Below are positions 1 through 64,000 of a DNA stretch of 64,000 bases, piece after piece. Source of the DNA: Pseudomonas kribbensis. GTDB lineage: Bacteria > Pseudomonadota > Gammaproteobacteria > Pseudomonadales > Pseudomonadaceae. Each line of letters opens with the position of its first letter. The first letter of the stretch is position 1. The DNA lies in assembly GCF_003352185.1 (NCBI RefSeq), contig NZ_CP029608.1, forward strand, positions 2,046,001-2,110,000, in the 5' to 3' direction. Below the pieces are notes generated by a model that saw only the letters and a list, made by a program, of their open reading frames with translations, did not search any database and was not told where the DNA came from. Both the position numbers and the translations under genes were made by a program.

Positions 1-3000
1 CGTTGGCGCTGTAGGCAAAGTCGCGGCGATACAGCGCGCTGCGTTGATGGCCTACGGCGTGGGAGTGCAATCGTCCTTGTTCGTCGTAGGCATATTCGCT
101 GAGCAGTAGGCCTTGCTGGCGCTGCTGTTCGCGACCGTTCAGGTAGACGTGGCGGGTGAGCAAGGCGCCGTTGAGGTCGATCGCGGTCAGCGCGCCGCCC
201 TTGGCGTAGTGGTAATCGAGCTTGCTGTTGTCCGGCAGACGCATCCGGGTCAGTTGGCCGCAGGCGTCGTAGGTGTAACGCAGCGTGCCCCAGCCCTGAT
301 GCTCGCGCACCAGTCGGTCCTGCAGGTCGTATTCGAAGGCCAGTGGGTGATCCTGGCCGTCATCCACACCGACCAAACGGCCCAAACGGTCATAGCGATA
401 GCTGACCTCAACTCCGTCCGGCAGGGTCTTGAGCAGCAGACGCCCAGCAGCATCACGTTGATAGCCGGTGACCAGCGTCGAGCCGTCGTCACCGAACTCG
501 GTCTTCTCCAGCAGATGGCCGTTGCGGTCGTAGGCATACGCGGTACGCCGCCCATCAAAGCCGGTTTCCTGTCGGATCAATCCGGTCGGCGTGTAGTCCA
601 GCCGGTACTTTTCGCCGGACTCGTTCTCGATCTCCGTGAGCAACAGCTGCGCATGGTCGTAGCGGTATTGCAGCCGCGTGCCGTCGGGCTTGATCCGCCG
701 GCTGACCAGGTGCAGGTCGTCGTCATACTCGTAGCGGGTGATGCGCCCCAACTCATCGCGTTCGGCGGTGATCTGGCCGTAGGCGCTGTAGGACCAGGCA
801 CGGGTGGCACCGGTCGGCGAGGTGGCCTGGATCAGCCGTCCGACGGCGTCCCACACATGACGGGTGACCGCGCCGTGTTCGTCTTGCGCAGTAATCCGCC
901 GTCCCAAGGCATCGTAGGAAAACTTCCGAACCCCACCGTTGGGCAGGCTTTCCTCGACCAACTGGCCAAGGTCGTTCCACACGAACACATGCCGACCGCT
1001 GTCCGGATAACGGATCGACAGCAGCCTCCCCTGCGGGTCGTGGTGGTAATGGGTGACATGACCGTCAGGATCGACCGCCTCGGTGATATCGCCCTGGGCA
1101 TTACGCCGGTAGGTCCACTCCGCCTCGCCCCGGCTACGGCGGTGCAGGAAACCGTTGCGGTACTCGTAGGACGTCGGCGTATCGTCCGGCGGAATCAGCG
1201 CGATCAGCCGTCCGGCGTCGTCATAGCGGTACTCGGTGACCGCCCCCAGCGCATCCTGCTCGGCGATCAGCCGGCCCTGCGCATCGTAGGCCTTGAGCTG
1301 CTCGCCACCGTCGGCCGCGACCTGACGCACCAGCCGCGCCGTGTCGTCGTGGACGTAAACCTCTTCACGGCCGTCGACGTACTGCACTCGCACGCTGCCG
1401 GCGTCGTCCCAGACGTAACGCGTGTCCATCTGCGAAAACGACGCCCAGTGCCGCACGCAACGCGCGGCCTTGCCGGAACGTTCCCACTCCCAGAAGAAAC
1501 TCGCGCCACCGGTTAACTGCCGTTGCAGGATGACGTGCCGGTCGTCGTAGTCGTAACGCTCGCTTTCGCCGACGGCGTTGGTCGCCTCGATCAACCGATG
1601 ACGGGCATCAAAGCGGTAGCTGACCAGCGTCTGCTCGGTACGCCAGGCAGCTTCGCGCCAGACTTGATAGTCCACGGCCACCAGATGCGCCCGCTCGTAG
1701 CGCAGCAACAAGGAACGACCGGCCCCGTTATCGAGGCGCTCAACCCGATCCAGACGATCACGCGTAATACGCAGCCGATTGCCATAGGCATCGCTGACAG
1801 CAGTCAGACGCCCAGCCCGAAAGTGATAAAACCGCGCCGCATCCCCCGCCAGCGCAACGATCAGTTCCTCCGGCTCATCCCCGAGAAAGATCGCCGCCCG
1901 CGACAAACTGTTGTGAATCGCCGGCCGCTCAACACTCGGCAAGGGAAACCGCGTCCGCCGGTTCTCATGGTCAACCCAGACCACCGAAGCGCCATCAATC
2001 TCCAGCCGATGCGCCAGCGAGTGACTCCAGCCAAACCCCAACCCGACATCGATTTCCACTGCACTGGTGCGATACAACCGGCTGAACTCGAAGGGCAACA
2101 ACCCGTCGAGCACGCCATCGGTCAGCGTCAGCAGCTCTTCGCCGGTGACCATCGACACCGGGCAACCATTGGTGCAGGTGCGGGGGACGCAATCGGCGCT
2201 GTCGCCGTTGGGGTTCTTCGCCTGAGCCGACGCATCGTCGCGAGGCTCATGCCGCTCCATTCGCGTCGTGCCGTGTGACTTGTTACGCGCAATGGCCGCC
2301 GGATTGGGCACCGTCAGCACCTGCGCATCCGCCGTGCGAATCTCCAGCGGAACCGCAGGCGTCGGCCGCAACGGTGCCGGACGCGCATTGATCATCAGCG
2401 GTTTCAAGGCGGCCGCATGCCGAGCCAGATCGGGTGCCGAAGTCAGCTCCGCCAAACGCAACGCCGACGCCGCCAGCCATTCCCGGGCACGCGGCGACTT
2501 GATCTTGCCGAGCACCTTGGCGCTCAACCGCAGCGGAACCCCCATGCCCGCCGACACGCGCATCAACAGAAAGCCGATCAGCAATTCGACCCGAACTTCA
2601 GCCACCACCTCGGCCAGATACTGCGGCGGCAGCATCTTCAGCCAACTGGTGAACGCCGCCAGATGAATGAACAGCAACGGCTCGTCGCTGAGCATCAGCA
2701 GGCCATTGGCGATGGCTTCGGAGGAGGCCTCGAGCAAGGCTTCCAGCTCGACGCCGGACAGGTATTGCAGCAGTTTTTCGCTGTTGGCCTGCAAGTCGGC
2801 GAGCAGGGCAAACAGCTGTTTCACGTCATCCCAGACGCCGTTCAGGGCCGTTTCGAAACCGCGCCAGTCGGCCTGCTGCAACTGACCGTAACGCTCCAGG
2901 AAACCCGCGCTGGAAAACTCCGCCCATTGCGGTTGAAACCCGACCCATTCCTCACGCAACCATTTTTCCAGGCCATCAATGAGCCCTTGATACGAGGCAT

Positions 3001-3505
3001 ACAGCGTCTGGATATGCGCGGTGGAAACATCGGGAAAGAAGGTGATGCGATAACGCTGGCCCCGGTCGCAGTCGTCGACTTCGAGAATGCCGCTGGGGCC
3101 GATGGTGTAATGCTGCGGTTCGCCGAATTTCAGGACGCCGCCGACATCGGAAATGACCGGTTCCAGGGTCACCGGCGTATCGCCGATCGGCACGAAGCGC
3201 GCAGCTTCGAACATGTGCACCAGCGTCAGGGGCCCGGCAACGGGGCACATGACTACGGAAGTGCTGATGGGTTTTCGACTGCCAACCGGCGCACTGAGCT
3301 GGACATCGTTGCCGACCTTGAACACCTGATCGACATCCAGCGCGGTTCCCGTCCAGAACTGCTCGGCCCAGCTTTCATAGTCGTTGAGGCAGAGGCGGAA
3401 CTCCTGAAACAGTTTCTCGGCGTCGGGCTGGTCAGGGTTCAGCGCAGCCACCACCAGCAAACCGATGCTGTTGTTCAGGTACAGGAGTCGATCGGATGGA
3501 AGCAT
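1..3505 (-). CDS. Rhs/YD-repeat toxin-type protein, C-terminus missing (partial)
   Basis: A reading frame with no stop codon runs from an ATG at 3505 to the left edge, giving about 1168 residues. A stop lies three codons upstream of the ATG, which fixes the start. Residues 1-440 are a non-repetitive N-terminal region without a PAAR domain that I can recognise. From about residue 445 comes a cysteine-containing stretch, CVPRTCTNGCPVSMVTGEE, that opens a DUF6531-like segment. From about residue 570 to the edge there are many YD/RHS repeats (for example ALGAVTEYRYDDAGRL, DEHGAVTRHVWDAVGRL). Such proteins form a beta-cocoon shell that carries a variable C-terminal toxin, often delivered by type VI secretion. 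The toxin tip and any immunity gene lie outside the window, so the toxic activity is unknown. No vgrG or eag chaperone gene is seen upstream. Confidence 0.9.
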   Translation of the reverse strand, partial: MLPSDRLLYLNNSIGLLVVAALNPDQPDAEKLFQEFRLCLNDYESWAEQFWTGTALDVDQVFKVGNDVQLSAPVGSRKPISTSVVMCPVAGPLTLVHMFEAARFVPIGDTPVTLEPVISDVGGVLKFGEPQHYTIGPSGILEVDDCDRGQRYRITFFPDVSTAHIQTLYASYQGLIDGLEKWLREEWVGFQPQWAEFSSAGFLERYGQLQQADWRGFETALNGVWDDVKQLFALLADLQANSEKLLQYLSGVELEALLEASSEAIANGLLMLSDEPLLFIHLAAFTSWLKMLPPQYLAEVVAEVRVELLIGFLLMRVSAGMGVPLRLSAKVLGKIKSPRAREWLAASALRLAELTSAPDLARHAAALKPLMINARPAPLRPTPAVPLEIRTADAQVLTVPNPAAIARNKSHGTTRMERHEPRDDASAQAKNPNGDSADCVPRTCTNGCPVSMVTGEELLTLTDGVLDGLLPFEFSRLYRTSAVEIDVGLGFGWSHSLAHRLEIDGASVVWVDHENRRTRFPLPSVERPAIHNSLSRAAIFLGDEPEELIVALAGDAARFYHFRAGRLTAVSDAYGNRLRITRDRLDRVERLDNGAGRSLLLRYERAHLVAVDYQVWREAAWRTEQTLVSYRFDARHRLIEATNAVGESERYDYDDRHVILQRQLTGGASFFWEWERSGKAARCVRHWASFSQMDTRYVWDDAGSVRVQYVDGREEVYVHDDTARLVRQVAADGGEQLKAYDAQGRLIAEQDALGAVTEYRYDDAGRLIALIPPDDTPTSYEYRNGFLHRRSRGEAEWTYRRNAQGDITEAVDPDGHVTHYHHDPQGRLLSIRYPDSGRHVFVWNDLGQLVEESLPNGGVRKFSYDALGRRITAQDEHGAVTRHVWDAVGRLIQATSPTGATRAWSYSAYGQITAERDELGRITRYEYDDDLHLVSRRIKPDGTRLQYRYDHAQLLLTEIENESGEKYRLDYTPTGLIRQETGFDGRRTAYAYDRNGHLLEKTEFGDDGSTLVTGYQRDAAGRLLLKTLPDGVEVSYRYDRLGRLVGVDDGQDHPLAFEYDLQDRLVREHQGWGTLRYTYDACGQLTRMRLPDNSKLDYHYAKGGALTAIDLNGALLTRHVYLNGREQQRQQGLLLSEYAYDEQGRLHSHAVGHQRSALYRRDFAYSAN

Positions 3506-3748
3506 TCGCAGTCACTCGCGCGCATCAAGGGATGGCGCGAAACTTTGCGGGGGATCAAACAGGAAAGAAGTCAGGCAAGTAGGCGATGTCTGTAGGGCAA
3601 TTCTCTAAATGTGCCTGGCAACGTTCGGCGGACAACCGACATTGCCCGTTGCTCAACCTCGGCCGCGCTCGTTATGCTGCTGAACCCTTTAATCAGATCC
3701 GAGCAGCGGTACCCGATGCCGCCTGGGATGTTTTTGATAACGGATCCG

Positions 3749-4447
3749 ATGATGAATGCACCGCTGAAGGCGTTCGGCCCGATCAAGGCCGTGATTTTCG
3801 ATATGGACGGTTTGCTGCTGGACACCGAGGGCATCTACACCGAGGTTACCTCGCTGATTGCCGAGCGTTACGGGCGTACCTTCGACTGGAGCATCAAGCA
3901 GAACATCATCGGGCGTGGCGCAGGTGATCTGGCCCGTTATGTGGTCGAAGCGTTGGATCTGCCGATCACCGCCGAAGAGTTTCTGGTGATTCGCGAGCCG
4001 CTGATGCGCGAGCGTTTTCCCACCGCGCAAGCGATGCCGGGGGCCGAGGAACTGATTCGTCACCTCAAGGCGCACAACATTCCGATTGCCGTCGGTACCA
4101 GTTCGTCGCGCCAGTCGTTCGGTCAGAAAACCACGTTGCACCGCGACTGGTTTGCGTTGTTCGACTTCATCGTCACCGCTGACGACCCGGAAGTCGGTGC
4201 GGCCAAACCGGCGCCGGACATTTTCCTCACCGCCGCTCGCCGCCTCGGTGTGGCGCCGGAAGATTGTCTGGTGTTCGAGGATTCGCCGTTTGGCGTGACA
4301 GCCGCGAAAGCAGCGGGCATGACCGCCATCGCGATTCCCGATGCCGCCATGGCCGATGAAAAATACGCACACGCCGACGGGATTCTTCGTACGTTGAAAG
4401 CGTTCACGCCGAGTGCCTGTGGTTTGCCGGCGCTGGACTGGGCCTGA
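3749..4447 (+). CDS. HAD-superfamily phosphatase (subfamily IA)
   Basis: 232-residue haloacid-dehalogenase-type hydrolase. The nucleophile motif DMDGLLLDTE sits at residues 18-27, motif II at TSSS, motif III Lys in KPAPDIF, and motif IV in FEDSPFGV. Size and cap arrangement match the group that includes beta-phosphoglucomutase-like and pseudouridine-5'-phosphatase-like enzymes; the substrate cannot be read from sequence. The open frame extends upstream to 3611, but similarity to the family begins only at the tandem ATGs at 3749/3752, so I chose 3749. The ribosome site there is weak. The gene is divergent from the Rhs gene and convergent with the SDR gene, from which a strong terminator separates it. 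Confidence 0.85.
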   Translation: MMNAPLKAFGPIKAVIFDMDGLLLDTEGIYTEVTSLIAERYGRTFDWSIKQNIIGRGAGDLARYVVEALDLPITAEEFLVIREPLMRERFPTAQAMPGAEELIRHLKAHNIPIAVGTSSSRQSFGQKTTLHRDWFALFDFIVTADDPEVGAAKPAPDIFLTAARRLGVAPEDCLVFEDSPFGVTAAKAAGMTAIAIPDAAMADEKYAHADGILRTLKAFTPSACGLPALDWA

Positions 4448-4462
4448 TCAAACCGCAAACAT

Positions 4463-4502
4463 AAAAACGCCGCCCCTCTGTAAAAGGAGGGGCGGCGTTT
4501 TT
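4463..4502. terminator. Bidirectional intrinsic terminator
   Basis: A 16-bp perfect inverted repeat with an 8-nt loop, core ACGCCGCCCCTC / GAGGGGCGGCGT, flanked by A5 on the left and T5 on the right. It can therefore end transcription from both the HAD gene and the convergent SDR gene. Confidence 0.93.
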
Positions 4503-4523
4503 CATTATCAAGAATCTGATCAA

Positions 4524-5270
4524 TCAGGCGCCGAAACCACCGTCGATGCTCAGGCTGGCACCGGTGATGTAACCGGCTTCCGGGCCTGCGAGGTAGGCGA
4601 CGAAGCTGGCGATTTCCTCGGCTTTGCCGTAACGACCGACCGCCATCAGCGGAATCAGGCTTTCGGCAAAGTCGCCGTGGGCCGGGTTCATGTCGGTGTC
4701 CACCGGGCCAGGCTGCACGTTGTTGATGGTGATGCCCCGTGGGCCGAGGTCGCGGGCCAGACCTTTGGTCAGGCCCACCAGGGCGGATTTGCTCATCGCA
4801 TACACGCCGCCACCGGCGAAGGGCATGCGGTCGGCGTTGGTGCTGCCGATGTTGATGATGCGTGAGCCTTCGCCCATGTGTTTGGCGGCTTCCTGACTGG
4901 CGATGAACACGCTGCGGACGTTGATTGCCAGGGTCTGGTCGAAGTCTTCCAGTTTGAAGTCTTCCAGCGGGGCGACGGCCAACACACCGGCGTTGTTGAC
5001 CAGAATGTCGAGGCGGCCAAAGGTTTCGACGGTCGCGTTCACGGCGTTGCGGATGGCGCCGGCATCGGCGCTGTCGGCCTTGATCGCCAGGGCTTTGCCG
5101 CCGCTCGCGGTGATGCTGTTTTGCAATTCCTCAGCCTTGGCGGCGGAGCTGACGTAGGTGAAGGCAACCGCGGCGCCTTCGGCGGCCAGGCGCTTGACGA
5201 TGGCGGCACCGATGCCGCGAGAGCCGCCTTGAATCAGAGCGACTTTACCGCTGAGGTGTTGAGTGGTCAT
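4524..5270 (-). CDS. SDR-family NAD(P)-dependent oxidoreductase
   Basis: 248-residue classical short-chain dehydrogenase/reductase. The cofactor motif GGSRGIG is at residues 15-21, NNAG is in the middle, and the catalytic Tyr-x-x-x-Lys is YAMSK near residues 157-161, with a Ser upstream in the IGST stretch. The C-terminal GPVDTDMNP is typical of FabG-like members. The closest general description is a 3-oxoacyl-ACP-reductase-like enzyme. It is not in a fatty-acid synthesis cluster, so a catabolic or detoxifying alcohol/ketone reaction is equally likely. It is divergent from a LysR gene 125 bp away, which suggests that regulator controls it. Confidence 0.88.
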   Translation of the reverse strand: MTTQHLSGKVALIQGGSRGIGAAIVKRLAAEGAAVAFTYVSSAAKAEELQNSITASGGKALAIKADSADAGAIRNAVNATVETFGRLDILVNNAGVLAVAPLEDFKLEDFDQTLAINVRSVFIASQEAAKHMGEGSRIINIGSTNADRMPFAGGGVYAMSKSALVGLTKGLARDLGPRGITINNVQPGPVDTDMNPAHGDFAESLIPLMAVGRYGKAEEIASFVAYLAGPEAGYITGASLSIDGGFGA

Positions 5271-5351
5271 GTTCGATCTCCAGAAATTTCAAGGCAGGCT
5301 GCCTTGGTGTGGTGTCGAGTATCTGCCCCTCGCCACCGGGCGAGTAGACCG

Positions 5352-5376
5352 TGGTTGCTATAGTCTGTGTAAACCA
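5352..5376. promoter_or_regulatory. Candidate LysR operator between SDR and LysR genes
   Basis: TGGTT at 5352-5356 and AACCA at 5372-5376 form an inverted repeat with a 15-nt spacer, followed by a second short dyad, CCAAAAGTTTGG, at 5374-5385. The position, 20-45 bp before the LysR start and within the divergent promoter region, suits an autoregulatory LysR box. The assignment is inference. Confidence 0.4.
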
Positions 5377-5395
5377 AAAGTTTGGAATGGCGGCC

Positions 5396-6337
5396 ATGGA
5401 AACCTTCAGCAGTATCGAATGCTTCGTGCGTAGCGCCGAAGTCGGCAGCTTTGCCGAGGCCGCGCGACGCCTGAGCCTGACACCGGCCGCCGTGGGCAAA
5501 AGCGTGGCGAAACTGGAAGCGCGCCTCGGCGTGAGGCTGTTCCAGCGTAGCACCCGTCGGTTGACCCTGACGGAAGCGGGGCAATTGTTTCTGAGTGAGG
5601 TCAGCGGCAGCCTGACCACCATCCAGAATGCCGTGAGCAATCTGGCCAGCGCCGGCGGTCAACCGGCGGGTACGCTGAAAGTCAGCATGGGCACGGTGTT
5701 CGGCCGCTTGTACATCGTGCCGCTGCTGGGGGAGTTCCTGACAAGGTTCCCGGCGATCAACCCGGACTGGCACTTCGATAACCGACAGGTCGATCTGATC
5801 GGCCAGGGTTTTGATGCGGCGATTGGCGGTGGCTTCGAGCTGCCCCAAGGCGTGGTTGCGCGCAGGCTGACGCCGGCGCATCGGGTGTTGGTGGCTTCGG
5901 CTGATTACCTGGATCGGCACGCGCCGATCAGCGAACCGGACGACCTCAAACTGCACGAGGGCATCCTGATCCGCTCGCCGCAGACCGGTCGCGTGCGTTC
6001 CTGGCAGTTGACCCATCGCACCCGGCAACACAGCCCGCTGACCCTCACGGCGCGAATGACCATGAGCGATTCCGAAGCCGCCTGCGCCACGGCGGCGCAG
6101 GGGCTGGGGATTGCGTTGGTGAGCATGCCGTTCGCTGTCGGTTATCTGGAGGCGGGAACGTTACAGCGGGTCTTGCCTGACTGGTACGTCGACGACGGCA
6201 ACATCTCCATCTATTACGCCGAGCACAAACTGCTGCCGGGCAAGACCCGGGCGTTTGTCGATTTCATCATCGAGCAATTTTCAACCCAGGGTCTCGCCGA
6301 GCGGTTCAACGCGCAAAACGTGCTGGCCAGCCGATGA
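5396..6337 (+). CDS. LysR-family transcriptional regulator
   Basis: 313 residues. The N-terminal winged helix-turn-helix (about residues 1-60, SFAEAARRLSLTPAAVGKSV) is followed by a periplasmic-binding-protein-like effector domain. Sequence type and layout resemble regulators that sit beside SDR or quinone-reductase genes. Starts at 5387 (MAAMETF) or 5396 (METF) are both possible; I prefer 5396 because GGAATGG lies at ribosome-site distance. Its 3' end overlaps the convergent racemase-like gene by 32 bp. The likely target is the divergent SDR gene. Confidence 0.88.
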   Translation: METFSSIECFVRSAEVGSFAEAARRLSLTPAAVGKSVAKLEARLGVRLFQRSTRRLTLTEAGQLFLSEVSGSLTTIQNAVSNLASAGGQPAGTLKVSMGTVFGRLYIVPLLGEFLTRFPAINPDWHFDNRQVDLIGQGFDAAIGGGFELPQGVVARRLTPAHRVLVASADYLDRHAPISEPDDLKLHEGILIRSPQTGRVRSWQLTHRTRQHSPLTLTARMTMSDSEAACATAAQGLGIALVSMPFAVGYLEAGTLQRVLPDWYVDDGNISIYYAEHKLLPGKTRAFVDFIIEQFSTQGLAERFNAQNVLASR

Positions 6338-7034
6338 TGGTCTTCGGCCGTGGGGTCGCATACGTCCGCACCTTGGACGTTGATAGCCCCAGACGAACCA
6401 GCGATTCGGCGATGGTCACGGCAGCAGTAACGCCATCGATCACCGGCACGCCGGTACGCTGACGGATCTTTTCATCGAGCCCGGCCATGCCGCCGCAACC
6501 GAGGCAGATCACTTCGGCTTTATCCTGAGTCACCGCCAGTTCAGCCTGATGCACAATCGCTTCCAGCGCCCGTTGCGGTTCGTGTTCCAGCTCAAGCACC
6601 GCCAGACCACTGGCGCGCACTGAGGCGCAGCGATCCCACAGGCCCGAGAGTTTCAGTCGATCCTCGATCAACGGAACGGTGCGATCCAGCGTGGTGACCA
6701 CCGAATAGGCGTGGCCGAGAAACATCGCAGTGCTGGCCGCCGCATCGGTGATGTCCACCACCGGCACGTTGAGCAACTCCTGCAAACCTTCGCGACCGTG
6801 TTCGCCGTAGCCGGCCTGGATTACTGCGTCGAACGGCTGGTCGTAGGACATCACCCGGTCCATCACGGCGATGGCGGCCAGGTAACTTTCGAAATTGCCC
6901 TCGACTGAATCGGCGCCGAAGTACGGCGTCAGGCCGACGATCTCGGTGCCGGGGGAGGCCACAGCCTGCGCCGAGCGGGCGATGGCCTGAGTGATGGATT
7001 CGGTGGTGTTGACGTTGACCACGAGAATTCGCAT
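6306..7034 (-). CDS. Asp/Glu/hydantoin racemase-superfamily protein, first active-site Cys absent
   Basis: 242 residues beginning MRILVVNVNTTESIT, the hallmark start of hydantoin/allantoin racemases. The second catalytic cysteine is present in CLGCGGMAG (Cys180). The first, normally in a CFGDPG-like motif near residue 75, is replaced: the sequence reads QAGYGEHG, with Gly75 where Cys is expected. A standard two-cysteine racemization is therefore doubtful; a lyase, isomerase or altered racemase is possible. It lies 54 bp downstream of an NCS1 permease on the same strand, so the substrate is probably a hydantoin, allantoin or related ureide taken up by that permease. No hydantoinase gene is adjacent. 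Confidence 0.8.
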   Translation of the reverse strand: MRILVVNVNTTESITQAIARSAQAVASPGTEIVGLTPYFGADSVEGNFESYLAAIAVMDRVMSYDQPFDAVIQAGYGEHGREGLQELLNVPVVDITDAAASTAMFLGHAYSVVTTLDRTVPLIEDRLKLSGLWDRCASVRASGLAVLELEHEPQRALEAIVHQAELAVTQDKAEVICLGCGGMAGLDEKIRQRTGVPVIDGVTAAVTIAESLVRLGLSTSKVRTYATPRPKTIIGWPARFAR

Positions 7035-7088
7035 GGGAAGTCCTTATTACGGTTGGTTCTGCGGCCCCGCGAAGGGCCGCCAAAAGAT

Positions 7089-8633
7089 TCAGTGGCTGAC
7101 GTTGTCGACGGCGATGGCTTCGCCGTCCACGTCGGCGTAATGCGGCTGGCGTTTGGCGACGATCAGATAAAGCATCCCGGCGATGCCGGCACCGATCAGC
7201 CAGGAGAAGGGCGAAACGCTGTGGAAGCCCGGCACCAGTGCCAGGACGATGGCGATCAGCGCGGCCGGAATGAACGCCGCCACCGCCCGCAGATTGACCC
7301 CGCGGCTGTAGAAATACGCGCCATTCGGGTCTTCGCTGTACAACTGCGGCACGTGGATCCGGCTTTTGCGGATCAGCCAGTAGTCGACCATGATCACGCC
7401 GTACAACGGGCCGAGCAGGGCGCCGAGGCCGGACAGGAAATACACGATCACCAGCGGGCTGTTGTAGAGGTTCCACGGCAGGATCAGCACCGCAATCGTT
7501 GCGCTGATCAGCCCGGCGCGGCGGAAGGTCAGGTATTTAGGTGCCAGGTTGCTGAGCACGAAGGCCGGGGCGACGAAGTTGGCCATGATGTTCACCGCCA
7601 CGGTGACGATCAGGAACGCCAGGCAACCGAGCACCAGAAAGAACGTGTTGGGGATCGAGGCGATGATTTCGGTCGGGCTCTCGATGATCCGCCCGTTGAT
7701 CTGAAATTGCGCACCGCACAGCAGGACGGTGATCCCGGCGAACACCAGAATATTCACCGGCAGGCCCCAGAAGTTTCCGATCTTGATGGTTTTGCGGCAT
7801 GGCGAGGAGCGGGCGAAGTCGCAGAAGTTGAGGATCAGCGTGCCGTAGATCGCCAGCCACAAGGCGCCGCCGGCAAAGATGTTGCGCCACATCTCGCCGC
7901 CGGTCAGCGGTTCGCGGATCGACCAGGCAATGGTTGCGTTGGCCTGGGTGTACATCCACGCGGCGAGGCAGGCGACGGTCAGCAGAATCACCGGTCCGGC
8001 GAAGGCTTCGTAGCGGCGGACCATCTCCATGCCGTAGGCCAGAATCCCCAGTTGCACGAACCAGATCGCCACGAAACACACCCAGCCCAGGCTCGACAGG
8101 CCGAGGATCGAGTTGTGGTCGTAGTCGGCGAAACCGGGATGGATCGCCGTGAGCAACACGCGAAACACCACCGACGCCAGATACGTCTGAATCCCGAACC
8201 AGGCGATGGCAATCACCGCCCGGATCAACGCAGGAATCTGCGCCCCGTGGATGCCGAAACTGATCCGGCTGATCACCGGAAACGGTACCCCGGTTTTCTG
8301 TCCCATGTAGCCGGACAGGTTCATGAAGAAATACACCAGCGCCGCGCCGATCCCCAGCGACAGCAGAATCTGCCAGCCGCCCAGGCCCAGGGCGTACAGA
8401 CCGATGGCAAACGAGTAGTTGGCGATGTTGTGCACATCGTTGGTCCACAGGGCGAAGATGCTGTATTTGCCCCAGCGCCGTCCTTCGACCTTGGTTGGTG
8501 CGAGGTCGCTGTTATGCAGGCGTGGACTCAATTGCAGCGGTTCGGCGATGCCGTCACCGGGTACGGTGTGATCGAGGGTTGAGGAGGAGGGCAGATTCAG
8601 CGCGATGTTGTTGTTCGAAAGACTCGTACGCAT
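7089..8633 (-). CDS. NCS1-family nucleobase/hydantoin/allantoin permease
   Basis: 514 residues with about 12 hydrophobic segments and the NCS1 pattern (NDVHNIANYSFAIGL near the start of TM1, RISFGIHGAQIPALIRA, NFCDFAR in the central region). NCS1 proteins are Na+- or H+-coupled importers of hydantoins, allantoin, purines or pyrimidines in the inner membrane. The frame is open to 8720, but the ATG at 8633 has AGGAG at ideal spacing and begins MRTSLSNNN. It is co-directional with the racemase-like gene, which suggests a small ureide-uptake operon. Substrate specificity is not decided by sequence alone. Confidence 0.87.
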   Translation of the reverse strand: MRTSLSNNNIALNLPSSSTLDHTVPGDGIAEPLQLSPRLHNSDLAPTKVEGRRWGKYSIFALWTNDVHNIANYSFAIGLYALGLGGWQILLSLGIGAALVYFFMNLSGYMGQKTGVPFPVISRISFGIHGAQIPALIRAVIAIAWFGIQTYLASVVFRVLLTAIHPGFADYDHNSILGLSSLGWVCFVAIWFVQLGILAYGMEMVRRYEAFAGPVILLTVACLAAWMYTQANATIAWSIREPLTGGEMWRNIFAGGALWLAIYGTLILNFCDFARSSPCRKTIKIGNFWGLPVNILVFAGITVLLCGAQFQINGRIIESPTEIIASIPNTFFLVLGCLAFLIVTVAVNIMANFVAPAFVLSNLAPKYLTFRRAGLISATIAVLILPWNLYNSPLVIVYFLSGLGALLGPLYGVIMVDYWLIRKSRIHVPQLYSEDPNGAYFYSRGVNLRAVAAFIPAALIAIVLALVPGFHSVSPFSWLIGAGIAGMLYLIVAKRQPHYADVDGEAIAVDNVSH

Positions 8634-8799
8634 TCCGGCAGGCTCCTGATGTTCGGGCCGCGATGACTGTGCATGAGCGCTCGGGCTCGGCAGATCTTCG
8701 TCGCGACGCTGAAACATCACTGGTTACGGGGCATCTGCAGCCTGTACGGGATAGGGCGCTTCAGGCTTGCGGATCGAAAGTGTGGGTTCATGTTTTGCA

Positions 8800-8815
8800 G
8801 TTTTGTATACAAAAC
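8800..8815. promoter_or_regulatory. Palindromic operator, GntR type, upstream of NCS1 permease
   Basis: GTTTTGTATACAAAAC is a perfect 16-bp palindrome about 170 bp before the permease start. The TTGT-AT-ACAA core is typical of sites bound by FadR/FCD-type GntR regulators. No regulator of that type is adjacent, but a similar site (ATTGTGTACAAT) lies at 58489-58500 before the GntR gene of the purine block. Confidence 0.6.
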
Positions 8816-9022
8816 ATGTATGCACTTAAGCCAGATCTGTGCCAGTCAGCGATCTATGAAAACCACCACTGATTTCGAAAAGTTATTGAATAGCGCCAAG
8901 TCACTGAAATTCAGGCGATATAAATTGACCGTTCGAACAGGTATTTATTTTTCGGAAGGGATTTTGGCGGACGCCGGAAGGGATCGCTTTGGCAGCGGAA
9001 TGTAACTTTTCAGGGCGTAGAA

Positions 9023-9081
9023 ATGAAAAGTGCACACATAAATGGCACCGATGGTGACATTCGTGTGTACACATTTTTCAT
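9023..9081. repeat. Long imperfect inverted repeat downstream of cysH
   Basis: Arms 9023-9049 and 9053-9081 begin with ATGAAAA and its complement and end with GGCACC / GGTGAC around a 3-nt loop, with a few mismatches and small bulges. The right arm contains the perfect palindrome TGTGTACACA (9064-9073); the left contains GTGCAC. Read as RNA on the minus strand it ends in TTTTCATTTC, so it could be a weak cysH terminator. A tandem operator is the alternative. Confidence 0.5.
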
Positions 9082-9112
9082 GTCTGTCAGAGACAACTGT
9101 GGGGCGAGCGGT

Positions 9113-9847
9113 TTACGCCTTGCTGATGATATTCCCGGCGTGCAAACCGCATTCTTTCTGGGTCGCTTCTTCCCACCACCAGCGGCCTTCGCGCTCGTGC
9201 TGGTTCGGCAGGACAGGGCGGGTGCACGGTTCGCAGCCGATGCTGATGAAACCACGCTCATGCAGACTGTTGTACGGCAGCTCCAGCATACGGATGTAGC
9301 CCCAGATTTCCTCGCTGGTCATCTGTGCCAGCGGGTTGAACTTGTACAGGGTGCGCTCCGGGGTGGAGAACGCGCTGTCGATTTCCATCACTGCGACGGC
9401 ACTGCGGGTACCGGGGCTCTGGTCGCGTCGCTGGCCGGTGGCCCAGGCTTTGACGCCGGACAGTTTGCGGCGCAGCGGCTCGATCTTGCGGATCCCGCAG
9501 CACTCGCCATGACCGTCCTTGTAGAAGCTGAACAGGCCTTTTTCCTTCACGAACGGTTCGAGTTTCGTGTAGTCCGGCGAGACCAGCTCGATGTCGATCT
9601 TGTAGTGCTCGCGCACCTGATCGATGAAGCGGTAGGTTTCCGGGTGCAGACGACCGGTGTCGAGACTGAACACCTTGACGTTCTTGTTCAGCTTCCAGGC
9701 CATGTCCACCAGCACCACATCCTCGGCGCCGCTGAAAGATATCCACAGGTCATCGCCGAACTCGGCGAATGCGAGTTTGAGGATGTCCTGGGCGGATTTG
9801 TTGGCATAGGTCGTGGCGAGTTCCACGACGTCGAACGTTGGGCTCAT
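9113..9847 (-). CDS. cysH: Adenylyl-sulfate (APS) reductase CysH
   Basis: 244 residues. Assimilatory reduction of activated sulfate to sulfite in the cytoplasm. The four iron-sulfur cysteines of the APS-reducing class are present: ECCGIRK in the middle and CEPCTRPV near the C-terminus. The catalytic cysteine lies in the C-terminal ECGLHAG. The nucleotide-binding SGAEDVVL stretch is near residue 36. Paired CC...CxxC cysteines distinguish it from the PAPS-specific enterobacterial enzyme. It is divergent from thrH, an order known from other pseudomonads. Confidence 0.95.
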
Positions 9848-10009
9848 CAGGGCGGCTTCCTACAGGTCGGTGGCGCTGGGCGCTCTATATGGCGGCGATG
9901 TTAACAAAAAGCAACGCCTGCCGGGGCGGCCTCTGCGTTGCACGGTCCGGGTCGAGCCGCTAGAGTTCGGGCTCGCTCGACTCAATAAACATTACAAACG
10001 GAGTGTTCT

Positions 10010-10627
10010 GTGGAAATTGCCTGTCTTGATCTTGAAGGAGTGCTGGTACCGGAAATCTGGATCGCCTTCGCCGAAAAAACCGGAATCGAATCGCTCAAGG
10101 CCACCACCCGGGACATTCCCGACTACGACGTGCTGATGAAGCAACGCCTGCGCATCCTCGACGAACATGGCCTGAAGCTTTCGGATATTCAGGAAGTGAT
10201 CGCCACCCTCAAGCCGCTGGACGGCGCGGTGGAGTTCGTCAACTGGCTGCGCGAGCGGTTTCAGGTGGTGATTCTGTCGGACACGTTCTATGAGTTTTCC
10301 CAGCCGCTGATGCGCCAGCTGGGCTTCCCGACCTTGCTCTGCCACCGTCTGATCACTGACGAAAGCGGGCGGGTCACGGGCTATCAGTTGCGTCAGAAAG
10401 ATCCGAAACGTCAGTCGGTCCTGGCTTTCAAGAGCCTGTATTACCGGGTGATTGCGGCGGGGGATTCTTACAACGACACCAGCATGCTGGGTGAAGCGGA
10501 CGCGGGGATCCTGTTCCATGCGCCGGATAACGTGATCCGGGAGTTCCCGCAGTTTCCGGCGGTGCACAGCTTTGGCGAGTTGAAGCAGGAATTTCTCAAG
10601 GCTTCGAGCCGCGATTTGAGCCTGTAA
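10010..10627 (+). CDS. thrH: ThrH bifunctional phosphoserine phosphatase / homoserine phosphotransferase
   Basis: 205 residues of the HAD superfamily. The first motif is DLEGVLVPEIW at residues 6-16 (DxE instead of the usual DxD, as in ThrH), followed by SDTFYEF and GDSYNDTSML. ThrH-type enzymes dephosphorylate phosphoserine and can move the phosphate to homoserine, linking serine and threonine metabolism. The start is GTG at 10010, preceded by ACGGAG at 7-nt spacing; the predicted protein begins MEIACLDLEG. Confidence 0.93.
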   Translation: MEIACLDLEGVLVPEIWIAFAEKTGIESLKATTRDIPDYDVLMKQRLRILDEHGLKLSDIQEVIATLKPLDGAVEFVNWLRERFQVVILSDTFYEFSQPLMRQLGFPTLLCHRLITDESGRVTGYQLRQKDPKRQSVLAFKSLYYRVIAAGDSYNDTSMLGEADAGILFHAPDNVIREFPQFPAVHSFGELKQEFLKASSRDLSL

Positions 10628-10635
10628 GTCATGCT

Positions 10636-10663
10636 GTGGCGAGGGCGCAACCGCCCTCGCCAC
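10636..10663. terminator. Hairpin between convergent thrH and pabB
   Basis: An 11-bp perfect stem, GTGGCGAGGGC / GCCCTCGCCAC, with a 6-nt loop, six bases after the thrH region and ending just before the pabB stop. It has no clear T tract, so it probably acts as a weak bidirectional terminator or 3'-end stabiliser. Confidence 0.65.
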
Positions 10664-10668
10664 ACTCG

Positions 10669-12012
10669 TCAGAGGTTCTGCAGGGTTTCGAGCAGAACTT
10701 TGACTTTGGTAATCGACTCCTGATACTCCGCCTCCCAGTCCGAGTCGGCGACGATCCCGCCACCACCCCAGCAACACACCTGCCCATCCTTCACCAGCAG
10801 ACTGCGAATCGCGATGGAGCTGTCCATCTCGCCACGCACGTCCAGGTACAGCAACGAGCCGCAATACAAGCCGCGTCGGGTCGGTTCCAGTTCGTCGATG
10901 ATCTGCATCGCACGAATCTTCGGTGCGCCGGTGATCGAGCCGCCGGGGAAGCTGCCGGCGATCAGGTCCAGGGCATCGCGATCCTCCGCCAGCTCACCGG
11001 TCACGCTGCTGACCAGGTGATGCACGTTCGGATAACTTTCCAGGCTGAACAGCTCCGGCACCCGCACCGAGCCGATGCGGCAGGTGCGACCGAGATCGTT
11101 GCGCAGCAGGTCGACGATCATCAGGTTCTCGGCGCGGTCCTTGGGGCTGGCCAGCAATTCGGCGGCGTTGGCGGCGTCTTCGGCCGGGGTCGCGCCACGG
11201 GGGCGGGTGCCCTTGATCGGGCGGGTTTCCACCTGGCGCTGGCTGACTTTGACAAAGCGCTCGGGCGAGAGGCTCAGCACCGCGTTGCCGTCGGGCAGAC
11301 TCTGGAACCCGGAAAACGGCGTCGGGCAGGCCTCGCGCAATTTGCAGTAAGCCAGCCATGGGTCACCTTCACACGGCGCGCGGAAACGCTGGGCGAAGTT
11401 CACCTGATAGCAGTCGCCCGCCTGGATGTATTGGTGAATGCGTTCGAGCGCCTGGCGATAGTCGTCGGCCGACAGGTCGGCGGTCATCGCCGTGTTCAGC
11501 TTGAACGGCGTCAGCTCAGCGATCACCGGTTGGCTGAACAGATCGATAAGCCGTTGTTTTTCGCTGTCGCTTACCGACGGGTGAAACACCAGTTGGCTGG
11601 TCGCTTTCTGGTGATCGCTGATCAATGCCCAGTCGTACAGACCGAATCGCGCATCCGGCAGTTGCAGATCATCCAGCGCCTGACTGGGCAGATTTTCCAG
11701 ATGCCGGCCGAAGTCGTAACTCAGGTAACCGATCAGGCCACCGGCGAACGGCAGCTCGTATTCCGAAGGCAACTGTGCCTCGCCGAGGCGTGCCAGATTG
11801 CCCCGCAGGCGTTGCAGGAAATCGTCGCCGCGCTCGTCGGGCAACACCGCCAGTTGTTCCAGCGGCCACGCACTGAGCAAGTCATAACGGCCACGGTCGG
11901 CACTCGGCCGGCCGCTGTCGAGCAGCACGGCGCCGGGCGCATGGCGGATTGCCGCGAAATAGTCGGCGGGGTTGGCACGGTAGGGCAGCGGGTGTACGGA
12001 ACAGGTCAACAT
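10669..12012 (-). CDS. pabB: Aminodeoxychorismate synthase component I
   Basis: 447 residues. It makes 4-amino-4-deoxychorismate from chorismate and ammonia supplied by PabA, the entry to folate's p-aminobenzoate. The chorismate-binding C-terminal domain carries the PabB-specific lysine in RPIKGTRPRG (TrpE has Ala there), then DLLRNDLGR and GGSITGAPKIRAMQ. The N-terminal TrpE-like domain is intact. The gene appears to be a single transcription unit with a short upstream spacer. Confidence 0.94.
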   Translation of the reverse strand: MLTCSVHPLPYRANPADYFAAIRHAPGAVLLDSGRPSADRGRYDLLSAWPLEQLAVLPDERGDDFLQRLRGNLARLGEAQLPSEYELPFAGGLIGYLSYDFGRHLENLPSQALDDLQLPDARFGLYDWALISDHQKATSQLVFHPSVSDSEKQRLIDLFSQPVIAELTPFKLNTAMTADLSADDYRQALERIHQYIQAGDCYQVNFAQRFRAPCEGDPWLAYCKLREACPTPFSGFQSLPDGNAVLSLSPERFVKVSQRQVETRPIKGTRPRGATPAEDAANAAELLASPKDRAENLMIVDLLRNDLGRTCRIGSVRVPELFSLESYPNVHHLVSSVTGELAEDRDALDLIAGSFPGGSITGAPKIRAMQIIDELEPTRRGLYCGSLLYLDVRGEMDSSIAIRSLLVKDGQVCCWGGGGIVADSDWEAEYQESITKVKVLLETLQNL

Positions 12013-12120
12013 GGGCGGGGCAGATCGGCCATCGAGGCGGGGTGGGGATTGTAGTCCCCTCGGGGAATTGCTCCTAGAGGGGATGTCGGGGATTGGCAGA
12101 TCGGAGGCCGGTAACGCGAC

Positions 12121-13107
12121 TCAGCCTTCGACCACCGGAATATGCCCAAACAATTCCTGAGCAAACGCCACCCGCTCTTCAACCGTTTCAGTCACGCCGC
12201 GGGTCTTGAGATCTTCCAGATGCGCTTCCACCGCATGGGTACGTGCCGTCAGCCCGCAGTCATTGGCAATCTGGATATTCAGCCCCGGCCGCGCGTTCAG
12301 CTCAAGAATCAGCGGGCCTTTCTCCTGGTCCAGCACCATGTCCACGCCGATGTAACCCAGGCCGCACAGCTCATAACAACCCGCGGCGAGTCTCATGAAA
12401 CCGTCCCAGTAGGGCAGTTGCACGCCGTCCACCGCGTTGGTGGTGTCCGGGTGTTTGGCGATGATGTTGTTCAGCCAGGTGCCGCGCAGGGTCAGGCCGG
12501 TCGCCAGGTCGACACCGACGCCGATGGCGCCCTGGTGCAGGTTGGCCTTGCCGCCGGACTGCCGGGTCGGCAGGCGCAGCATGGCCATCACCGGGTAGCC
12601 CATCAGCACGATGATGCGGATGTCCGGCACGCCTTCGTAGCTGATGCTCTTGAAGATCTGGTCCGGGGTCACCCGGTATTCGATCAGCGCCCGGTCGCGG
12701 TGGCCACCGAGCGAATACAGGCCGGTGAGGATGCTGGAGATATGGTGCTCCAGCTCTTCGTGGGTGAGGATCTTGCCCGACACGGTGCGATAGCGACCTT
12801 CGAAACGGTCGGCGATGACGATGATGCCGTCACCGCCGGCGCCCTGGGCCGGCTTGATCACGAAGTCGTTGCGCCCGCCGATGATCTCGTCGAGCTTGTC
12901 GATTTCCTTCTCCGTGGAAATCACGCCATACAGTTCCGGCACATGGATGCCGGCCTTGATCGCGCGCTCCTTGGTGATGATTTTGTCATCGACAATCGGG
13001 TACAGACTGCGCTTGTTGTACTTGAGCACGTAGTCCGCGTTACGCCGATTGATGCCCATGATGCCCCGGGCTTCCAGGGCCTTCCAGGTCTTCCAGAAAC
13101 CGAACAT
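12121..13107 (-). CDS. RimK-like ATP-grasp ligase of the retropepsin/7TM triad
   Basis: 328 residues, ATP-grasp fold of the alpha-L-glutamate-ligase-like family. It has the phosphate-loop region KPAQGAGGDGI, the triphosphate/metal segment LILELNARPGLNIQ, and a C-terminal extension. It is not the ribosomal S6 modifier RimK: length, termini and neighbours differ. It overlaps the membrane transglutaminase-like gene by one base (TGATG), implying translational coupling. The family is expected to form an amide or peptide-like bond using ATP; acceptor and donor are unknown. Confidence 0.88.
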   Translation of the reverse strand: MFGFWKTWKALEARGIMGINRRNADYVLKYNKRSLYPIVDDKIITKERAIKAGIHVPELYGVISTEKEIDKLDEIIGGRNDFVIKPAQGAGGDGIIVIADRFEGRYRTVSGKILTHEELEHHISSILTGLYSLGGHRDRALIEYRVTPDQIFKSISYEGVPDIRIIVLMGYPVMAMLRLPTRQSGGKANLHQGAIGVGVDLATGLTLRGTWLNNIIAKHPDTTNAVDGVQLPYWDGFMRLAAGCYELCGLGYIGVDMVLDQEKGPLILELNARPGLNIQIANDCGLTARTHAVEAHLEDLKTRGVTETVEERVAFAQELFGHIPVVEG

Positions 13108-14642
13108 CAGGCGTCAGCCTTCTTCAGGAAAGCCTTGAAGCGCACCAGTTCGGTCAGGCGATAACCACGATAGCGACCCATGGCCAGCATGAAGCCCACC
13201 AGGATCAGCAGGATCGCCGGGAAGGTGAACACGAAGTACACCAGCTCCGGCACGGTCATGATCAGGTGCGCCAGGGACGCCGCGAACAGCGTGCCGATCG
13301 CTACTTTCAGCGCATGGCTGGCGCCGCGTTCTTCCCAGGTGATCGACAGGCGTTCGATGGTCATGGTCAGAATCACCATCGGGAACAGCGCCACCGACAG
13401 GCCGCGCTCCAGACCGAGCTTGTGGCTGAACAGACTGATCGCCGCGATCAGCACCACCACGAAGGTCAGCACCACCGAGAGTCGCGGCAGCATTTGCAGT
13501 TTCAGATGTTCCAGATACGAGCGCAGCGACAGCCCAAGCGCCGTGATCACGGTAAACAGCAGGATGCCGAAGCCCAGTTGCGTCTCGCGGAAGGCCAGGG
13601 CGATCAGCACCGGGGTGAATGTGCCGAGGGTCTGCAGGCCGACCAGGTTGCGCAGGATGAGGATCACCAGCACGCCGATCGGGATCATCACCATGATCAT
13701 GAACGTCTGCTGGGTCTGCAGCGGCAGGCCGTACAGCGAGTATTCGAGGAAGTTGGCGTCGGTGTTTTCGTCAGTCAGCTTGGCCAGACGAATCGCGTTC
13801 ATCTCGCTGTTGTTCAGGCTGAACGTCACGTTGGCTTTCTTCGCGCCGTCGACGGTGATCAGGTTTTCATCGCCGGTCCACCACAGCAGGCGGTCGGTCG
13901 GCAGGCCTTGTTCGCCGGTTTCCGGGTTGAAGTACAGCCAGTCGTTGCCGTTGAAGCTGCGCAGCCACAGTTCAGGGGTTTGCGGCTGATCGGCGACGAG
14001 GCGGATGGTGTGGACTTTCTCGACAGGAACGTGGGCGATGGACAACAGCAGTTCGACGATTTTTGCCTTGTGGGCCGTCGACGGATCGCCGGCCAGCAGC
14101 AGTTTCACGTTGTCGTCGTTGGTATTGTTGACACGTTTGATGGCTTCGCCGATGAAGGTTTCGACGTCGGCCGAGTGCTGGCGGATCGGCGCGAGCAGCG
14201 CTTCGGCGGCGATTTTTTCCGGGCCTTCGATGGCTATGCTGTCGCGGAAAGTCGGGCCTTTGACCTTGGTTTTCTCGGCGGTGTAACGTTTGGTCAGCAC
14301 CAGACGGTAATAAAGGGTCTGGTTGCCCTTGGCCCGGCGCGCCGACCAGGTGACCTTGCGGTTGCCGTCGACACGGTTGACCGCCACGCCATAGTTATTG
14401 GAGATGAAGCTTTCATTGAGGCTGACGTAATCGCGGCTCAGGGGCGGCACGAACATCTGGATCTTCACCGGATCCTTGGTGCTGGCGACGAACTCGACCT
14501 TGGCGTCGATGTTCCACAAGTCGTCGGTGGCGTCTTCGGTCACCGGAATGCCGAGCACGAAAATCTGATAGGCCGTAACCGAAACGCCCAGGAGCACCAG
14601 GATGGTGATCAGGATTTTCAGGTGGAAGGTTAGAGAACGCAT
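13107..14642 (-). CDS. Inactive-transglutaminase membrane protein with C-terminal 7TM domain
   Basis: 511 residues. An N-terminal signal anchor (about residues 5-28, ILITILVLLGVSVTAYQIF) is followed by a periplasmic domain to about residue 310 that resembles a transglutaminase fold without an evident Cys-His-Asp triad. Then come about seven hydrophobic helices, with GTFTPVLIALAFRETQLG and LGLSLRSYLEHLKLQMLPR between them. Its position between a secreted retropepsin-like protease and a cytoplasmic ATP-grasp enzyme suggests that it connects periplasmic and cytoplasmic steps of one process. The biochemical role is not established. Confidence 0.88.
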   Translation of the reverse strand: MRSLTFHLKILITILVLLGVSVTAYQIFVLGIPVTEDATDDLWNIDAKVEFVASTKDPVKIQMFVPPLSRDYVSLNESFISNNYGVAVNRVDGNRKVTWSARRAKGNQTLYYRLVLTKRYTAEKTKVKGPTFRDSIAIEGPEKIAAEALLAPIRQHSADVETFIGEAIKRVNNTNDDNVKLLLAGDPSTAHKAKIVELLLSIAHVPVEKVHTIRLVADQPQTPELWLRSFNGNDWLYFNPETGEQGLPTDRLLWWTGDENLITVDGAKKANVTFSLNNSEMNAIRLAKLTDENTDANFLEYSLYGLPLQTQQTFMIMVMIPIGVLVILILRNLVGLQTLGTFTPVLIALAFRETQLGFGILLFTVITALGLSLRSYLEHLKLQMLPRLSVVLTFVVVLIAAISLFSHKLGLERGLSVALFPMVILTMTIERLSITWEERGASHALKVAIGTLFAASLAHLIMTVPELVYFVFTFPAILLILVGFMLAMGRYRGYRLTELVRFKAFLKKADA

Positions 14643-14647
14643 GGAAA

Positions 14648-15184
14648 TTACTCGGCGGTATGAGCGGCGATGGCGCAGGCGGGTTTGCCGGCAGCGTATT
14701 TAAGACTGGGATCGACCAGCGCATCGAAGCGTTTCAGCGCCTCGGAGCCGATCAAAAGCGGGTATTGGAACGCACTGCGGTCGGTCAGGTTCACTTCGAT
14801 GCTGCGCATTGCCGAACCCATGCAGATATCCAGCTCGATCACCGGGCGCGCTGTGTACTTCTTGCCTTCTTCCGGGTCGTAGTCGCCGGCGCGGCGCTTG
14901 ATCTTGCTGACCCGGGCCAGCGGCCGTTCGATCGGGTGCGAATGCGCAGCGTCGATGGCCAGGTAGAAACGCACCCAGGACTCGCCGTTGCGCTTGAAGC
15001 GTTTGATGTCGCGGGCGCTCAGGGAGGCGGTTTTCGCCCCGGTATCGAGTTTCGCCGCCACTTCCAGGTTGATCCCGTCGAGGGCAGCGTACTCGTTAAG
15101 GCCGTACACAGTCTTTTCCCCCGCCACAGCCAGGCCGGGCAGGCAAAACAGATAGAAAAAGGTGGGGAAGGGCTTGAGTCTCAT
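14648..15184 (-). CDS. Retropepsin-like aspartic protease (RimB / 'ATP-dependent zinc protease' family)
   Basis: 178 residues with a signal peptide (MRLKPFPTFFYLFCLPGLAVAG). The aspartic-protease motif is LDTGAKTASL near residues 45-54. One DTGA motif per chain is what retropepsin-type homodimers show; the older database name 'zinc protease' has no metal motif behind it here. The gene is five bases upstream of the transglutaminase-like gene and leads the three-gene operon. It is predicted to act in the periplasm, probably on a cell-envelope substrate or on its membrane partner. Confidence 0.85.
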   Translation of the reverse strand: MRLKPFPTFFYLFCLPGLAVAGEKTVYGLNEYAALDGINLEVAAKLDTGAKTASLSARDIKRFKRNGESWVRFYLAIDAAHSHPIERPLARVSKIKRRAGDYDPEEGKKYTARPVIELDICMGSAMRSIEVNLTDRSAFQYPLLIGSEALKRFDALVDPSLKYAAGKPACAIAAHTAE

Positions 15185-15394
15185 AAATCCTGGCGAGCAG
15201 CGTTCCGTTCTCGGTTCAGGGCCACGGCATCAGGAGGTCCTGTCTGCGCGCGCCTTCGTGTGCCTATCAGCTTTTTATGACAAGCCGTGCAAGTGACTGG
15301 CAAATGCGGGCGGCATTCTAGCACGGTGGTTTTATGGCGCCAGCGCCCGAGCGGGTCTATAACCCTTGGGGCTGATATCGGGCGTTATTAGACG

Positions 15395-15406
15395 ATTGTC
15401 GACAAT
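15395..15406. promoter_or_regulatory. Operator 1 of the methylcitrate operon
   Basis: Perfect 12-bp palindrome ATTGTCGACAAT, 74 bp before the GntR start. The extended sequence ATTGTCGACAATAT recurs almost unchanged at the start codon. It is of the type bound by FCD-class GntR proteins, so the regulator encoded immediately downstream is the obvious candidate. Confidence 0.75.
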
Positions 15407-15468
15407 ATCCATTTATCCTTTGACTGGTGCCGGCTGATTCGCTAGTTTTTGCCGCATTGGATTTAAAG

Positions 15469-15480
15469 GTGTCGACAATA
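15469..15480. promoter_or_regulatory. Operator 2, abutting the GntR start codon
   Basis: GTGTCGACAATA (palindromic core TGTCGACA, 15470-15477) repeats operator 1. Its last base is the A of the ATG at 15480. The repeat centres are 73 bp apart, about seven helical turns, which would allow cooperative binding or looping over the promoter. The ribosome site AAAGGTG partly overlaps its left end. Confidence 0.7.
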
Positions 15481-16205
15481 TGCTGGATCAACTCGATCCC
15501 CCGGTCATCAGCGGCGACGATTCGGAAACCCTGTCCGAAAACGTCTTCCGGCGTATCCAGGCCGCCATCGTCAAAGGCGAAATCGCCCCGGGCAGCAAGA
15601 TCTCCGAGCCGGAACTGGCACGCACCTACGGCATCAGCCGCGGGCCGCTGCGCGAGGCGATTCATCGTCTGGAAGGCCAGCGCCTGCTGGTGCGCGTGCC
15701 GCATGTCGGCGCACGGGTGGTCTCGTTGAGCCACGCCGAACTGCTCGAACTCTACGAAATCCGCGAATCCCTCGAAGGCATGGCCTGCCGTCTGGCGGCC
15801 GAACGCATGAGCGTCGAAGAAATCGACGAACTGCGCCGGGTGCTGGAAACCCACGAGCGCGATGCGGCGTTCCAGGCCGGCGTCGGCTACTACCAGCAGG
15901 AAGGCGATTTCGACTTTCACTACCGGATCATCCAGGGCAGCGGCAACCGCACCCTGACCCAGATGCTCTGCGGCGAGCTGTATCAACTGGTGCGCATGTA
16001 CCGCATCCAGTTTTCCACCACGCCCAACCGCCCGCGTCAGGCCTTTGCCGAACACCACCGGATTCTCGATGCCATTGCCGACCGTGACGGCGAGCTCGCG
16101 GAATTGTTGATGCGCCGCCACATCGGCGCCTCGAAACGCAACATCGCCCGTCATTACCAGGACGGCGCCGACAATAAGACAGCCACTGAACGAGGTGAGT
16201 CATGA
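15480..16205 (+). CDS. GntR-family (FCD) regulator of the prp operon
   Basis: 241 residues. The N-terminal winged helix (about 25-85, [20 protein letters not shown]) is followed by an FCD ligand domain with metal-binding-type His/Asp residues ([14 protein letters not shown]). The stop overlaps the prpB start by four bases (ATGA), so regulator and enzymes are co-translated. The expected role is repression of the operon, relieved by a methylcitrate-pathway intermediate. This is inferred from position and from the known GntR-prpB order in pseudomonads. Confidence 0.9.
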
Positions 16206-17092
16206 GTTCCAACAAGAGCACTCCAGGCCAGCGTTTCCGCGATGCGGTCGCCAGCGAACATCCGTTGCAAGTGGTCGGCGCGATCAACGCCAACCACGCG
16301 CTGCTGGCCAAGCGCGCCGGTTTCAAGGCGATTTACCTGTCGGGTGGCGGGGTGGCTGCCGGCTCCCTCGGCGTGCCGGACCTGGGCATCACCGGTCTGG
16401 ATGACGTGCTGACCGACGTGCGCCGCATCACCGATGTCTGCGACCTGCCGCTGCTGGTGGACGTGGACACCGGTTTCGGCGCCTCGGCGTTCAACGTGGC
16501 CCGTACCGTGAAGTCGATGATCAAGTTCGGCGCCGCGGCGATCCACATCGAAGACCAGGTCGGCGCCAAGCGCTGTGGCCACCGTCCGAACAAAGAGATC
16601 GTGACCCAGCAGGAAATGGTCGACCGCATCAAGGCCGCCGTCGATGCCCGCACCGACGACAGCTTCGTGATCATGGCCCGCACCGACGCGCTGGCCGTTG
16701 AAGGCCTGGAATCGGCACTGGATCGCGCCGCCGCGTGCATCGAGGCCGGTGCCGACATGATCTTCCCGGAGGCCATCACCGAACTTGAGATGTACAAGCT
16801 GTTCGCCAACCGCGTGAAAGCGCCGATCCTGGCCAACATCACCGAGTTCGGCTCGACGCCGCTGTACACCACCGAGCAGTTGGCCGGTGCCGATGTGTCG
16901 CTGGTGCTGTACCCGCTGTCGGCGTTCCGCGCGATGAACAAGGCCGCGGAAAACGTCTACACCGCGATCCGCCGCGACGGCACCCAGCAGAATGTCATCG
17001 ACACCATGCAGACTCGCATGGAGCTCTACGATCGCATCGATTACCACACCTTCGAGCAGAAGCTCGACGCGTTGTTTGCGGCGAAGAAGTAA
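16202..17092 (+). CDS. prpB: 2-methylisocitrate lyase
   Basis: 296 residues, isocitrate-lyase superfamily. It splits 2-methylisocitrate to pyruvate and succinate, the last step of the methylcitrate cycle for propionyl-CoA. The catalytic cysteine lies in KRCGHR near residue 121-126, and the Mg-binding stretch [10 protein letters not shown] is intact. Full family length. It overlaps the upstream GntR gene and lies 43 bp before prpC. Confidence 0.96.
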
Positions 17093-17135
17093 GCCGCAAC
17101 CGTACTCCCTAACAAATTCAAGATTGGAGACAACA

Positions 17136-18263
17136 ATGGCCGAAGCAAAAGTACTCAGTGGCGCCGGGCTCCGGGGCCAGGTTGCCGGGCAAACCGCACT
17201 GTCCACCGTGGGCCAGGCCGGTGCCGGGCTGACCTATCGCGGCTACGACGTGCGCGAACTGGCGGCAGACGCACAATTTGAAGAAGTGGCGTACCTGCTG
17301 CTCTACGGAGAGCTGCCGACCAAGGCACAACTCGCCGAGTATCAAGGCAAACTGAGCAAGCTACGCGATTTGCCGCAAGCGCTGAAAGAAGTGCTGGAAC
17401 GCATCCCCGCCGACGCCCACCCGATGGACGTGATGCGCACCGGTTGCTCGTTCCTGGGCAACATCGAGCCGGAGAAAGACTTCTCCGAGCAACGCGACAA
17501 GACCGACCGCCTGCTGGCCGCATTCCCGGCGATCATGTGCTACTGGTATCGCTTCAGCCACGACGGCAAACGCATCAACTGCGTGAGCGACGAGCCGTCC
17601 ATCGGCGGCCATTTCCTGCACCTGCTGCACGACAAGAAACCGAGCGAACTGCACGTCAAAGTGATGAACGTGTCGCTGATCCTCTACGCCGAGCACGAAT
17701 TCAACGCCTCGACTTTCACCGCTCGCGTCTGTGCGTCGACCCTGTCCGACCTGTATTCCTGCGTCACGGCAGCCATCGGCTCGCTGCGCGGCCCGCTGCA
17801 CGGCGGCGCCAACGAAGCGGCGATGGAAATGATCGAGCGCTTCTCGTCGCCGGAGGAGGCGATCAAGGGCACCCTCGGCATGCTCGAGCGCAAGGACAAG
17901 ATCATGGGCTTCGGTCACGCGATCTATAAGGACAGCGATCCGCGCAACGAGGTCATCAAGGGCTGGTCGAAAAAACTCGCCGACGAAGTGGGCGACAAGG
18001 TGTTGTTCGCGGTTTCGGAAGCCATCGACAAGACCATGTGGGAGCAAAAGAAACTGTTCCCCAACGCCGACTTCTACCATGCCTCGGCGTACCACTTCAT
18101 GGGCATCCCGACCAAGCTGTTCACCCCGATCTTCGTCTGCTCGCGCCTGACCGGCTGGGCGGCGCACGTGTTCGAGCAGCGCGCCAACAACCGCATCATC
18201 CGTCCAAGCGCCGAGTACGTCGGCGTCGAACAGCGCAAGTTCGTGCCAATCGAACGTCGCTGA
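17136..18263 (+). CDS. prpC: 2-methylcitrate synthase
   Basis: 375 residues, citrate-synthase family. It condenses propionyl-CoA with oxaloacetate. Active-site histidines are seen in GPLHGGANEAAM and GFGHAIYKDSDPR, with the catalytic Asp region near the end. The frame is open upstream to 16992, but the ATG at 17136 has TTGGAGA eight bases before it and begins MAEAKVLSGAGLRG, the usual PrpC start. Confidence 0.95.
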   Translation: MAEAKVLSGAGLRGQVAGQTALSTVGQAGAGLTYRGYDVRELAADAQFEEVAYLLLYGELPTKAQLAEYQGKLSKLRDLPQALKEVLERIPADAHPMDVMRTGCSFLGNIEPEKDFSEQRDKTDRLLAAFPAIMCYWYRFSHDGKRINCVSDEPSIGGHFLHLLHDKKPSELHVKVMNVSLILYAEHEFNASTFTARVCASTLSDLYSCVTAAIGSLRGPLHGGANEAAMEMIERFSSPEEAIKGTLGMLERKDKIMGFGHAIYKDSDPRNEVIKGWSKKLADEVGDKVLFAVSEAIDKTMWEQKKLFPNADFYHASAYHFMGIPTKLFTPIFVCSRLTGWAAHVFEQRANNRIIRPSAEYVGVEQRKFVPIERR

Positions 18264-18303
18264 ATTGTGGGCTGACCTGGAGCTTGAGAACACCGATACA
18301 CCC

Positions 18304-18393
18304 TGTGGGAGCGAGCCTGCTCGCGATGACGGACAGACATTCAACAAAGATGTCGACTGATTAACCGCTATCGCGAGCAGGCTCGCTCCCACA
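18304..18393. repeat. REPIN between prpC and acnD
   Basis: Two inverted REP copies, 18304-18327 (TGTGGGAGCGAGCCTGCTCG plus CGAT) and 18370-18393 (its complement), separated by 42 bp. The 24-bp arms are perfect complements. Orientation is GTGGGAG outward on both sides. The element lies within the prp operon and may form a large hairpin in the mRNA that tunes prpC versus acnD levels. Confidence 0.9.
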
Positions 18394-18465
18394 GTGGAGT
18401 GTGTTGAGTTCAAAGGCTGCGTCTGGCCCCACCTTTTTGTTATCACCGTGACCGAGTCCTGACCG

Positions 18466-21060
<2,595 letters not shown>

Positions 21061-21114
21061 ATCAGTTAGTGCGAGCGCGGGTCGGTTGACCCGCGTTTGT
21101 GGATAAGGAGCACC

Positions 21115-22305
21115 ATGGCTCACGCACCGCAAATCAAAATCCCCGCCACCTACATGCGCGGCGGCACCAGCAAAGGCGTGTTTTTCAGCCTCACCGACCT
21201 GCCTGAGGCGGCGCAAATTCCCGGCCCGACCCGCGACGCCTTGCTGCTGCGGGTCATCGGCAGCCCCGACCCGTACGACAAACAGATCGACGGCATGGGC
21301 GGCGCCACGTCCAGCACCAGCAAAACCGTGATCCTGTCGAAAAGCATCAAGGCCGATCACGACGTCGATTACCTGTTCGGTCAGGTGTCCATCGACAAAC
21401 CGTTCGTGGACTGGAGTGGCAACTGCGGCAACCTGTCGGCGGCGGTCGGATCGTTCGCCATCAGCAACGGCCTGGTGGACGCCAGCCGCATTCCGCACAA
21501 CGGTGTGGCGGTGGTTCGCGTGTGGCAGGCCAACATCGGTAAAACGATCATTGCCCACGTGCCGATCACCAACGGCGAAGTCCAGGAAACCGGAGATTTC
21601 GAACTCGACGGCGTGACCTTTCCGGCTGCCGAAGTGCAGGTCGAATTCATGGACCCGGCGGCGGAAGAAGAGGGCGGCGGTGGCTCGATGTTCCCCACCG
21701 GCAACCTGATCGACGAACTGGCAGTGCCGGGCGTCGGCACCTTCAAGGCGACCATGATCAACGCGGGTATCCCGACGATCTTCGTCAACGCCGAAGACAT
21801 CGGTTACACCGGCACCGAATTGCAGAGCGCGATCAACAGCGATCCGAAAGCGCTGCAGATGTTCGAGACCATCCGCGCCTACGGTGCGCTGCGCATGGGC
21901 CTGATATCCAACATTGACGAAGCGGCCAAGCGTCAGCACACGCCGAAAGTGGCTTTCGTGGCTCGGCCTGCGGATTACGTGGCGTCCAGTGGCAAGGCGA
22001 TTGCCGCCGGGGATGTGGATCTGCTGGTGCGGGCGTTGTCGATGGGCAAGTTGCACCACGCGATGATGGGCACGGCGGCGGTGGCAATCGGCACCGCAGC
22101 GGCCATTTCCGGCACTTTGGTGAACCTCGCGGCCGGTGGTGTTGAGCGCAATGCCGTGCGCTTCGGGCATCCGTCCGGGACGTTGCGCGTCGGGGCCGAG
22201 GCCAGTCTGGAAAATGGTGAGTGGGTTGTGAAGAAAGCGATCATGAGCCGAAGTGCGCGGGTCCTGATGGAAGGCTTCGTCCGCGTGCCTGGAGATTCGT
22301 TCTGA
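21115..22305 (+). CDS. prpF: 2-methylaconitate cis-trans isomerase
   Basis: 396 residues of the PrpF family (diaminopimelate-epimerase fold). It is required with AcnD to replace the PrpD-only route, converting trans- to cis-2-methylaconitate. Visible landmarks are [12 protein letters not shown] at the N-terminus, the [12 protein letters not shown] substrate loop and [11 protein letters not shown] 21115 follows AAGGAG at good spacing; an upstream in-frame ATG at 21097 is not supported by homology. Confidence 0.94.
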
Positions 22306-22313
22306 CGAACAGT

Positions 22314-22343
22314 CGCCGAGAGCGAGCCTGATCGCTCTCGGCG
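22314..22343. terminator. 12-bp perfect hairpin between prpF and prpD
   Basis: CGCCGAGAGCGA / TCGCTCTCGGCG around a 6-nt loop, followed by GCTTTGCG and not by a T tract. It probably acts as partial attenuation or an mRNA-processing/stability element in the operon. Confidence 0.6.
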
Positions 22344-22423
22344 CTTTGCGTATTTCAATAACAAGAAAAATTAGCCCTGAACCGAGGTCCCATCAACGAA
22401 CCACTTTGAAGAGTGAATCGAAC

Positions 22424-23908
22424 ATGAGCGCCAACGTCGACCTGAACAACCGCCCCGACTACGACGATGTCCTGCAGGACATCGCCGATTACGTCCTCAC
22501 CTATAAAATCGAATCCGCCGAAGCCCTCGACACCGCCCGCAACTGCCTGATGGATACCCTGGGCTGCGGCCTGCTGGCCCTGCGTTTCCCCGAATGCACC
22601 AAACACCTGGGCCCCCTCGTCGAAGGCACCGTCGTGCCGTTCGGTGCCCGGGTGCCGGGCACATCCTATCGGCTCGATCCGGTCAAAGCCGCGTGGGACA
22701 TCGGCTGCATCGTGCGCTGGCTTGATTACAACGACACCTGGCTCGCCGCCGAATGGGGGCATCCGTCGGACAACCTCGGCGGGATTCTCGCGGTGGCCGA
22801 TCACCTTTCGCAAGAGCGTCTGGCCAATGGCGAGGCGCCGCTGACGGTGCGCGATGTGCTTGAAGCCATGATCATGGCCCACGAGATTCAAGGCGTGATC
22901 GCCCTGGAAAACTCCTTCAACCGCGTAGGTCTCGACCACGTGATTCTGGTGAAAGTCGCCTCGACAGCCGTTGTCGCCAAGCTCATGGGCGCCAATCGCG
23001 AGCAATTGCTCTCGGCGTTGTCCCATGCGTTTGCCGACGGTCAGGCGCTGCGCACTTACCGTCATGCGCCGAACGCCGGTTCGCGAAAATCCTGGGCGGC
23101 GGGCGATGCTTCAAGTCGCGGGGTGCGTCTGGCGGATATCGCGATGCGCGGCGAGATGGGCATTCCCGGTGTGCTGACGGCCAAGCAGTGGGGTTTCTAC
23201 GACGTGCTGTTCAGCCACACCAACAACGATCTGGCGCTCAAGCCTGAAGACAAGCGAGCCTTCAGCTTCTCGCGATCCTTCGGCAGTTATGTGATGGAAA
23301 ACGTACTGTTCAAGATCAGCTTCCCTGCCGAATTCCACGCGCAAACCGCCTGCGAAGCCGCGGTGACCCTGCACCCGCAGGTGCGCAATCGTCTGCATGA
23401 TATTGACCGGATCGTCATCACCACCCACGAATCGGCGATCCGTATCATTTCCAAGGTCGGCCCGTTGGCCAATGCCGCCGACCGCGATCACTGCATCCAG
23501 TACATGACCGCCGTGCCGCTGGCGTTCGGTAATCTGGTGGCCGAGCAGTACGAAGACGATTTCCACGCGGCGCATCCGCTCATCGATGTGCTGCGCGAAA
23601 AAATGGTCATCGTCGAAGAGCCGCGTTTCACCCGCGAATATCTCGAAGCCGACAAGCGCTCGATTGCCAACGCGGTGCAGGTGTTTTTCAAGGACGGTTC
23701 CAGCACGGAGAACGTGGTGGTGGAGTACCCGATCGGTCACCGCCAGCGCCGGGCCGAGGGCATTCCGTTGCTGGAGGACAAGTTCAGGGCAAACCTGGCC
23801 ACGCGTTTCACCGGCCAGCGCAGCGCCGAGATCCTTGCGCTGTGCAAGGATCAGGCGCGGCTTGCGGCGACGCCGGTGAACCGTTTTGTTGACTTGTTCG
23901 TGATCTGA
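22424..23908 (+). CDS. prpD: 2-methylcitrate dehydratase
   Basis: 494 residues, the normal PrpD length, MmgE/PrpD family. It is a cofactor-free dehydratase/hydratase acting on 2-methylcitrate or 2-methylaconitate. Family landmarks are [29 protein letters not shown] and [18 protein letters not shown] 22424 begins MSANVDLNN after GAAGAGTG; the open frame upstream is not conserved. Together with AcnD and PrpF this gives two parallel dehydration routes, as in other pseudomonads. Confidence 0.95.
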
Positions 23909-23920
23909 AACGCCGGGACT

Positions 23921-23946
23921 GTCGAGGGCTACAGGCTGCCCTCGAC
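23921..23946. terminator. Hairpin between convergent prpD and ABC ATPase
   Basis: GTCGAGGG at 23921-23928 pairs with CCCTCGAC at 23939-23946. The hairpin spans the stop codon of the minus-strand ATPase. There is no T tract, so it is a weak or factor-assisted bidirectional terminator. Confidence 0.5.
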
Positions 23947-25251
23947 GTCCTCCAGGCTGAACGTTTCGGTGTGGTCGTCGTAGGAGAAAATCTCCGCATA
24001 ACGGCCCCAGGCAATCACGATCTCCAGGTTTTTCTCGACGAAGGCTTCGGTCAGCGAGTCTTCCAGTTCCTGCTCGAAACGCACCCGTGGCGCCCGGTGG
24101 CCGTTGCGCTCCAGCAATACCTGGCGGATCCGCGCGGCCAGCGGTATGTAGCGGATCAGATGTTCGGCAAACAGAGTCTTGCGTTCCTGAGTGCCGTAGT
24201 CGGCGAACAGTTTGCCGGCGTCGGTCAGGGTGATGTCCGCGCCCTTGAGTTCGGCGAAGCCCAGGTATTCGAGCATCTCGGCCACCGGAAACAGGTCGTC
24301 CACTTCCAGCAAGCGCCGCTCGGCCACGGTGGGCAGGCCGGCGTGGCCGTTGTAGGGCTCGGCCGCCAGGGTTTCGATCAGGCCCGCCATCAGGTTGGTG
24401 GACACTTCCTGCAACGGGCTGCTGATTTTCAGTTCGGGTTTGCCGGTGCTGGCATCGGCGCTGCGGCGGTCGGTCATCTGCGCGTATATGTCATCGACCA
24501 TCTGCCGGAACGCAGGATCCAGGCGATTGCGCGGATGGGCGAAGGGCACCTTGATTTCCGCCACCAGCCGTCCGGGGTTGGACGACAGCACCATAATGCG
24601 GTCGCACATCAGCACCGCTTCTTCGATGTTGTGGGTCACGATCAGGATCGATTTGATCGGCAGTTGCTTGCCGCTCCACAGGTCCAGCAGATCGTTTCTC
24701 AGGGTTTCGGCGGTCAGCACGTCCAGCGCCGAGAAAGGTTCGTCCATCAACAGCAGCGTCGGGTTGACTACCAGCCCGCGAGCGAAACCCACGCGCTGGC
24801 GCATGCCGCCGGACAGTTCGCGAGGGTAGGCGTTTTCGAAACCGTCCAGGCCGATCAGGTCGATGGCCGCCAGTGCGCGCTTGCGCGCTTCCTTGCGTTC
24901 GACCTGCAGGGCCTGCAGGCCGGCTTCGACGTTTTCCAGCACCGTCAGCCACGGGAACAGGGCAAAGGTCTGGAACACCATGGCCACGCCTTCGGCCGGG
25001 CCGTCCAGCGGTTTGCCGTTGTACAGGACCTCGCCCGACGACGGTTCGATCAGGCCGGCGATGATCCGCAGCAGGGTGGACTTGCCCGAGCCAGAGCGGC
25101 CAAGCATGCCGACGATTTCGCCTTCGTGCAGGGCCAGGTTGACCCCGCTGAGCACTTGCAGCTCGTCCTTGCCCTTGCCGAACACCCGGTTCACGTCGGT
25201 GAGCGAGTAGATTTCGGGTGTGGCGCCAGTGTGTTCGGTAAAGGTATTCAT
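23929..25251 (-). CDS. ABC transporter ATP-binding protein with C-terminal AAA-associated domain
   Basis: 440 residues. Residues 15-260 form a nitrate/sulfonate/taurine-type ATPase: Walker A GRSGSGKST at 51-59, signature LSGGMRQRVGFARG, Walker B LLLMDEPFSALD. The remaining 170 residues (from about SSPLQEVSTNLMAG) are an extra domain found only in a subset of these ATPases, probably regulatory. I start at the ATG at 25251 (MNTFTEHTG); the longer open frame to 25557 runs antiparallel into the permease gene and is not conserved. It pairs with the permease gene 14 bp upstream. Confidence 0.88.
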   Translation of the reverse strand: MNTFTEHTGATPEIYSLTDVNRVFGKGKDELQVLSGVNLALHEGEIVGMLGRSGSGKSTLLRIIAGLIEPSSGEVLYNGKPLDGPAEGVAMVFQTFALFPWLTVLENVEAGLQALQVERKEARKRALAAIDLIGLDGFENAYPRELSGGMRQRVGFARGLVVNPTLLLMDEPFSALDVLTAETLRNDLLDLWSGKQLPIKSILIVTHNIEEAVLMCDRIMVLSSNPGRLVAEIKVPFAHPRNRLDPAFRQMVDDIYAQMTDRRSADASTGKPELKISSPLQEVSTNLMAGLIETLAAEPYNGHAGLPTVAERRLLEVDDLFPVAEMLEYLGFAELKGADITLTDAGKLFADYGTQERKTLFAEHLIRYIPLAARIRQVLLERNGHRAPRVRFEQELEDSLTEAFVEKNLEIVIAWGRYAEIFSYDDHTETFSLEDVEGSL

Positions 25252-25265
25252 CACATCGAATCCCG

Positions 25266-27011
25266 TCAGTTCAGGCGAAGTTTGTTTTCGGCCATGGCGT
25301 ACATCGGCCGCCAGACCAGGCGATTGAAGGCCACGACGAAGAACGCCATGACCACCACGCCGAGAGTGATTTTCGGGAAGTCGCCGGCGGCCGTGGTTTG
25401 CGCGATGTAGGCGCCGAGGCCATGGGCGACGACCTTGTCCTGCCCCCAGGACACGAATTCGGAAACGATGCTGGCGTTCCACGCCCCGCCCGAAGCGGTG
25501 ATGGCGCCGGTCACGTAGTACGGGAAGATCCCCGGCAGCATCACCTTGCGCCACCACAGCCAGCCGCGAATGCGGAAGTTGGCGGCGGCTTCCTTGAAGT
25601 CATTGGGGAAGGCGCTGGCCCCGGCGATCACGTTGAACAGGATGTACCACTGCGTACCGAGCACGATCAGCGGGCTCAGCCAGATATCCGGGTTCAACTG
25701 GTAACGCAGGATCACGATGACAAACACCGGGAACAGCAGGTTCGCCGGGAACGCCGCAAGGAACTGCGCCAGCGGCTGGATCTTTTCCGCCAGGGCCGGA
25801 CGCAGACCGATCATCACGCCCAGCGGCACCCAGATCAGCGAGGCGATAAAGATCAGCCCGGCCACTCGCAACAGGGTGTACAGCCCCAGCAACAACACAT
25901 GCCCGACTTCGGCGAACGTCACTTCCGTGCCGACATACAGCACGATGTGGTACAGCGCATAAGCGGTCAGCAGTGCGATAAACGAGCCCCAGATCCAGTC
26001 GATGGCCTTGGTGGTGGCGGGGCTTTCAGAGGTCATGACCTTGCGCGCCGAACGCGGCAGGTTCAGGCGCATGTTGCCGAGTCGGCTGATGGCGCGGCTG
26101 ATCGGACGCAGAATGCGCTGGATCATCCGGGTGCGCTGGATCAGATTCAGGACCCAGGATTCCGGCGCAGCGGTCTGCGAGGCGGTGTTTTCCATGCGGA
26201 ACTTGTCGGCCCAGGCCACCAGCGGGCGGAACAGAAACTGGTCATAGATCAGGATGACCACGATCATCGTCAGGATCACGTAGCCCACGGCGTGCATGTC
26301 TTTTTGCGCGATGGCCAGGGCCAGGAACGAGCCGATCCCCGGCAGGGTGATGGTCTGGTCGCCGACGGTGATCGCTTCCGAGGCCACCACGAAGAACCAG
26401 CCGCCGGACATGCTCATCATCATGTTCCAGACCAGCCCGGGCATCGCGAAGGGCACGTCGAGCTTCCAGAATTTCTGCCAGCCGGACAGTTGCAGGTTGG
26501 TCGAGACTTCCACCAGATCCCCCGGCAGCATGCGCAGCGACTGATAGAAGCTGAACGTCATGTTCCACGCCTGGCTGGTGAAAATCGCAAAAATCGCGGC
26601 GAATTCCGCCCCCAGAACCCGGCCGGGAAATAGCAACAGAAAAAAGGTCACGGTGAAGGAGATGTAGCCCAGCACCGGCACCGATTGCAGGATGTCCAGC
26701 ACGGGCACCAGCAGTTTTTCGGCCCGGCGGCTTTTCGCGGCCAGCGTGCCATAGAGCAGGGTGAACACCAGTGCCGCAACCATCGCCGCGAGCATGCGCA
26801 AAGTGGTGCGCATGGCGTATTCCGGCAGGTTGGCCGGGTCGAGTGAGACCACTTCACTTTGCAGCGTGCCGATCGGGGCCCAGGTTTCCCGGGCACCGAT
26901 TGAGAAAAACAGCAGGAAGCCGATCACCAGCGGCATGGCGATCAAGTCCCAGCGATTGGGCAGCAGGCGTCGGGTCGAGGCCGGTATGTAGTGACGGAAC
27001 ACTTTATTCAT
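25266..27011 (-). CDS. Double-length ABC importer permease (two fused transmembrane domains)
   Basis: 581 residues containing two binding-protein-dependent permease domains in one chain. The first spans about residues 25-285 with its coupling loop around EVSTNLQLSGWQKFWKLDVP. The second spans about 335-575 with EAAANFRIRGWLWWRKVMLP. Each half has the cytoplasmic EAA-type loop that contacts the ATPase. The family is the sulfonate/nitrate/taurine group. No substrate-binding protein gene lies on either side, so the substrate is unknown and the binding protein may be encoded elsewhere or be dispensable. Confidence 0.88.
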   Translation of the reverse strand: MNKVFRHYIPASTRRLLPNRWDLIAMPLVIGFLLFFSIGARETWAPIGTLQSEVVSLDPANLPEYAMRTTLRMLAAMVAALVFTLLYGTLAAKSRRAEKLLVPVLDILQSVPVLGYISFTVTFFLLLFPGRVLGAEFAAIFAIFTSQAWNMTFSFYQSLRMLPGDLVEVSTNLQLSGWQKFWKLDVPFAMPGLVWNMMMSMSGGWFFVVASEAITVGDQTITLPGIGSFLALAIAQKDMHAVGYVILTMIVVILIYDQFLFRPLVAWADKFRMENTASQTAAPESWVLNLIQRTRMIQRILRPISRAISRLGNMRLNLPRSARKVMTSESPATTKAIDWIWGSFIALLTAYALYHIVLYVGTEVTFAEVGHVLLLGLYTLLRVAGLIFIASLIWVPLGVMIGLRPALAEKIQPLAQFLAAFPANLLFPVFVIVILRYQLNPDIWLSPLIVLGTQWYILFNVIAGASAFPNDFKEAAANFRIRGWLWWRKVMLPGIFPYYVTGAITASGGAWNASIVSEFVSWGQDKVVAHGLGAYIAQTTAAGDFPKITLGVVVMAFFVVAFNRLVWRPMYAMAENKLRLN

Positions 27012-27237
27012 AAGCAGTGATTCCTGCAGTGCTCTGAATGGAGTCGCGGCAGTCTGAGCGTAGCTTCAGTCTGCACGGCGCACCCGGGAATGAACGGACG
27101 CTCATTCCTTGACTTCAATGGGGAGGCTGGATGCTGCGGGCCCGCTGAATTCAACGGGCCGAGAGGGTTGGCGCATCCGGTTTGTGGCCGGATACGCAAC
27201 TTGCGCGGATTGTATATTTCGGAATGTTACAGAGGCG

Positions 27238-27264
27238 TAAAAAACACGGCCCGGGGCCGGGCTT
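27238..27264 (-). terminator. ppsR terminator and neighbouring hairpins
   Basis: On the minus strand GCCCGGCCCCGGGC is followed by CGTGTTTTTTA, a GC stem plus T tract about 45 bp after the ppsR stop. Two further hairpins lie between here and the ABC permease: GGCCCG/CGGGCC (27139-27160) and ATCCGG/CCGGAT (27175-27193). I see no gene in the 296-bp gap 27012-27307. Confidence 0.65.
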
Positions 27265-27307
27265 GTGATACTTCATTCAGCCTGCGGACAGGTTGGCCGG
27301 GTCGGGG

Positions 27308-28126
27308 TTACTTGAACCGCCGTTCCACGCCTTTTTCCACGAGGATCTTCGCCGAAATCTCTTCCACGGAAAAATGCGTGGAGTTGATGTGCGGGATGTT
27401 TTCGCGACGGAACAGGTTCTCCACCTCACGCACTTCGAATTCGCACTGGGCGTAGCTCGAATAGCGGCTGTTGGGTTTGCGTTCGTTGCGGATCGCGGTG
27501 AGGCGGTCCGGATCGATGGTCAGGCCGAACAGCTTGTGCTGGTGGGCGCGCAGGGCGGCCGGCAGTTGCAGACGCTCCATGTCGTCTTCGGTCAGCGGGT
27601 AGTTGGCCGCGCGGATGCCGAACTGCATCGCCATGTACAGACACGTCGGCGTCTTACCACAACGCGACACGCCCACTAGTATCAGGTCGGCCTTGTCGTA
27701 ATAGTGGGTGCGCGCGCCGTCGTCGTTGTCGAGGGCGAAGTTCACCGCCTCGATCCGCTCCATGTAGTTGGAGTTGTGGCCGATCGAATGGGACTTGCCG
27801 ACGGTGTAGGAAGAATGCTCGGTCAGTTCCTGTTCGAGCGGGGCGAGGAACGTCGAGAAAATGTCGATCATGAAACCATTGGAGGTTGCGAGAATCTCAC
27901 GGATGTCCTGATTGACGATGGTGTCGAAGATAATCGGCCGGAAACCATCGGTTTCAGCGGCTTTGTTGATTTGTTGTACCATGGCCCGCGCTTTGTCCGC
28001 GTTGTCGATGTAGGGCCGCGTGAGTTTGGTGAAGGTAATGTTTTCGAACTGCGCCAGAAGGCTTTGACCCAGGGTTTCGGCAGTAATGCCGGTGCCATCG
28101 GAGATAAAGAAAGCAGATCGTTTCAT
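27308..28126 (-). CDS. ppsR: PEP synthase regulatory kinase/pyrophosphorylase
   Basis: 272 residues, DUF299 family. It inactivates PEP synthase by ADP-dependent phosphorylation and reactivates it by Pi-dependent dephosphorylation. The P-loop-like [15 protein letters not shown] is near residues 150-165, and the N-terminus [17 protein letters not shown] is the family start. ATG 28126 is preceded by AAGGTG; the frame runs on to 28192 without conservation. It is divergent from its target ppsA, 174 bp away. Confidence 0.95.
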
Positions 28127-28300
28127 TTGCACCTTGGGCCTTAAGCTAATGAGTATTTCTGGATATGATAGGCGTGATTTGTCGGCCGCCAATGGCCCGC
28201 ATTCTCACTTATTTTCCAGGTCCAGGCCATACAACCGGCCGATGCTCCCCCGAGCCGCCGGTTTCTGAGCTTTTCCAACACAGTTAGTGGAGAGATCACC

Positions 28301-30673
<2,373 letters not shown>

Positions 30674-30683
30674 GTCGTGAATG

Positions 30684-30758
30684 AAGCCCCGGCCTGCTGA
30701 ACCGGGTCGGGGCTTTAAGATTGAAGTAGGGCGAGCTCTCCGGATGCCGCCCTTTTTT
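30684..30758 (+). terminator. Terminators after ppsA
   Basis: The first hairpin is AAGCCCCG / CGGGGCTT at 30684-30715. The second, GGGCG / CGCCC with T6, is at 30729-30758 and ends only 13 bp before the start of the next gene. The second could attenuate read-through into the hydrolase gene. Confidence 0.75.
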
Positions 30759-30771
30759 GTGCAAGAGCATT

Positions 30772-31761
30772 ATGCAAAGCAGCAGCAACCTTTTTCCTGT
30801 CGCTCTGATCAGCGCCGAACGTCGCGGTGATCTGAGCGAAGACATCTACCGTTTGAAACCGGGCAACAGCCCCGACTGGTCCGTGGAAATCGCGGTGACC
30901 CGTCTCGGCATGGCCGATGAGCCGGCGACACGCGGTGTGCCGGTGATCCTGCTGCATGGCAGCTTCTCCAACCGACGCTTCTGGTTTTCCCCGAAAGGCC
31001 TGGGTCTGGGTGCTCATCTGACGCGCCTGGGTTTCGATGTATGGATCCCTGAAATGCGTGGCCACGGCATGTCCCAGCGTAACGAGGACTACCGCCGCAA
31101 CCGCGTCGCCGACTACGCCCGTTACGATCTGCCGGCCATCGCTGCGTTCGTGCGTGAGCAGAGCGGGCAGATTCCGCACTGGATCGGTCATTCGCTGGGC
31201 GGCATTACGCTCGCAGCCGCGCTGGGCGGCGAATACCTCGGCGAACCGGCCGTGGCGTCGGCGGCGTTTTTCGGCACGCAGGTCAGTCGTACCTACTGGC
31301 CGCTGAAAATTCCACCGGTGGAGTGGAGCGGGCGTTTCATTCTCAAGCGTTTTGCCCAGTTGTCCGGCTCGCGGCTCAAGCGTGGCCCGGAAGACGAACC
31401 GATCGGTCTCGCGCTGGAAAGCATGCGCTGGTACGGCCTGTTCGGGCGTTTCGGTGACAAGGACAAGGATTGGTGGGCGGGGCTTGCCGATGTTCAGGTG
31501 CCGGTGTTGGCAGTGACGGCGGCTGGCGATCATCAGGATCCGGCTTGGGCCTGCCGCAAACTGTTCGAGCAGATTGGCTCCGAGCACAAGCAATTCATCA
31601 ATCTGGGGCGCGAGCAGGGCTTCAGCGAAAATTTCGGCCATGTCGAGATGCTGGTGAGCAAGGCCGCCCAGGCGGAAGTCTGGCCGCTGGTGGCGCGCTG
31701 GCTGGCGGATCAGTACACGCCATTGGTCGGCGAAAAGGTGGATATGGCGGCGGCAGGATGA
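30772..31761 (+). CDS. Alpha/beta-hydrolase
   Basis: 329 residues of the alpha/beta-hydrolase fold. The oxyanion region is VILLHGSFSNRR and the nucleophile elbow GHSLGG (WIGHSLGGIT) lies near residue 140. A C-terminal catalytic His is likely in NFGHVEM. Family members include lipases and esterases; the substrate is not evident. ATG 30772 has AAGAG upstream; an in-frame TTG at 30757 falls inside the terminator's T tract. The position between ppsA and rraA is a conserved Pseudomonas order. Confidence 0.85.
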   Translation: MQSSSNLFPVALISAERRGDLSEDIYRLKPGNSPDWSVEIAVTRLGMADEPATRGVPVILLHGSFSNRRFWFSPKGLGLGAHLTRLGFDVWIPEMRGHGMSQRNEDYRRNRVADYARYDLPAIAAFVREQSGQIPHWIGHSLGGITLAAALGGEYLGEPAVASAAFFGTQVSRTYWPLKIPPVEWSGRFILKRFAQLSGSRLKRGPEDEPIGLALESMRWYGLFGRFGDKDKDWWAGLADVQVPVLAVTAAGDHQDPAWACRKLFEQIGSEHKQFINLGREQGFSENFGHVEMLVSKAAQAEVWPLVARWLADQYTPLVGEKVDMAAAG

Positions 31762-31986
31762 GCGGAGGGCTCTGAAAGGGCATTTCGTTCGAGTCGGCTT
31801 GCGGCTAAGATATGACGCATTGGACGGTTCCGGTCACATTTGGTGACTGTTTCGCTATTACGTTTCAGCTTGTGTTCAGGTTCGCTCAGCGACCATTGCA
31901 TGAACTAAGGTAAACAGCGACCGCCGGATCTCGTTTCAAAAGAGTGCGACATCCTTGATCGTCTTCCTTGTTACAGGAGTTATTCG

Positions 31987-32478
31987 ATGAACCATTACCT
32001 CACGCCTGACCTGTGCGACGCCTATCCGGAGCTGGTGCAGGTGCTGGAACCGATGTTCAGCAATTTCGGCGGCCGTGATTCCTTCGGCGGCGAAATCGTG
32101 ACCATCAAATGCTTCGAAGACAACTCGCTGGTCAAGGAACAGGTTGAACTCAAGGGCAACGGCAAGGTGCTGGTGGTCGATGGCGGCGGTTCCCTGCGGC
32201 GTGCGCTGCTGGGCGACATGCTGGCCGACAAGGCCTCGAAAAACGGTTGGGAAGGGCTGGTGATCTACGGTTGCATCCGTGACGTGGATGTCATCGCCCA
32301 GACCGATCTCGGCGTGCAGGCGCTGGCCAGCCACCCGATGAAGACCGACAAGCGCGGTATCGGCGATCTCAACGTGCCGGTGACTTTCGCGGGTGTCACC
32401 TTTCATCCGGGCCAATACATTTATGCGGACAACAACGGCGTGATCATCTCGCCGAGCCCGCTGAAAATGCCTGAATAA
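31987..32478 (+). CDS. rraA: Ribonuclease E activity regulator / RraA-family protein
   Basis: 163 residues, family-typical length, with the [18 protein letters not shown] and [10 protein letters not shown] motifs. In Escherichia coli RraA binds and inhibits RNase E. Some homologues have oxaloacetate decarboxylase or aldolase activity, and the GCIRD motif is common to both, so the annotation is by family. The 225-bp gap upstream shows no gene. Confidence 0.92.
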
Positions 32479-32502
32479 ATCGCGGCAAGAACCGGGGTGA
32501 GG

Positions 32503-33498
32503 ATGTTCGAGGAAGAAAACGCGCAATGGGGGCTGGTGCATGCCCTGGTGCTGGACGGTAAAGGCGGTGCGCGTTCGATAGCCCGGACTGAACTCGACGA
32601 TCTGCAGCTGCAGGCCCATGAGAGCCTGTGGCTGCACTGGGATCGCAGTCACCCGCAGACCCAGACCTGGCTGCGCAAGTCCAGCGGACTCAACGAATTC
32701 ACCTGCGATCTGCTGCTGGAAGAGAACACCCGTCCACGGCTGCTGCCGTTGCCCGATTCCGAATTGCTGCTGTTTTTGCGCGGGGTCAACCTCAATCCCG
32801 GTGCCGAGCCGGAAGACATGGTCTCGGTGCGGATTTTCGCGTCGGCCCAGCGTGTGATTTCCCTGCGTTTGCGCCCCTTGCGCGCCACCGATGAACTGCT
32901 GGCGATGCTGGGGGAGGGCAAGGGCCCGAAAACCTCGTCCGAACTCATTCTTTATCTGGCGCAATACCTCACCAACAAGGTGCAGGATCTGGTCACTTGC
33001 CTCTCGGAAGTGGTCGATGATGAGGAAGAAAAGCTGGATGCCGACGAACGGTATACCCCCGAGCACGGAGCCGTTTTGCACATCCGTCGCCGGGCGGCCG
33101 GACTGAAGCGTTTTCTCGCACCGCAGCGGGATATTTTCGGACAGCTGACGCGGATAAAACTGCCATGGTTCGTCGACGACGACGCGGACTACTGGAACGA
33201 ATTGAACAACAGCCTGACCCGCTATCTCGAAGAGCTCGAATTGACCCGAGAGCGCGTGGGGCTTGTGCTGGACACCGAAGACCGGCGTTTGAGCGTGCGC
33301 ATGAATCGCACCATGTACCGCTTCGGGATCATCACCGGGATCTTCCTGCCGATGAGTTTTCTCACCGGCCTGCTGGGGATCAATGTCGGCGGAATTCCGC
33401 TTTCCGGAAACCCTTACGGCTTCCTGGTGGCATGCCTGCTGATGGTTCTGGTGGCCCTCGGACAATGGTGGTTGTTCCGCCGATTGCGCTGGGTATGA
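32503..33498 (+). CDS. cmaX: CorA/ZntB-family divalent-cation transporter CmaX
   Basis: 331 residues. A long cytoplasmic N-terminal domain and a helix (about 150-265) lead to two C-terminal membrane helices. The signature GIN is in LLGINVGGIP between them, the ZntB variant of the CorA GMN motif. Members conduct Mg, Zn or other divalent ions. The product begins at ATG 32503 (MFEEENAQ); a GTG six bases earlier is a possible alternative. In pseudomonads it heads the cmaX-crfX-cmpX-sigX-oprF cluster, as here. Confidence 0.9.
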   Translation: MFEEENAQWGLVHALVLDGKGGARSIARTELDDLQLQAHESLWLHWDRSHPQTQTWLRKSSGLNEFTCDLLLEENTRPRLLPLPDSELLLFLRGVNLNPGAEPEDMVSVRIFASAQRVISLRLRPLRATDELLAMLGEGKGPKTSSELILYLAQYLTNKVQDLVTCLSEVVDDEEEKLDADERYTPEHGAVLHIRRRAAGLKRFLAPQRDIFGQLTRIKLPWFVDDDADYWNELNNSLTRYLEELELTRERVGLVLDTEDRRLSVRMNRTMYRFGIITGIFLPMSFLTGLLGINVGGIPLSGNPYGFLVACLLMVLVALGQWWLFRRLRWV

Positions 33499-33561
33499 CG
33501 ATGCATCATGTGACCCGACCAAATCTGCCCGCGTCTTTCACAGACATCACGAGAGGTGCGT

Positions 33562-33810
33562 ATGCACGATCCGTTTGAACAGTCTTTGCGCGACATGCTC
33601 AACGCCTCGCCGTCCGGCCGCGACGACGATGCCTGCCTGGGCCGCGTACTCAAAACCGCCAACCGCCAGGTCGGCGCCGGTGATCTGTTCAGCCTGCTGG
33701 GCCGCTGGCTGCCCGCGCTGATGATCGCCCTGAACAACGGCTCGGCTCATGTCGCGCCGGTTTCCCGTCTCCGTAAACCTAACGCTCGCACTGCTGATAA
33801 GGCTGATTGA
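33562..33810 (+). CDS. crfX: Small conserved protein CrfX
   Basis: 82 residues (MHDPFEQSLRDML...). Amphipathic and hydrophilic, with one hydrophobic patch (LFSLLGRWLPALMIAL) in the middle. GAGAGG precedes the ATG at 33562. Two bases separate its stop from the cmpX start, so the two are co-transcribed. The name rests on position and size in the conserved crfX-cmpX-sigX-oprF order; no biochemical function is known to me. Confidence 0.85.
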   Translation: MHDPFEQSLRDMLNASPSGRDDDACLGRVLKTANRQVGAGDLFSLLGRWLPALMIALNNGSAHVAPVSRLRKPNARTADKAD

Positions 33811-33812
33811 AT

Positions 33813-34637
33813 ATGGAACTTGATCTCTGGACTCAGAGCCTCGTCACGGCAATGACTGCGTTGTGGACCAAAGTCGCTAATTTCATCCCGAACCTGTTCG
33901 GCGCACTGGTGGTGCTGCTGTTGGGCTTCGTCGTGGCCAAGCTGCTGGACACCTTGCTGTCCAAGCTGCTCGCCAAACTCGGCCTTGACCGCCTGATGGG
34001 CGGCACCGGCCTGACCAAATTGATGTCCCGTGCGGGACTGCAAGTGCCGATCTCGACCCTGATCGGAAAAATCGTATATTGGTTCGTTCTGCTGATTTTC
34101 CTGGTTTCTGCGGCAGAATCCCTTGGACTTGAGCGCGTTTCAGCTACGCTGGACATGTTGGCGCTGTATGTGCCGAAAGTTTTCGGCGCCGCGCTGGTAT
34201 TGCTGGTGGGTGTATTGCTGGCGCAACTGGCCAACGGTCTGGTGCGCGGTGCGGCAGAAGGCGTCGGACTGGACTACGCTTCAGGACTTGGGCGTATTGC
34301 CCAGGGTCTGGTGATCATCATCAGTATCTCGGTCGCGATCAGTCAGCTCGAGGTCAAGACCGACCTGCTGAACCATGTGATCGTCATTGTATTGATTACC
34401 GTTGGTCTGGCGGTTGCGCTGGCCATGGGTTTGGGAAGCCGGGAAATTGCCGGTCAGATTCTTGCGGGAATCTATGTGCGTGAGTTGTATCAGGTTGGGC
34501 AACAAGTGCGTGTTGGCGAGGTCGAAGGCCAGATCGAAGAGATCGGCACGGTTAAGACCACATTGCTGACCGATGAGGGTGAGCTAGTCTCTCTCTCCAA
34601 TCGGATCCTGCTGGAACAGCATGTGAGTAGCCGCTAA
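33813..34637 (+). CDS. cmpX: MscS-family mechanosensitive-type membrane protein CmpX
   Basis: 274 residues. Four or five hydrophobic segments (about 20-45, 85-110, 125-150, 170-200) lead to a short C-terminal beta domain (GLGSREIAGQILAGIYVREL, VGEVEGQIEEIG) typical of small MscS-like channels. Located in the inner membrane, it responds to membrane tension or envelope state. In Pseudomonas it is linked to sigX activation and cell-envelope homeostasis. The start ATG 33813 is preceded by AAGG. Confidence 0.9.
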   Translation: MELDLWTQSLVTAMTALWTKVANFIPNLFGALVVLLLGFVVAKLLDTLLSKLLAKLGLDRLMGGTGLTKLMSRAGLQVPISTLIGKIVYWFVLLIFLVSAAESLGLERVSATLDMLALYVPKVFGAALVLLVGVLLAQLANGLVRGAAEGVGLDYASGLGRIAQGLVIIISISVAISQLEVKTDLLNHVIVIVLITVGLAVALAMGLGSREIAGQILAGIYVRELYQVGQQVRVGEVEGQIEEIGTVKTTLLTDEGELVSLSNRILLEQHVSSR

Positions 34638-34672
34638 TCCGGCAAACCCTGCTAATGTATGCCGCCGCAAAA

Positions 34673-34690
34673 TGCCAGCTGATGCTGGCA
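34673..34690. promoter_or_regulatory. Perfect hairpin in the cmpX-sigX spacer
   Basis: TGCCAGC / GCTGGCA with loop TGAT, 36 bp after the cmpX stop and 37 bp before the sigX TTG. No T tract follows, so it may be an attenuator, an mRNA-processing site or a translation-control element for sigX. Confidence 0.5.
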
Positions 34691-34727
34691 GCGGTGGACA
34701 TTGACCTGACTGTCGGCACGACTTGTT

Positions 34728-35318
34728 TTGAATAAAGCCCAAACGCTATCCACGCGCTACGACCCCCGCGAGCTCTCTGATGAGGAGTTGGTCGCGCGCT
34801 CGCATACCGAGCTGTTTCACGTGACGCGCGCCTATGAAGAACTGATGCGGCGTTACCAGCGAACACTATTTAACGTTTGTGCGCGGTATCTTGGGAACGA
34901 TCGCGACGCAGACGATGTCTGTCAGGAAGTGATGCTGAAGGTGCTGTACGGCCTGAAGAATTTCGAGGGGAAATCGAAGTTCAAGACATGGCTATATAGC
35001 ATCACTTACAACGAATGCATCACGCAGTATCGGAAGGAACGGCGAAAGCGTCGCTTGATGGACGCACTGAGTCTTGACCCCCTCGAGGAAGCGTCCGAAG
35101 AAAAGGCGCCGAAACCCGAGGAGAAGGGTGGACTTGATCGCTGGCTGGTGTATGTGAACCCGATTGACCGTGAAATTCTGGTGCTACGTTTTGTCGCAGA
35201 GCTGGAATTTCAGGAGATCGCAGACATCATGCACATGGGTTTGAGTGCTACAAAAATGCGGTACAAACGTGCTCTAGATAAATTGCGTGAGAAATTTGCA
35301 GGCATTGCTGAAACTTAG
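34728..35318 (+). CDS. sigX: ECF RNA polymerase sigma factor SigX
   Basis: 196 residues. Sigma region 2 (ADDVCQEVMLKVLYGLKNF, FKTWLYSITYNECI) and region 4 (FQEIADIMHMGLSATKMRYK) are intact. SigX controls oprF transcription, membrane fluidity and fatty-acid synthesis in Pseudomonas. It has no adjacent anti-sigma gene. The start is TTG at 34728 (MNKAQTLSTRYDPREL), a low-efficiency codon consistent with tight control. It sits directly upstream of oprF. Confidence 0.95.
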   Translation: MNKAQTLSTRYDPRELSDEELVARSHTELFHVTRAYEELMRRYQRTLFNVCARYLGNDRDADDVCQEVMLKVLYGLKNFEGKSKFKTWLYSITYNECITQYRKERRKRRLMDALSLDPLEEASEEKAPKPEEKGGLDRWLVYVNPIDREILVLRFVAELEFQEIADIMHMGLSATKMRYKRALDKLREKFAGIAET

Positions 35319-35344
35319 TTCGGCGCAAATATCTCTTACGTGTA

Positions 35345-35366
35345 GGCAAGTTCTGATAGACTTGCC
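35345..35366. promoter_or_regulatory. Hairpin in the sigX-oprF spacer
   Basis: GGCAAGT / ACTTGCC with an 8-nt loop, 27 bp after the sigX stop and 60 bp before oprF. It may be a partial terminator separating the weakly expressed sigX from strongly expressed oprF; the T tract is poor. The oprF promoter must overlap or follow it. Confidence 0.45.
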
Positions 35367-35425
35367 GCCGAGTTGTCCCCCGGTTTGCGGGACTGCTTCA
35401 CAATCACCAGATGGGGATTTAACGG

Positions 35426-36475
35426 ATGAAACTGAAAAACACCTTGGGCTTGGCCATTGGTTCTTTGATTGCCGCTACTTCGTTCGGCGCACTGGCACAA
35501 GGCCAAGGCGCAGTTGAAGGCGAACTGTTCTACAAGAAGCAGTACAACGACAGCGTTAACCATGTCGAAGACGGCTTCAACCCAGGCGCCTCTATCGGTT
35601 ACTTCTTGACCGACGACGTGTCGTTGAACTTCACCTACGACAAGAACAACCACACCCGTTCGAATGACGGCACTGGCAGCCAGAAGCTGGATGGCGACAA
35701 CTTCGGCCTGATCGCTCAGTACCACTTCAACAACGCTGGTGACGCTCTGCGTCCTTACGTTGCTGGCGGTGTGAAGCACGGCAGCCTGACCAATGTAGCC
35801 GCTGACGGCCACACCGGTCGCGACCAGTCGACCTACCTGAACGCTGGCGCTGGCGTTAAGTACTACTTCGCTGAAAACTTCTACGCCCGTGCTGGTGTAG
35901 ACGCTGACTACAAACTGGACAACGGTCGCTGGAACTACGCTCCAGTAATCGGTCTGGGCGTGAACTTCGGTGGCGGCAACAAGCCTGCTGCTGCTCCAGT
36001 TCCAGCACCAGCTGAAGTCTGCTCCGACAGCGACAACGATGGCGTTTGCGACAACGTTGACAAGTGCCCGAACACCCCAGCCAACGTAACTGTTGACGCT
36101 GATGGCTGCCCGGCAGTTGCTGAAGTTGTTCGTGTAGAGCTGGACGTGAAGTTCGACTTCGACAAGTCGGTCGTCAAGCCAAACAGCTACGCTGACATCA
36201 AGAACCTGGCTGACTTCATGAAGCAGTACCCATCGACTCACACCACTGTTGAAGGTCACACTGACTCCGTCGGTCCTGACGCTTACAACCAGAAACTGTC
36301 CGAGCGTCGTGCAAACGCCGTTAAGCAAGTTCTGGTTAACCAGTACGGTGTTGAATCGTCCCGCGTTCAGTCGATTGGCTACGGCGAAACCCGTCCAGTT
36401 GCTGACAACAAAACCGAAGCTGGCCGCGCCGTTAACCGTCGCGTAGAAGCTCAGGTTGAAGCTCAAGCTAAGTAA
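35426..36475 (+). CDS. oprF: Major outer-membrane porin OprF
   Basis: 349 residues. A signal peptide (about 1-24, ending FGALAQG) leads to an eight-strand beta-barrel. A proline/alanine hinge follows, then a four-cysteine segment around residues 195-230 (EVCSDSDNDGVCDNVDKCP), then a peptidoglycan-binding OmpA domain (FDFDKSVVKPNSYADI, NQKLSERRANAVK). It anchors the envelope and forms a slow porin. Codon use is distinctly biased to GCT, GTT and AAC compared with its neighbours, as expected for one of the most abundant proteins. A SigX-dependent promoter upstream is expected. Confidence 0.97.
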   Translation: MKLKNTLGLAIGSLIAATSFGALAQGQGAVEGELFYKKQYNDSVNHVEDGFNPGASIGYFLTDDVSLNFTYDKNNHTRSNDGTGSQKLDGDNFGLIAQYHFNNAGDALRPYVAGGVKHGSLTNVAADGHTGRDQSTYLNAGAGVKYYFAENFYARAGVDADYKLDNGRWNYAPVIGLGVNFGGGNKPAAAPVPAPAEVCSDSDNDGVCDNVDKCPNTPANVTVDADGCPAVAEVVRVELDVKFDFDKSVVKPNSYADIKNLADFMKQYPSTHTTVEGHTDSVGPDAYNQKLSERRANAVKQVLVNQYGVESSRVQSIGYGETRPVADNKTEAGRAVNRRVEAQVEAQAK

Positions 36476-36493
36476 TTAGCTCGCTGCTTTGAG

Positions 36494-36519
36494 AAAAGCC
36501 CGGCTTATGCCGGGCTTTT
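36494..36519 (+). terminator. oprF terminator
   Basis: AAAAGCCCGGC / GCCGGGCTTTT with a 4-nt loop, 18 bp after the oprF stop. A strong intrinsic terminator that can also serve cobA from the other side. Confidence 0.95.
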
Positions 36520-36549
36520 CTTTGTCTGCGATTTGGTGAAACCAGATGA

Positions 36550-37296
36550 TCAGGCTGACTGATCGGCCGGCCAGGCGAGCAAACCGGATCGGGCCGCCGC
36601 CACCGCACCAATCACCAGAATGGCCGGACTCTTGAGCTGGAACCTGTTGGCCGCTTCCTCCATCCCCGTCAGATCGCTCCGGCATTCCCGCTGCTGCGGC
36701 AGGGATGCGTTCTCGATCATCGCCACCGGCGTCTCCATCGCCATCCCGCCTGCCAGCAATTGCTCACGAATCTCGCTGAGCCTGGCGACTCCCATGTAGA
36801 TCACCAAAGTCGTTCCACTCTGCGCCAGCGCTTGCCAGTTCACCTGACTGTCATCCTGAGTGTGCGCGGTAACCAGCGTCACACCCCGCGCCACGCCGCG
36901 CAAAGTCAGCGGAATATCACACTGCGTCGCCCCGGCCAGCCCGGCAGTGATGCCATTGACCAACTCCACTTCAACCCCGCGCTCACGCAGCCACTGCGCT
37001 TCCTCGCCACCCCGGCCGAAGATGCAGGGGTCGCCACCCTTGAGGCGAACCACGCATTTGCCTTGGCGGGCATAACGCAGCATCAGCCGATGAATGAATG
37101 CCTGAGGCGTCGAGCGACAGCCGCCGCGCTTGCCGACCGGAATGATCCGCGCGCCAGGGCAGTGCTCCAGCACGGCGTCATTGACCAGATCGTCGATCAG
37201 CACCACATCCGCTTCGTGCAGGGCACGCACGGCTTTGAGCGTCAGCAATTCAGGGTCGCCGGGACCTGCGCCCACCAGCCAGACTTTTGCGTTCAT
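36550..37296 (-). CDS. cobA: Uroporphyrinogen-III C-methyltransferase
   Basis: 248 residues, SUMT family. The N-terminal VWLVGAGPGDPELLTLKA, the GDPCIFGRGGEE loop and PVAMIENASLPQQR are conserved. It makes precorrin-2, the first step to siroheme, the cofactor of the NirB nitrite reductase encoded upstream. Last gene of the nirB-nirD-nasA-cobA unit, 13 bp after nasA. Cobalamin use is possible but the context points to siroheme. Confidence 0.93.
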   Translation of the reverse strand: MNAKVWLVGAGPGDPELLTLKAVRALHEADVVLIDDLVNDAVLEHCPGARIIPVGKRGGCRSTPQAFIHRLMLRYARQGKCVVRLKGGDPCIFGRGGEEAQWLRERGVEVELVNGITAGLAGATQCDIPLTLRGVARGVTLVTAHTQDDSQVNWQALAQSGTTLVIYMGVARLSEIREQLLAGGMAMETPVAMIENASLPQQRECRSDLTGMEEAANRFQLKSPAILVIGAVAAARSGLLAWPADQSA

Positions 37297-37309
37297 GGCG
37301 TTTTCCTCT

Positions 37310-40024
37310 TCAGATGGCGGCGACCGGCCGTGCTTCGGCGGCCAGCAAACGCTTGATTTCCGGGACGCAGGAACCGCATTGCGTGCCGCAGCCCAGTGTG
37401 TTTTTCAAACCCTGCAAATCCAGACCTTCACGAATCCCGGCGCAGACCGCGCTATGGCTGACGTTCCTGCAATTGCACAAGGTCTTGTCGGCAACGCTTT
37501 GCACGCCGGCATTGCCTGGCGGCGCGCTCATCGGCGCCAGCAGCCAGCGCCGCAGTTGTTCGTCCGCGCGGCCCTCCAGCCACAGGCCTTGCAGCCAATG
37601 CTGGGCGAGGGTCTCGCCAGCGAGGCGGATCGCCGTGATTCGCCCGCTCTCAATGCGTACCCGTTTGCCAATGGCCCGGCGCGGATCGTCGTAGGCCAGC
37701 ACCGGGCCCTCGATCAGGGCCAGGCACTGATCGATTTCGCGCAGCAATTGCGGATCGGGCGCCGTGGCGCTGGCAGCGCGTATCAGCAACGCCGGACGCT
37801 CGCGACCGACAAGGCTGAGGCTGACGTAGGAAAACGCCTCACACAGCGGCCGAAGCGCCTCGAAGTGCCGTTGAACATCGCCCTCGATCAGTGCGAAAAG
37901 CTGCCAGGGCAGACTCACCGTCTCCAGGCGTACACCGCTGTGCTTGAGTTCCGGTTGTTTCGACAAGGGATCAAAAGCGGGCAGGGTCAGGCAATTCACG
38001 CCTCCCTTGAGAAAACGGTCACCCCAGTGCATCGGCAGAAAGGCCTGGCCCGGACGCACACTGTCATCGCTGGCGACCGCCACGATCACCGCTCCCCGCC
38101 GGCTCTTCAGATTCACCAGATCCCCCGGTTGCAAACGGTGCCGGCGCAATTCGTCCGGGTGCAGACTCAGCACTGCTTCACTGACATGCCCGAACAACTG
38201 CGCGGCTGTGCCGGTGCGGCTCATACCGTGCCATTGATCACGCAGGCGGCCGGTGATCAGGGTCAGGGGAAAGCGTGCGTCCCGTTGTTCCTTGGCGGCG
38301 CGATAGGGATCGGCAATGAACTGCGCGCGACCACTGGCCGTAGGAAATATGCCGTCGCGGTACAGCCGTGGCGTGCCTTGCCGGGCGCCCTGAGGAAACG
38401 GCCATTGCTGCGGCCCGATTTCGTCGAGCAATTCATGACTGATTCCGGAGAGGTCCAGATCGCGGCCACGGGTCAGTACCTTGAATTCATCGAACAATTG
38501 CGCAGGGCGATCAAACGCAAACAGGCTCGGCTGTTGCGGACGCAGCCGTTTCTCCAGGCGTTGTGCGAAATCCACCGTGATCGCCCAGTCCGGTCGCGCT
38601 TCACCCGGTGCGGCAATGGCTTTGCGGACGTGGGAAATGCGCCGCTCGGAGTTGGTCACCGAGCCTTCCTTCTCGCCCCAACTGGCCGCCGGCAACAGCA
38701 GGTCGGCAAACGCTGCGGTTTCGGTGGTGCGAAACGCTTCCTGCAACACCACGAAGGGGCAGGCATCCAGCGCTGCGCGCACGGCGTTTTGGTCCGGCAT
38801 CGATTGCGCCGGGTTGGTGCAGGCAATCCACAATGCCTTGATCTTGCCGTTGCGCACCTGTTCAAACAGTTCGATGGCGCTGAGGCCGGTGTTTTCCGGC
38901 AGCGAATCCACGCCCCAATACGCCGCCACTTCTGCGCGGTGCTCCGGGTTGGCAGCCTCACGATGACCGGGTAACAGGTTGGAGAGGCTGCCGGTTTCCC
39001 GCCCGCCCATGGCATTCGGCTGACCGGTCAGGGAAAAAGGTCCTGCACCGGGCCGGCCGATTTGCCCGGTGGCCAGGTGCAGGTTGATCAGGGCGCTGTT
39101 CTTCGCGCTGCCGGCGGTGGACTGGTTCAACCCCATGCACCACAGCGACAGGAAACTCGGCGCGGTGCCGACCCATTCGGCGCATTGCTGCAACTGCTCG
39201 ACACTGATCCCGCACAGCTGCGAAACCATCGCCGGCGTGTAATCACGCACTAGGCTTTTCAGCTCGGCGAGGCCTTCGGTGTGGGCCTTGATGAAGTAGC
39301 GGTCGATCCAGTCTTCCCACAACAGCAGATGCAAAATCCCATGGAACAAAGCGACATCGGTGCCCGGCAGAATCGCCAGATGCAGGTCGGCGAGATCACA
39401 GGTGTCAGTGCGCCGTGGGTCGATGACGATGACTTTCATCTGCGGGCGGCGGGATTTGGCCTCTTCAAGACGACGAAAAAGTACCGGGTGGGCGTAGGCC
39501 ATGTTACTGCCGACGATCATCACGCAATCGCTCAGCTCCAGGTCCTCGTAGCCGCACGGTGGTGCGTCGGCGCCGAGGCTGCGTTTGTAACCGACCACCG
39601 CCGAAGACATGCAAAGCCGTGAATTACTGTCGATGTTGTTGGTGCCGACCAGCGCCCGCGCCAGTTTGTTGAAGGCGTAGTAATCCTCGGTCAGTAACTG
39701 CCCGGAGATGTAGAACGCCACGCTGTCCGGGCCGTGTTCGGCGATGGTTTCGGCGAACACATTGGCGGCGTGTTCCAGCGCGGTGTTCCAGTCGCAGCGG
39801 CTGCGCGCCAAACCCTTGCCCAAGCGCAATTCCGGGTACAACGCCCGTGCCGCCAGATCGCCGGTCAGGTGCAGGGTCGAGCCCTTGCTGCACAGCTTGC
39901 CGAAGTTGGCCGGATGCGCCGGATCGCCGCTGACGCCGAGAATGCGCTCGCCGTCATGCTCGATCAGCACGCCGCAGCCGACCCCGCAATAACAGCAGGT
40001 CGAGGCGGTCGTCTGGCGGTTCAT
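37310..40024 (-). CDS. nasA: Assimilatory nitrate reductase, catalytic subunit
   Basis: 904 residues. The N-terminal 4Fe-4S motif is CCYCGVGCGVLIEHDG with a fourth Cys in KLCSKG. The bis-MGD molybdopterin oxidoreductase domains follow. At the C-terminus is an extra BFD-like [2Fe-2S] domain (CNCRNVSHSAVC, GCGTQCGSC). It reduces nitrate to nitrite in the cytoplasm. Its ATG overlaps the nirD stop (ATGA), implying coupled translation. Confidence 0.95.
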   Translation of the reverse strand: MNRQTTASTCCYCGVGCGVLIEHDGERILGVSGDPAHPANFGKLCSKGSTLHLTGDLAARALYPELRLGKGLARSRCDWNTALEHAANVFAETIAEHGPDSVAFYISGQLLTEDYYAFNKLARALVGTNNIDSNSRLCMSSAVVGYKRSLGADAPPCGYEDLELSDCVMIVGSNMAYAHPVLFRRLEEAKSRRPQMKVIVIDPRRTDTCDLADLHLAILPGTDVALFHGILHLLLWEDWIDRYFIKAHTEGLAELKSLVRDYTPAMVSQLCGISVEQLQQCAEWVGTAPSFLSLWCMGLNQSTAGSAKNSALINLHLATGQIGRPGAGPFSLTGQPNAMGGRETGSLSNLLPGHREAANPEHRAEVAAYWGVDSLPENTGLSAIELFEQVRNGKIKALWIACTNPAQSMPDQNAVRAALDACPFVVLQEAFRTTETAAFADLLLPAASWGEKEGSVTNSERRISHVRKAIAAPGEARPDWAITVDFAQRLEKRLRPQQPSLFAFDRPAQLFDEFKVLTRGRDLDLSGISHELLDEIGPQQWPFPQGARQGTPRLYRDGIFPTASGRAQFIADPYRAAKEQRDARFPLTLITGRLRDQWHGMSRTGTAAQLFGHVSEAVLSLHPDELRRHRLQPGDLVNLKSRRGAVIVAVASDDSVRPGQAFLPMHWGDRFLKGGVNCLTLPAFDPLSKQPELKHSGVRLETVSLPWQLFALIEGDVQRHFEALRPLCEAFSYVSLSLVGRERPALLIRAASATAPDPQLLREIDQCLALIEGPVLAYDDPRRAIGKRVRIESGRITAIRLAGETLAQHWLQGLWLEGRADEQLRRWLLAPMSAPPGNAGVQSVADKTLCNCRNVSHSAVCAGIREGLDLQGLKNTLGCGTQCGSCVPEIKRLLAAEARPVAAI

Positions 40025-40341
40025 CAGACGGCGTCCCGCAGGGCCAGTTGCACGCGGCCGTTTTCGACCCGGGCCGGGTGATGGTGCGCGCAGCCGATAT
40101 CCGGAGCCTGGGCTTCGCCGGATTGCAGGTCGATCTGCCAGTTGTGCAGCGGGCAGGCGACACGTTTGCCGTAGATCAGGCCTTGTGACAGCGGGCCGCC
40201 CTTGTGCGGGCAGCGGTCGTCGAGTGCGAAAACCTCATCGTCGCTTGTGCGAAAGATCGCGATGTCACCTTTGGGCCCGGCGATGATCCGCGAACCGAGG
40301 GCGTTGATCTCTTCCAGGGCACAGATATCGAGCCAGTTCAT
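40024..40341 (-). CDS. nirD: Assimilatory nitrite reductase small subunit
   Basis: 105 residues, Rieske-like fold. CPHKGGPL and CPLHNWQI look like a full Rieske [2Fe-2S] ligand set (CxH...CxxH), which only some NirD proteins retain. Partner of NirB in NAD(P)H-dependent nitrite to ammonium reduction. It overlaps nirB by four bases at its start and nasA at its end. Confidence 0.92.
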   Translation of the reverse strand: MNWLDICALEEINALGSRIIAGPKGDIAIFRTSDDEVFALDDRCPHKGGPLSQGLIYGKRVACPLHNWQIDLQSGEAQAPDIGCAHHHPARVENGRVQLALRDAV

Positions 40342-42791
40342 GCCGGCACCTCCAGGTTTTTCACGGGAATCACGTCGAACTCTTTCTTCAGTTGCGGCTG
40401 GGCGAGGCGTTCTTTCCACGGGTCCTGTTCGAACGACAGGGAGAATTGCAGGCGCTCGTTCAGGGCCTTGCGGCGCTCGGGATCTTCCAGCACGGCTTTC
40501 TTGATGTGCTCCATGCCGACCCGTTGCAGGTAGTGCACGGTGCGTTCGAGGTAGAAGGCTTCTTCGCGGTACAGCTGCAGGAATGCGCCGTTGTATTCGC
40601 GCACTTCCTCGGCGGTCTTGAGCTTGACGAAGAACTCGGCGACCTCGGTCTTGATCCCGCCGTTGCCACCGATGTACATCTCCCAGCCGGAATCGACGCC
40701 GATGATTCCTACGTCCTTGATCCCTGCTTCCGAGCAGTTGCGCGGGCATCCGGAGACCGCCAGCTTCACTTTGTGCGGCGACCACATGTTGAACAGATCG
40801 TGTTCGAGGTCGATGCCCAACTGGGTCGAATTCTGCGTGCCGAAGCGGCAGAACTCGCTGCCGACGCAGGTTTTTACGGTGCGGATGGATTTGCCGTAGG
40901 CGTGGCCGGACGGCATGTCGAGGTCTTTCCACACACCGGGCAGGTCCTGCTTCTTGATCCCCAGCAGGTCGATGCGCTGGCCGCCGGTGACCTTGACCAT
41001 CGGCACCTGATATTTGTCCGCCACGTCGGCGATCCGTCGCAGTTCCGACGGATTGGTCACGCCGCCCCACATCCGCGGAACGACCGAGTAGGTGCCGTCC
41101 TTCTGAATGTTGGCGTGGGCCCGCTCGTTGATCAGGCGCGACTGCGGATCGTCCTTGGCTTCGCCGGGCCAGGTGGAAATCAGGTAATAGTTGAGGGCCG
41201 GGCGGCAGGTGGCGCAGCCGTTCGGGGTGCGCCAGTTGAGGTAGCTCATGGTGCCGGCGATGGTCAGCAGGTGCTGCTCGCGGGTGGCCTGACGGATCTG
41301 GCCGTGGTTGAGGTCGCTGCAACCGCAGATGGCTTTTTCGCTTTTCGGTTTGACGTCCGCCGCGCCGCCGACCGTGTTGATCAGGATCTGCTCGACCAGC
41401 CCGGCGCAGGAGCCGCAGGAGCTGGCGGCCTTGGTGTGTTTCTTCACTTCGTCGACGCTGAACAGGCCGTGTTCCTGAATCGCCTTGACGATGGTGCCCT
41501 TGCACACGCCGTTGCAGCCGCAGACTTCGGCGTTGTCGGCCATGCTCATGGCTTTGTCCTGGCCTTGATGTCCTACGTCGCCTAAAGCGTTTTCTCCAAA
41601 CATCAGGTGATCGCGGATCTCGCCGATGGCGTGATTCTCACGAATCTGCCGGAAATACCAACCGCCATCCGCCGTATCGCCGTACAGACAGGCGCCGACC
41701 AAAACGTCATCCTTGATCACCAGTTTTTTGTACACCCCGCCGATCGGGTCGGAGAGGGTGATGGTCTCGGTGCCTTCGCCGCCCATGAAGTCGCCAGCGG
41801 AAAACAGGTCGATGCCGGTGACCTTCAATTTGGTCGACGTCACCGAGCCCTGATAACGGGCAAAACCCAGTTGCGCCAAGTGGTTGGCGCAGACCTTGGC
41901 CTGTTCGAACAGCGGCGCGACCAGACCGTAGGCGATGCCGCGGTGGCTGGCGCATTCGCCGATGGCATAGATACGCGGGTCGTAGGTTTGCAGGGTGTCG
42001 TTGACCAGAATCCCGCGGTTGCACGGGATGCCGGCCTTTTCCGCGAGCTCGGTATTGGGGCGGATACCGGCGGCCATGACGACGAGATCGGCAGGAATGA
42101 TGTCGCCGTTCTTGAATTGCACCGAGCCGACCCGGCCGTTGCCGGCGTCGTGCAGGGCCTGGGTCTGTTCGCACAGGCGAAAGTGCAGGCCACGGGATTC
42201 GAGGGCGGTTTGCAGGAGCTGGCCGCTGGTCTTGTCCAGTTGCCGCTCCAGCAGCCATTCACCGAGGTGCACCACGGTGACGTGCATGCCGCGCAACATC
42301 AGGCCGTTGGCCGCTTCGAGGCCGAGCAGGCCGCCGCCGATCACCACGGCGTGCTTGTGGGTCTTGGCGGTGTCGATCATCGCCTGGGTGTCGGCGATGT
42401 CGCGGTAACCGATCACGCCCTGCAAGGTATTGCCGGGGATCGGCAGGATGAACGGGGTCGAGCCGGTGGCGATCAGCAGACGATCGTATTCGGCCTCGGT
42501 GCCGTCCTCGGCGATCACCCGGCGTTTGACCCGGTCGATCTCCACCACTTTGCGGTTGAGCAGCAGTTTGATGCCGTTTTCCAGGTACCAGTCGAGGTCG
42601 TTGAGCACGATCTCTTCGAAGGTCTGTTCGCCGGCCAGCACCGGTGACAGCAGGATGCGGTTGTAGTTGGTGTGGGGTTCGGCGCCGAAGACCGTGATGT
42701 CGTACAGTTCGTTGCTCAGCTTGAGCAGTTCCTCCAGGGTACGGACCCCGGCCATGCCATTGCCGATCATCACCAGTTTGAGTTTTTTCAT
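40338..42791 (-). CDS. nirB: Assimilatory nitrite reductase large subunit
   Basis: 817 residues. An FAD/NAD(P)H oxidoreductase domain (MKKLKLVMIGNGMAGVRT start, VVIGGGLLGLEAANG) is followed by two BFD-like [2Fe-2S] segments (CGCNGVCKG; SCGSCAGL). The siroheme/4Fe-4S domain has the ligand motif C-x5-C ... C-x3-C: CVGSEFC and CPRNC. It reduces nitrite to ammonium. ATG 42791 has GGAGAA upstream; the open frame beyond it runs into the leader RNA and is not coding. First gene of the reductase unit, preceded by an ANTAR-type leader. Confidence 0.96.
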   Translation of the reverse strand: MKKLKLVMIGNGMAGVRTLEELLKLSNELYDITVFGAEPHTNYNRILLSPVLAGEQTFEEIVLNDLDWYLENGIKLLLNRKVVEIDRVKRRVIAEDGTEAEYDRLLIATGSTPFILPIPGNTLQGVIGYRDIADTQAMIDTAKTHKHAVVIGGGLLGLEAANGLMLRGMHVTVVHLGEWLLERQLDKTSGQLLQTALESRGLHFRLCEQTQALHDAGNGRVGSVQFKNGDIIPADLVVMAAGIRPNTELAEKAGIPCNRGILVNDTLQTYDPRIYAIGECASHRGIAYGLVAPLFEQAKVCANHLAQLGFARYQGSVTSTKLKVTGIDLFSAGDFMGGEGTETITLSDPIGGVYKKLVIKDDVLVGACLYGDTADGGWYFRQIRENHAIGEIRDHLMFGENALGDVGHQGQDKAMSMADNAEVCGCNGVCKGTIVKAIQEHGLFSVDEVKKHTKAASSCGSCAGLVEQILINTVGGAADVKPKSEKAICGCSDLNHGQIRQATREQHLLTIAGTMSYLNWRTPNGCATCRPALNYYLISTWPGEAKDDPQSRLINERAHANIQKDGTYSVVPRMWGGVTNPSELRRIADVADKYQVPMVKVTGGQRIDLLGIKKQDLPGVWKDLDMPSGHAYGKSIRTVKTCVGSEFCRFGTQNSTQLGIDLEHDLFNMWSPHKVKLAVSGCPRNCSEAGIKDVGIIGVDSGWEMYIGGNGGIKTEVAEFFVKLKTAEEVREYNGAFLQLYREEAFYLERTVHYLQRVGMEHIKKAVLEDPERRKALNERLQFSLSFEQDPWKERLAQPQLKKEFDVIPVKNLEVPA

Positions 42792-42863
42792 CAGGTTCTC
42801 CGGGGAGCTTCGGGCTTGCCTCTTGTGGGCAGTCAGGCCTTGCTCGACAAAAATGGCGCAAAC

Positions 42864-42949
42864 AAAAAAGGCGTCCCGCCAGTTACCTGGCGAGGACGCC
42901 TTTGTCCTTGTCCCGTTCTCTCGGGAAGCCTGGCCTTCGTCGTTGAAGG
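42864..42949 (-). ncRNA. ANTAR-type antitermination leader of nirB
   Basis: Read 5' to 3' on the minus strand: a hairpin with stem CCUUC/GAAGG and loop AACGAC (42934-42949), then UCCCG/CGGGA with loop AGAGAA (42911-42926), then GGAC/GUCC with loop AAAGGC (42894-42907), then the terminator stem (42870-42900) and U6. All three six-base loops have A at position 1 and G at position 4, the pattern recognised by ANTAR proteins such as NasT. The third hairpin shares GGCGUCC with the terminator's 5' arm, so the two are mutually exclusive. This is one hexaloop hairpin more than the usual pair. Confidence 0.9.
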
Positions 42950-42978
42950 TCGGGCTTAATGTCAGTTGAAAACGATCA

Positions 42979-42994
42979 TGCAGTGGTTGTGCCA
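42979..42994 (-). promoter_or_regulatory. Sigma-54 promoter of nirB operon
   Basis: Minus-strand TGGCACAACCACTGCA fits the -24/-12 consensus TGGCAC-N5-TTGCW except for one position in the -12 element. Start of transcription is expected near 42968, about 19 bp before the first leader hairpin. A candidate NtrC site (TTGCACCGATTGGATGCGG, plus strand) lies at 43059-43077, 65 bp upstream of the -24 element. Confidence 0.8.
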
Positions 42995-43101
42995 AGTCGC
43001 GCTGAGCGCTGAATTCATTGAGGTGGCGCGGGCATTGGCCAGAGAGTCATTGTGGTTTTTGCACCGATTGGATGCGGCTTGCCCGCTAATGGAGCGACGA
43101 G

Positions 43102-44772
43102 TCAGCCATGAAACAACAGGAACAGCAGCACCAGATTGCCCAGCAGCGCCAGTAACGCCAATGTCCGCCAGACCTTCAGCGGCTCCCGTTCGAGCAAGGG
43201 GCGAGGGCGTACATTCAGGCTGCGGCGTTCACCCTGTTCCAGCGTGAGCAACCATTCTTCGGCAGTTTCATAGCGTTGCAACGGATCGGCCGAGACCCCG
43301 CGTTCCAGACACTGCGCCAGCCATTCCGGCAGATCCGGCCGATAACGCGCCGCACTCACCGGCACCCCGAAGCGCGGTCGCTGAAACGCTTCGATCTCGC
43401 CGTAGGGATAGTGCCCGGTGAGCAGGAAATATAACGTCACGCCCACCGAATACAGATCCTGACGAGCCTCGGGTGCATCACCCCGAAAGGACTCCGGGGC
43501 GATGTAGCTAGGAGTGCCGGGCAAGGTTGACGGTGTGTCCTGCGACAGGCCGGCACAATACGCCAGACCGAAATCCAGCAGACGCAACTCGCCGTCATCC
43601 CCCAGCAGCAGGTTTTCCGGTTTGATGTCGCGGTGCAGAATCTGCCGCCGATGCAGCAGACCGACGGCCCGCAACAGGCGTTCGGCCACATCCTGCCACT
43701 GAGGCAGCGACAACGGGCCGCTTTGCTCGAACAGCCGCGCGAGGGTGATTCCCGAATATTCACGCATCACGTAATACAAATGCTGACGCTGACTGGCGCC
43801 ATGGACTTCAGGGAAATGTCGCCCGGCCACGCGTTTGAGAAACCATTCCTCCGCCAGCAAGGCCTGACCTGCGTGGGCATCGTCCGCCAGCCGTGTGGGC
43901 AAGGTCTTCAACAGCCACGCCTGGCCTTGGCTATCGAGGACGCGATACAGCAGCGATTGCTGGCTTTGGCCGACAATGCCTTGAACCTGCCAGCCTTCGA
44001 AGATCTGGCCCGGTTTGAGCGTCGGGGGCAGGGGCCATTGCTGCAGCTGGATCAATGCATCGCCGATGCTCGCTTCCCCCACGGCATCCACCCGCACCAG
44101 CAGGGCGCTGGCGTTGTCCTGGCTGCCGGCCAGGTGCGCGGCGTTGACTAGCGTTTGTGCCGCACTGTGCAGATCCGGTTGATCGCGCAGGATTCCGGCG
44201 ATGGCTGTGTCGCCAAGCACGGCCCAGACACCGTCGCTGAGCAGCACGAAGCTTTCGCCCTCACGCAGCTCGCCGTCGAGAAAATCCAGCACCAGATGCT
44301 GATCCAGTCCCAGTGCACGCTTGAGCACGTGCTGCATGCCTGGTTGCTCCCAGACGTGATCCTCGGTGATCCGCTGCAGGATGTCGGCGTGCCAGCGATA
44401 GACCCGACAATCCCCCACATGCGCCAGCGTGAAGCGCCTCCCGCGCATGACCAGGGCGCTGACGGTGGTGAGCAACGGCTGGCCGCCGCCATTGGCCTGC
44501 AACCAGCGGTTTTGCGCGAGCAGCAGGCGATCCAGCGCCTGGGCCACGCTCCAGGTCTGCGGGGTGGCGTAGTAGTCCAGCGCCAGCGCCTGCAGGGTCG
44601 AGCGCGCAGCCAGACCGCCATCGGCGCACTGGCTGACGCCGTCGGCGATGGCGAACAGAAACCCTTTGCTGGCAGCCAGCGCCGGGGCCGGCGTAACCAG
44701 GCGCAAGGCGTCCTGATTTTCTGCGCGCGGGCCGGTGACGCTGGCTTCGGCGAAGCTCAGTTGCAGGGCCAT
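43102..44772 (-). CDS. Membrane-anchored PP2C phosphatase / Ser-Thr protein kinase fusion
   Basis: 556 residues. The N-terminal part (1-235) is a PP2C-type phosphatase with ENQDALRLV, FAIADGVSQCADGG, AHVGDCRVY and LLSDGVWAVLGD. The C-terminal part (about 260-530) is a eukaryotic-type kinase with catalytic HRDIKPENLL (about 377) and DFG (about 400); its glycine loop (GIVGQSQQSLLY) is degenerate. A single C-terminal membrane helix (TLALLALLGNLVLLFLLF) follows. It lies 7 bp after the nitrate transporter and is co-transcribed with it, a conserved placement in Pseudomonas, so nitrate uptake or reduction may be controlled by reversible phosphorylation. Confidence 0.92.
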   Translation of the reverse strand: MALQLSFAEASVTGPRAENQDALRLVTPAPALAASKGFLFAIADGVSQCADGGLAARSTLQALALDYYATPQTWSVAQALDRLLLAQNRWLQANGGGQPLLTTVSALVMRGRRFTLAHVGDCRVYRWHADILQRITEDHVWEQPGMQHVLKRALGLDQHLVLDFLDGELREGESFVLLSDGVWAVLGDTAIAGILRDQPDLHSAAQTLVNAAHLAGSQDNASALLVRVDAVGEASIGDALIQLQQWPLPPTLKPGQIFEGWQVQGIVGQSQQSLLYRVLDSQGQAWLLKTLPTRLADDAHAGQALLAEEWFLKRVAGRHFPEVHGASQRQHLYYVMREYSGITLARLFEQSGPLSLPQWQDVAERLLRAVGLLHRRQILHRDIKPENLLLGDDGELRLLDFGLAYCAGLSQDTPSTLPGTPSYIAPESFRGDAPEARQDLYSVGVTLYFLLTGHYPYGEIEAFQRPRFGVPVSAARYRPDLPEWLAQCLERGVSADPLQRYETAEEWLLTLEQGERRSLNVRPRPLLEREPLKVWRTLALLALLGNLVLLFLLFHG

Positions 44773-44779
44773 GCGGGCC

Positions 44780-45991
44780 TCAGACCCGGGCAGCGGTCAC
44801 GGCCGCCGAACCCCAGGTGGTTCTCCAGCGACGTTTGACGCCGTGCAGGCCGAACCATGCCAACACGCCAAGGCTAGCGAACAACCACAGCGCCAGTTGA
44901 TAGCTGCCGGTGCTCTGTTTGATCGCACCCATGCCGGCCGCCAGGGCAAAACCGCCGATGCCGCCGGCCATGCCGATCAGCCCGGTCATCACGCCGATCT
45001 CGCGGCGGAAGCGCTGCGGCACCAGTTGGAACACCGCGCCGTTACCCGCGCCGAGACCGAGCATGGTGCAGACGAACAGTGCCAGCGCCGCGTAGGAACT
45101 CGGCAGGTTGAAGCCGACAGCCGCGATGCAGACCGCCGCCACCGTGTACATCGCCAAGAGCGTGCGAATCCCGCCGAAACGGTCAGCCAGCGCGCCGCCC
45201 AGCGGGCGCATCAGGCTGCCACCGAACACGCAGGCGGCGGTGTAGTAGCCGGCGGTGACCGGGCTCAGGCCGTATTGATCGTTGAAGTAGCCGGGCAGGG
45301 CGCTGGCCAGGCCGATGAAACCGCCGAAGGTGACGCTGTAGAAAAACATGAACCACCAACTGTCACGGTCGCCCAACGCCTTGAAGTAGTCGGCCATGGA
45401 TTTGGCTTTTGGTCGCTCCGGCGCGTTTTTCGCCAGCCAGGAGAACAGCACCAGCGTCAGGATCAGCGGAATCAGGGCGAAACCGAACACATTGCTCCAG
45501 CCGAACGCCGCTGCCAGTACCGGAGCGATCAGCGCCGCGAACACGGTCCCGGAATTGCCGGCCCCGGCGATGCCCATTGCCTTGCCCTGATGCTCCGGCG
45601 GATACCACTGCGAGGCCAGCGGCAGCGCCACGGCAAACGAAGCGCCGGCCATGCCGAGGAACAGGCCAAGCAGAAGCGCCTGTTCGTAGCTGTGGATGCC
45701 GAGTTTCCAGGCACCGAACAGGGCGCAGATCACGATCACCTGGCCGATCAGCCCGGCGGTTTTCGGCGACAGGCGATCGGCAAGCATGCCCATCGCAAAG
45801 CGCAGCACGGCCCCGGCCAGAATCGGCGTGGCCACTACCAGGCCGCGCTGCTGGGTGGTCAGGTGCAGGTCGGCGGCGATCTGCACCGCCAGCGGGCCGA
45901 GCAGATACCAGACCATGAAGCTCAGGTCGAAATACAGGAAGGCCGCGAACAGGGTCGGGATGTGGCCGGATTTCCAGAAGCTTTTATTCAT
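44780..45991 (-). CDS. narK: Nitrate/nitrite MFS transporter
   Basis: 403 residues, 12 hydrophobic segments, NarK/NasA type of the major facilitator family. Two nitrate signature motifs are present: GNSGTVFAALIAPVLA and GNGAVFQLVPQRF. It imports nitrate (or exchanges nitrite) for the cytoplasmic reductases. ATG 45991 has GAGGTG upstream and starts MNKSFWKSGHIPTLF; the frame is open to 46066 inside the leader, without conservation. Often called nasA in older Pseudomonas annotation. Confidence 0.93.
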   Translation of the reverse strand: MNKSFWKSGHIPTLFAAFLYFDLSFMVWYLLGPLAVQIAADLHLTTQQRGLVVATPILAGAVLRFAMGMLADRLSPKTAGLIGQVIVICALFGAWKLGIHSYEQALLLGLFLGMAGASFAVALPLASQWYPPEHQGKAMGIAGAGNSGTVFAALIAPVLAAAFGWSNVFGFALIPLILTLVLFSWLAKNAPERPKAKSMADYFKALGDRDSWWFMFFYSVTFGGFIGLASALPGYFNDQYGLSPVTAGYYTAACVFGGSLMRPLGGALADRFGGIRTLLAMYTVAAVCIAAVGFNLPSSYAALALFVCTMLGLGAGNGAVFQLVPQRFRREIGVMTGLIGMAGGIGGFALAAGMGAIKQSTGSYQLALWLFASLGVLAWFGLHGVKRRWRTTWGSAAVTAARV

Positions 45992-46093
45992 CGCGCACCT
46001 CAGCGGTAGAGAATCTCGAGAAGGAATCAGAACCAGCACAGTGGGGCGCCGCCACGGCCGCACCACCGGCCCCGGTCAATGGGGCCAAAACGC

Positions 46094-46180
46094 AAAAACG
46101 CCGCTACCCGGATCGCCGAAAGGGGCGAAGGAGGTGAGCGACGTCTTTGTCGTGGGTGGGGGCAACCGCCGTTGGTTACC
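46094..46180 (-). ncRNA. ANTAR-type antitermination leader of narK
   Basis: On the minus strand a hairpin with stem GGUAACC/GGUUGCC and loop AACGGC (46161-46180), then CGAC/GUCG with loop AAAGAC (46139-46152), then a long imperfect terminator hairpin whose arms are CGUCGCU and AGCGGCG, then UUUUU (ends 46094). Both hexaloops have A1 and G4. The GUCG of the second hairpin is also part of the terminator's 5' arm, so NasT binding would prevent termination. Confidence 0.9.
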
Positions 46181-46194
46181 TGTAGGGATTGCTT

Positions 46195-46210
46195 AGCGAG
46201 ATCTGTGCCA
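46195..46210 (-). promoter_or_regulatory. Sigma-54 promoter of narK
   Basis: Minus-strand TGGCACAGATCTCGCT is a near-consensus -24/-12 element directly after the nasT stop (46213). The start site would be near 46184, four bases before the first leader hairpin. Enhancer sites, if any, must lie inside the nasT coding region. Confidence 0.85.
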
Positions 46211-46212
46211 GC

Positions 46213-46788
46213 TCAGCCAAGCAACTCGCTCATGGCAATGATCTGCTCTGCCACCTGAATCAGTTTCTGCTGGCGACTCATGGCCTGGCGGCGCATCAGG
46301 GTGTAGGCCTCTTCTTCGTTGCAGTCCTTCATTTTCATCAGCAGACCCTTGGCCAGTTCGATGCGTTTGCGCTCGGCCAGTTGCTGGTCGCGGGCCTGTA
46401 GCTGGGCGCGCAGGGCCTGGTCGCTTTCGAAGCGGGCCATGGCCACGTCGAGAATCGGCTGCAAGCGTTGTGCGTGGATGCCTTCGACGATGTAGGCACT
46501 GACCCCGGACTTGATCGCCTGACGCATCACGCCGGGGTCGTGCTCGTCGGTGAACATCACGATCGGCCGGGGCTGGTCGCGAGTGACCAGTACCACTTGT
46601 TCCATTACATCGCGGCCCGGTGACTCGGTATCGATCAGGATCACGTCCGGGCGCACCGTTTCGACGCGCGCCGGCAGGTCGATGGTCAGGCCCGATTCGT
46701 CGATCACCTCGAAGCCGGCCTCGGTCAGCGCGGCTTTCAGGCGGCCGACTTTTTTCGCCGTGTCGTTGATCAGCAGAATGCGCAGCAT
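46213..46788 (-). CDS. nasT: ANTAR-domain antiterminator NasT
   Basis: 191 residues. The receiver-like N-terminal domain (1-125) keeps INDT and VILIDTESPG but has VEG where a receiver normally has the conserved Lys (AYIVEGIHAQ), so it is not expected to be an ordinary phospho-receiver. The C-terminal ANTAR RNA-binding domain (about 135-188) has RIELAKGLLMKMKDCNEEEA and LMRRQAMSRQQKLI. NasT binds A1/G4 hexaloop pairs in nascent RNA; NasS sequesters it when nitrate is absent. It is co-transcribed with nasS, 15 bp downstream. Confidence 0.95.
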   Translation of the reverse strand: MLRILLINDTAKKVGRLKAALTEAGFEVIDESGLTIDLPARVETVRPDVILIDTESPGRDVMEQVVLVTRDQPRPIVMFTDEHDPGVMRQAIKSGVSAYIVEGIHAQRLQPILDVAMARFESDQALRAQLQARDQQLAERKRIELAKGLLMKMKDCNEEEAYTLMRRQAMSRQQKLIQVAEQIIAMSELLG

Positions 46789-46803
46789 GTTCGCGGTCTC
46801 CTG

Positions 46804-48015
46804 TCAGCGGTGGGCGAGAAGAGGGGCGGTGTTGCTCAACGCGTGCAGCTTGAAGCTTTGCGCGTAGGCGGCGGGGTCGCTGCCGTCCCAGACCTTGCCG
46901 TCGATCAACTGGCTGCTGCGCATGTCCTCCGTGCCGACTTGCACACCGACCGCGCTGGCGGCGTCGCGGTACAGTGCCAGTTGCTGTACTTGACGGGCGA
47001 CGGAGAGGTAATCCGGGTCGTCGCGCAGCAAACCCCAGCGGCGGAACTGGGTCATGAACCACATGCCGTCCGACAGATACGGCAGATTCACCGCACCATC
47101 GCCGTGAAAGCGCAGGGCGTGCGGGTCTTGCCAGCGGTTGCCCAGACCGTCGTCGTAGTCGCCGAGAAAACGCGGTTCGATGCAGGACACCGGGGCGTCG
47201 AGGTACTCGGCGGCGCTGAGCAGGTGCGCGGTGCTGCGGCGGTTTTCCGGGTTTTCTTCGATGAAACGGCTGGCTTCGAGGATCGCCATCACCAGCGCCC
47301 GCGCCGTGTTGGGGTATTGCTCGACGAAGGCGCGGGTGCAGCCGAGGACCTTTTCCGGGTGATCGGGCCAGATGGTCTGGCTGGTCGCCAGGGTGAAACC
47401 GAGATTCTGCTGTACGGCGCTGGCGGCCCACGGCTCGCCGACGCAGAAACCGTCGATGCGACCGGCCTGCAGGTGCGCGACCATTTGCGGCGGCGGCACC
47501 ACCACACTGTCGACATCCTGCAACGGATGGATGCCCTGGCTCGCCAGCCAGTAATACAGCCACATGGCATGGGTGCCGGTGGGGAAGGTCTGGGCGAAGG
47601 TCAGCCTTGCGCGGGTTTGGTGCACATGACGGTCCAGCGCCTCAGGACCGGTCGCGCCCAGCCCCTGCAAGCCGTGGGACAGGTTGAGGCTCTGGCCGTT
47701 CTGGTTCAGGCCCATCAGCACCGCCATGTCGATGGAAGCAACGCCGCCGATGCCCAGATGTACCGCGTAGATCAAACCGTACAGGCTGTGGGCGGCGTCG
47801 AGTTCACCGCTGACCAGATTGTCCCGCAGGTTGGCCCAGGAACTCTGGCGCTTGAGATTCAAGGTCAGGCCGTAAGGCTGGGCAAAGCCCTGGGTGGCGG
47901 CGACCACCACCGAAGCGCAGTCGCTCAGGGCCATGAAACCGAGGTTGATCGCGCTTTTTTCCGGGGCATCGCTGCCGTTGACCCAGGCCAGTGGCCCGAC
48001 GGAGGTTTGAGTCAT
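46804..48015 (-). CDS. nasS: Cytoplasmic nitrate/nitrite sensor NasS
   Basis: 403 residues, related to the ABC nitrate-binding protein NrtA but with no signal peptide: the start MTQTSVGPLAWVNG is hydrophilic. It binds nitrate/nitrite and in its absence holds NasT inactive. ATG 48015; the open frame upstream lies in the leader RNA. First gene of the nasST unit. Confidence 0.92.
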   Translation of the reverse strand: MTQTSVGPLAWVNGSDAPEKSAINLGFMALSDCASVVVAATQGFAQPYGLTLNLKRQSSWANLRDNLVSGELDAAHSLYGLIYAVHLGIGGVASIDMAVLMGLNQNGQSLNLSHGLQGLGATGPEALDRHVHQTRARLTFAQTFPTGTHAMWLYYWLASQGIHPLQDVDSVVVPPPQMVAHLQAGRIDGFCVGEPWAASAVQQNLGFTLATSQTIWPDHPEKVLGCTRAFVEQYPNTARALVMAILEASRFIEENPENRRSTAHLLSAAEYLDAPVSCIEPRFLGDYDDGLGNRWQDPHALRFHGDGAVNLPYLSDGMWFMTQFRRWGLLRDDPDYLSVARQVQQLALYRDAASAVGVQVGTEDMRSSQLIDGKVWDGSDPAAYAQSFKLHALSNTAPLLAHR

Positions 48016-48027
48016 GAAGCCACCCTC

Positions 48028-48107
48028 AAAAAAAACGCCGTCCGAGGCTTTGCCCGCGCAAAACCGAGAGACGACGCCATTGTCCTTGCCTGCACGCCAC
48101 CATTGGC
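48028..48107 (-). ncRNA. ANTAR-type antitermination leader of nasST
   Basis: On the minus strand a hairpin with GCC/GGC and loop AAUGGU (48096-48107), then GAC/GUC with loop AAUGGC (48073-48084), then a terminator with arms CGUCGUC and GGACGGCG, an inner GGUUUUGC/GCAAAGCC stem, and U8 (48028-48035). Both loops have A1 and G4. The second hairpin's GUC (48073-48075) lies inside the terminator's 5' arm (48070-48076). This leader would place nasT expression under NasT's own control. Confidence 0.85.
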
Positions 48108-48130
48108 CTGCGGGCTGATATCGGGGAAGG

Positions 48131-48146
48131 TGCAAGGCATATGCCA
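48131..48146 (-). promoter_or_regulatory. Sigma-54 promoter of nasST
   Basis: Minus-strand TGGCATATGCCTTGCA matches the consensus TGGCAC-N5-TTGCA at all but one base. Expected start near 48120, about 13 bp before the first leader hairpin. Confidence 0.85.
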
Positions 48147-48194
48147 GCGCAGCGGATTTGCGCATGCGCCTCGCGCGGCAGGGCGATGCCCGGC

Positions 48195-48200
48195 TATAAT
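48195..48200 (+). promoter_or_regulatory. pyrD -10 element
   Basis: Perfect TATAAT 36 bp before the pyrD ATG. The -35 region is GC-rich with no clear TTGACA. The start would fall in CCGCCTCTTTTCG, a pyrimidine-rich run; the leader has no strong ribosome site. Confidence 0.6.
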
Positions 48201-48236
48201 CGCCGCCTCTTTTCGCCGCCCGAGTCATAGCCGCCC

Positions 48237-49256
48237 ATGTACACCCTGGCCCGTCAGCTGTTGTTCAAACTTTCCCCGGAAACCTCCCACGATCTGTCGC
48301 TGGATCTGATCGGCGCGGGCGGGCGTTTGGGCCTCAACGGCTTGCTGTGCAAGGCGCCGGCTTCGCTGCCGGTGAACGTCATGGGCCTGCAGTTCCCGAA
48401 CCCTGTCGGTCTGGCGGCGGGTCTGGACAAGAACGGCGCGGCCATCGACGGCTTCGCGCAGCTGGGTTTCGGTTTTGTCGAAATCGGCACCGTGACTCCG
48501 CGCCCGCAGCCGGGCAACCCGAAACCACGGATTTTCCGCCTGCCGGAAGCCGAGGCGATCATCAACCGCATGGGTTTCAACAACCTCGGTGTGGACAACC
48601 TGTTGGCGCGGGTGGCGGCGGCCAAATACAAAGGCGTGCTGGGGATCAATATCGGCAAGAACTTCGACACCCCGGTCGAGCGTGCGGTGGATGACTACCT
48701 GATCTGCCTGGACAAGGTCTACGCCCACGCCAGTTACGTCACGGTCAACGTCAGTTCGCCGAACACCCCGGGCCTGCGCAGCCTGCAATTCGGTGATTCG
48801 CTCAAGCAATTGCTGGCAGATCTGGCCACGCGTCGCGCCGAACTGGCCCTGCGTCACGGCAAGCATGTTCCGCTGGCGATCAAGATCGCGCCGGACATGA
48901 CCGACGAAGAAACGGCGCAGGTCGCACAAGCGCTGATCGAAACCGGGATGGACGCGGTGATCGCCACCAACACCACCCTCAGCCGCGTAGGCGTCGAAGG
49001 CATGGAACATGGTGACGAGGCGGGCGGTCTGTCCGGTGCGCCGGTGCGTGAGAAGAGCACCCATACCGTGAAAGTGCTGGCGTCCGAGCTGGGCGGCAAA
49101 CTGCCGATCATCGCGGCCGGCGGCATCACCGAAGGCAAGCATGCGGCCGAGAAGATCACTGCCGGCGCGAGCCTGGTGCAGATCTACTCCGGCTTCATCT
49201 ACAAAGGCCCGGCGCTGATCCGTGAATCCGTGGACGCTATCGCCGCCAGGCGCTGA
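48237..49256 (+). CDS. pyrD: Dihydroorotate dehydrogenase (quinone)
   Basis: 339 residues, class 2 enzyme. It oxidises dihydroorotate to orotate using membrane quinone. The N-terminal amphipathic helix ([20 protein letters not shown]) anchors it to the inner membrane. FMN- and substrate-binding segments ([26 protein letters not shown] with the catalytic Ser) are intact. Same neighbour order (pyrD-rmf-rlmKL) as in other pseudomonads. Confidence 0.96.
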
Positions 49257-49286
49257 TCATCGGACATAAACGGCAGGCATAAAAAA

Positions 49287-49305
49287 GGGCTCCTCGAAGG
49301 AGCCC
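49287..49305 (-). terminator. rmf terminator
   Basis: GGGCTCC / GGAGCCC with a 5-nt loop; the T6 tract is on the minus strand (49281-49286), so it serves rmf, and it also lies between the convergent pyrD and rmf genes. Confidence 0.85.
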
Positions 49306-49393
49306 CTGGGCCGTAGCCCGCCGTCCGGGAAGGACGTGCATGGTGATCAGGGTGTTGCGAAATCAGATTGTCGTGTCGGAATAAGTGCCTGTG

Positions 49394-49609
49394 TCAGCCG
49401 ACGGCGTGAAGTTCGTTGAGTCTGTGGATTCCCGCAGTGCCGGTCATACCGTCCCAGTTGTCGCCGCGTCCTTCTCGCCAGCCGTTGATCCAGGCTTGAC
49501 GTACCGACGGTAGAGTAAATGGGCAAAGCTCACGGGATTTGCCACCAACGCCATATTGATATCCGCGCAAAAATGCTCTTTCCAACGGATCACGCTTAAG
49601 TCTTCTCAT
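49394..49609 (-). CDS. rmf: Ribosome modulation factor
   Basis: 71 residues (MRRLKRDPLERAFLRGYQYG), basic, with the family's GYQYGVGGKSRELCPF and WINGWREGRGDNW segments. It dimerises 70S ribosomes into inactive 100S particles in stationary phase. GAGG lies 10-13 bp before the ATG. Expressed alone from its own promoter in the long gap to rlmKL. Confidence 0.97.
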   Translation of the reverse strand: MRRLKRDPLERAFLRGYQYGVGGKSRELCPFTLPSVRQAWINGWREGRGDNWDGMTGTAGIHRLNELHAVG

Positions 49610-50139
49610 AGGGTGTTTCCCTCACTTGTTGACTGTTTTTGTCGCGTCGACCTCAATTGAGGTCTGGCAGAAAAACTCTGCCGTTGGCGGCTCGCTGCCG
49701 GCGTGGCGAGCCAAGGTGTTGACGCCGTTGCGGCGTCAACCTGTGTCCAGTTCTAACCAATGAGTCACATCGAGGGAATGACCGTTTTGTCATAAGGACG
49801 TAACGAAAAGGGTGCTATGGCGATAAGTAACGGCAGGTTTCATGAATGTTTATTCACCAAACCCCGGTATGATCGGCCCTGCGCTGTATGACAGGTTTAA
49901 TGCCTTAGTGAGAATGACCCACGTTTACCGTCGGGTACTTTTCGACGAAGGGTTGCTTTGAGTCATTTTGTTGCATCAACTTTTTTATCTGTCCCGGCAT
50001 CTAAGCTCCTTTGACCCGAGCAGCGGGGATGGAACGGCACACCTTCGTGCCACGCGGGCGCTCTTGTAGAAAAGCGCCTGATTGAAAACCGGATCGGCAA
50101 TGCGTTGCCGGTTCATTAGCCAAAGGCTCTGGAAAAACC
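49610..50139. other. 530-bp divergent regulatory region rmf-rlmKL
   Basis: No gene seen. Holds a hairpin with a perfect 9-bp stem (GTTGACGCC at 49718-49726, GGCGTCAAC at 49732-49740), an AT-richer stretch 49790-50000, and a GGCGCT/AGCGCC hairpin just before rlmKL. It must carry the promoters of both genes; TATGAT at 49868-49873 is a -10 candidate for rlmKL. A small RNA here is possible but not shown. Confidence 0.5.
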
Positions 50140-52410
50140 ATGTCCGACCGTTTCGAACTCTTCCTCACTTGCCCCAAAGGCCTTGAAGGCCTGCTCATCG
50201 AGGAAGCCGTCGGGCTTGGCCTTGAAGACGCCCGCGAGCACACCTCCGCCGTGCGTGGCATGGCGACCATGGAAACCGCTTATCGCCTGTGCCTCTGGTC
50301 GCGTCTGGCCAACCGCGTGTTGCTGGTGCTCAAGCGCTTCCCGATGAAAGACGCCGAAGACCTGTACCACGGCGTACTCGACGTCGACTGGCAGGATCAC
50401 ATGCTGGCCGACGGCACCCTGGCTGTTGAATTCAGCGGCCACGGTTCGGGCATCGACAATACCCATTTCGGCGCCTTGAAGGTCAAGGACGCCATCGTCG
50501 ACAAACTGCGCACTCCGCAGGGCGACCGCCCGAGCATCGACAAGCTCAACCCGGACCTGCGCATTCACCTGCGTCTGGATCGCGGTGAAGCGATTCTGTC
50601 CCTCGACCTCTCCGGCCACAGCCTGCACCAGCGCGGCTACCGCTTGCAGCAGGGTGCTGCGCCGCTGAAGGAAAACCTGGCAGCCGCGATCCTGATCCGT
50701 TCCGGCTGGCCGCGCATTGCCGCCGAAGGTGGCGCGCTGGCTGACCCGATGTGCGGTGTCGGCACGTTCCTGGTCGAAGCCGGCATGATCGCCGCCGATA
50801 TGGCTCCGAACCTGCGTCGCGAGCAGTGGGGCTTCACCGCCTGGCTCGGTCACGTACCGGCGCTGTGGAAGAAGTTGCATGAAGAAGCGGTCGAGCGTGC
50901 TGCTGCCGGTCTGGCCAAGCCACCGCTGTGGATCCGTGGTTATGAAGCCGACCCACGGCTGATCCAGCCGGGCCGCAACAACGTCGAGCGCGCCGGCCTG
51001 AGCGAATGGATCAAGATCTATCAGGGCGAAGTCGCGACCTTCGAACCGCGTCCGGACCAGAACCAGAAAGGTCTGGTGATCTGCAACCCGCCGTACGGCG
51101 AGCGTCTGGGTGACGAAGCCAGCCTGTTGTACCTCTACCAGAACCTTGGCGAGCGTCTGCGTCAGGCCTGCCTGAACTGGGAAGCGGCGGTGTTCACCGG
51201 CGCGCCGGACCTGGGCAAGCGCATGGGCATCCGTAGCCACAAACAGTATTCGTTCTGGAACGGCGCGCTGCCGTGCAAGCTGCTGTTGATCAAAGTGTTG
51301 CCGGATCAGTTCGTCACCGGCGAGCGTCGTACTCCAGAGCAACGTCAGGCCGAGCGCGAGCAGGCTGCCTACGATCAGGCGCCGGACGAGCCGCAAGAGC
51401 GCAAGTACAACAAGAACGGTAACCCGATCAAACCGACGCCGGCCCCGGCTCCGGTGATCGAGCAGCCACGCCTGAGCGAAGGCGGGCAGATGTTTGCCAA
51501 CCGTCTGCAGAAGAACCTCAAGGCCATGGGCAAGTGGGTCAAGCGCGAAGGTATCGACTGCTACCGTGTCTACGATGCGGACATGCCGGAATACGCCATG
51601 GCCATCGACCTGTATCACGACTGGGTGCACGTTCAGGAATATGCCGCGCCGAAGTCGATCGACCCGGAAAAAGCCTCGATCCGCATGTTCGATGCGCTGG
51701 CGGCCATCCCGCAGGCACTGAACATCGACAAGAGCCGCGTGGTGGTCAAGCGCCGCGAGCGTCAGAGCGGCACCAAGCAGTACGAGCGTCAGGCGGCCCA
51801 GGGCAAGTTCAACGAGGTCACTGAAGGCGGCGTGAAGTTGCTGGTGAACCTCACCGACTACCTCGACACCGGGCTGTTCCTCGATCACCGGCCGATGCGC
51901 ATGCGGATCCAGAAAGAGGCGGCCGGCAAGCGCTTCCTCAACCTGTTCTGCTACACCGCGACCGCGAGTGTGCACGCAGCCAAGGGCGGCGCGCGCAGTA
52001 CCACCAGCGTCGACCTGTCGAAAACCTACCTCGACTGGGCGCGCCGCAACCTGTCGCTCAACGGTTTCTCCGACAAGAACCGTCTGGAGCAGGGCGATGT
52101 GATGGCGTGGCTGGAAAACAGCCGGGAAGAGTACGACCTGATCTTCATCGACCCGCCGACCTTCTCCAACTCCAAGCGCATGGAAGGGATCTTTGACGTG
52201 CAGCGTGACCAGGTGCAATTGATCGACCTGGCCATGGCGCGTCTGGCAGCAGGCGGGGTGTTGTACTTCTCCAACAACTTCCGCAAGTTCCAGCTGGAAG
52301 ACAACCTGGCCGAGCGTTATGCGGTCGAGGAAATCACCGCCAGCACCATCGATCCGGATTTCGCCCGTAACGGCAAGATCCACCGCGCCTGGAAAATCAC
52401 GGCTCGTTGA
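50140..52410 (+). CDS. rlmKL: Bifunctional 23S rRNA methyltransferase RlmKL
   Basis: 756 residues. An N-terminal THUMP-type region and a first SAM-methyltransferase domain with CNPPYGERLG (m2G2445 activity) are followed by a basic linker rich in Pro/Lys (about 400-445). A second methyltransferase domain with FIDPPTFSNSKRM (m7G2069 activity) comes last. Both catalytic cores are intact. The fused form is the rule in gammaproteobacteria. Confidence 0.95.
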   Translation: MSDRFELFLTCPKGLEGLLIEEAVGLGLEDAREHTSAVRGMATMETAYRLCLWSRLANRVLLVLKRFPMKDAEDLYHGVLDVDWQDHMLADGTLAVEFSGHGSGIDNTHFGALKVKDAIVDKLRTPQGDRPSIDKLNPDLRIHLRLDRGEAILSLDLSGHSLHQRGYRLQQGAAPLKENLAAAILIRSGWPRIAAEGGALADPMCGVGTFLVEAGMIAADMAPNLRREQWGFTAWLGHVPALWKKLHEEAVERAAAGLAKPPLWIRGYEADPRLIQPGRNNVERAGLSEWIKIYQGEVATFEPRPDQNQKGLVICNPPYGERLGDEASLLYLYQNLGERLRQACLNWEAAVFTGAPDLGKRMGIRSHKQYSFWNGALPCKLLLIKVLPDQFVTGERRTPEQRQAEREQAAYDQAPDEPQERKYNKNGNPIKPTPAPAPVIEQPRLSEGGQMFANRLQKNLKAMGKWVKREGIDCYRVYDADMPEYAMAIDLYHDWVHVQEYAAPKSIDPEKASIRMFDALAAIPQALNIDKSRVVVKRRERQSGTKQYERQAAQGKFNEVTEGGVKLLVNLTDYLDTGLFLDHRPMRMRIQKEAAGKRFLNLFCYTATASVHAAKGGARSTTSVDLSKTYLDWARRNLSLNGFSDKNRLEQGDVMAWLENSREEYDLIFIDPPTFSNSKRMEGIFDVQRDQVQLIDLAMARLAAGGVLYFSNNFRKFQLEDNLAERYAVEEITASTIDPDFARNGKIHRAWKITAR

Positions 52411-52554
52411 CGCTCTGCATAATTGGATCCACAGAGCCTTGATTTTAAAGGTTCTTGGATCCGATCAGAGCTAGCCAAATTAATGGCTAATAGCTATAAC
52501 TCACTCACGGCCAATGGGGTTATCCCGTAAGTACTGGCGTAGTGAGTGGCCCAT

Positions 52555-54939
52555 ATGTCGTTGCACCCCGTGCGCCCCAAGATCCTGGGTTTTATCAGCG
52601 AAGAAGTCTCGGCCTGGCTGGTCGCGCTGCTGGTATTGCTCGCCGGCGGGATTCTCACGGGGCTGCTGGCCTGGGCCACCCTCAATCAGTTTCACAGCCA
52701 GTTGCGCCAGCGTTTTCAACTGTTGGCCAATGAGCGTTACAGCCGTATTGAAGAACGCTTTCAGGATCAGGAACAACGTCTCGACGGCCTGCGCCGGTTC
52801 TTCGCCAACTCCGAATCGGTGTCCCGCGCCGAATTCGATGGCTACACCCAACCTTTATTACTGCGCACCCAGGCCTATTCGTTCGCCTTGCGGGTGAGCG
52901 GTGCCGAGCGCGCCGCGTTCGAGCAGCGGGTGCGAGATGAAGGCATTACCACCTTCAGCGTGCGCGAACTCAATACCCGCGGTGAGCTGCAACTGGCCGC
53001 CGCCCGGGATGAATACGTCGTGGTGGTGTACAGCCAGACCCAGAGCCGCCTGGGTTCCCCACTGGGCTACGACTTGCTGGCCCAGCCGCTGCGTCGTTCG
53101 ACCCTGGAGCGTGCCGACCAGCTCGGCGGCCTGGCGGTGTCGCAGCCGATGCATCTGGTCAGTATCGAACCGGCCTATGCGCGAGGCGTGCTGCTGGTGG
53201 CGCCGGTGCGGCGCGAGGGTGAGCCCAAGTCCTTCGGTTATGTGATGGCGGTGATCAGCATGCGCCAGTTGCTCGCCGACGGGCTGCCGGACGCCCTGCA
53301 TGATTACCTATCGGTGCGCATCCTCGACCTGTCGACCAATGATCAGCACGAGGTGCTGTTCGAGTCGACCAATGATCCGGCGCCCAGCGATCTGTCGACC
53401 ACGCGACTGGTACGCATGGCCGACCATGACTATCAGGTCGATATCTCGCCCAGCGAAGCCTTTTTGCAAGCCAACCATTCGTCGGTTGGCAGCGTGGTGA
53501 TTCTCGGAGGTCTGCTCAGCCTGTTGCTCAGTGCGCTGCTGTATGTGCTGGTCAGTCAGCGTCAGCGAGCCTTGCGCATGGTCGAGTTGCGCACTCAGGA
53601 ACTGCATGAGCGCGAGCAGGAACTGCGGGGCACCCATGGCCAGTTGCGCGGGGTGCTCAACGCGGCGACTCAAGTGGCGATCATCGCTACCGACCTGCGC
53701 GGCGTGATCAACACCTTCAACCCTGGCGCGGAGCAGATGCTCGGTTACCACAGCGTTGAAGTGGTTGGCCACATGACCCTGGAAAACCTGCATTTCCCCC
53801 GTGAGCTGATTACCCGAGCGGCGGAGCTGAGCGCCCGCTATGGCAAGGCCATCCCGACCTGCCAGGCGATGCTGGTGGAGGGCGGCGAAGTCGGCGGGCA
53901 TGAGGCGCGCGAATGGACGCTGGTGCGCAAGGACGGCAGCCATCTGCCGGTGAACATGCTGGCCACCCCGGTGCTGGACGAGCAGGGGCTGTGGGTCGGG
54001 CACCTGGCGATTTGCATCGACATCACCGAGCGCAAGCGCGTACACGAAGCGCTGGCGGCGCGGGACGTGCTGCTGAAGAAACTCAGTGCCCACGTTCCCG
54101 GCGGCATCTATCAGTTCAAGATGGAGTTCGACGGGCGCTTCAGCGTGATCTACGCCAGCGACGGCATCCGCGAGATCTACGAGCTGGAACCCGACGTGCT
54201 GCTGCTCAATGCCGAATCAATCTTCACCCGGATTCATCCACAGGACGTCAGCCGTGTGCGCAAGTCGATCCGTGCCTCGGCGGACAACCTCAGTCCGTGG
54301 CGCGAGGAGTACCGCGTGCAATTGCCCGAGCGCGGCCTGCGCTGGGTACGCGGCGAAGCGACGCCCGAGGAATTGCCGGGCGGTGGCGTGCTGTGGCATG
54401 GCTACATTTCGGACATCTCCGACCTGAAGCGAGTGGAAGAAGAGTTGCGCGCACTATCGGTAACGGATGCGCTGACCGGCATTCACAACCGACGCTATTT
54501 CCAGGAACGCCTGACCACCGAAATGGCCCGGGTCGAGCGCGGGGGCGGTGAGTTATCGGTGATCATGCTCGACATCGACCACTTCAAACGGATCAACGAT
54601 CAGTACGGCCACGCGGTCGGTGACCGGGTGTTGCAGGCGGTGTGCGAGCGCATCGGCCACCGGTTGCGGCGGACTGACGTGTTCTGTCGCCTGGGCGGCG
54701 AGGAGTTCATGGTGCTGTGCCCGGACATCGACGGCGATCACGCGTACATGCTGGCCGTGGAGTTGTGGCAAGGCCTGCGCGGGGCGCCGGTGGATGTGGT
54801 CGGTGTGGTGACCGCGAGTTTCGGGATTGCCAGCTGGCGGCCGGGGGAGGGCGCCGACTCGCTGTTGTTGCGGGCGGATTCGGGAGTTTACGCGGCGAAG
54901 CAGGGCGGGCGGGATCGGGTCGAGCGGCAGATGCACTGA
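52555..54939 (+). CDS. CHASE-PAS-GGDEF diguanylate cyclase
   Basis: 794 residues. TM helix (about 15-40), periplasmic CHASE sensor (about 75-290), second TM (about 320-345), coiled coil, two PAS domains (about 365-490 and 510-625), then a GGDEF domain. The active site is intact as GGEEF near residue 715, with the inhibitory c-di-GMP site RRTD five residues upstream. It makes c-di-GMP in response to an extracytoplasmic ligand and perhaps a second cytoplasmic signal. No EAL domain. ATG 52555 is preferred; a GTG at 52546 is in frame. Confidence 0.92.
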   Translation: MSLHPVRPKILGFISEEVSAWLVALLVLLAGGILTGLLAWATLNQFHSQLRQRFQLLANERYSRIEERFQDQEQRLDGLRRFFANSESVSRAEFDGYTQPLLLRTQAYSFALRVSGAERAAFEQRVRDEGITTFSVRELNTRGELQLAAARDEYVVVVYSQTQSRLGSPLGYDLLAQPLRRSTLERADQLGGLAVSQPMHLVSIEPAYARGVLLVAPVRREGEPKSFGYVMAVISMRQLLADGLPDALHDYLSVRILDLSTNDQHEVLFESTNDPAPSDLSTTRLVRMADHDYQVDISPSEAFLQANHSSVGSVVILGGLLSLLLSALLYVLVSQRQRALRMVELRTQELHEREQELRGTHGQLRGVLNAATQVAIIATDLRGVINTFNPGAEQMLGYHSVEVVGHMTLENLHFPRELITRAAELSARYGKAIPTCQAMLVEGGEVGGHEAREWTLVRKDGSHLPVNMLATPVLDEQGLWVGHLAICIDITERKRVHEALAARDVLLKKLSAHVPGGIYQFKMEFDGRFSVIYASDGIREIYELEPDVLLLNAESIFTRIHPQDVSRVRKSIRASADNLSPWREEYRVQLPERGLRWVRGEATPEELPGGGVLWHGYISDISDLKRVEEELRALSVTDALTGIHNRRYFQERLTTEMARVERGGGELSVIMLDIDHFKRINDQYGHAVGDRVLQAVCERIGHRLRRTDVFCRLGGEEFMVLCPDIDGDHAYMLAVELWQGLRGAPVDVVGVVTASFGIASWRPGEGADSLLLRADSGVYAAKQGGRDRVERQMH

Positions 54940-54960
54940 TCCGGTTTGCCGGTGAACACT

Positions 54961-55065
54961 TGTGGGAGCGAGCTTGCTCGCGAAGGGGCCAGCAAAGTCG
55001 ACATCTTTATCGACTGACTGGACGCCTTCGCGAGCAAGTCGAGTCGTCGCACCGTCGCTCCCACA
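54961..55065. repeat. REPIN-like element between the cyclase gene and dacB
   Basis: Left arm 54961-54984 has the GTGGGAGCGAGC core. The right arm (55027-55065) is the complement but carries 16 extra bases (TCGAGTCGTCGCACCG) in the middle. It lies between convergent genes. Confidence 0.85.
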
Positions 55066-55081
55066 GTGTTTTCTGGTGTGC

Positions 55082-56542
55082 TTACAGAACCGAAGCGGTC
55101 TGCGGCGCTCGCGGCTGTTTGTAGAGATCCAGCAGCACCTGATCCAGCACCGACGACGCGCCGAACGGTGCCTTGTCGTTGAGGATCGCCACCACGGCCC
55201 AGGTGTTGCCGTTCACGTCGCGGCTGAAACCGGCGATGGCGCGCACGGTGTTCAGGGTGCCGGTCTTGACGTGGGCTTCGCCACGCATCGCGGTGGTCTT
55301 CAGGCGTTTACGCATGGTGCCGTCCATGCCGGCGATCGGCAGCGAGCTGATGTACTCGGCCGCGTAAGGGCTGTGCCACGCGGCTTGCAGCATCGCGGCC
55401 ATTTCCCGGGCGCTGACCCGCTCGGCACGGGACAGGCCGGAACCGTTCTCCATCACCAGGTGCGGCGCGGTGATGCCTTTTCTCGCCAGCCACTGGCGGA
55501 CCACGCGCTGCCCGGCCTTGGCGTCATCGCCGTCGGCTTCGTTGCGGAATTTCTGGCCAAGGCTCAGGAACAGCTGCTGGGCCATGGTGTTGTTACTGTA
55601 TTTGTTGATGTCGCGGATGATTTCCGCCAGGTCCGGCGAGAAGGCGCGGGCCAGCACCTTGGCGTTGCTCGGCGTCGGGGCCAGACGGTCCTTGCCCTGG
55701 ATGCTGCCGCCCAGTTCCTTCCAGATCGCCCGCACGGCGCCGGCGGTGTAGGTCGCGTGGTCGAGCAGCGACAGGTAAGTCTGCGAGCTGCAGCCTTCAC
55801 CCAGTTGACCGGCAACGGTCACGGTCACGCTGCCATCAGCCTGCGTCACCGGGTTGTAGCGCACGCCGCCGGTGCACTGCTTGGAGTTGAGCGCCTTGAC
55901 GGTGTTCTCGATCTTGATGCTGGCAATCGGTGGTTCTACTGAAATCAGTACCCGGCCGCCGTCATTGCGGGCCACGAAGCGCAGGGCCTTGAGGTTCACC
56001 AGCAACGAGTCCGGCTTGACCAGGAACGGCTTGTTCTCGTCATTGCCGTCATCGTTGAACTCAGGCAGTTGCGGCTGAATGAAGAAGCTGCGGTCCAGCA
56101 CCAGGTCGCCGGTGATCTGGGTCACGCCGTTGGCGCGCAGGTCGCGCATCAGCAGCCAGAGTTTTTCCATGTTCAGCTTCGGATCGCCGCCACCCTTGAG
56201 GTAGAGGTTGCCGTTGAGAATGCCGCCGCTCAGGTCGCCGTCGGTGTAGAACTCGGTTTTCCACTGGTGGTTGGGGCCGAGCATTTCCAGCGCCGCGTAG
56301 GTGGTGACCAGTTTCATGGTCGAGGCCGGGTTGACCGACACATCGGCGTTGTACACGGTCGGTGTGCCCGGGCCGTCCAGCGGCACCATCACCAGCGACA
56401 GGGCAGTAGGCTGCAGCTTGCTGGCCTTGAGGGCTTTTTCGACGTTGGGGGTCAGGGACGTGTTGATGGTGGCAGCGGAGACGGGCAGGGCCAGGGGAAG
56501 AAGAAGGCCGGCCAGGAGCAGAGGACGCAACGATTTGATCAT
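55082..56542 (-). CDS. dacB: D-alanyl-D-alanine carboxypeptidase/endopeptidase (PBP4)
   Basis: 486 residues. A signal peptide (1-24, ending LPVSAA) is followed by the penicillin-binding motifs SxxK (STMK), SNN (KYSNNTMAQ) and KTG (VKTGTL). Class C low-molecular-weight PBP acting in the periplasm on peptidoglycan cross-links. Loss of this protein in pseudomonads is known to raise AmpC expression. Ends 16 bp from the REPIN. Confidence 0.95.
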   Translation of the reverse strand: MIKSLRPLLLAGLLLPLALPVSAATINTSLTPNVEKALKASKLQPTALSLVMVPLDGPGTPTVYNADVSVNPASTMKLVTTYAALEMLGPNHQWKTEFYTDGDLSGGILNGNLYLKGGGDPKLNMEKLWLLMRDLRANGVTQITGDLVLDRSFFIQPQLPEFNDDGNDENKPFLVKPDSLLVNLKALRFVARNDGGRVLISVEPPIASIKIENTVKALNSKQCTGGVRYNPVTQADGSVTVTVAGQLGEGCSSQTYLSLLDHATYTAGAVRAIWKELGGSIQGKDRLAPTPSNAKVLARAFSPDLAEIIRDINKYSNNTMAQQLFLSLGQKFRNEADGDDAKAGQRVVRQWLARKGITAPHLVMENGSGLSRAERVSAREMAAMLQAAWHSPYAAEYISSLPIAGMDGTMRKRLKTTAMRGEAHVKTGTLNTVRAIAGFSRDVNGNTWAVVAILNDKAPFGASSVLDQVLLDLYKQPRAPQTASVL

Positions 56543-56775
56543 ATGAAATAAAACCCTACAGCCGAGGGGAAAAAGACGAGGACATGGATGAAAAGGCCCT
56601 CAGTGGTCATGAAAGTGTCGGCATTATGCCCCAAGGTGTAACAGCTTGTGCCTTTCCCAAGGGGCCCAATCGGTTATTTTTTTACGGGCGGTCGTACGCA
56701 CGTCCCGGATAGGCGGGCAATCGCCGCCTTAAACTGGTAAAGTGCCGGCCGTTATTACTTAAGAGGATTGTTCCA

Positions 56776-57120
56776 ATGGCGACTAACCGTTCCCAGCGTC
56801 TGCGCAAAAAACTGTGCGTCGATGAATTTCAAGAGCTGGGTTTCGAACTGAACCTGGGCTTCAAAGAAGACCTGTCCGAAGAAGCCATTGACGCTTTCCT
56901 CGAAGCATTCATCAAAGAAGCCATGGAAGCCAACGGTCTGGGCTATGTCGGCGGCGAAGACTTCGGTCTGGTTTGCCTGCAGAAGCGTGGCTCTGTCTCC
57001 GAAGAGCAGCGCGCTGCTGTCGAAGCCTGGCTGAAAACCCGCTCCGAGCTGACCACCACTGAAATCAGCCCGCTGCTGGACGTCTGGTATCCGGAAAAGC
57101 CGATCAACGCGGCCAAGTGA
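56776..57120 (+). CDS. yggL: YggL-family ribosome-associated protein
   Basis: 114 residues, DUF469. It is the 50S-ribosome-binding YggL family (NRSQRLRKKLCVDEFQ, GLGYVGGEDFGLV). The N-terminal part is basic. Its cellular role is not well known. Promoter and AAGAGGA ribosome site are in the 233-bp gap to dacB, which shows no other gene. A terminator follows. Confidence 0.92.
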   Translation: MATNRSQRLRKKLCVDEFQELGFELNLGFKEDLSEEAIDAFLEAFIKEAMEANGLGYVGGEDFGLVCLQKRGSVSEEQRAAVEAWLKTRSELTTTEISPLLDVWYPEKPINAAK

Positions 57121-57124
57121 TACT

Positions 57125-57160
57125 GAAAAAAATGGCGACCCTCGGGTCGCCGTTTTTTTA
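57125..57160 (+). terminator. yggL terminator
   Basis: GGCGACC / GGTCGCC with a T7 tract, and an A6 run on the other side, so it may also act on the convergent permease transcript. Confidence 0.93.
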
Positions 57161-57178
57161 TGCCTGCTTTTTAACGAG

Positions 57179-58369
57179 TCATGCCTTGCGCCAGTTGAGG
57201 ATCAGCAAGGTCAGCACCCCCGCAACAATCCCCCAGAACGCCGAACCGATGGAAAACAGCGTCAGCCCCGACGCCGTGACCATGAAGGTGATCAGCGCCG
57301 CTTCCCGTTCCTTCACCTCGGTCATGGCAATGCTCAAGCCATTGATGATCGAACCAAACAGCGCCAGCGCGGCAATCGACAGCACCAGTTCCTTGGGTAG
57401 CGCGGCAAACAGCGCCGCCAGCGTGGCGCCGAACACCCCGGCAATCCCGTAGAAAATCCCACACCACACCGCTGCGGTGTAGCGTTTATTGCGATCCTCG
57501 TGGGCGTGGGGGCCGGTGCAGATCGCGGCGCTGATCGCTGCGAGGTTGATGCCATGGGAACCGAACGGCGCCAGCAACAGCGAGGCAATGCCGGTGGTGG
57601 TGATCAACGGCGAGGCAGGAACGTTGTAGCCGTCGGCGCGCAACACGGCGACGCCGGGCATGTTCTGCGAAGTCATCGCTACGACAAACAACGGAATGCC
57701 GATGCTGATGGTTGCCGCGAGAGAAAAATGCGGCGTGGTCCAGACCGGTGTTGCCACTTCCAGGTGAAAACCGCTGAAATCCAGCAGCCCCATGAAGCCC
57801 GACAGCGCGGTGCCGATCAGCAGCGCGGCCAGCACCGCATAACGCGGCGTCAGGCGTTTGACCAGCAGATAGGTGAAGAACATCCCCAGTACCAGGCCGG
57901 TGCGGTGCTGCGCGGCGACGAAGATTTCGCTGCCGATCTTGAACAGAATCCCCGCCAGCAACGCGGCCGCCAGAGAGGCCGGGATCTTTTTCACCAGCCG
58001 TTCGAAGCTGCCGGTCAGGCCGCAAATGGTTACCAGCAGCGCACAAGTGATATAGGCGCCAATCGCTTCGCCGTAGGTGACGCCGCCAAGGCTGGTGATC
58101 AGCAGCGCCGCGCCCGGTGTTGACCAGGCAATGGTGATCGGTGTGCGATAGCGCAGCGACAGGCCGATCGAACACACCGCCATGCCGATGGAAATTGCCC
58201 AGATCCACGAGGAAATCTGCCCGCTGGTCAGGCCCGCGGCTTGCCCGGCCTGGAACATCAGCACCAGCGAACTGGTGTAACCGGTCATCATCGCGATGAA
58301 TCCGGCGACGATGGCGGAGGGCGATGTATCCGCAAAGGGACGCAGTCGGGTGTGGGTGATTTCGTTCAT
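57179..58369 (-). CDS. BenE-family transporter
   Basis: 396 residues with about 11-12 hydrophobic segments. N-terminal region SAIVAGFIAMMTGYTSSLVLMF and the TSQNMPGVAVLRADGYNVP loop are family hallmarks of the benzoate/H+ symporter BenE group, related to nucleobase permeases. No benzoate catabolic gene is near; the divergent GntR regulator and downstream guaD-xdhC-xdhB genes make a purine or related heterocycle an alternative substrate. The name benE is withheld for that reason. Confidence 0.85.
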   Translation of the reverse strand: MNEITHTRLRPFADTSPSAIVAGFIAMMTGYTSSLVLMFQAGQAAGLTSGQISSWIWAISIGMAVCSIGLSLRYRTPITIAWSTPGAALLITSLGGVTYGEAIGAYITCALLVTICGLTGSFERLVKKIPASLAAALLAGILFKIGSEIFVAAQHRTGLVLGMFFTYLLVKRLTPRYAVLAALLIGTALSGFMGLLDFSGFHLEVATPVWTTPHFSLAATISIGIPLFVVAMTSQNMPGVAVLRADGYNVPASPLITTTGIASLLLAPFGSHGINLAAISAAICTGPHAHEDRNKRYTAAVWCGIFYGIAGVFGATLAALFAALPKELVLSIAALALFGSIINGLSIAMTEVKEREAALITFMVTASGLTLFSIGSAFWGIVAGVLTLLILNWRKA

Positions 58370-58488
58370 GACAGCGGCGTTCCTTGTTCAAGCCACGGAT
58401 TTCGGGTTTAAGCCTAAACTCAAACGTAACGATGCGTTGCAATACAGCCGAAGTCACAAATAGCCGTACAGTCGTGTTGCCACCTTCC

Positions 58489-58500
58489 ATTGTGTACAAT
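58489..58500. promoter_or_regulatory. GntR-type operator in BenE/GntR intergenic region
   Basis: ATTGTGTACAAT, palindromic except for one central pair. It is close to the palindrome at 8800-8815 and lies 94 bp before the GntR start and 120 bp before the divergent transporter start, where an autoregulatory site would be expected. Confidence 0.6.
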
Positions 58501-58593
58501 CGCGCTGTTTTTTACGCGATACTTGCCAGCGACCCACTGTGCCGTATTACAGTCACGGTCAATTCGCCGCCGCTCTTCCCGACTCGAGTGCCC

Positions 58594-59358
58594 ATGAACG
58601 AACAGTTGCAACCCCTCAAGAAACAACCGCGAGCAGGCAAAGCCGGCCGCAGCGGAACCCAGGACGATATTGTCTATGCGCATATCTTCGAGGCGATCCT
58701 CGAACAGCGCCTGGCGCCCGGTACAAAGTTGAGCGAAGAAGCGCTGGGGGAAATTTTCGGGGTCAGCCGCACCATCATTCGCCGCGCGCTCTCGCGTCTG
58801 GCCCATGAAGGCGTGGTGCTGTTGCGGCCGAACCGTGGCGCGGTGGTGGCGAGCCCGAGCGTCGAAGAGGCGCGTCAGGTGTTCCTCGCTCGCCGTCTGG
58901 TGGAGCGCGCGATCACTGAACTGGCGGTGCAGCACGCAACGGCCGAGCAGATCGCCGAATTGCGCCAGATGGTCAACGACGAACGTGACAGCTTCTCTCG
59001 TGGCGATCGCGGTGCCGGCATCCGTCTCTCCGGCGAATTCCACCTGAAACTGGCCGAAGCGGCGAAGAACGCTCCGCTGATCAGCTTCCAGCGCAGCCTG
59101 GTTTCGCAGACTTCGCTGATCATCGCCCAATATGAAAGCGGCAACCGCTCGCACTGCTCCTACGACGAACACACCCAGTTGATCGACGCCATCGAAGCGC
59201 GCAACGGCGAGCTGGCGGTGGACCTGATGATGCATCACATGGATCACATCGACAGCAAGCTCAACCTCGACGAGGAAAGCGCGTCCGACGATCTGCATGC
59301 GGTGTTCTCGCATCTGTTGCAGACCAAAAAGCCGGGGCGGCCTGCGGCCAAGCTCTGA
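58594..59358 (+). CDS. GntR-family (FCD) transcriptional regulator
   Basis: 254 residues. Winged helix (about 30-95, LSEEALGEIFGVSRTIIRRA) and FCD effector domain with metal-binding-type residues (EFHLKLAE, CSYDEHTQLID). The start MNEQLQPLKKQ at 58594 has no strong ribosome site; the open frame upstream to 58384 crosses the promoter region and is not conserved. Divergent from the BenE-like gene and upstream of the minus-strand guaD block, so it probably controls uptake and purine breakdown. Confidence 0.88.
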   Translation: MNEQLQPLKKQPRAGKAGRSGTQDDIVYAHIFEAILEQRLAPGTKLSEEALGEIFGVSRTIIRRALSRLAHEGVVLLRPNRGAVVASPSVEEARQVFLARRLVERAITELAVQHATAEQIAELRQMVNDERDSFSRGDRGAGIRLSGEFHLKLAEAAKNAPLISFQRSLVSQTSLIIAQYESGNRSHCSYDEHTQLIDAIEARNGELAVDLMMHHMDHIDSKLNLDEESASDDLHAVFSHLLQTKKPGRPAAKL

Positions 59359-59378
59359 GTTGACACCGTGTCGCGCCC

Positions 59379-59443
59379 ATCGCGAGCAGGCTCGCTCCCA
59401 CAAGGGAATGCGTTGCAAATGTGGGAGCGAGCTTGCTCGCGAT
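59379..59443. repeat. Inverted REP pair between GntR gene and guaD
   Basis: Two REPs, 59379-59402 and 59420-59443, arranged with the GTGGGAG ends inward, opposite to the element at 18304-18393. The 17-bp spacer AGGGAATGCGTTGCAAA is nearly identical to that of the element at 61727-61791. Confidence 0.9.
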
Positions 59444-59461
59444 AGCTTTCTGACAGGCAAT

Positions 59462-59499
59462 AAAAATCCCCCGGACTGAAAAGTACCGGGGGATTTTTT
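59462..59499. terminator. Bidirectional terminator between GntR gene and guaD
   Basis: AAAAATCCCCCGG / CCGGGGGATTTTTT around a 10-nt loop. It ends both the GntR transcript and guaD. Confidence 0.92.
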
Positions 59500-59514
59500 A
59501 TGCCTTGGGAAAAC

Positions 59515-60819
59515 TCAGCGTTGATGCACCAGCGCACCCGCCGCATAGGTCTGGGCCACGGTGCGGTCATCGCCCAGGGTCATCAGCACGAACAACGTTT
59601 CGGCAATGTTGTTGGACTGTTTCAGGCGGTAGCTCAGCAGCGGCGTGGCGTTGTAATCCAGCACCAGGAAGTCGGCATCGGAGCCCGGTTGCAGGTTGCC
59701 GATCTTGTCTTCCAGGCGCAGTGCCCGCGCGCCGCCGAGGGTGGCGAGGTACAGCGACTTGAACGGGCTCAGGCGCGCACCTTGCAGTTGCATCACTTTG
59801 TAGGCTTCGTTCAGGGTCTGCAGCAGCGAGAAACTGGTGCCGCCGCCCACGTCAGTGCCGAGGCCGACGTTCAGTTTGTGCTTCTCGGCCATCGGCAGGT
59901 TGAACAGGCCGCTGCCGAGGAAGAAGTTCGAGGTCGGGCAGAACGAGATCGCCGAGCCGGTTTCCGCCAGGCGCGCGCATTCGTCGTCGCACAGGTGCAC
60001 GCCGTGGGCGAACACCGAACGCTCGCCGAGCAACTGGTAGTGATCGTAGACGTCGAGGTAGCCCTTGCGCTCCGGGAACAGCTCCTTGACCCACTCGATT
60101 TCCTTGAGGTTCTCGCTGATGTGGGTCTGCATGTACAGATCCGGGTATTCCGTCAGCAACTGACCGGCTAGGGTCAGTTGTTCCGGGGTGCTGGTCGGGG
60201 CGAAGCGTGGGGTGACCGCATAGTGCAGACGACCCTTGCCGTGCCAGCGCTCGATCAGCGCCTTACTGTCGACGTAGCTGGATTCAGCGGTGTCGGTCAG
60301 GTAGTCGGGTGCGTTGCGGTCCATCATCACCTTGCCGGCGATCATCCGCAGGTCGAGCTTCTCGGCCGCTTCGAAGAACGAGTTCACCGACTGCGGGTGC
60401 ACGCTGCCGAACACCAGCGCGGTGGTGGTGCCGTTGCGCAGCAGTTCCTTGATGAAAATGTCCGCCACTTCATCGGCGTGGGCCTTGTCGCCGAACTGGC
60501 TTTCGCACGGGAAGGTGTAGGTGTTCAGCCAGTCGAGCAATTGCTCGCCGTAGGCGCCGACCATGCCGGTCTGCGGCAGGTGGATGTGGGTGTCGATGAA
60601 ACCCGGGGTGATCAGTGCATCCTTGTGATGCGTGATCTCGATGTCCGCCGGCAGGGTCGGCAGCAGTTCGCTGGCGTGGCCGAGGGCGCTGATCTTGCCG
60701 CCATCGACCACCAGCAGGCCGTCCTCGAAATACTCGTAGGAGGCTTCGATGCCGACCTCGGCAGGGTCGGCGATGCTGTGCAGGATGGCGGCGCGGTAGG
60801 CTTTGCGAGTCAGAGGCAT
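59515..60819 (-). CDS. guaD: Guanine deaminase
   Basis: 434 residues, amidohydrolase fold. The metal-binding HxH is in FIDTHIHLPQTG, further ligands are in QTHISEN and the catalytic Asp region DVGGGTSFS. It converts guanine to xanthine, the substrate of XdhAB. Last gene of the minus-strand xdhB-xdhC-guaD row, 13 bp after xdhC. Confidence 0.95.
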   Translation of the reverse strand: MPLTRKAYRAAILHSIADPAEVGIEASYEYFEDGLLVVDGGKISALGHASELLPTLPADIEITHHKDALITPGFIDTHIHLPQTGMVGAYGEQLLDWLNTYTFPCESQFGDKAHADEVADIFIKELLRNGTTTALVFGSVHPQSVNSFFEAAEKLDLRMIAGKVMMDRNAPDYLTDTAESSYVDSKALIERWHGKGRLHYAVTPRFAPTSTPEQLTLAGQLLTEYPDLYMQTHISENLKEIEWVKELFPERKGYLDVYDHYQLLGERSVFAHGVHLCDDECARLAETGSAISFCPTSNFFLGSGLFNLPMAEKHKLNVGLGTDVGGGTSFSLLQTLNEAYKVMQLQGARLSPFKSLYLATLGGARALRLEDKIGNLQPGSDADFLVLDYNATPLLSYRLKQSNNIAETLFVLMTLGDDRTVAQTYAAGALVHQR

Positions 60820-60832
60820 GAGGGTTCTCTAA

Positions 60833-61690
60833 TCAGTTTGAGGCTTTGAGTGTGGCGGCCTGACTGCGGCGCGAAACCGGCAGCAGTTTGGCAATCGGTT
60901 CGGCGCTGGCGGTGTGCTGGCCGAAATTGGCGTTATAGGTGGCGATGATCTCGCCGGCGATGGAGATGGCGATTTCCACAGGCAATTTGCCTTTGACTTC
61001 GCTGATGCCCATCGGGCAGCGCATGCGTTGCACGACACTGGCGTCGAATCCGCGATCACGCAGGCGGTGTTCGAACTTGGCGCGTTTGGTCTTCGAGCCG
61101 ATCAGGCCGAACCAGGTGAAGTCGTTGCGCTTGAGGATCGCGGCGGTGAGTTCCAGATCCAGCTGATGGTTGTGGGTCATGACGATGCAGTAGCTGCCGG
61201 CGGGCAAGTCGTCGATTTCATCCACAGGCTCTTCGGCGACGATTTTACGCACGCCGTGGGGAATCTGTTTGGGAAATTCCTCTTCCCGGGAATCGATCCA
61301 GCGCACCCGGCAGGGCAGGCTGGCGAGCAAGGGAACCAGTGCGCGGCCAACATGACCGGCGCCGAACACGGCGATCTGCGCCTGCACCTGGCCCATCGGT
61401 TCGAACAACAGCACCGTGGCGCCACCGCAGCACTGGCCGAGGCTGGCGCCGAGGCTGAAGCGCTCCAGATGGGTGTCCTGCCGGCCGCTGGCGAGCATTT
61501 CGCGGGCGATCTGCATGGCTTTGTATTCCAAGTGCCCGCCACCGATGGTGTCGAACATCTGGCGGGCGCTGACGACCATTTTCGAGCCGGCATTGCGCGG
61601 CGTCGAGCCGAGTTCTTCGATGATCGTCACCAGAACGCAGGGCTCGCCCTGGTTCTGCAGGTCGGCGAGGGCGTCGATCCAGTTGTACAT
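60833..61690 (-). CDS. xdhC: Xanthine dehydrogenase accessory protein
   Basis: 285 residues. N-terminal XdhC domain (GSTPRNAGSKMVV, GGGHLEYKAMQIA) and C-terminal Rossmann domain (VFGAGHVGRALVPLL). It binds molybdenum cofactor and helps insert it, with sulfuration, into xanthine dehydrogenase. ATG 61690 follows GAGGTG; the GTG six bases upstream gives a two-residue longer product. Confidence 0.93.
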   Translation of the reverse strand: MYNWIDALADLQNQGEPCVLVTIIEELGSTPRNAGSKMVVSARQMFDTIGGGHLEYKAMQIAREMLASGRQDTHLERFSLGASLGQCCGGATVLLFEPMGQVQAQIAVFGAGHVGRALVPLLASLPCRVRWIDSREEEFPKQIPHGVRKIVAEEPVDEIDDLPAGSYCIVMTHNHQLDLELTAAILKRNDFTWFGLIGSKTKRAKFEHRLRDRGFDASVVQRMRCPMGISEVKGKLPVEIAISIAGEIIATYNANFGQHTASAEPIAKLLPVSRRSQAATLKASN

Positions 61691-61726
61691 GTTCACCTCG
61701 ACATCTTCGTTGTCTGTTCGGGCCTC

Positions 61727-61791
61727 TTCGCGAGCAAGCCCGCTCCCACAAGGGAATGCATTCCAAATGTGGGAGCGAGCCTGCTCGCGAA
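61727..61791. repeat. Inverted REP pair between xdhC and xdhB
   Basis: REPs at 61727-61750 and 61768-61791 with GTGGGAG ends inward and the spacer AGGGAATGCATTCCAAA. The left arm has one transition relative to the right. It lies inside the xdhB-xdhC-guaD transcript and may stabilise or uncouple it. Confidence 0.9.
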
Positions 61792-61806
61792 GGCCGCGCC
61801 TCGATC

Positions 61807-64000
61807 CTAGAGCGGAGCCAACTCGGTTTCAGCCTCGACGGCCTTCACCGCTTTGAGCTGACGCATCTGCTCGCAACCCCACAACACCCGCTCCGGGGTC
61901 GCCGGCGCGTCGATCTTCGGTTGGTGCTTGTAGTCGCCCAGACTGGCCACCGCATCCTTGATCGCGCACCACGCGGCGATGCCGAGCATGAACGGCGGCT
62001 CACCCACAGCCTTGGAGTGGAACACCGTGTCTTCCGGGTTCTTGCGGTTTTCCACCAGCTTCACCCGCAGATCCAGCGGCATGTCCGCCACGGCCGGGAT
62101 CTTGTAGCTGGCCGGGCCGTTGGTCATCAGCTTGCCCTTGTTGTTCCACACCAGTTCTTCCATGGTCAGCCAGCCCATGCCTTGGACGAAACCGCCCTCG
62201 ACCTGGCCAATGTCGATGGCCGGGTTCAGCGAGGCGCCGACGTCGTGCAGGATGTCGGTACGCAGCATCTTGTACTCGCCGGTCAGGGTGTCGACGATCA
62301 CTTCGCAGCACGCCGCGCCGAAGGCGAAGTAGTAGAACGGCCGACCACGGGCCTGGCTGCGGTCGTAGTAGATTTTCGGGGTCTTGTAGAACCCGGTGCT
62401 CGACAACGACACCTGATTGAAATACGCCAGCTGGATCAGCGCTTCGAAGGTCATGATGTGGTCGCGCACACGGACGTGGCCGTTGTGGAATTCCACGTCT
62501 TCTTCGCTGACCTTGTAGTGCCGCGCGGCGAACTCGACGAGGCGCTGCTTGATGATTTCCGCCGCGTTCTGCGCGGCTTTACCGTTGAGGTCGGCACCGC
62601 TGGACGCCGCCGTCGGCGAGGTGTTCGGCACCTTGTCGGTGTTGGTCGCGGTGATCTGCACGCGGTCCATTTCCACCTGGAACACTTCGGCCACGACTTG
62701 CGCGACTTTGGTGTTCAGACCCTGACCCATTTCCGTGCCGCCATGGTTCAAATGGATGCTGCCGTCGGTGTAGACGTGCACCAGGGCGCCGGCCTGGTTG
62801 AGGAAGCTGGCGGTAAAGGAAATGCCGAATTTCACCGGGGTCAGCGCCAGGCCTTTTTTCAGGATCGGGCTGTTGGCGTTGTAGCGACGGATCGCTTCGC
62901 GGCGCTCGGCGTACTGGCTGCTTTCTTCCAGTTCGGCGGTCATTTCCTCGAGCATGTTGTGCTCGACGGTCTGGTAGTAATGGGTGACGTTACGCTCGGT
63001 CTTGCCGTAGTAGTTGGCCTTGCGCACGGCCAGCGGATCGAGGTTGAGGTGACGGGCGATGGCGTCCATCACTTCCTCGATCGCGACCATCCCTTGGGGG
63101 CCGCCGAAACCACGGTACGCAGTGTTCGACGCGGTGTTGGTCTTGCAGCGGTGACCGTTGATGGTGGCGTCACCGAGGTAGTACGAGTTGTCCGAGTGGA
63201 ACATCGCCCGGTCGACAATCGAGGCCGACAGGTCAGGCGAACAGCCGCAGTTACCGGCCAGATCCATCGCAATCCCGTGCAGGCGCCCGGTGCTGTCGAA
63301 GCCAACGTCGTACTCGACGTAGAACGGGTGACGCTTGCCGGTCATCAGCATGTCTTCGACCCGTGGCAGGCGCATCTTGGTCGGCTGGCCGGTGAGGTGT
63401 GCGACCACGGCGCACAGGCACGCCGGGCTTGCAGCCTGGGTCTCCTTGCCACCGAAACCACCGCCCATGCGGCGCATGTCGACGACGATTTTGTTCATCG
63501 AAACGTCGAGGACTTCAGCCACCAGTTTCTGCACTTCGGTGGGGTTCTGGGTCGAGCAGTAGACGATCATGCCGCCGTCTTCGGTCGGCATTACCGAGGA
63601 GATCTGGGTCTCCAGATAGAAGTGTTCCTGACCGCCAATGTGCAGCGTGCCTTGAATGCGATGCTCAGCGGTGGCCAACGCATTGGCCGAATCGCCGCGC
63701 TGGTGGGTGTGGCTGTCGAGCACGAAGTGGCGTTTGCGCAGGGCTTCGACCACGTCCAGCACCGGTTCCAGATCTTCGTATTCGATGATCGCGGCCATGG
63801 CGGCCTTGCGTGCGGTTTCCAGATCTTTCGCGGCCACGGCCAGCACCGGTTGACCGACGAACTGCACGTCATCGATGGCCAGCAGCGGATCGCCCGGCAG
63901 CAGCGGGCCGATGTCTTTCAGGCCCGGCACGTCTACGTGGGTGATGGCGATGCGCACGCCTTCGAAGGCGTAGCAGGGTTTGGTGTCGATGCTGATGATT
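61807..64000 (-). CDS. xdhB: Xanthine dehydrogenase molybdopterin-binding subunit (partial)
   Basis: Frame open to the right edge; 731 residues seen and the N-terminus is missing (the first residues read IISIDTKPCYAFEGV). Molybdenum-domain landmarks are MGGGFGGKETQA, TAYRGFGGPQGM, GGTEMGQGLNTKVAQ and the C-terminal KAVGEPPFMLG. It oxidises hypoxanthine/xanthine to urate with XdhA, whose gene should lie just beyond the edge. A GTG at 63957 is an internal codon, not the start. Confidence 0.95.
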   Translation of the reverse strand, partial: IISIDTKPCYAFEGVRIAITHVDVPGLKDIGPLLPGDPLLAIDDVQFVGQPVLAVAAKDLETARKAAMAAIIEYEDLEPVLDVVEALRKRHFVLDSHTHQRGDSANALATAEHRIQGTLHIGGQEHFYLETQISSVMPTEDGGMIVYCSTQNPTEVQKLVAEVLDVSMNKIVVDMRRMGGGFGGKETQAASPACLCAVVAHLTGQPTKMRLPRVEDMLMTGKRHPFYVEYDVGFDSTGRLHGIAMDLAGNCGCSPDLSASIVDRAMFHSDNSYYLGDATINGHRCKTNTASNTAYRGFGGPQGMVAIEEVMDAIARHLNLDPLAVRKANYYGKTERNVTHYYQTVEHNMLEEMTAELEESSQYAERREAIRRYNANSPILKKGLALTPVKFGISFTASFLNQAGALVHVYTDGSIHLNHGGTEMGQGLNTKVAQVVAEVFQVEMDRVQITATNTDKVPNTSPTAASSGADLNGKAAQNAAEIIKQRLVEFAARHYKVSEEDVEFHNGHVRVRDHIMTFEALIQLAYFNQVSLSSTGFYKTPKIYYDRSQARGRPFYYFAFGAACCEVIVDTLTGEYKMLRTDILHDVGASLNPAIDIGQVEGGFVQGMGWLTMEELVWNNKGKLMTNGPASYKIPAVADMPLDLRVKLVENRKNPEDTVFHSKAVGEPPFMLGIAAWCAIKDAVASLGDYKHQPKIDAPATPERVLWGCEQMRQLKAVKAVEAETELAPL

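Follow-up and report, generated by a model that had tools for sequence, protein, structure and literature searches.

Layout of the nasST locus and anatomy of its leader

We analyse a window of 64,000 nucleotides of Pseudomonas kribbensis DNA (contig NZ_CP029608.1), in which a nitrate sensor gene, nasS, and a gene for a receiver-ANTAR protein, nasT, lie behind a leader with two hexaloop hairpins and a terminator. The features of the locus are as follows:

48132..48146, minus strand: sigma-54 type promoter TGGCATATGCCTTGC, with GG and GC elements (-24/-12) 10 bp apart
48092..48111, minus strand: P1 hairpin, gccAATGGTggc at 48107-48096, with a GCA/TGC extension past a G-G mismatch
48073..48084, minus strand: P2, the predicted antiterminator hairpin, gacAATGGCgtc, with exactly three pairs
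48028..48077, minus strand: intrinsic terminator, identified by folding, with T8 at 48028-48035
46804..48015, minus strand: nasS, nitrate sensor of the NMT1_2 family (PF13379; Pfam), 403 aa, ATG at 48015
46213..46788, minus strand: nasT, receiver plus ANTAR domain (PF00072/PF03861; Pfam), 191 aa
46094..46210, minus strand: narK leader (Rfam RF03032), with a sigma-54 type promoter, ggtaaccAACGGCggttgcc, cgacAAAGACgtcg and an overlapping terminator
44780..45991, minus strand: narK/nasA-type transporter (MFS; Pfam), the gene name taken from the Rfam leader and the position
42864..42994, minus strand: nirB leader (Rfam P11, RF00625), with a sigma-54 type promoter and three A1/G4 hexaloop hairpins, the third overlapping a terminator

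The two regulatory genes form one unit, with nasT downstream of nasS across a gap of 15 nt, which bears out the claim of the preliminary description that NasT is encoded in the transcription unit behind the nasS leader. By Pfam they are a NasS-NasT pair, a binding-protein sensor adjoining a receiver-ANTAR protein. The range singled out in that description, 46094-48146, extends from the narK leader terminator to the nasS promoter and hence holds two leaders. The nirB leader has three A1/G4 hexaloop hairpins, not two; all three loops are kept in the Rfam P11 consensus, and P11 is classed in Rfam as an sRNA gene. The window also holds a gene encoding PP2C phosphatase and protein kinase domains between narK and nirB (43102-44772, minus strand; Pfam) and an rmf RNA (RF01755, 123 bits; 49628-49760, minus strand).

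Both hairpins of the nasS leader present a hexaloop with A at position 1 and G at position 4: AATGGT in P1 (48099-48104, minus strand) and, on the three-pair stem of P2, AATGGC (48076-48081, minus strand). The 5' arm of the terminator starts at position 5 of the P2 loop and takes in the 3' arm of P2, and T8 ends 12 nt before the nasS ATG. When the leader is folded freely it adopts P1 plus the terminator at -52.1 kcal/mol (z -2.59; 4 of 200 shuffles are equally low), the folding program adding an A1-U6 pair that closes the P1 loop; the terminator hairpin by itself reaches -25.4 kcal/mol. Forcing P2 to form costs 7.6 kcal/mol (-44.2 to -36.6), and this unfavourable balance fits an antiterminator that needs a protein. 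Coordinates and folding thus agree with the two A1/G4 hairpins, the U8 terminator ahead of nasS and the overlap of its 5' arm with the second hairpin that had been described, and the sigma-54 control proposed there is supported, as far as sequence goes, by the promoter at 48132-48146. Exact chance matches to the sigma-54 pattern that we used average 1.05 per window. A generic terminator scan with a loop limit of 3-8 did not return the nasS leader terminator.

We ran the Rfam search that the preliminary description had proposed. The narK RNA family, RF03032, does match the nasS leader, but below threshold (29.4 bits against a gathering score of 43.2, E 0.005), and it passes on the narK leader of the window at 79.8 bits. 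Since no family reaches its gathering score over the nasS leader, we dropped Rfam as proof of its ANTAR identity. Judged by its own sequence, the nasS leader is nevertheless canonical, with every ANTAR-leader feature that we tested. Its layout is that of narK RNA, and the EutV leaders of E. faecalis eut are described with the same elements: P1 and P2 hexaloops carrying A1 and G4, and a P2 that overlaps the terminator. EutV itself differs from NasT in being activated by a sensor kinase, with no release from a binding protein.

Which protein would read this leader? With all 58 candidates scored, PF03861 is found in one protein of the genome, NasT, which leaves it as the cognate ANTAR protein. 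NasT is matched by 4993 of 5424 candidate proteins at E <= 0.001, and the source names among the 120 matches listed are mostly NasT or ANTAR-domain response regulator. The nearest solved structures are 1s8n, which we take to be Rv1626, and 6wsh, presumably EutV; 1qo0 (AmiR) and 4akk (NasR) also match. By hand alignment, Tyr 162 and Met 170 of NasT stand opposite Tyr164 and Met172 of EutV, two residues described as contacting the hexaloop, and the second RNA-facing Lys of EutV is Leu in NasT. In its own genome our leader model R1 places the nasS leader first (E 7.3e-23), then narK (6.8e-7) and nirB (1.1e-3), with the next match at E 1.09, in a scan that scored 150 of 4139 first-look candidates. 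NasT, a single protein, most likely acts at all three leaders.

Chance, conservation and covariation

How easily could such an arrangement arise by accident? With T8 held fixed, two suitably spaced A1/G4 hairpins appear in 310 of 20000 dinucleotide shuffles, and two hairpins together with an overlapping terminator in 12 of 20000. The arrangement is unlikely to be due to chance, and conservation is a weightier test of this than shuffling. We gathered 110 nasS loci (30 from genomes of the genus plus 80 from named strains, the latter being the best 80 of 596); the named loci overlap with other sets of this study at L111/L199 and L110/L164. The selection pattern asked for a promoter, [TC]GGCA-N6-[TC][TC]GC, a P2 with A1/G4 and a T-run, left P1 free, and also admitted one variant P2 (L072, discussed below); it is satisfied at 91 of the 110 loci. 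The alignment consists of 59 leaders, chosen by us among 87 distinct, pattern-selected ones.

P1 played no part in selection. Its loop has A1 in 58 of the 59 leaders and G4 in 57, and seven of its eight stem pairs have changed on both sides, with one inner pair open in 27 of 59. The terminator stem has both-sided changes at 5 of 9 pairs. For P1 and terminator together, 12 of 17 pairs have such changes, and the 121 both-sided cells (51.3 when shuffled) are reached in none of 500 shuffles; when the partner is offset by 1-3 columns, pairing drops from 87.2% to 31.6-53.5%. The covariation score of P1 plus P2 is 0.258 against 0.091 shuffled. Judged by these substitutions, selection is acting on P1 and the terminator in genomes that bear the leader. 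An explanation of the hairpins as accidents in a GC-rich leader whose terminator is an ordinary one, for which one could cite the 310 shuffles with two hairpins, is contradicted by the 12 with the full arrangement, by the 91 of 110 loci and by the covarying stems, and we regard it as almost certainly wrong.

Other parts of the alignment carry less information. The three pairs of P2 are invariant in 59 of 59 leaders because the selection pattern largely forces P2, and the promoter elements GGCA and TTGC are likewise present in all 59 of an alignment that was selected on the sigma-54 site. A fourth P2 pair was considered and rejected, since it fails in 56 of 59 leaders. The arm shared by P2 and the terminator reads GAC/GTC at 151 of 157 detected sites and GGC/GCC at 6; a three-way covariation analysis of P2, shared arm and terminator was dropped on account of this scarce variation, which leaves the P2/terminator exchange unproved by that route.

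Distribution and apparent loss of the leader

Adding to the 110 loci 38 of the family with nasT adjoining gives a motif tally of 148 nasS loci, in which P1, P2 and a T-run occur together at 101, P2 and a T-run at 9, and P1 and a T-run at 6. The other 32 comprise 15 loci with the promoter less than 100 nt from the start (including L111, yet its counterpart L199 matches the model at 37.5 bits), 8 longer leaders in which both hairpins are absent, 4 that have a single hairpin but lack a T-run, and 5 with no promoter match (including L142 and L143, although both match the model). Of 149 genomes sampled evenly across the genus, 127 carry NasS (>=69% identity), one of them in two pieces; in at least 91 of these the model matches no more than 400 nt upstream of nasS, and 36 have no such match among those listed. 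Two strains of P. protegens, L057 and L062, are among the bearers of the leader. The sister genus g230 has NasS in 23 of 25 genomes, and 21 of the 23 match the model upstream of nasS at 35 bits or more. The exceptions are L209, with no match upstream of nasS, and L197 (18.0 bits), which keeps a P1-like hairpin, lacks the T-run and has no recognisable P2. Some of these 21 leaders appear degraded, L194 and L206 lacking any run of four T ahead of the start.

A rapidly built tree of 156 proteins, of which 122 carry the label leader, 28 are without and 6 form an NrtA-like outgroup (the remaining family rows being labelled by hand), implies 10 changes between leader and no leader, counted without direction. 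Two of its rows, L170 and L171, are labelled leader, yet have no nasT adjoining; they are placed beside the outgroup and are not to be counted as nasS. Leaderless rows include a clade of eight with two strains named P. putida within it, Stutzerimonas, P. psychrophila and scattered others. The leader has apparently been lost several times, a direction that we infer because the leader is widespread and remnants of it are present. In P. psychrophila (L049) the promoter lies 52 nt from the start with a short stretch between. In P. libanensis (L072, 5851-5975) a variant P2, cacATAGGCgtg, remains without a T-run at 39.8 bits, and the leader seems to be decaying. About 0.9 kb upstream of the leaderless nasS of P. 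psychrophila we also note a phage-type C4 antisense RNA with its target element (L049, 4924-5111).

Each of the 19 loci in the leaderless class retains a model match (E <= 7.4e-6) on the downstream side of nasS; two of them, L058 (41.3 bits) and L072 (39.8 bits), also keep one upstream of the gene. The narK RNA family is found in all 10 of the leaderless loci scanned with Rfam.

In a sample of the class, 40 of 274 genomes match NasS at E <= 1e-60, our own included. Among 19 stretches from outside the family, a nasT-like gene lies upstream of the match in 13, 6 have none in the stretch, and none of the 19 has it downstream as in Pseudomonas. R1 matches between the nasT-like and the NasS-like gene in 8 of the 13 (in L134 weakly, at 17.1 bits), and among 17 further upstream stretches it matches elsewhere than in this gap only in L192 (22.3 bits). 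Pfam finds no binding protein in five upstream frames, 3 of which have no family match and are possibly wrong frames. We read these NasS-like matches, without proof, as transporter binding proteins of the NrtA type and not as NasS. Before a true nasS we saw no nasS leader outside Pseudomonadaceae, in a sample small enough to leave its absence unproved. As a separate observation, several ANTAR-like leaders stand between nasT-like and NasS-like (probably NrtA) genes of other Gammaproteobacteria (L118-L129, L177-L192), to whose proteins Pseudomonas NasS is 50-58% identical, against 36-44% for the other NasS-like matches of the class.

Regulation of nasST and the proposed circuit

The preliminary description set its proposal against a common model of constitutive nasST expression, and published work does not favour that model. 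A P. aeruginosa ntrBC study gives -121 / -91.2 for nasS, -92.8 / -83.4 for nasT and -50 / -137 for nirB (PMC7214821), nasS and nasT are strongly down in a P. stutzeri ntrC mutant (PMC8443478), and a Paracoccus nasT fusion on nitrate gives 14500 units with the intact NtrC site and 220 with a mutated one (PMC5424462). In P. putida, nasT rises 7.25-fold on nitrogen limitation in the wild type and 4.00-fold, not significantly, in an rpoN mutant (PMC7801951). These data support NtrC/sigma-54 control of nasST over constitutive expression; those from P. stutzeri and P. putida come from groups without the leader in our sample. On glutamate without nitrate the Paracoccus fusion is high (11000; PMC5424462), evidence against control of nasT by nitrate in that organism. 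Predicted sigma-54 promoters at NasT-type genes have already been published (PMC12316311). In the window, no NtrC box matching the consensus with up to 3 mismatches lies in 48146-48400, which weakens the claim for NtrC binding and leaves the sigma-54 claim unaffected.

Antitermination by NasT has precedents. Once released from NasS, Paracoccus NasT binds the nasA leader (PMC3795266), and a review names the nirBD leader NalA as a NasT target in Pseudomonas, binding to which is weakened by c-di-GMP (PMC12830290). NalA/P11, present here at 42864-42994, has a sigma-54 promoter and NasT antitermination (PMC12830290), as predicted for the nasS leader, and differs in that its target is an enzyme operon and that nirB has three A1/G4 hairpins where nasS has two. 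For B. diazoefficiens genes that are down in a nasT mutant, a published report describes clear hairpins at a coxS gene and nirA only. The amidase operon of P. aeruginosa (amiECBRS) offers a further parallel in which, as described, a binding-protein sensor, AmiC, holds an ANTAR antiterminator, AmiR, that acts on a two-hairpin leader; amiR lies downstream of the amiE leader in that operon, a precedent for an ANTAR regulator with a leader of its own. However, the amiE leader drives an enzyme operon that includes the regulator, whereas the nasS leader serves the regulator pair, and narK and nirB have separate leaders. In the main text of open-licence papers we found no earlier report of nasST autoregulation; the supplementary data of Ramesh 2012 may include a nasS site under the label of a nitrate transporter.

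We consider it very probable that nasST is an operon with its own NasT-responsive antitermination leader, gated by NasT and nitrate. Points that count against this are the 36 of 127 genomes with no listed match, the Leu of NasT opposite the second RNA-facing Lys of EutV, the missing NtrC box, the expression of the Paracoccus fusion on glutamate and the restriction of clear hairpins in B. diazoefficiens to coxS and nirA. The leader anatomy, its conservation, the covariation of P1 and terminator and the single ANTAR protein are established directly, and from the behaviour of the ANTAR family we infer NasT binding and read-through at the nasS leader. Sigma-54 polymerase would start at 48132-48146, probably activated by NtrC in nitrogen limitation. 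When nitrate is absent, NasS would hold NasT, the leader would fold as P1 plus terminator, and most transcripts would stop at T8. Nitrate would free NasT to bind P1 and then P2, and P2 would capture the 5' arm of the terminator and let RNA polymerase continue into nasS and nasT; NasT would work likewise at narK and nirB. Most likely, then, NasT antiterminates nasST, and nitrate probably raises the expression of the pair that senses it.

The sign of the resulting feedback is less simple than the positive NasT loop that had been proposed. The architecture of that loop, a regulator behind its own leader, stands; its purely positive character does not, because the terminator is followed first by nasS, the gene for the antagonist of NasT, which would be released too. 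With both partners raised, the sign of the feedback should depend on nitrate, and because NasS is made first and jointly with NasT the gain would be nitrate-gated. In nitrate both proteins would increase, NasS being ligand-bound and harmless and NasT free, so as to amplify itself; when nitrate is gone, the enlarged NasS pool would recapture NasT, and the system would shut and reset.

Two other readings accept the leader as genuine. The terminated nasS leader might serve mainly as a trans-acting RNA, whose P1 hexaloop sequesters NasT without nitrate as EutX/Rli55 do with EutV. An ANTAR dimer can bind to just one hexaloop, sequestration of EutV has been described for EutX (PMC8934654), P1 stays folded in the terminated RNA, and the related nirB leader P11 bears its sRNA label; but NasT is already held by NasS, the terminated form has P1 alone, and P2 and the terminator are retained immediately before nasS in the style of a cis-acting switch. 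We hold this to be improbable. We give equally little credence to an ANTAR element of small consequence, in which sufficient NasST comes from basal read-through or from an internal promoter. That the leader is repeatedly missing from loci that keep nasST and the downstream match fits that idea, whereas the covariation of P1 and terminator points to selection where the leader is present, a scan of 45900-48300, in itself a weak test, has no sigma-70 consensus match, and T8 and ATG are only 12 nt apart.

If NasT does antiterminate nasST, the regulator pair joins the likely NasT regulon, and nitrogen limitation (through sigma-54) and nitrate (through NasT) would both be needed at the level of regulator, transporter and enzyme. 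The main attraction of the case is the natural pairs with and without the leader: because close relatives differ in this way and the downstream match is present in 19 of 19 leaderless loci, the role of the feedback is directly testable. As a broader and more speculative picture, which we put forward tentatively and think may well be wrong, NasST in most Pseudomonas would be a nitrate-gated, self-amplifying switch with a reset, possibly with memory or cell-to-cell differences, and the module would have been deleted several times, among others in the P. putida group and probably close to P. aeruginosa, so that conclusions from the model species would not transfer. If P. aeruginosa is alike, two well studied species would be without the full switch, which may explain why it has been overlooked.
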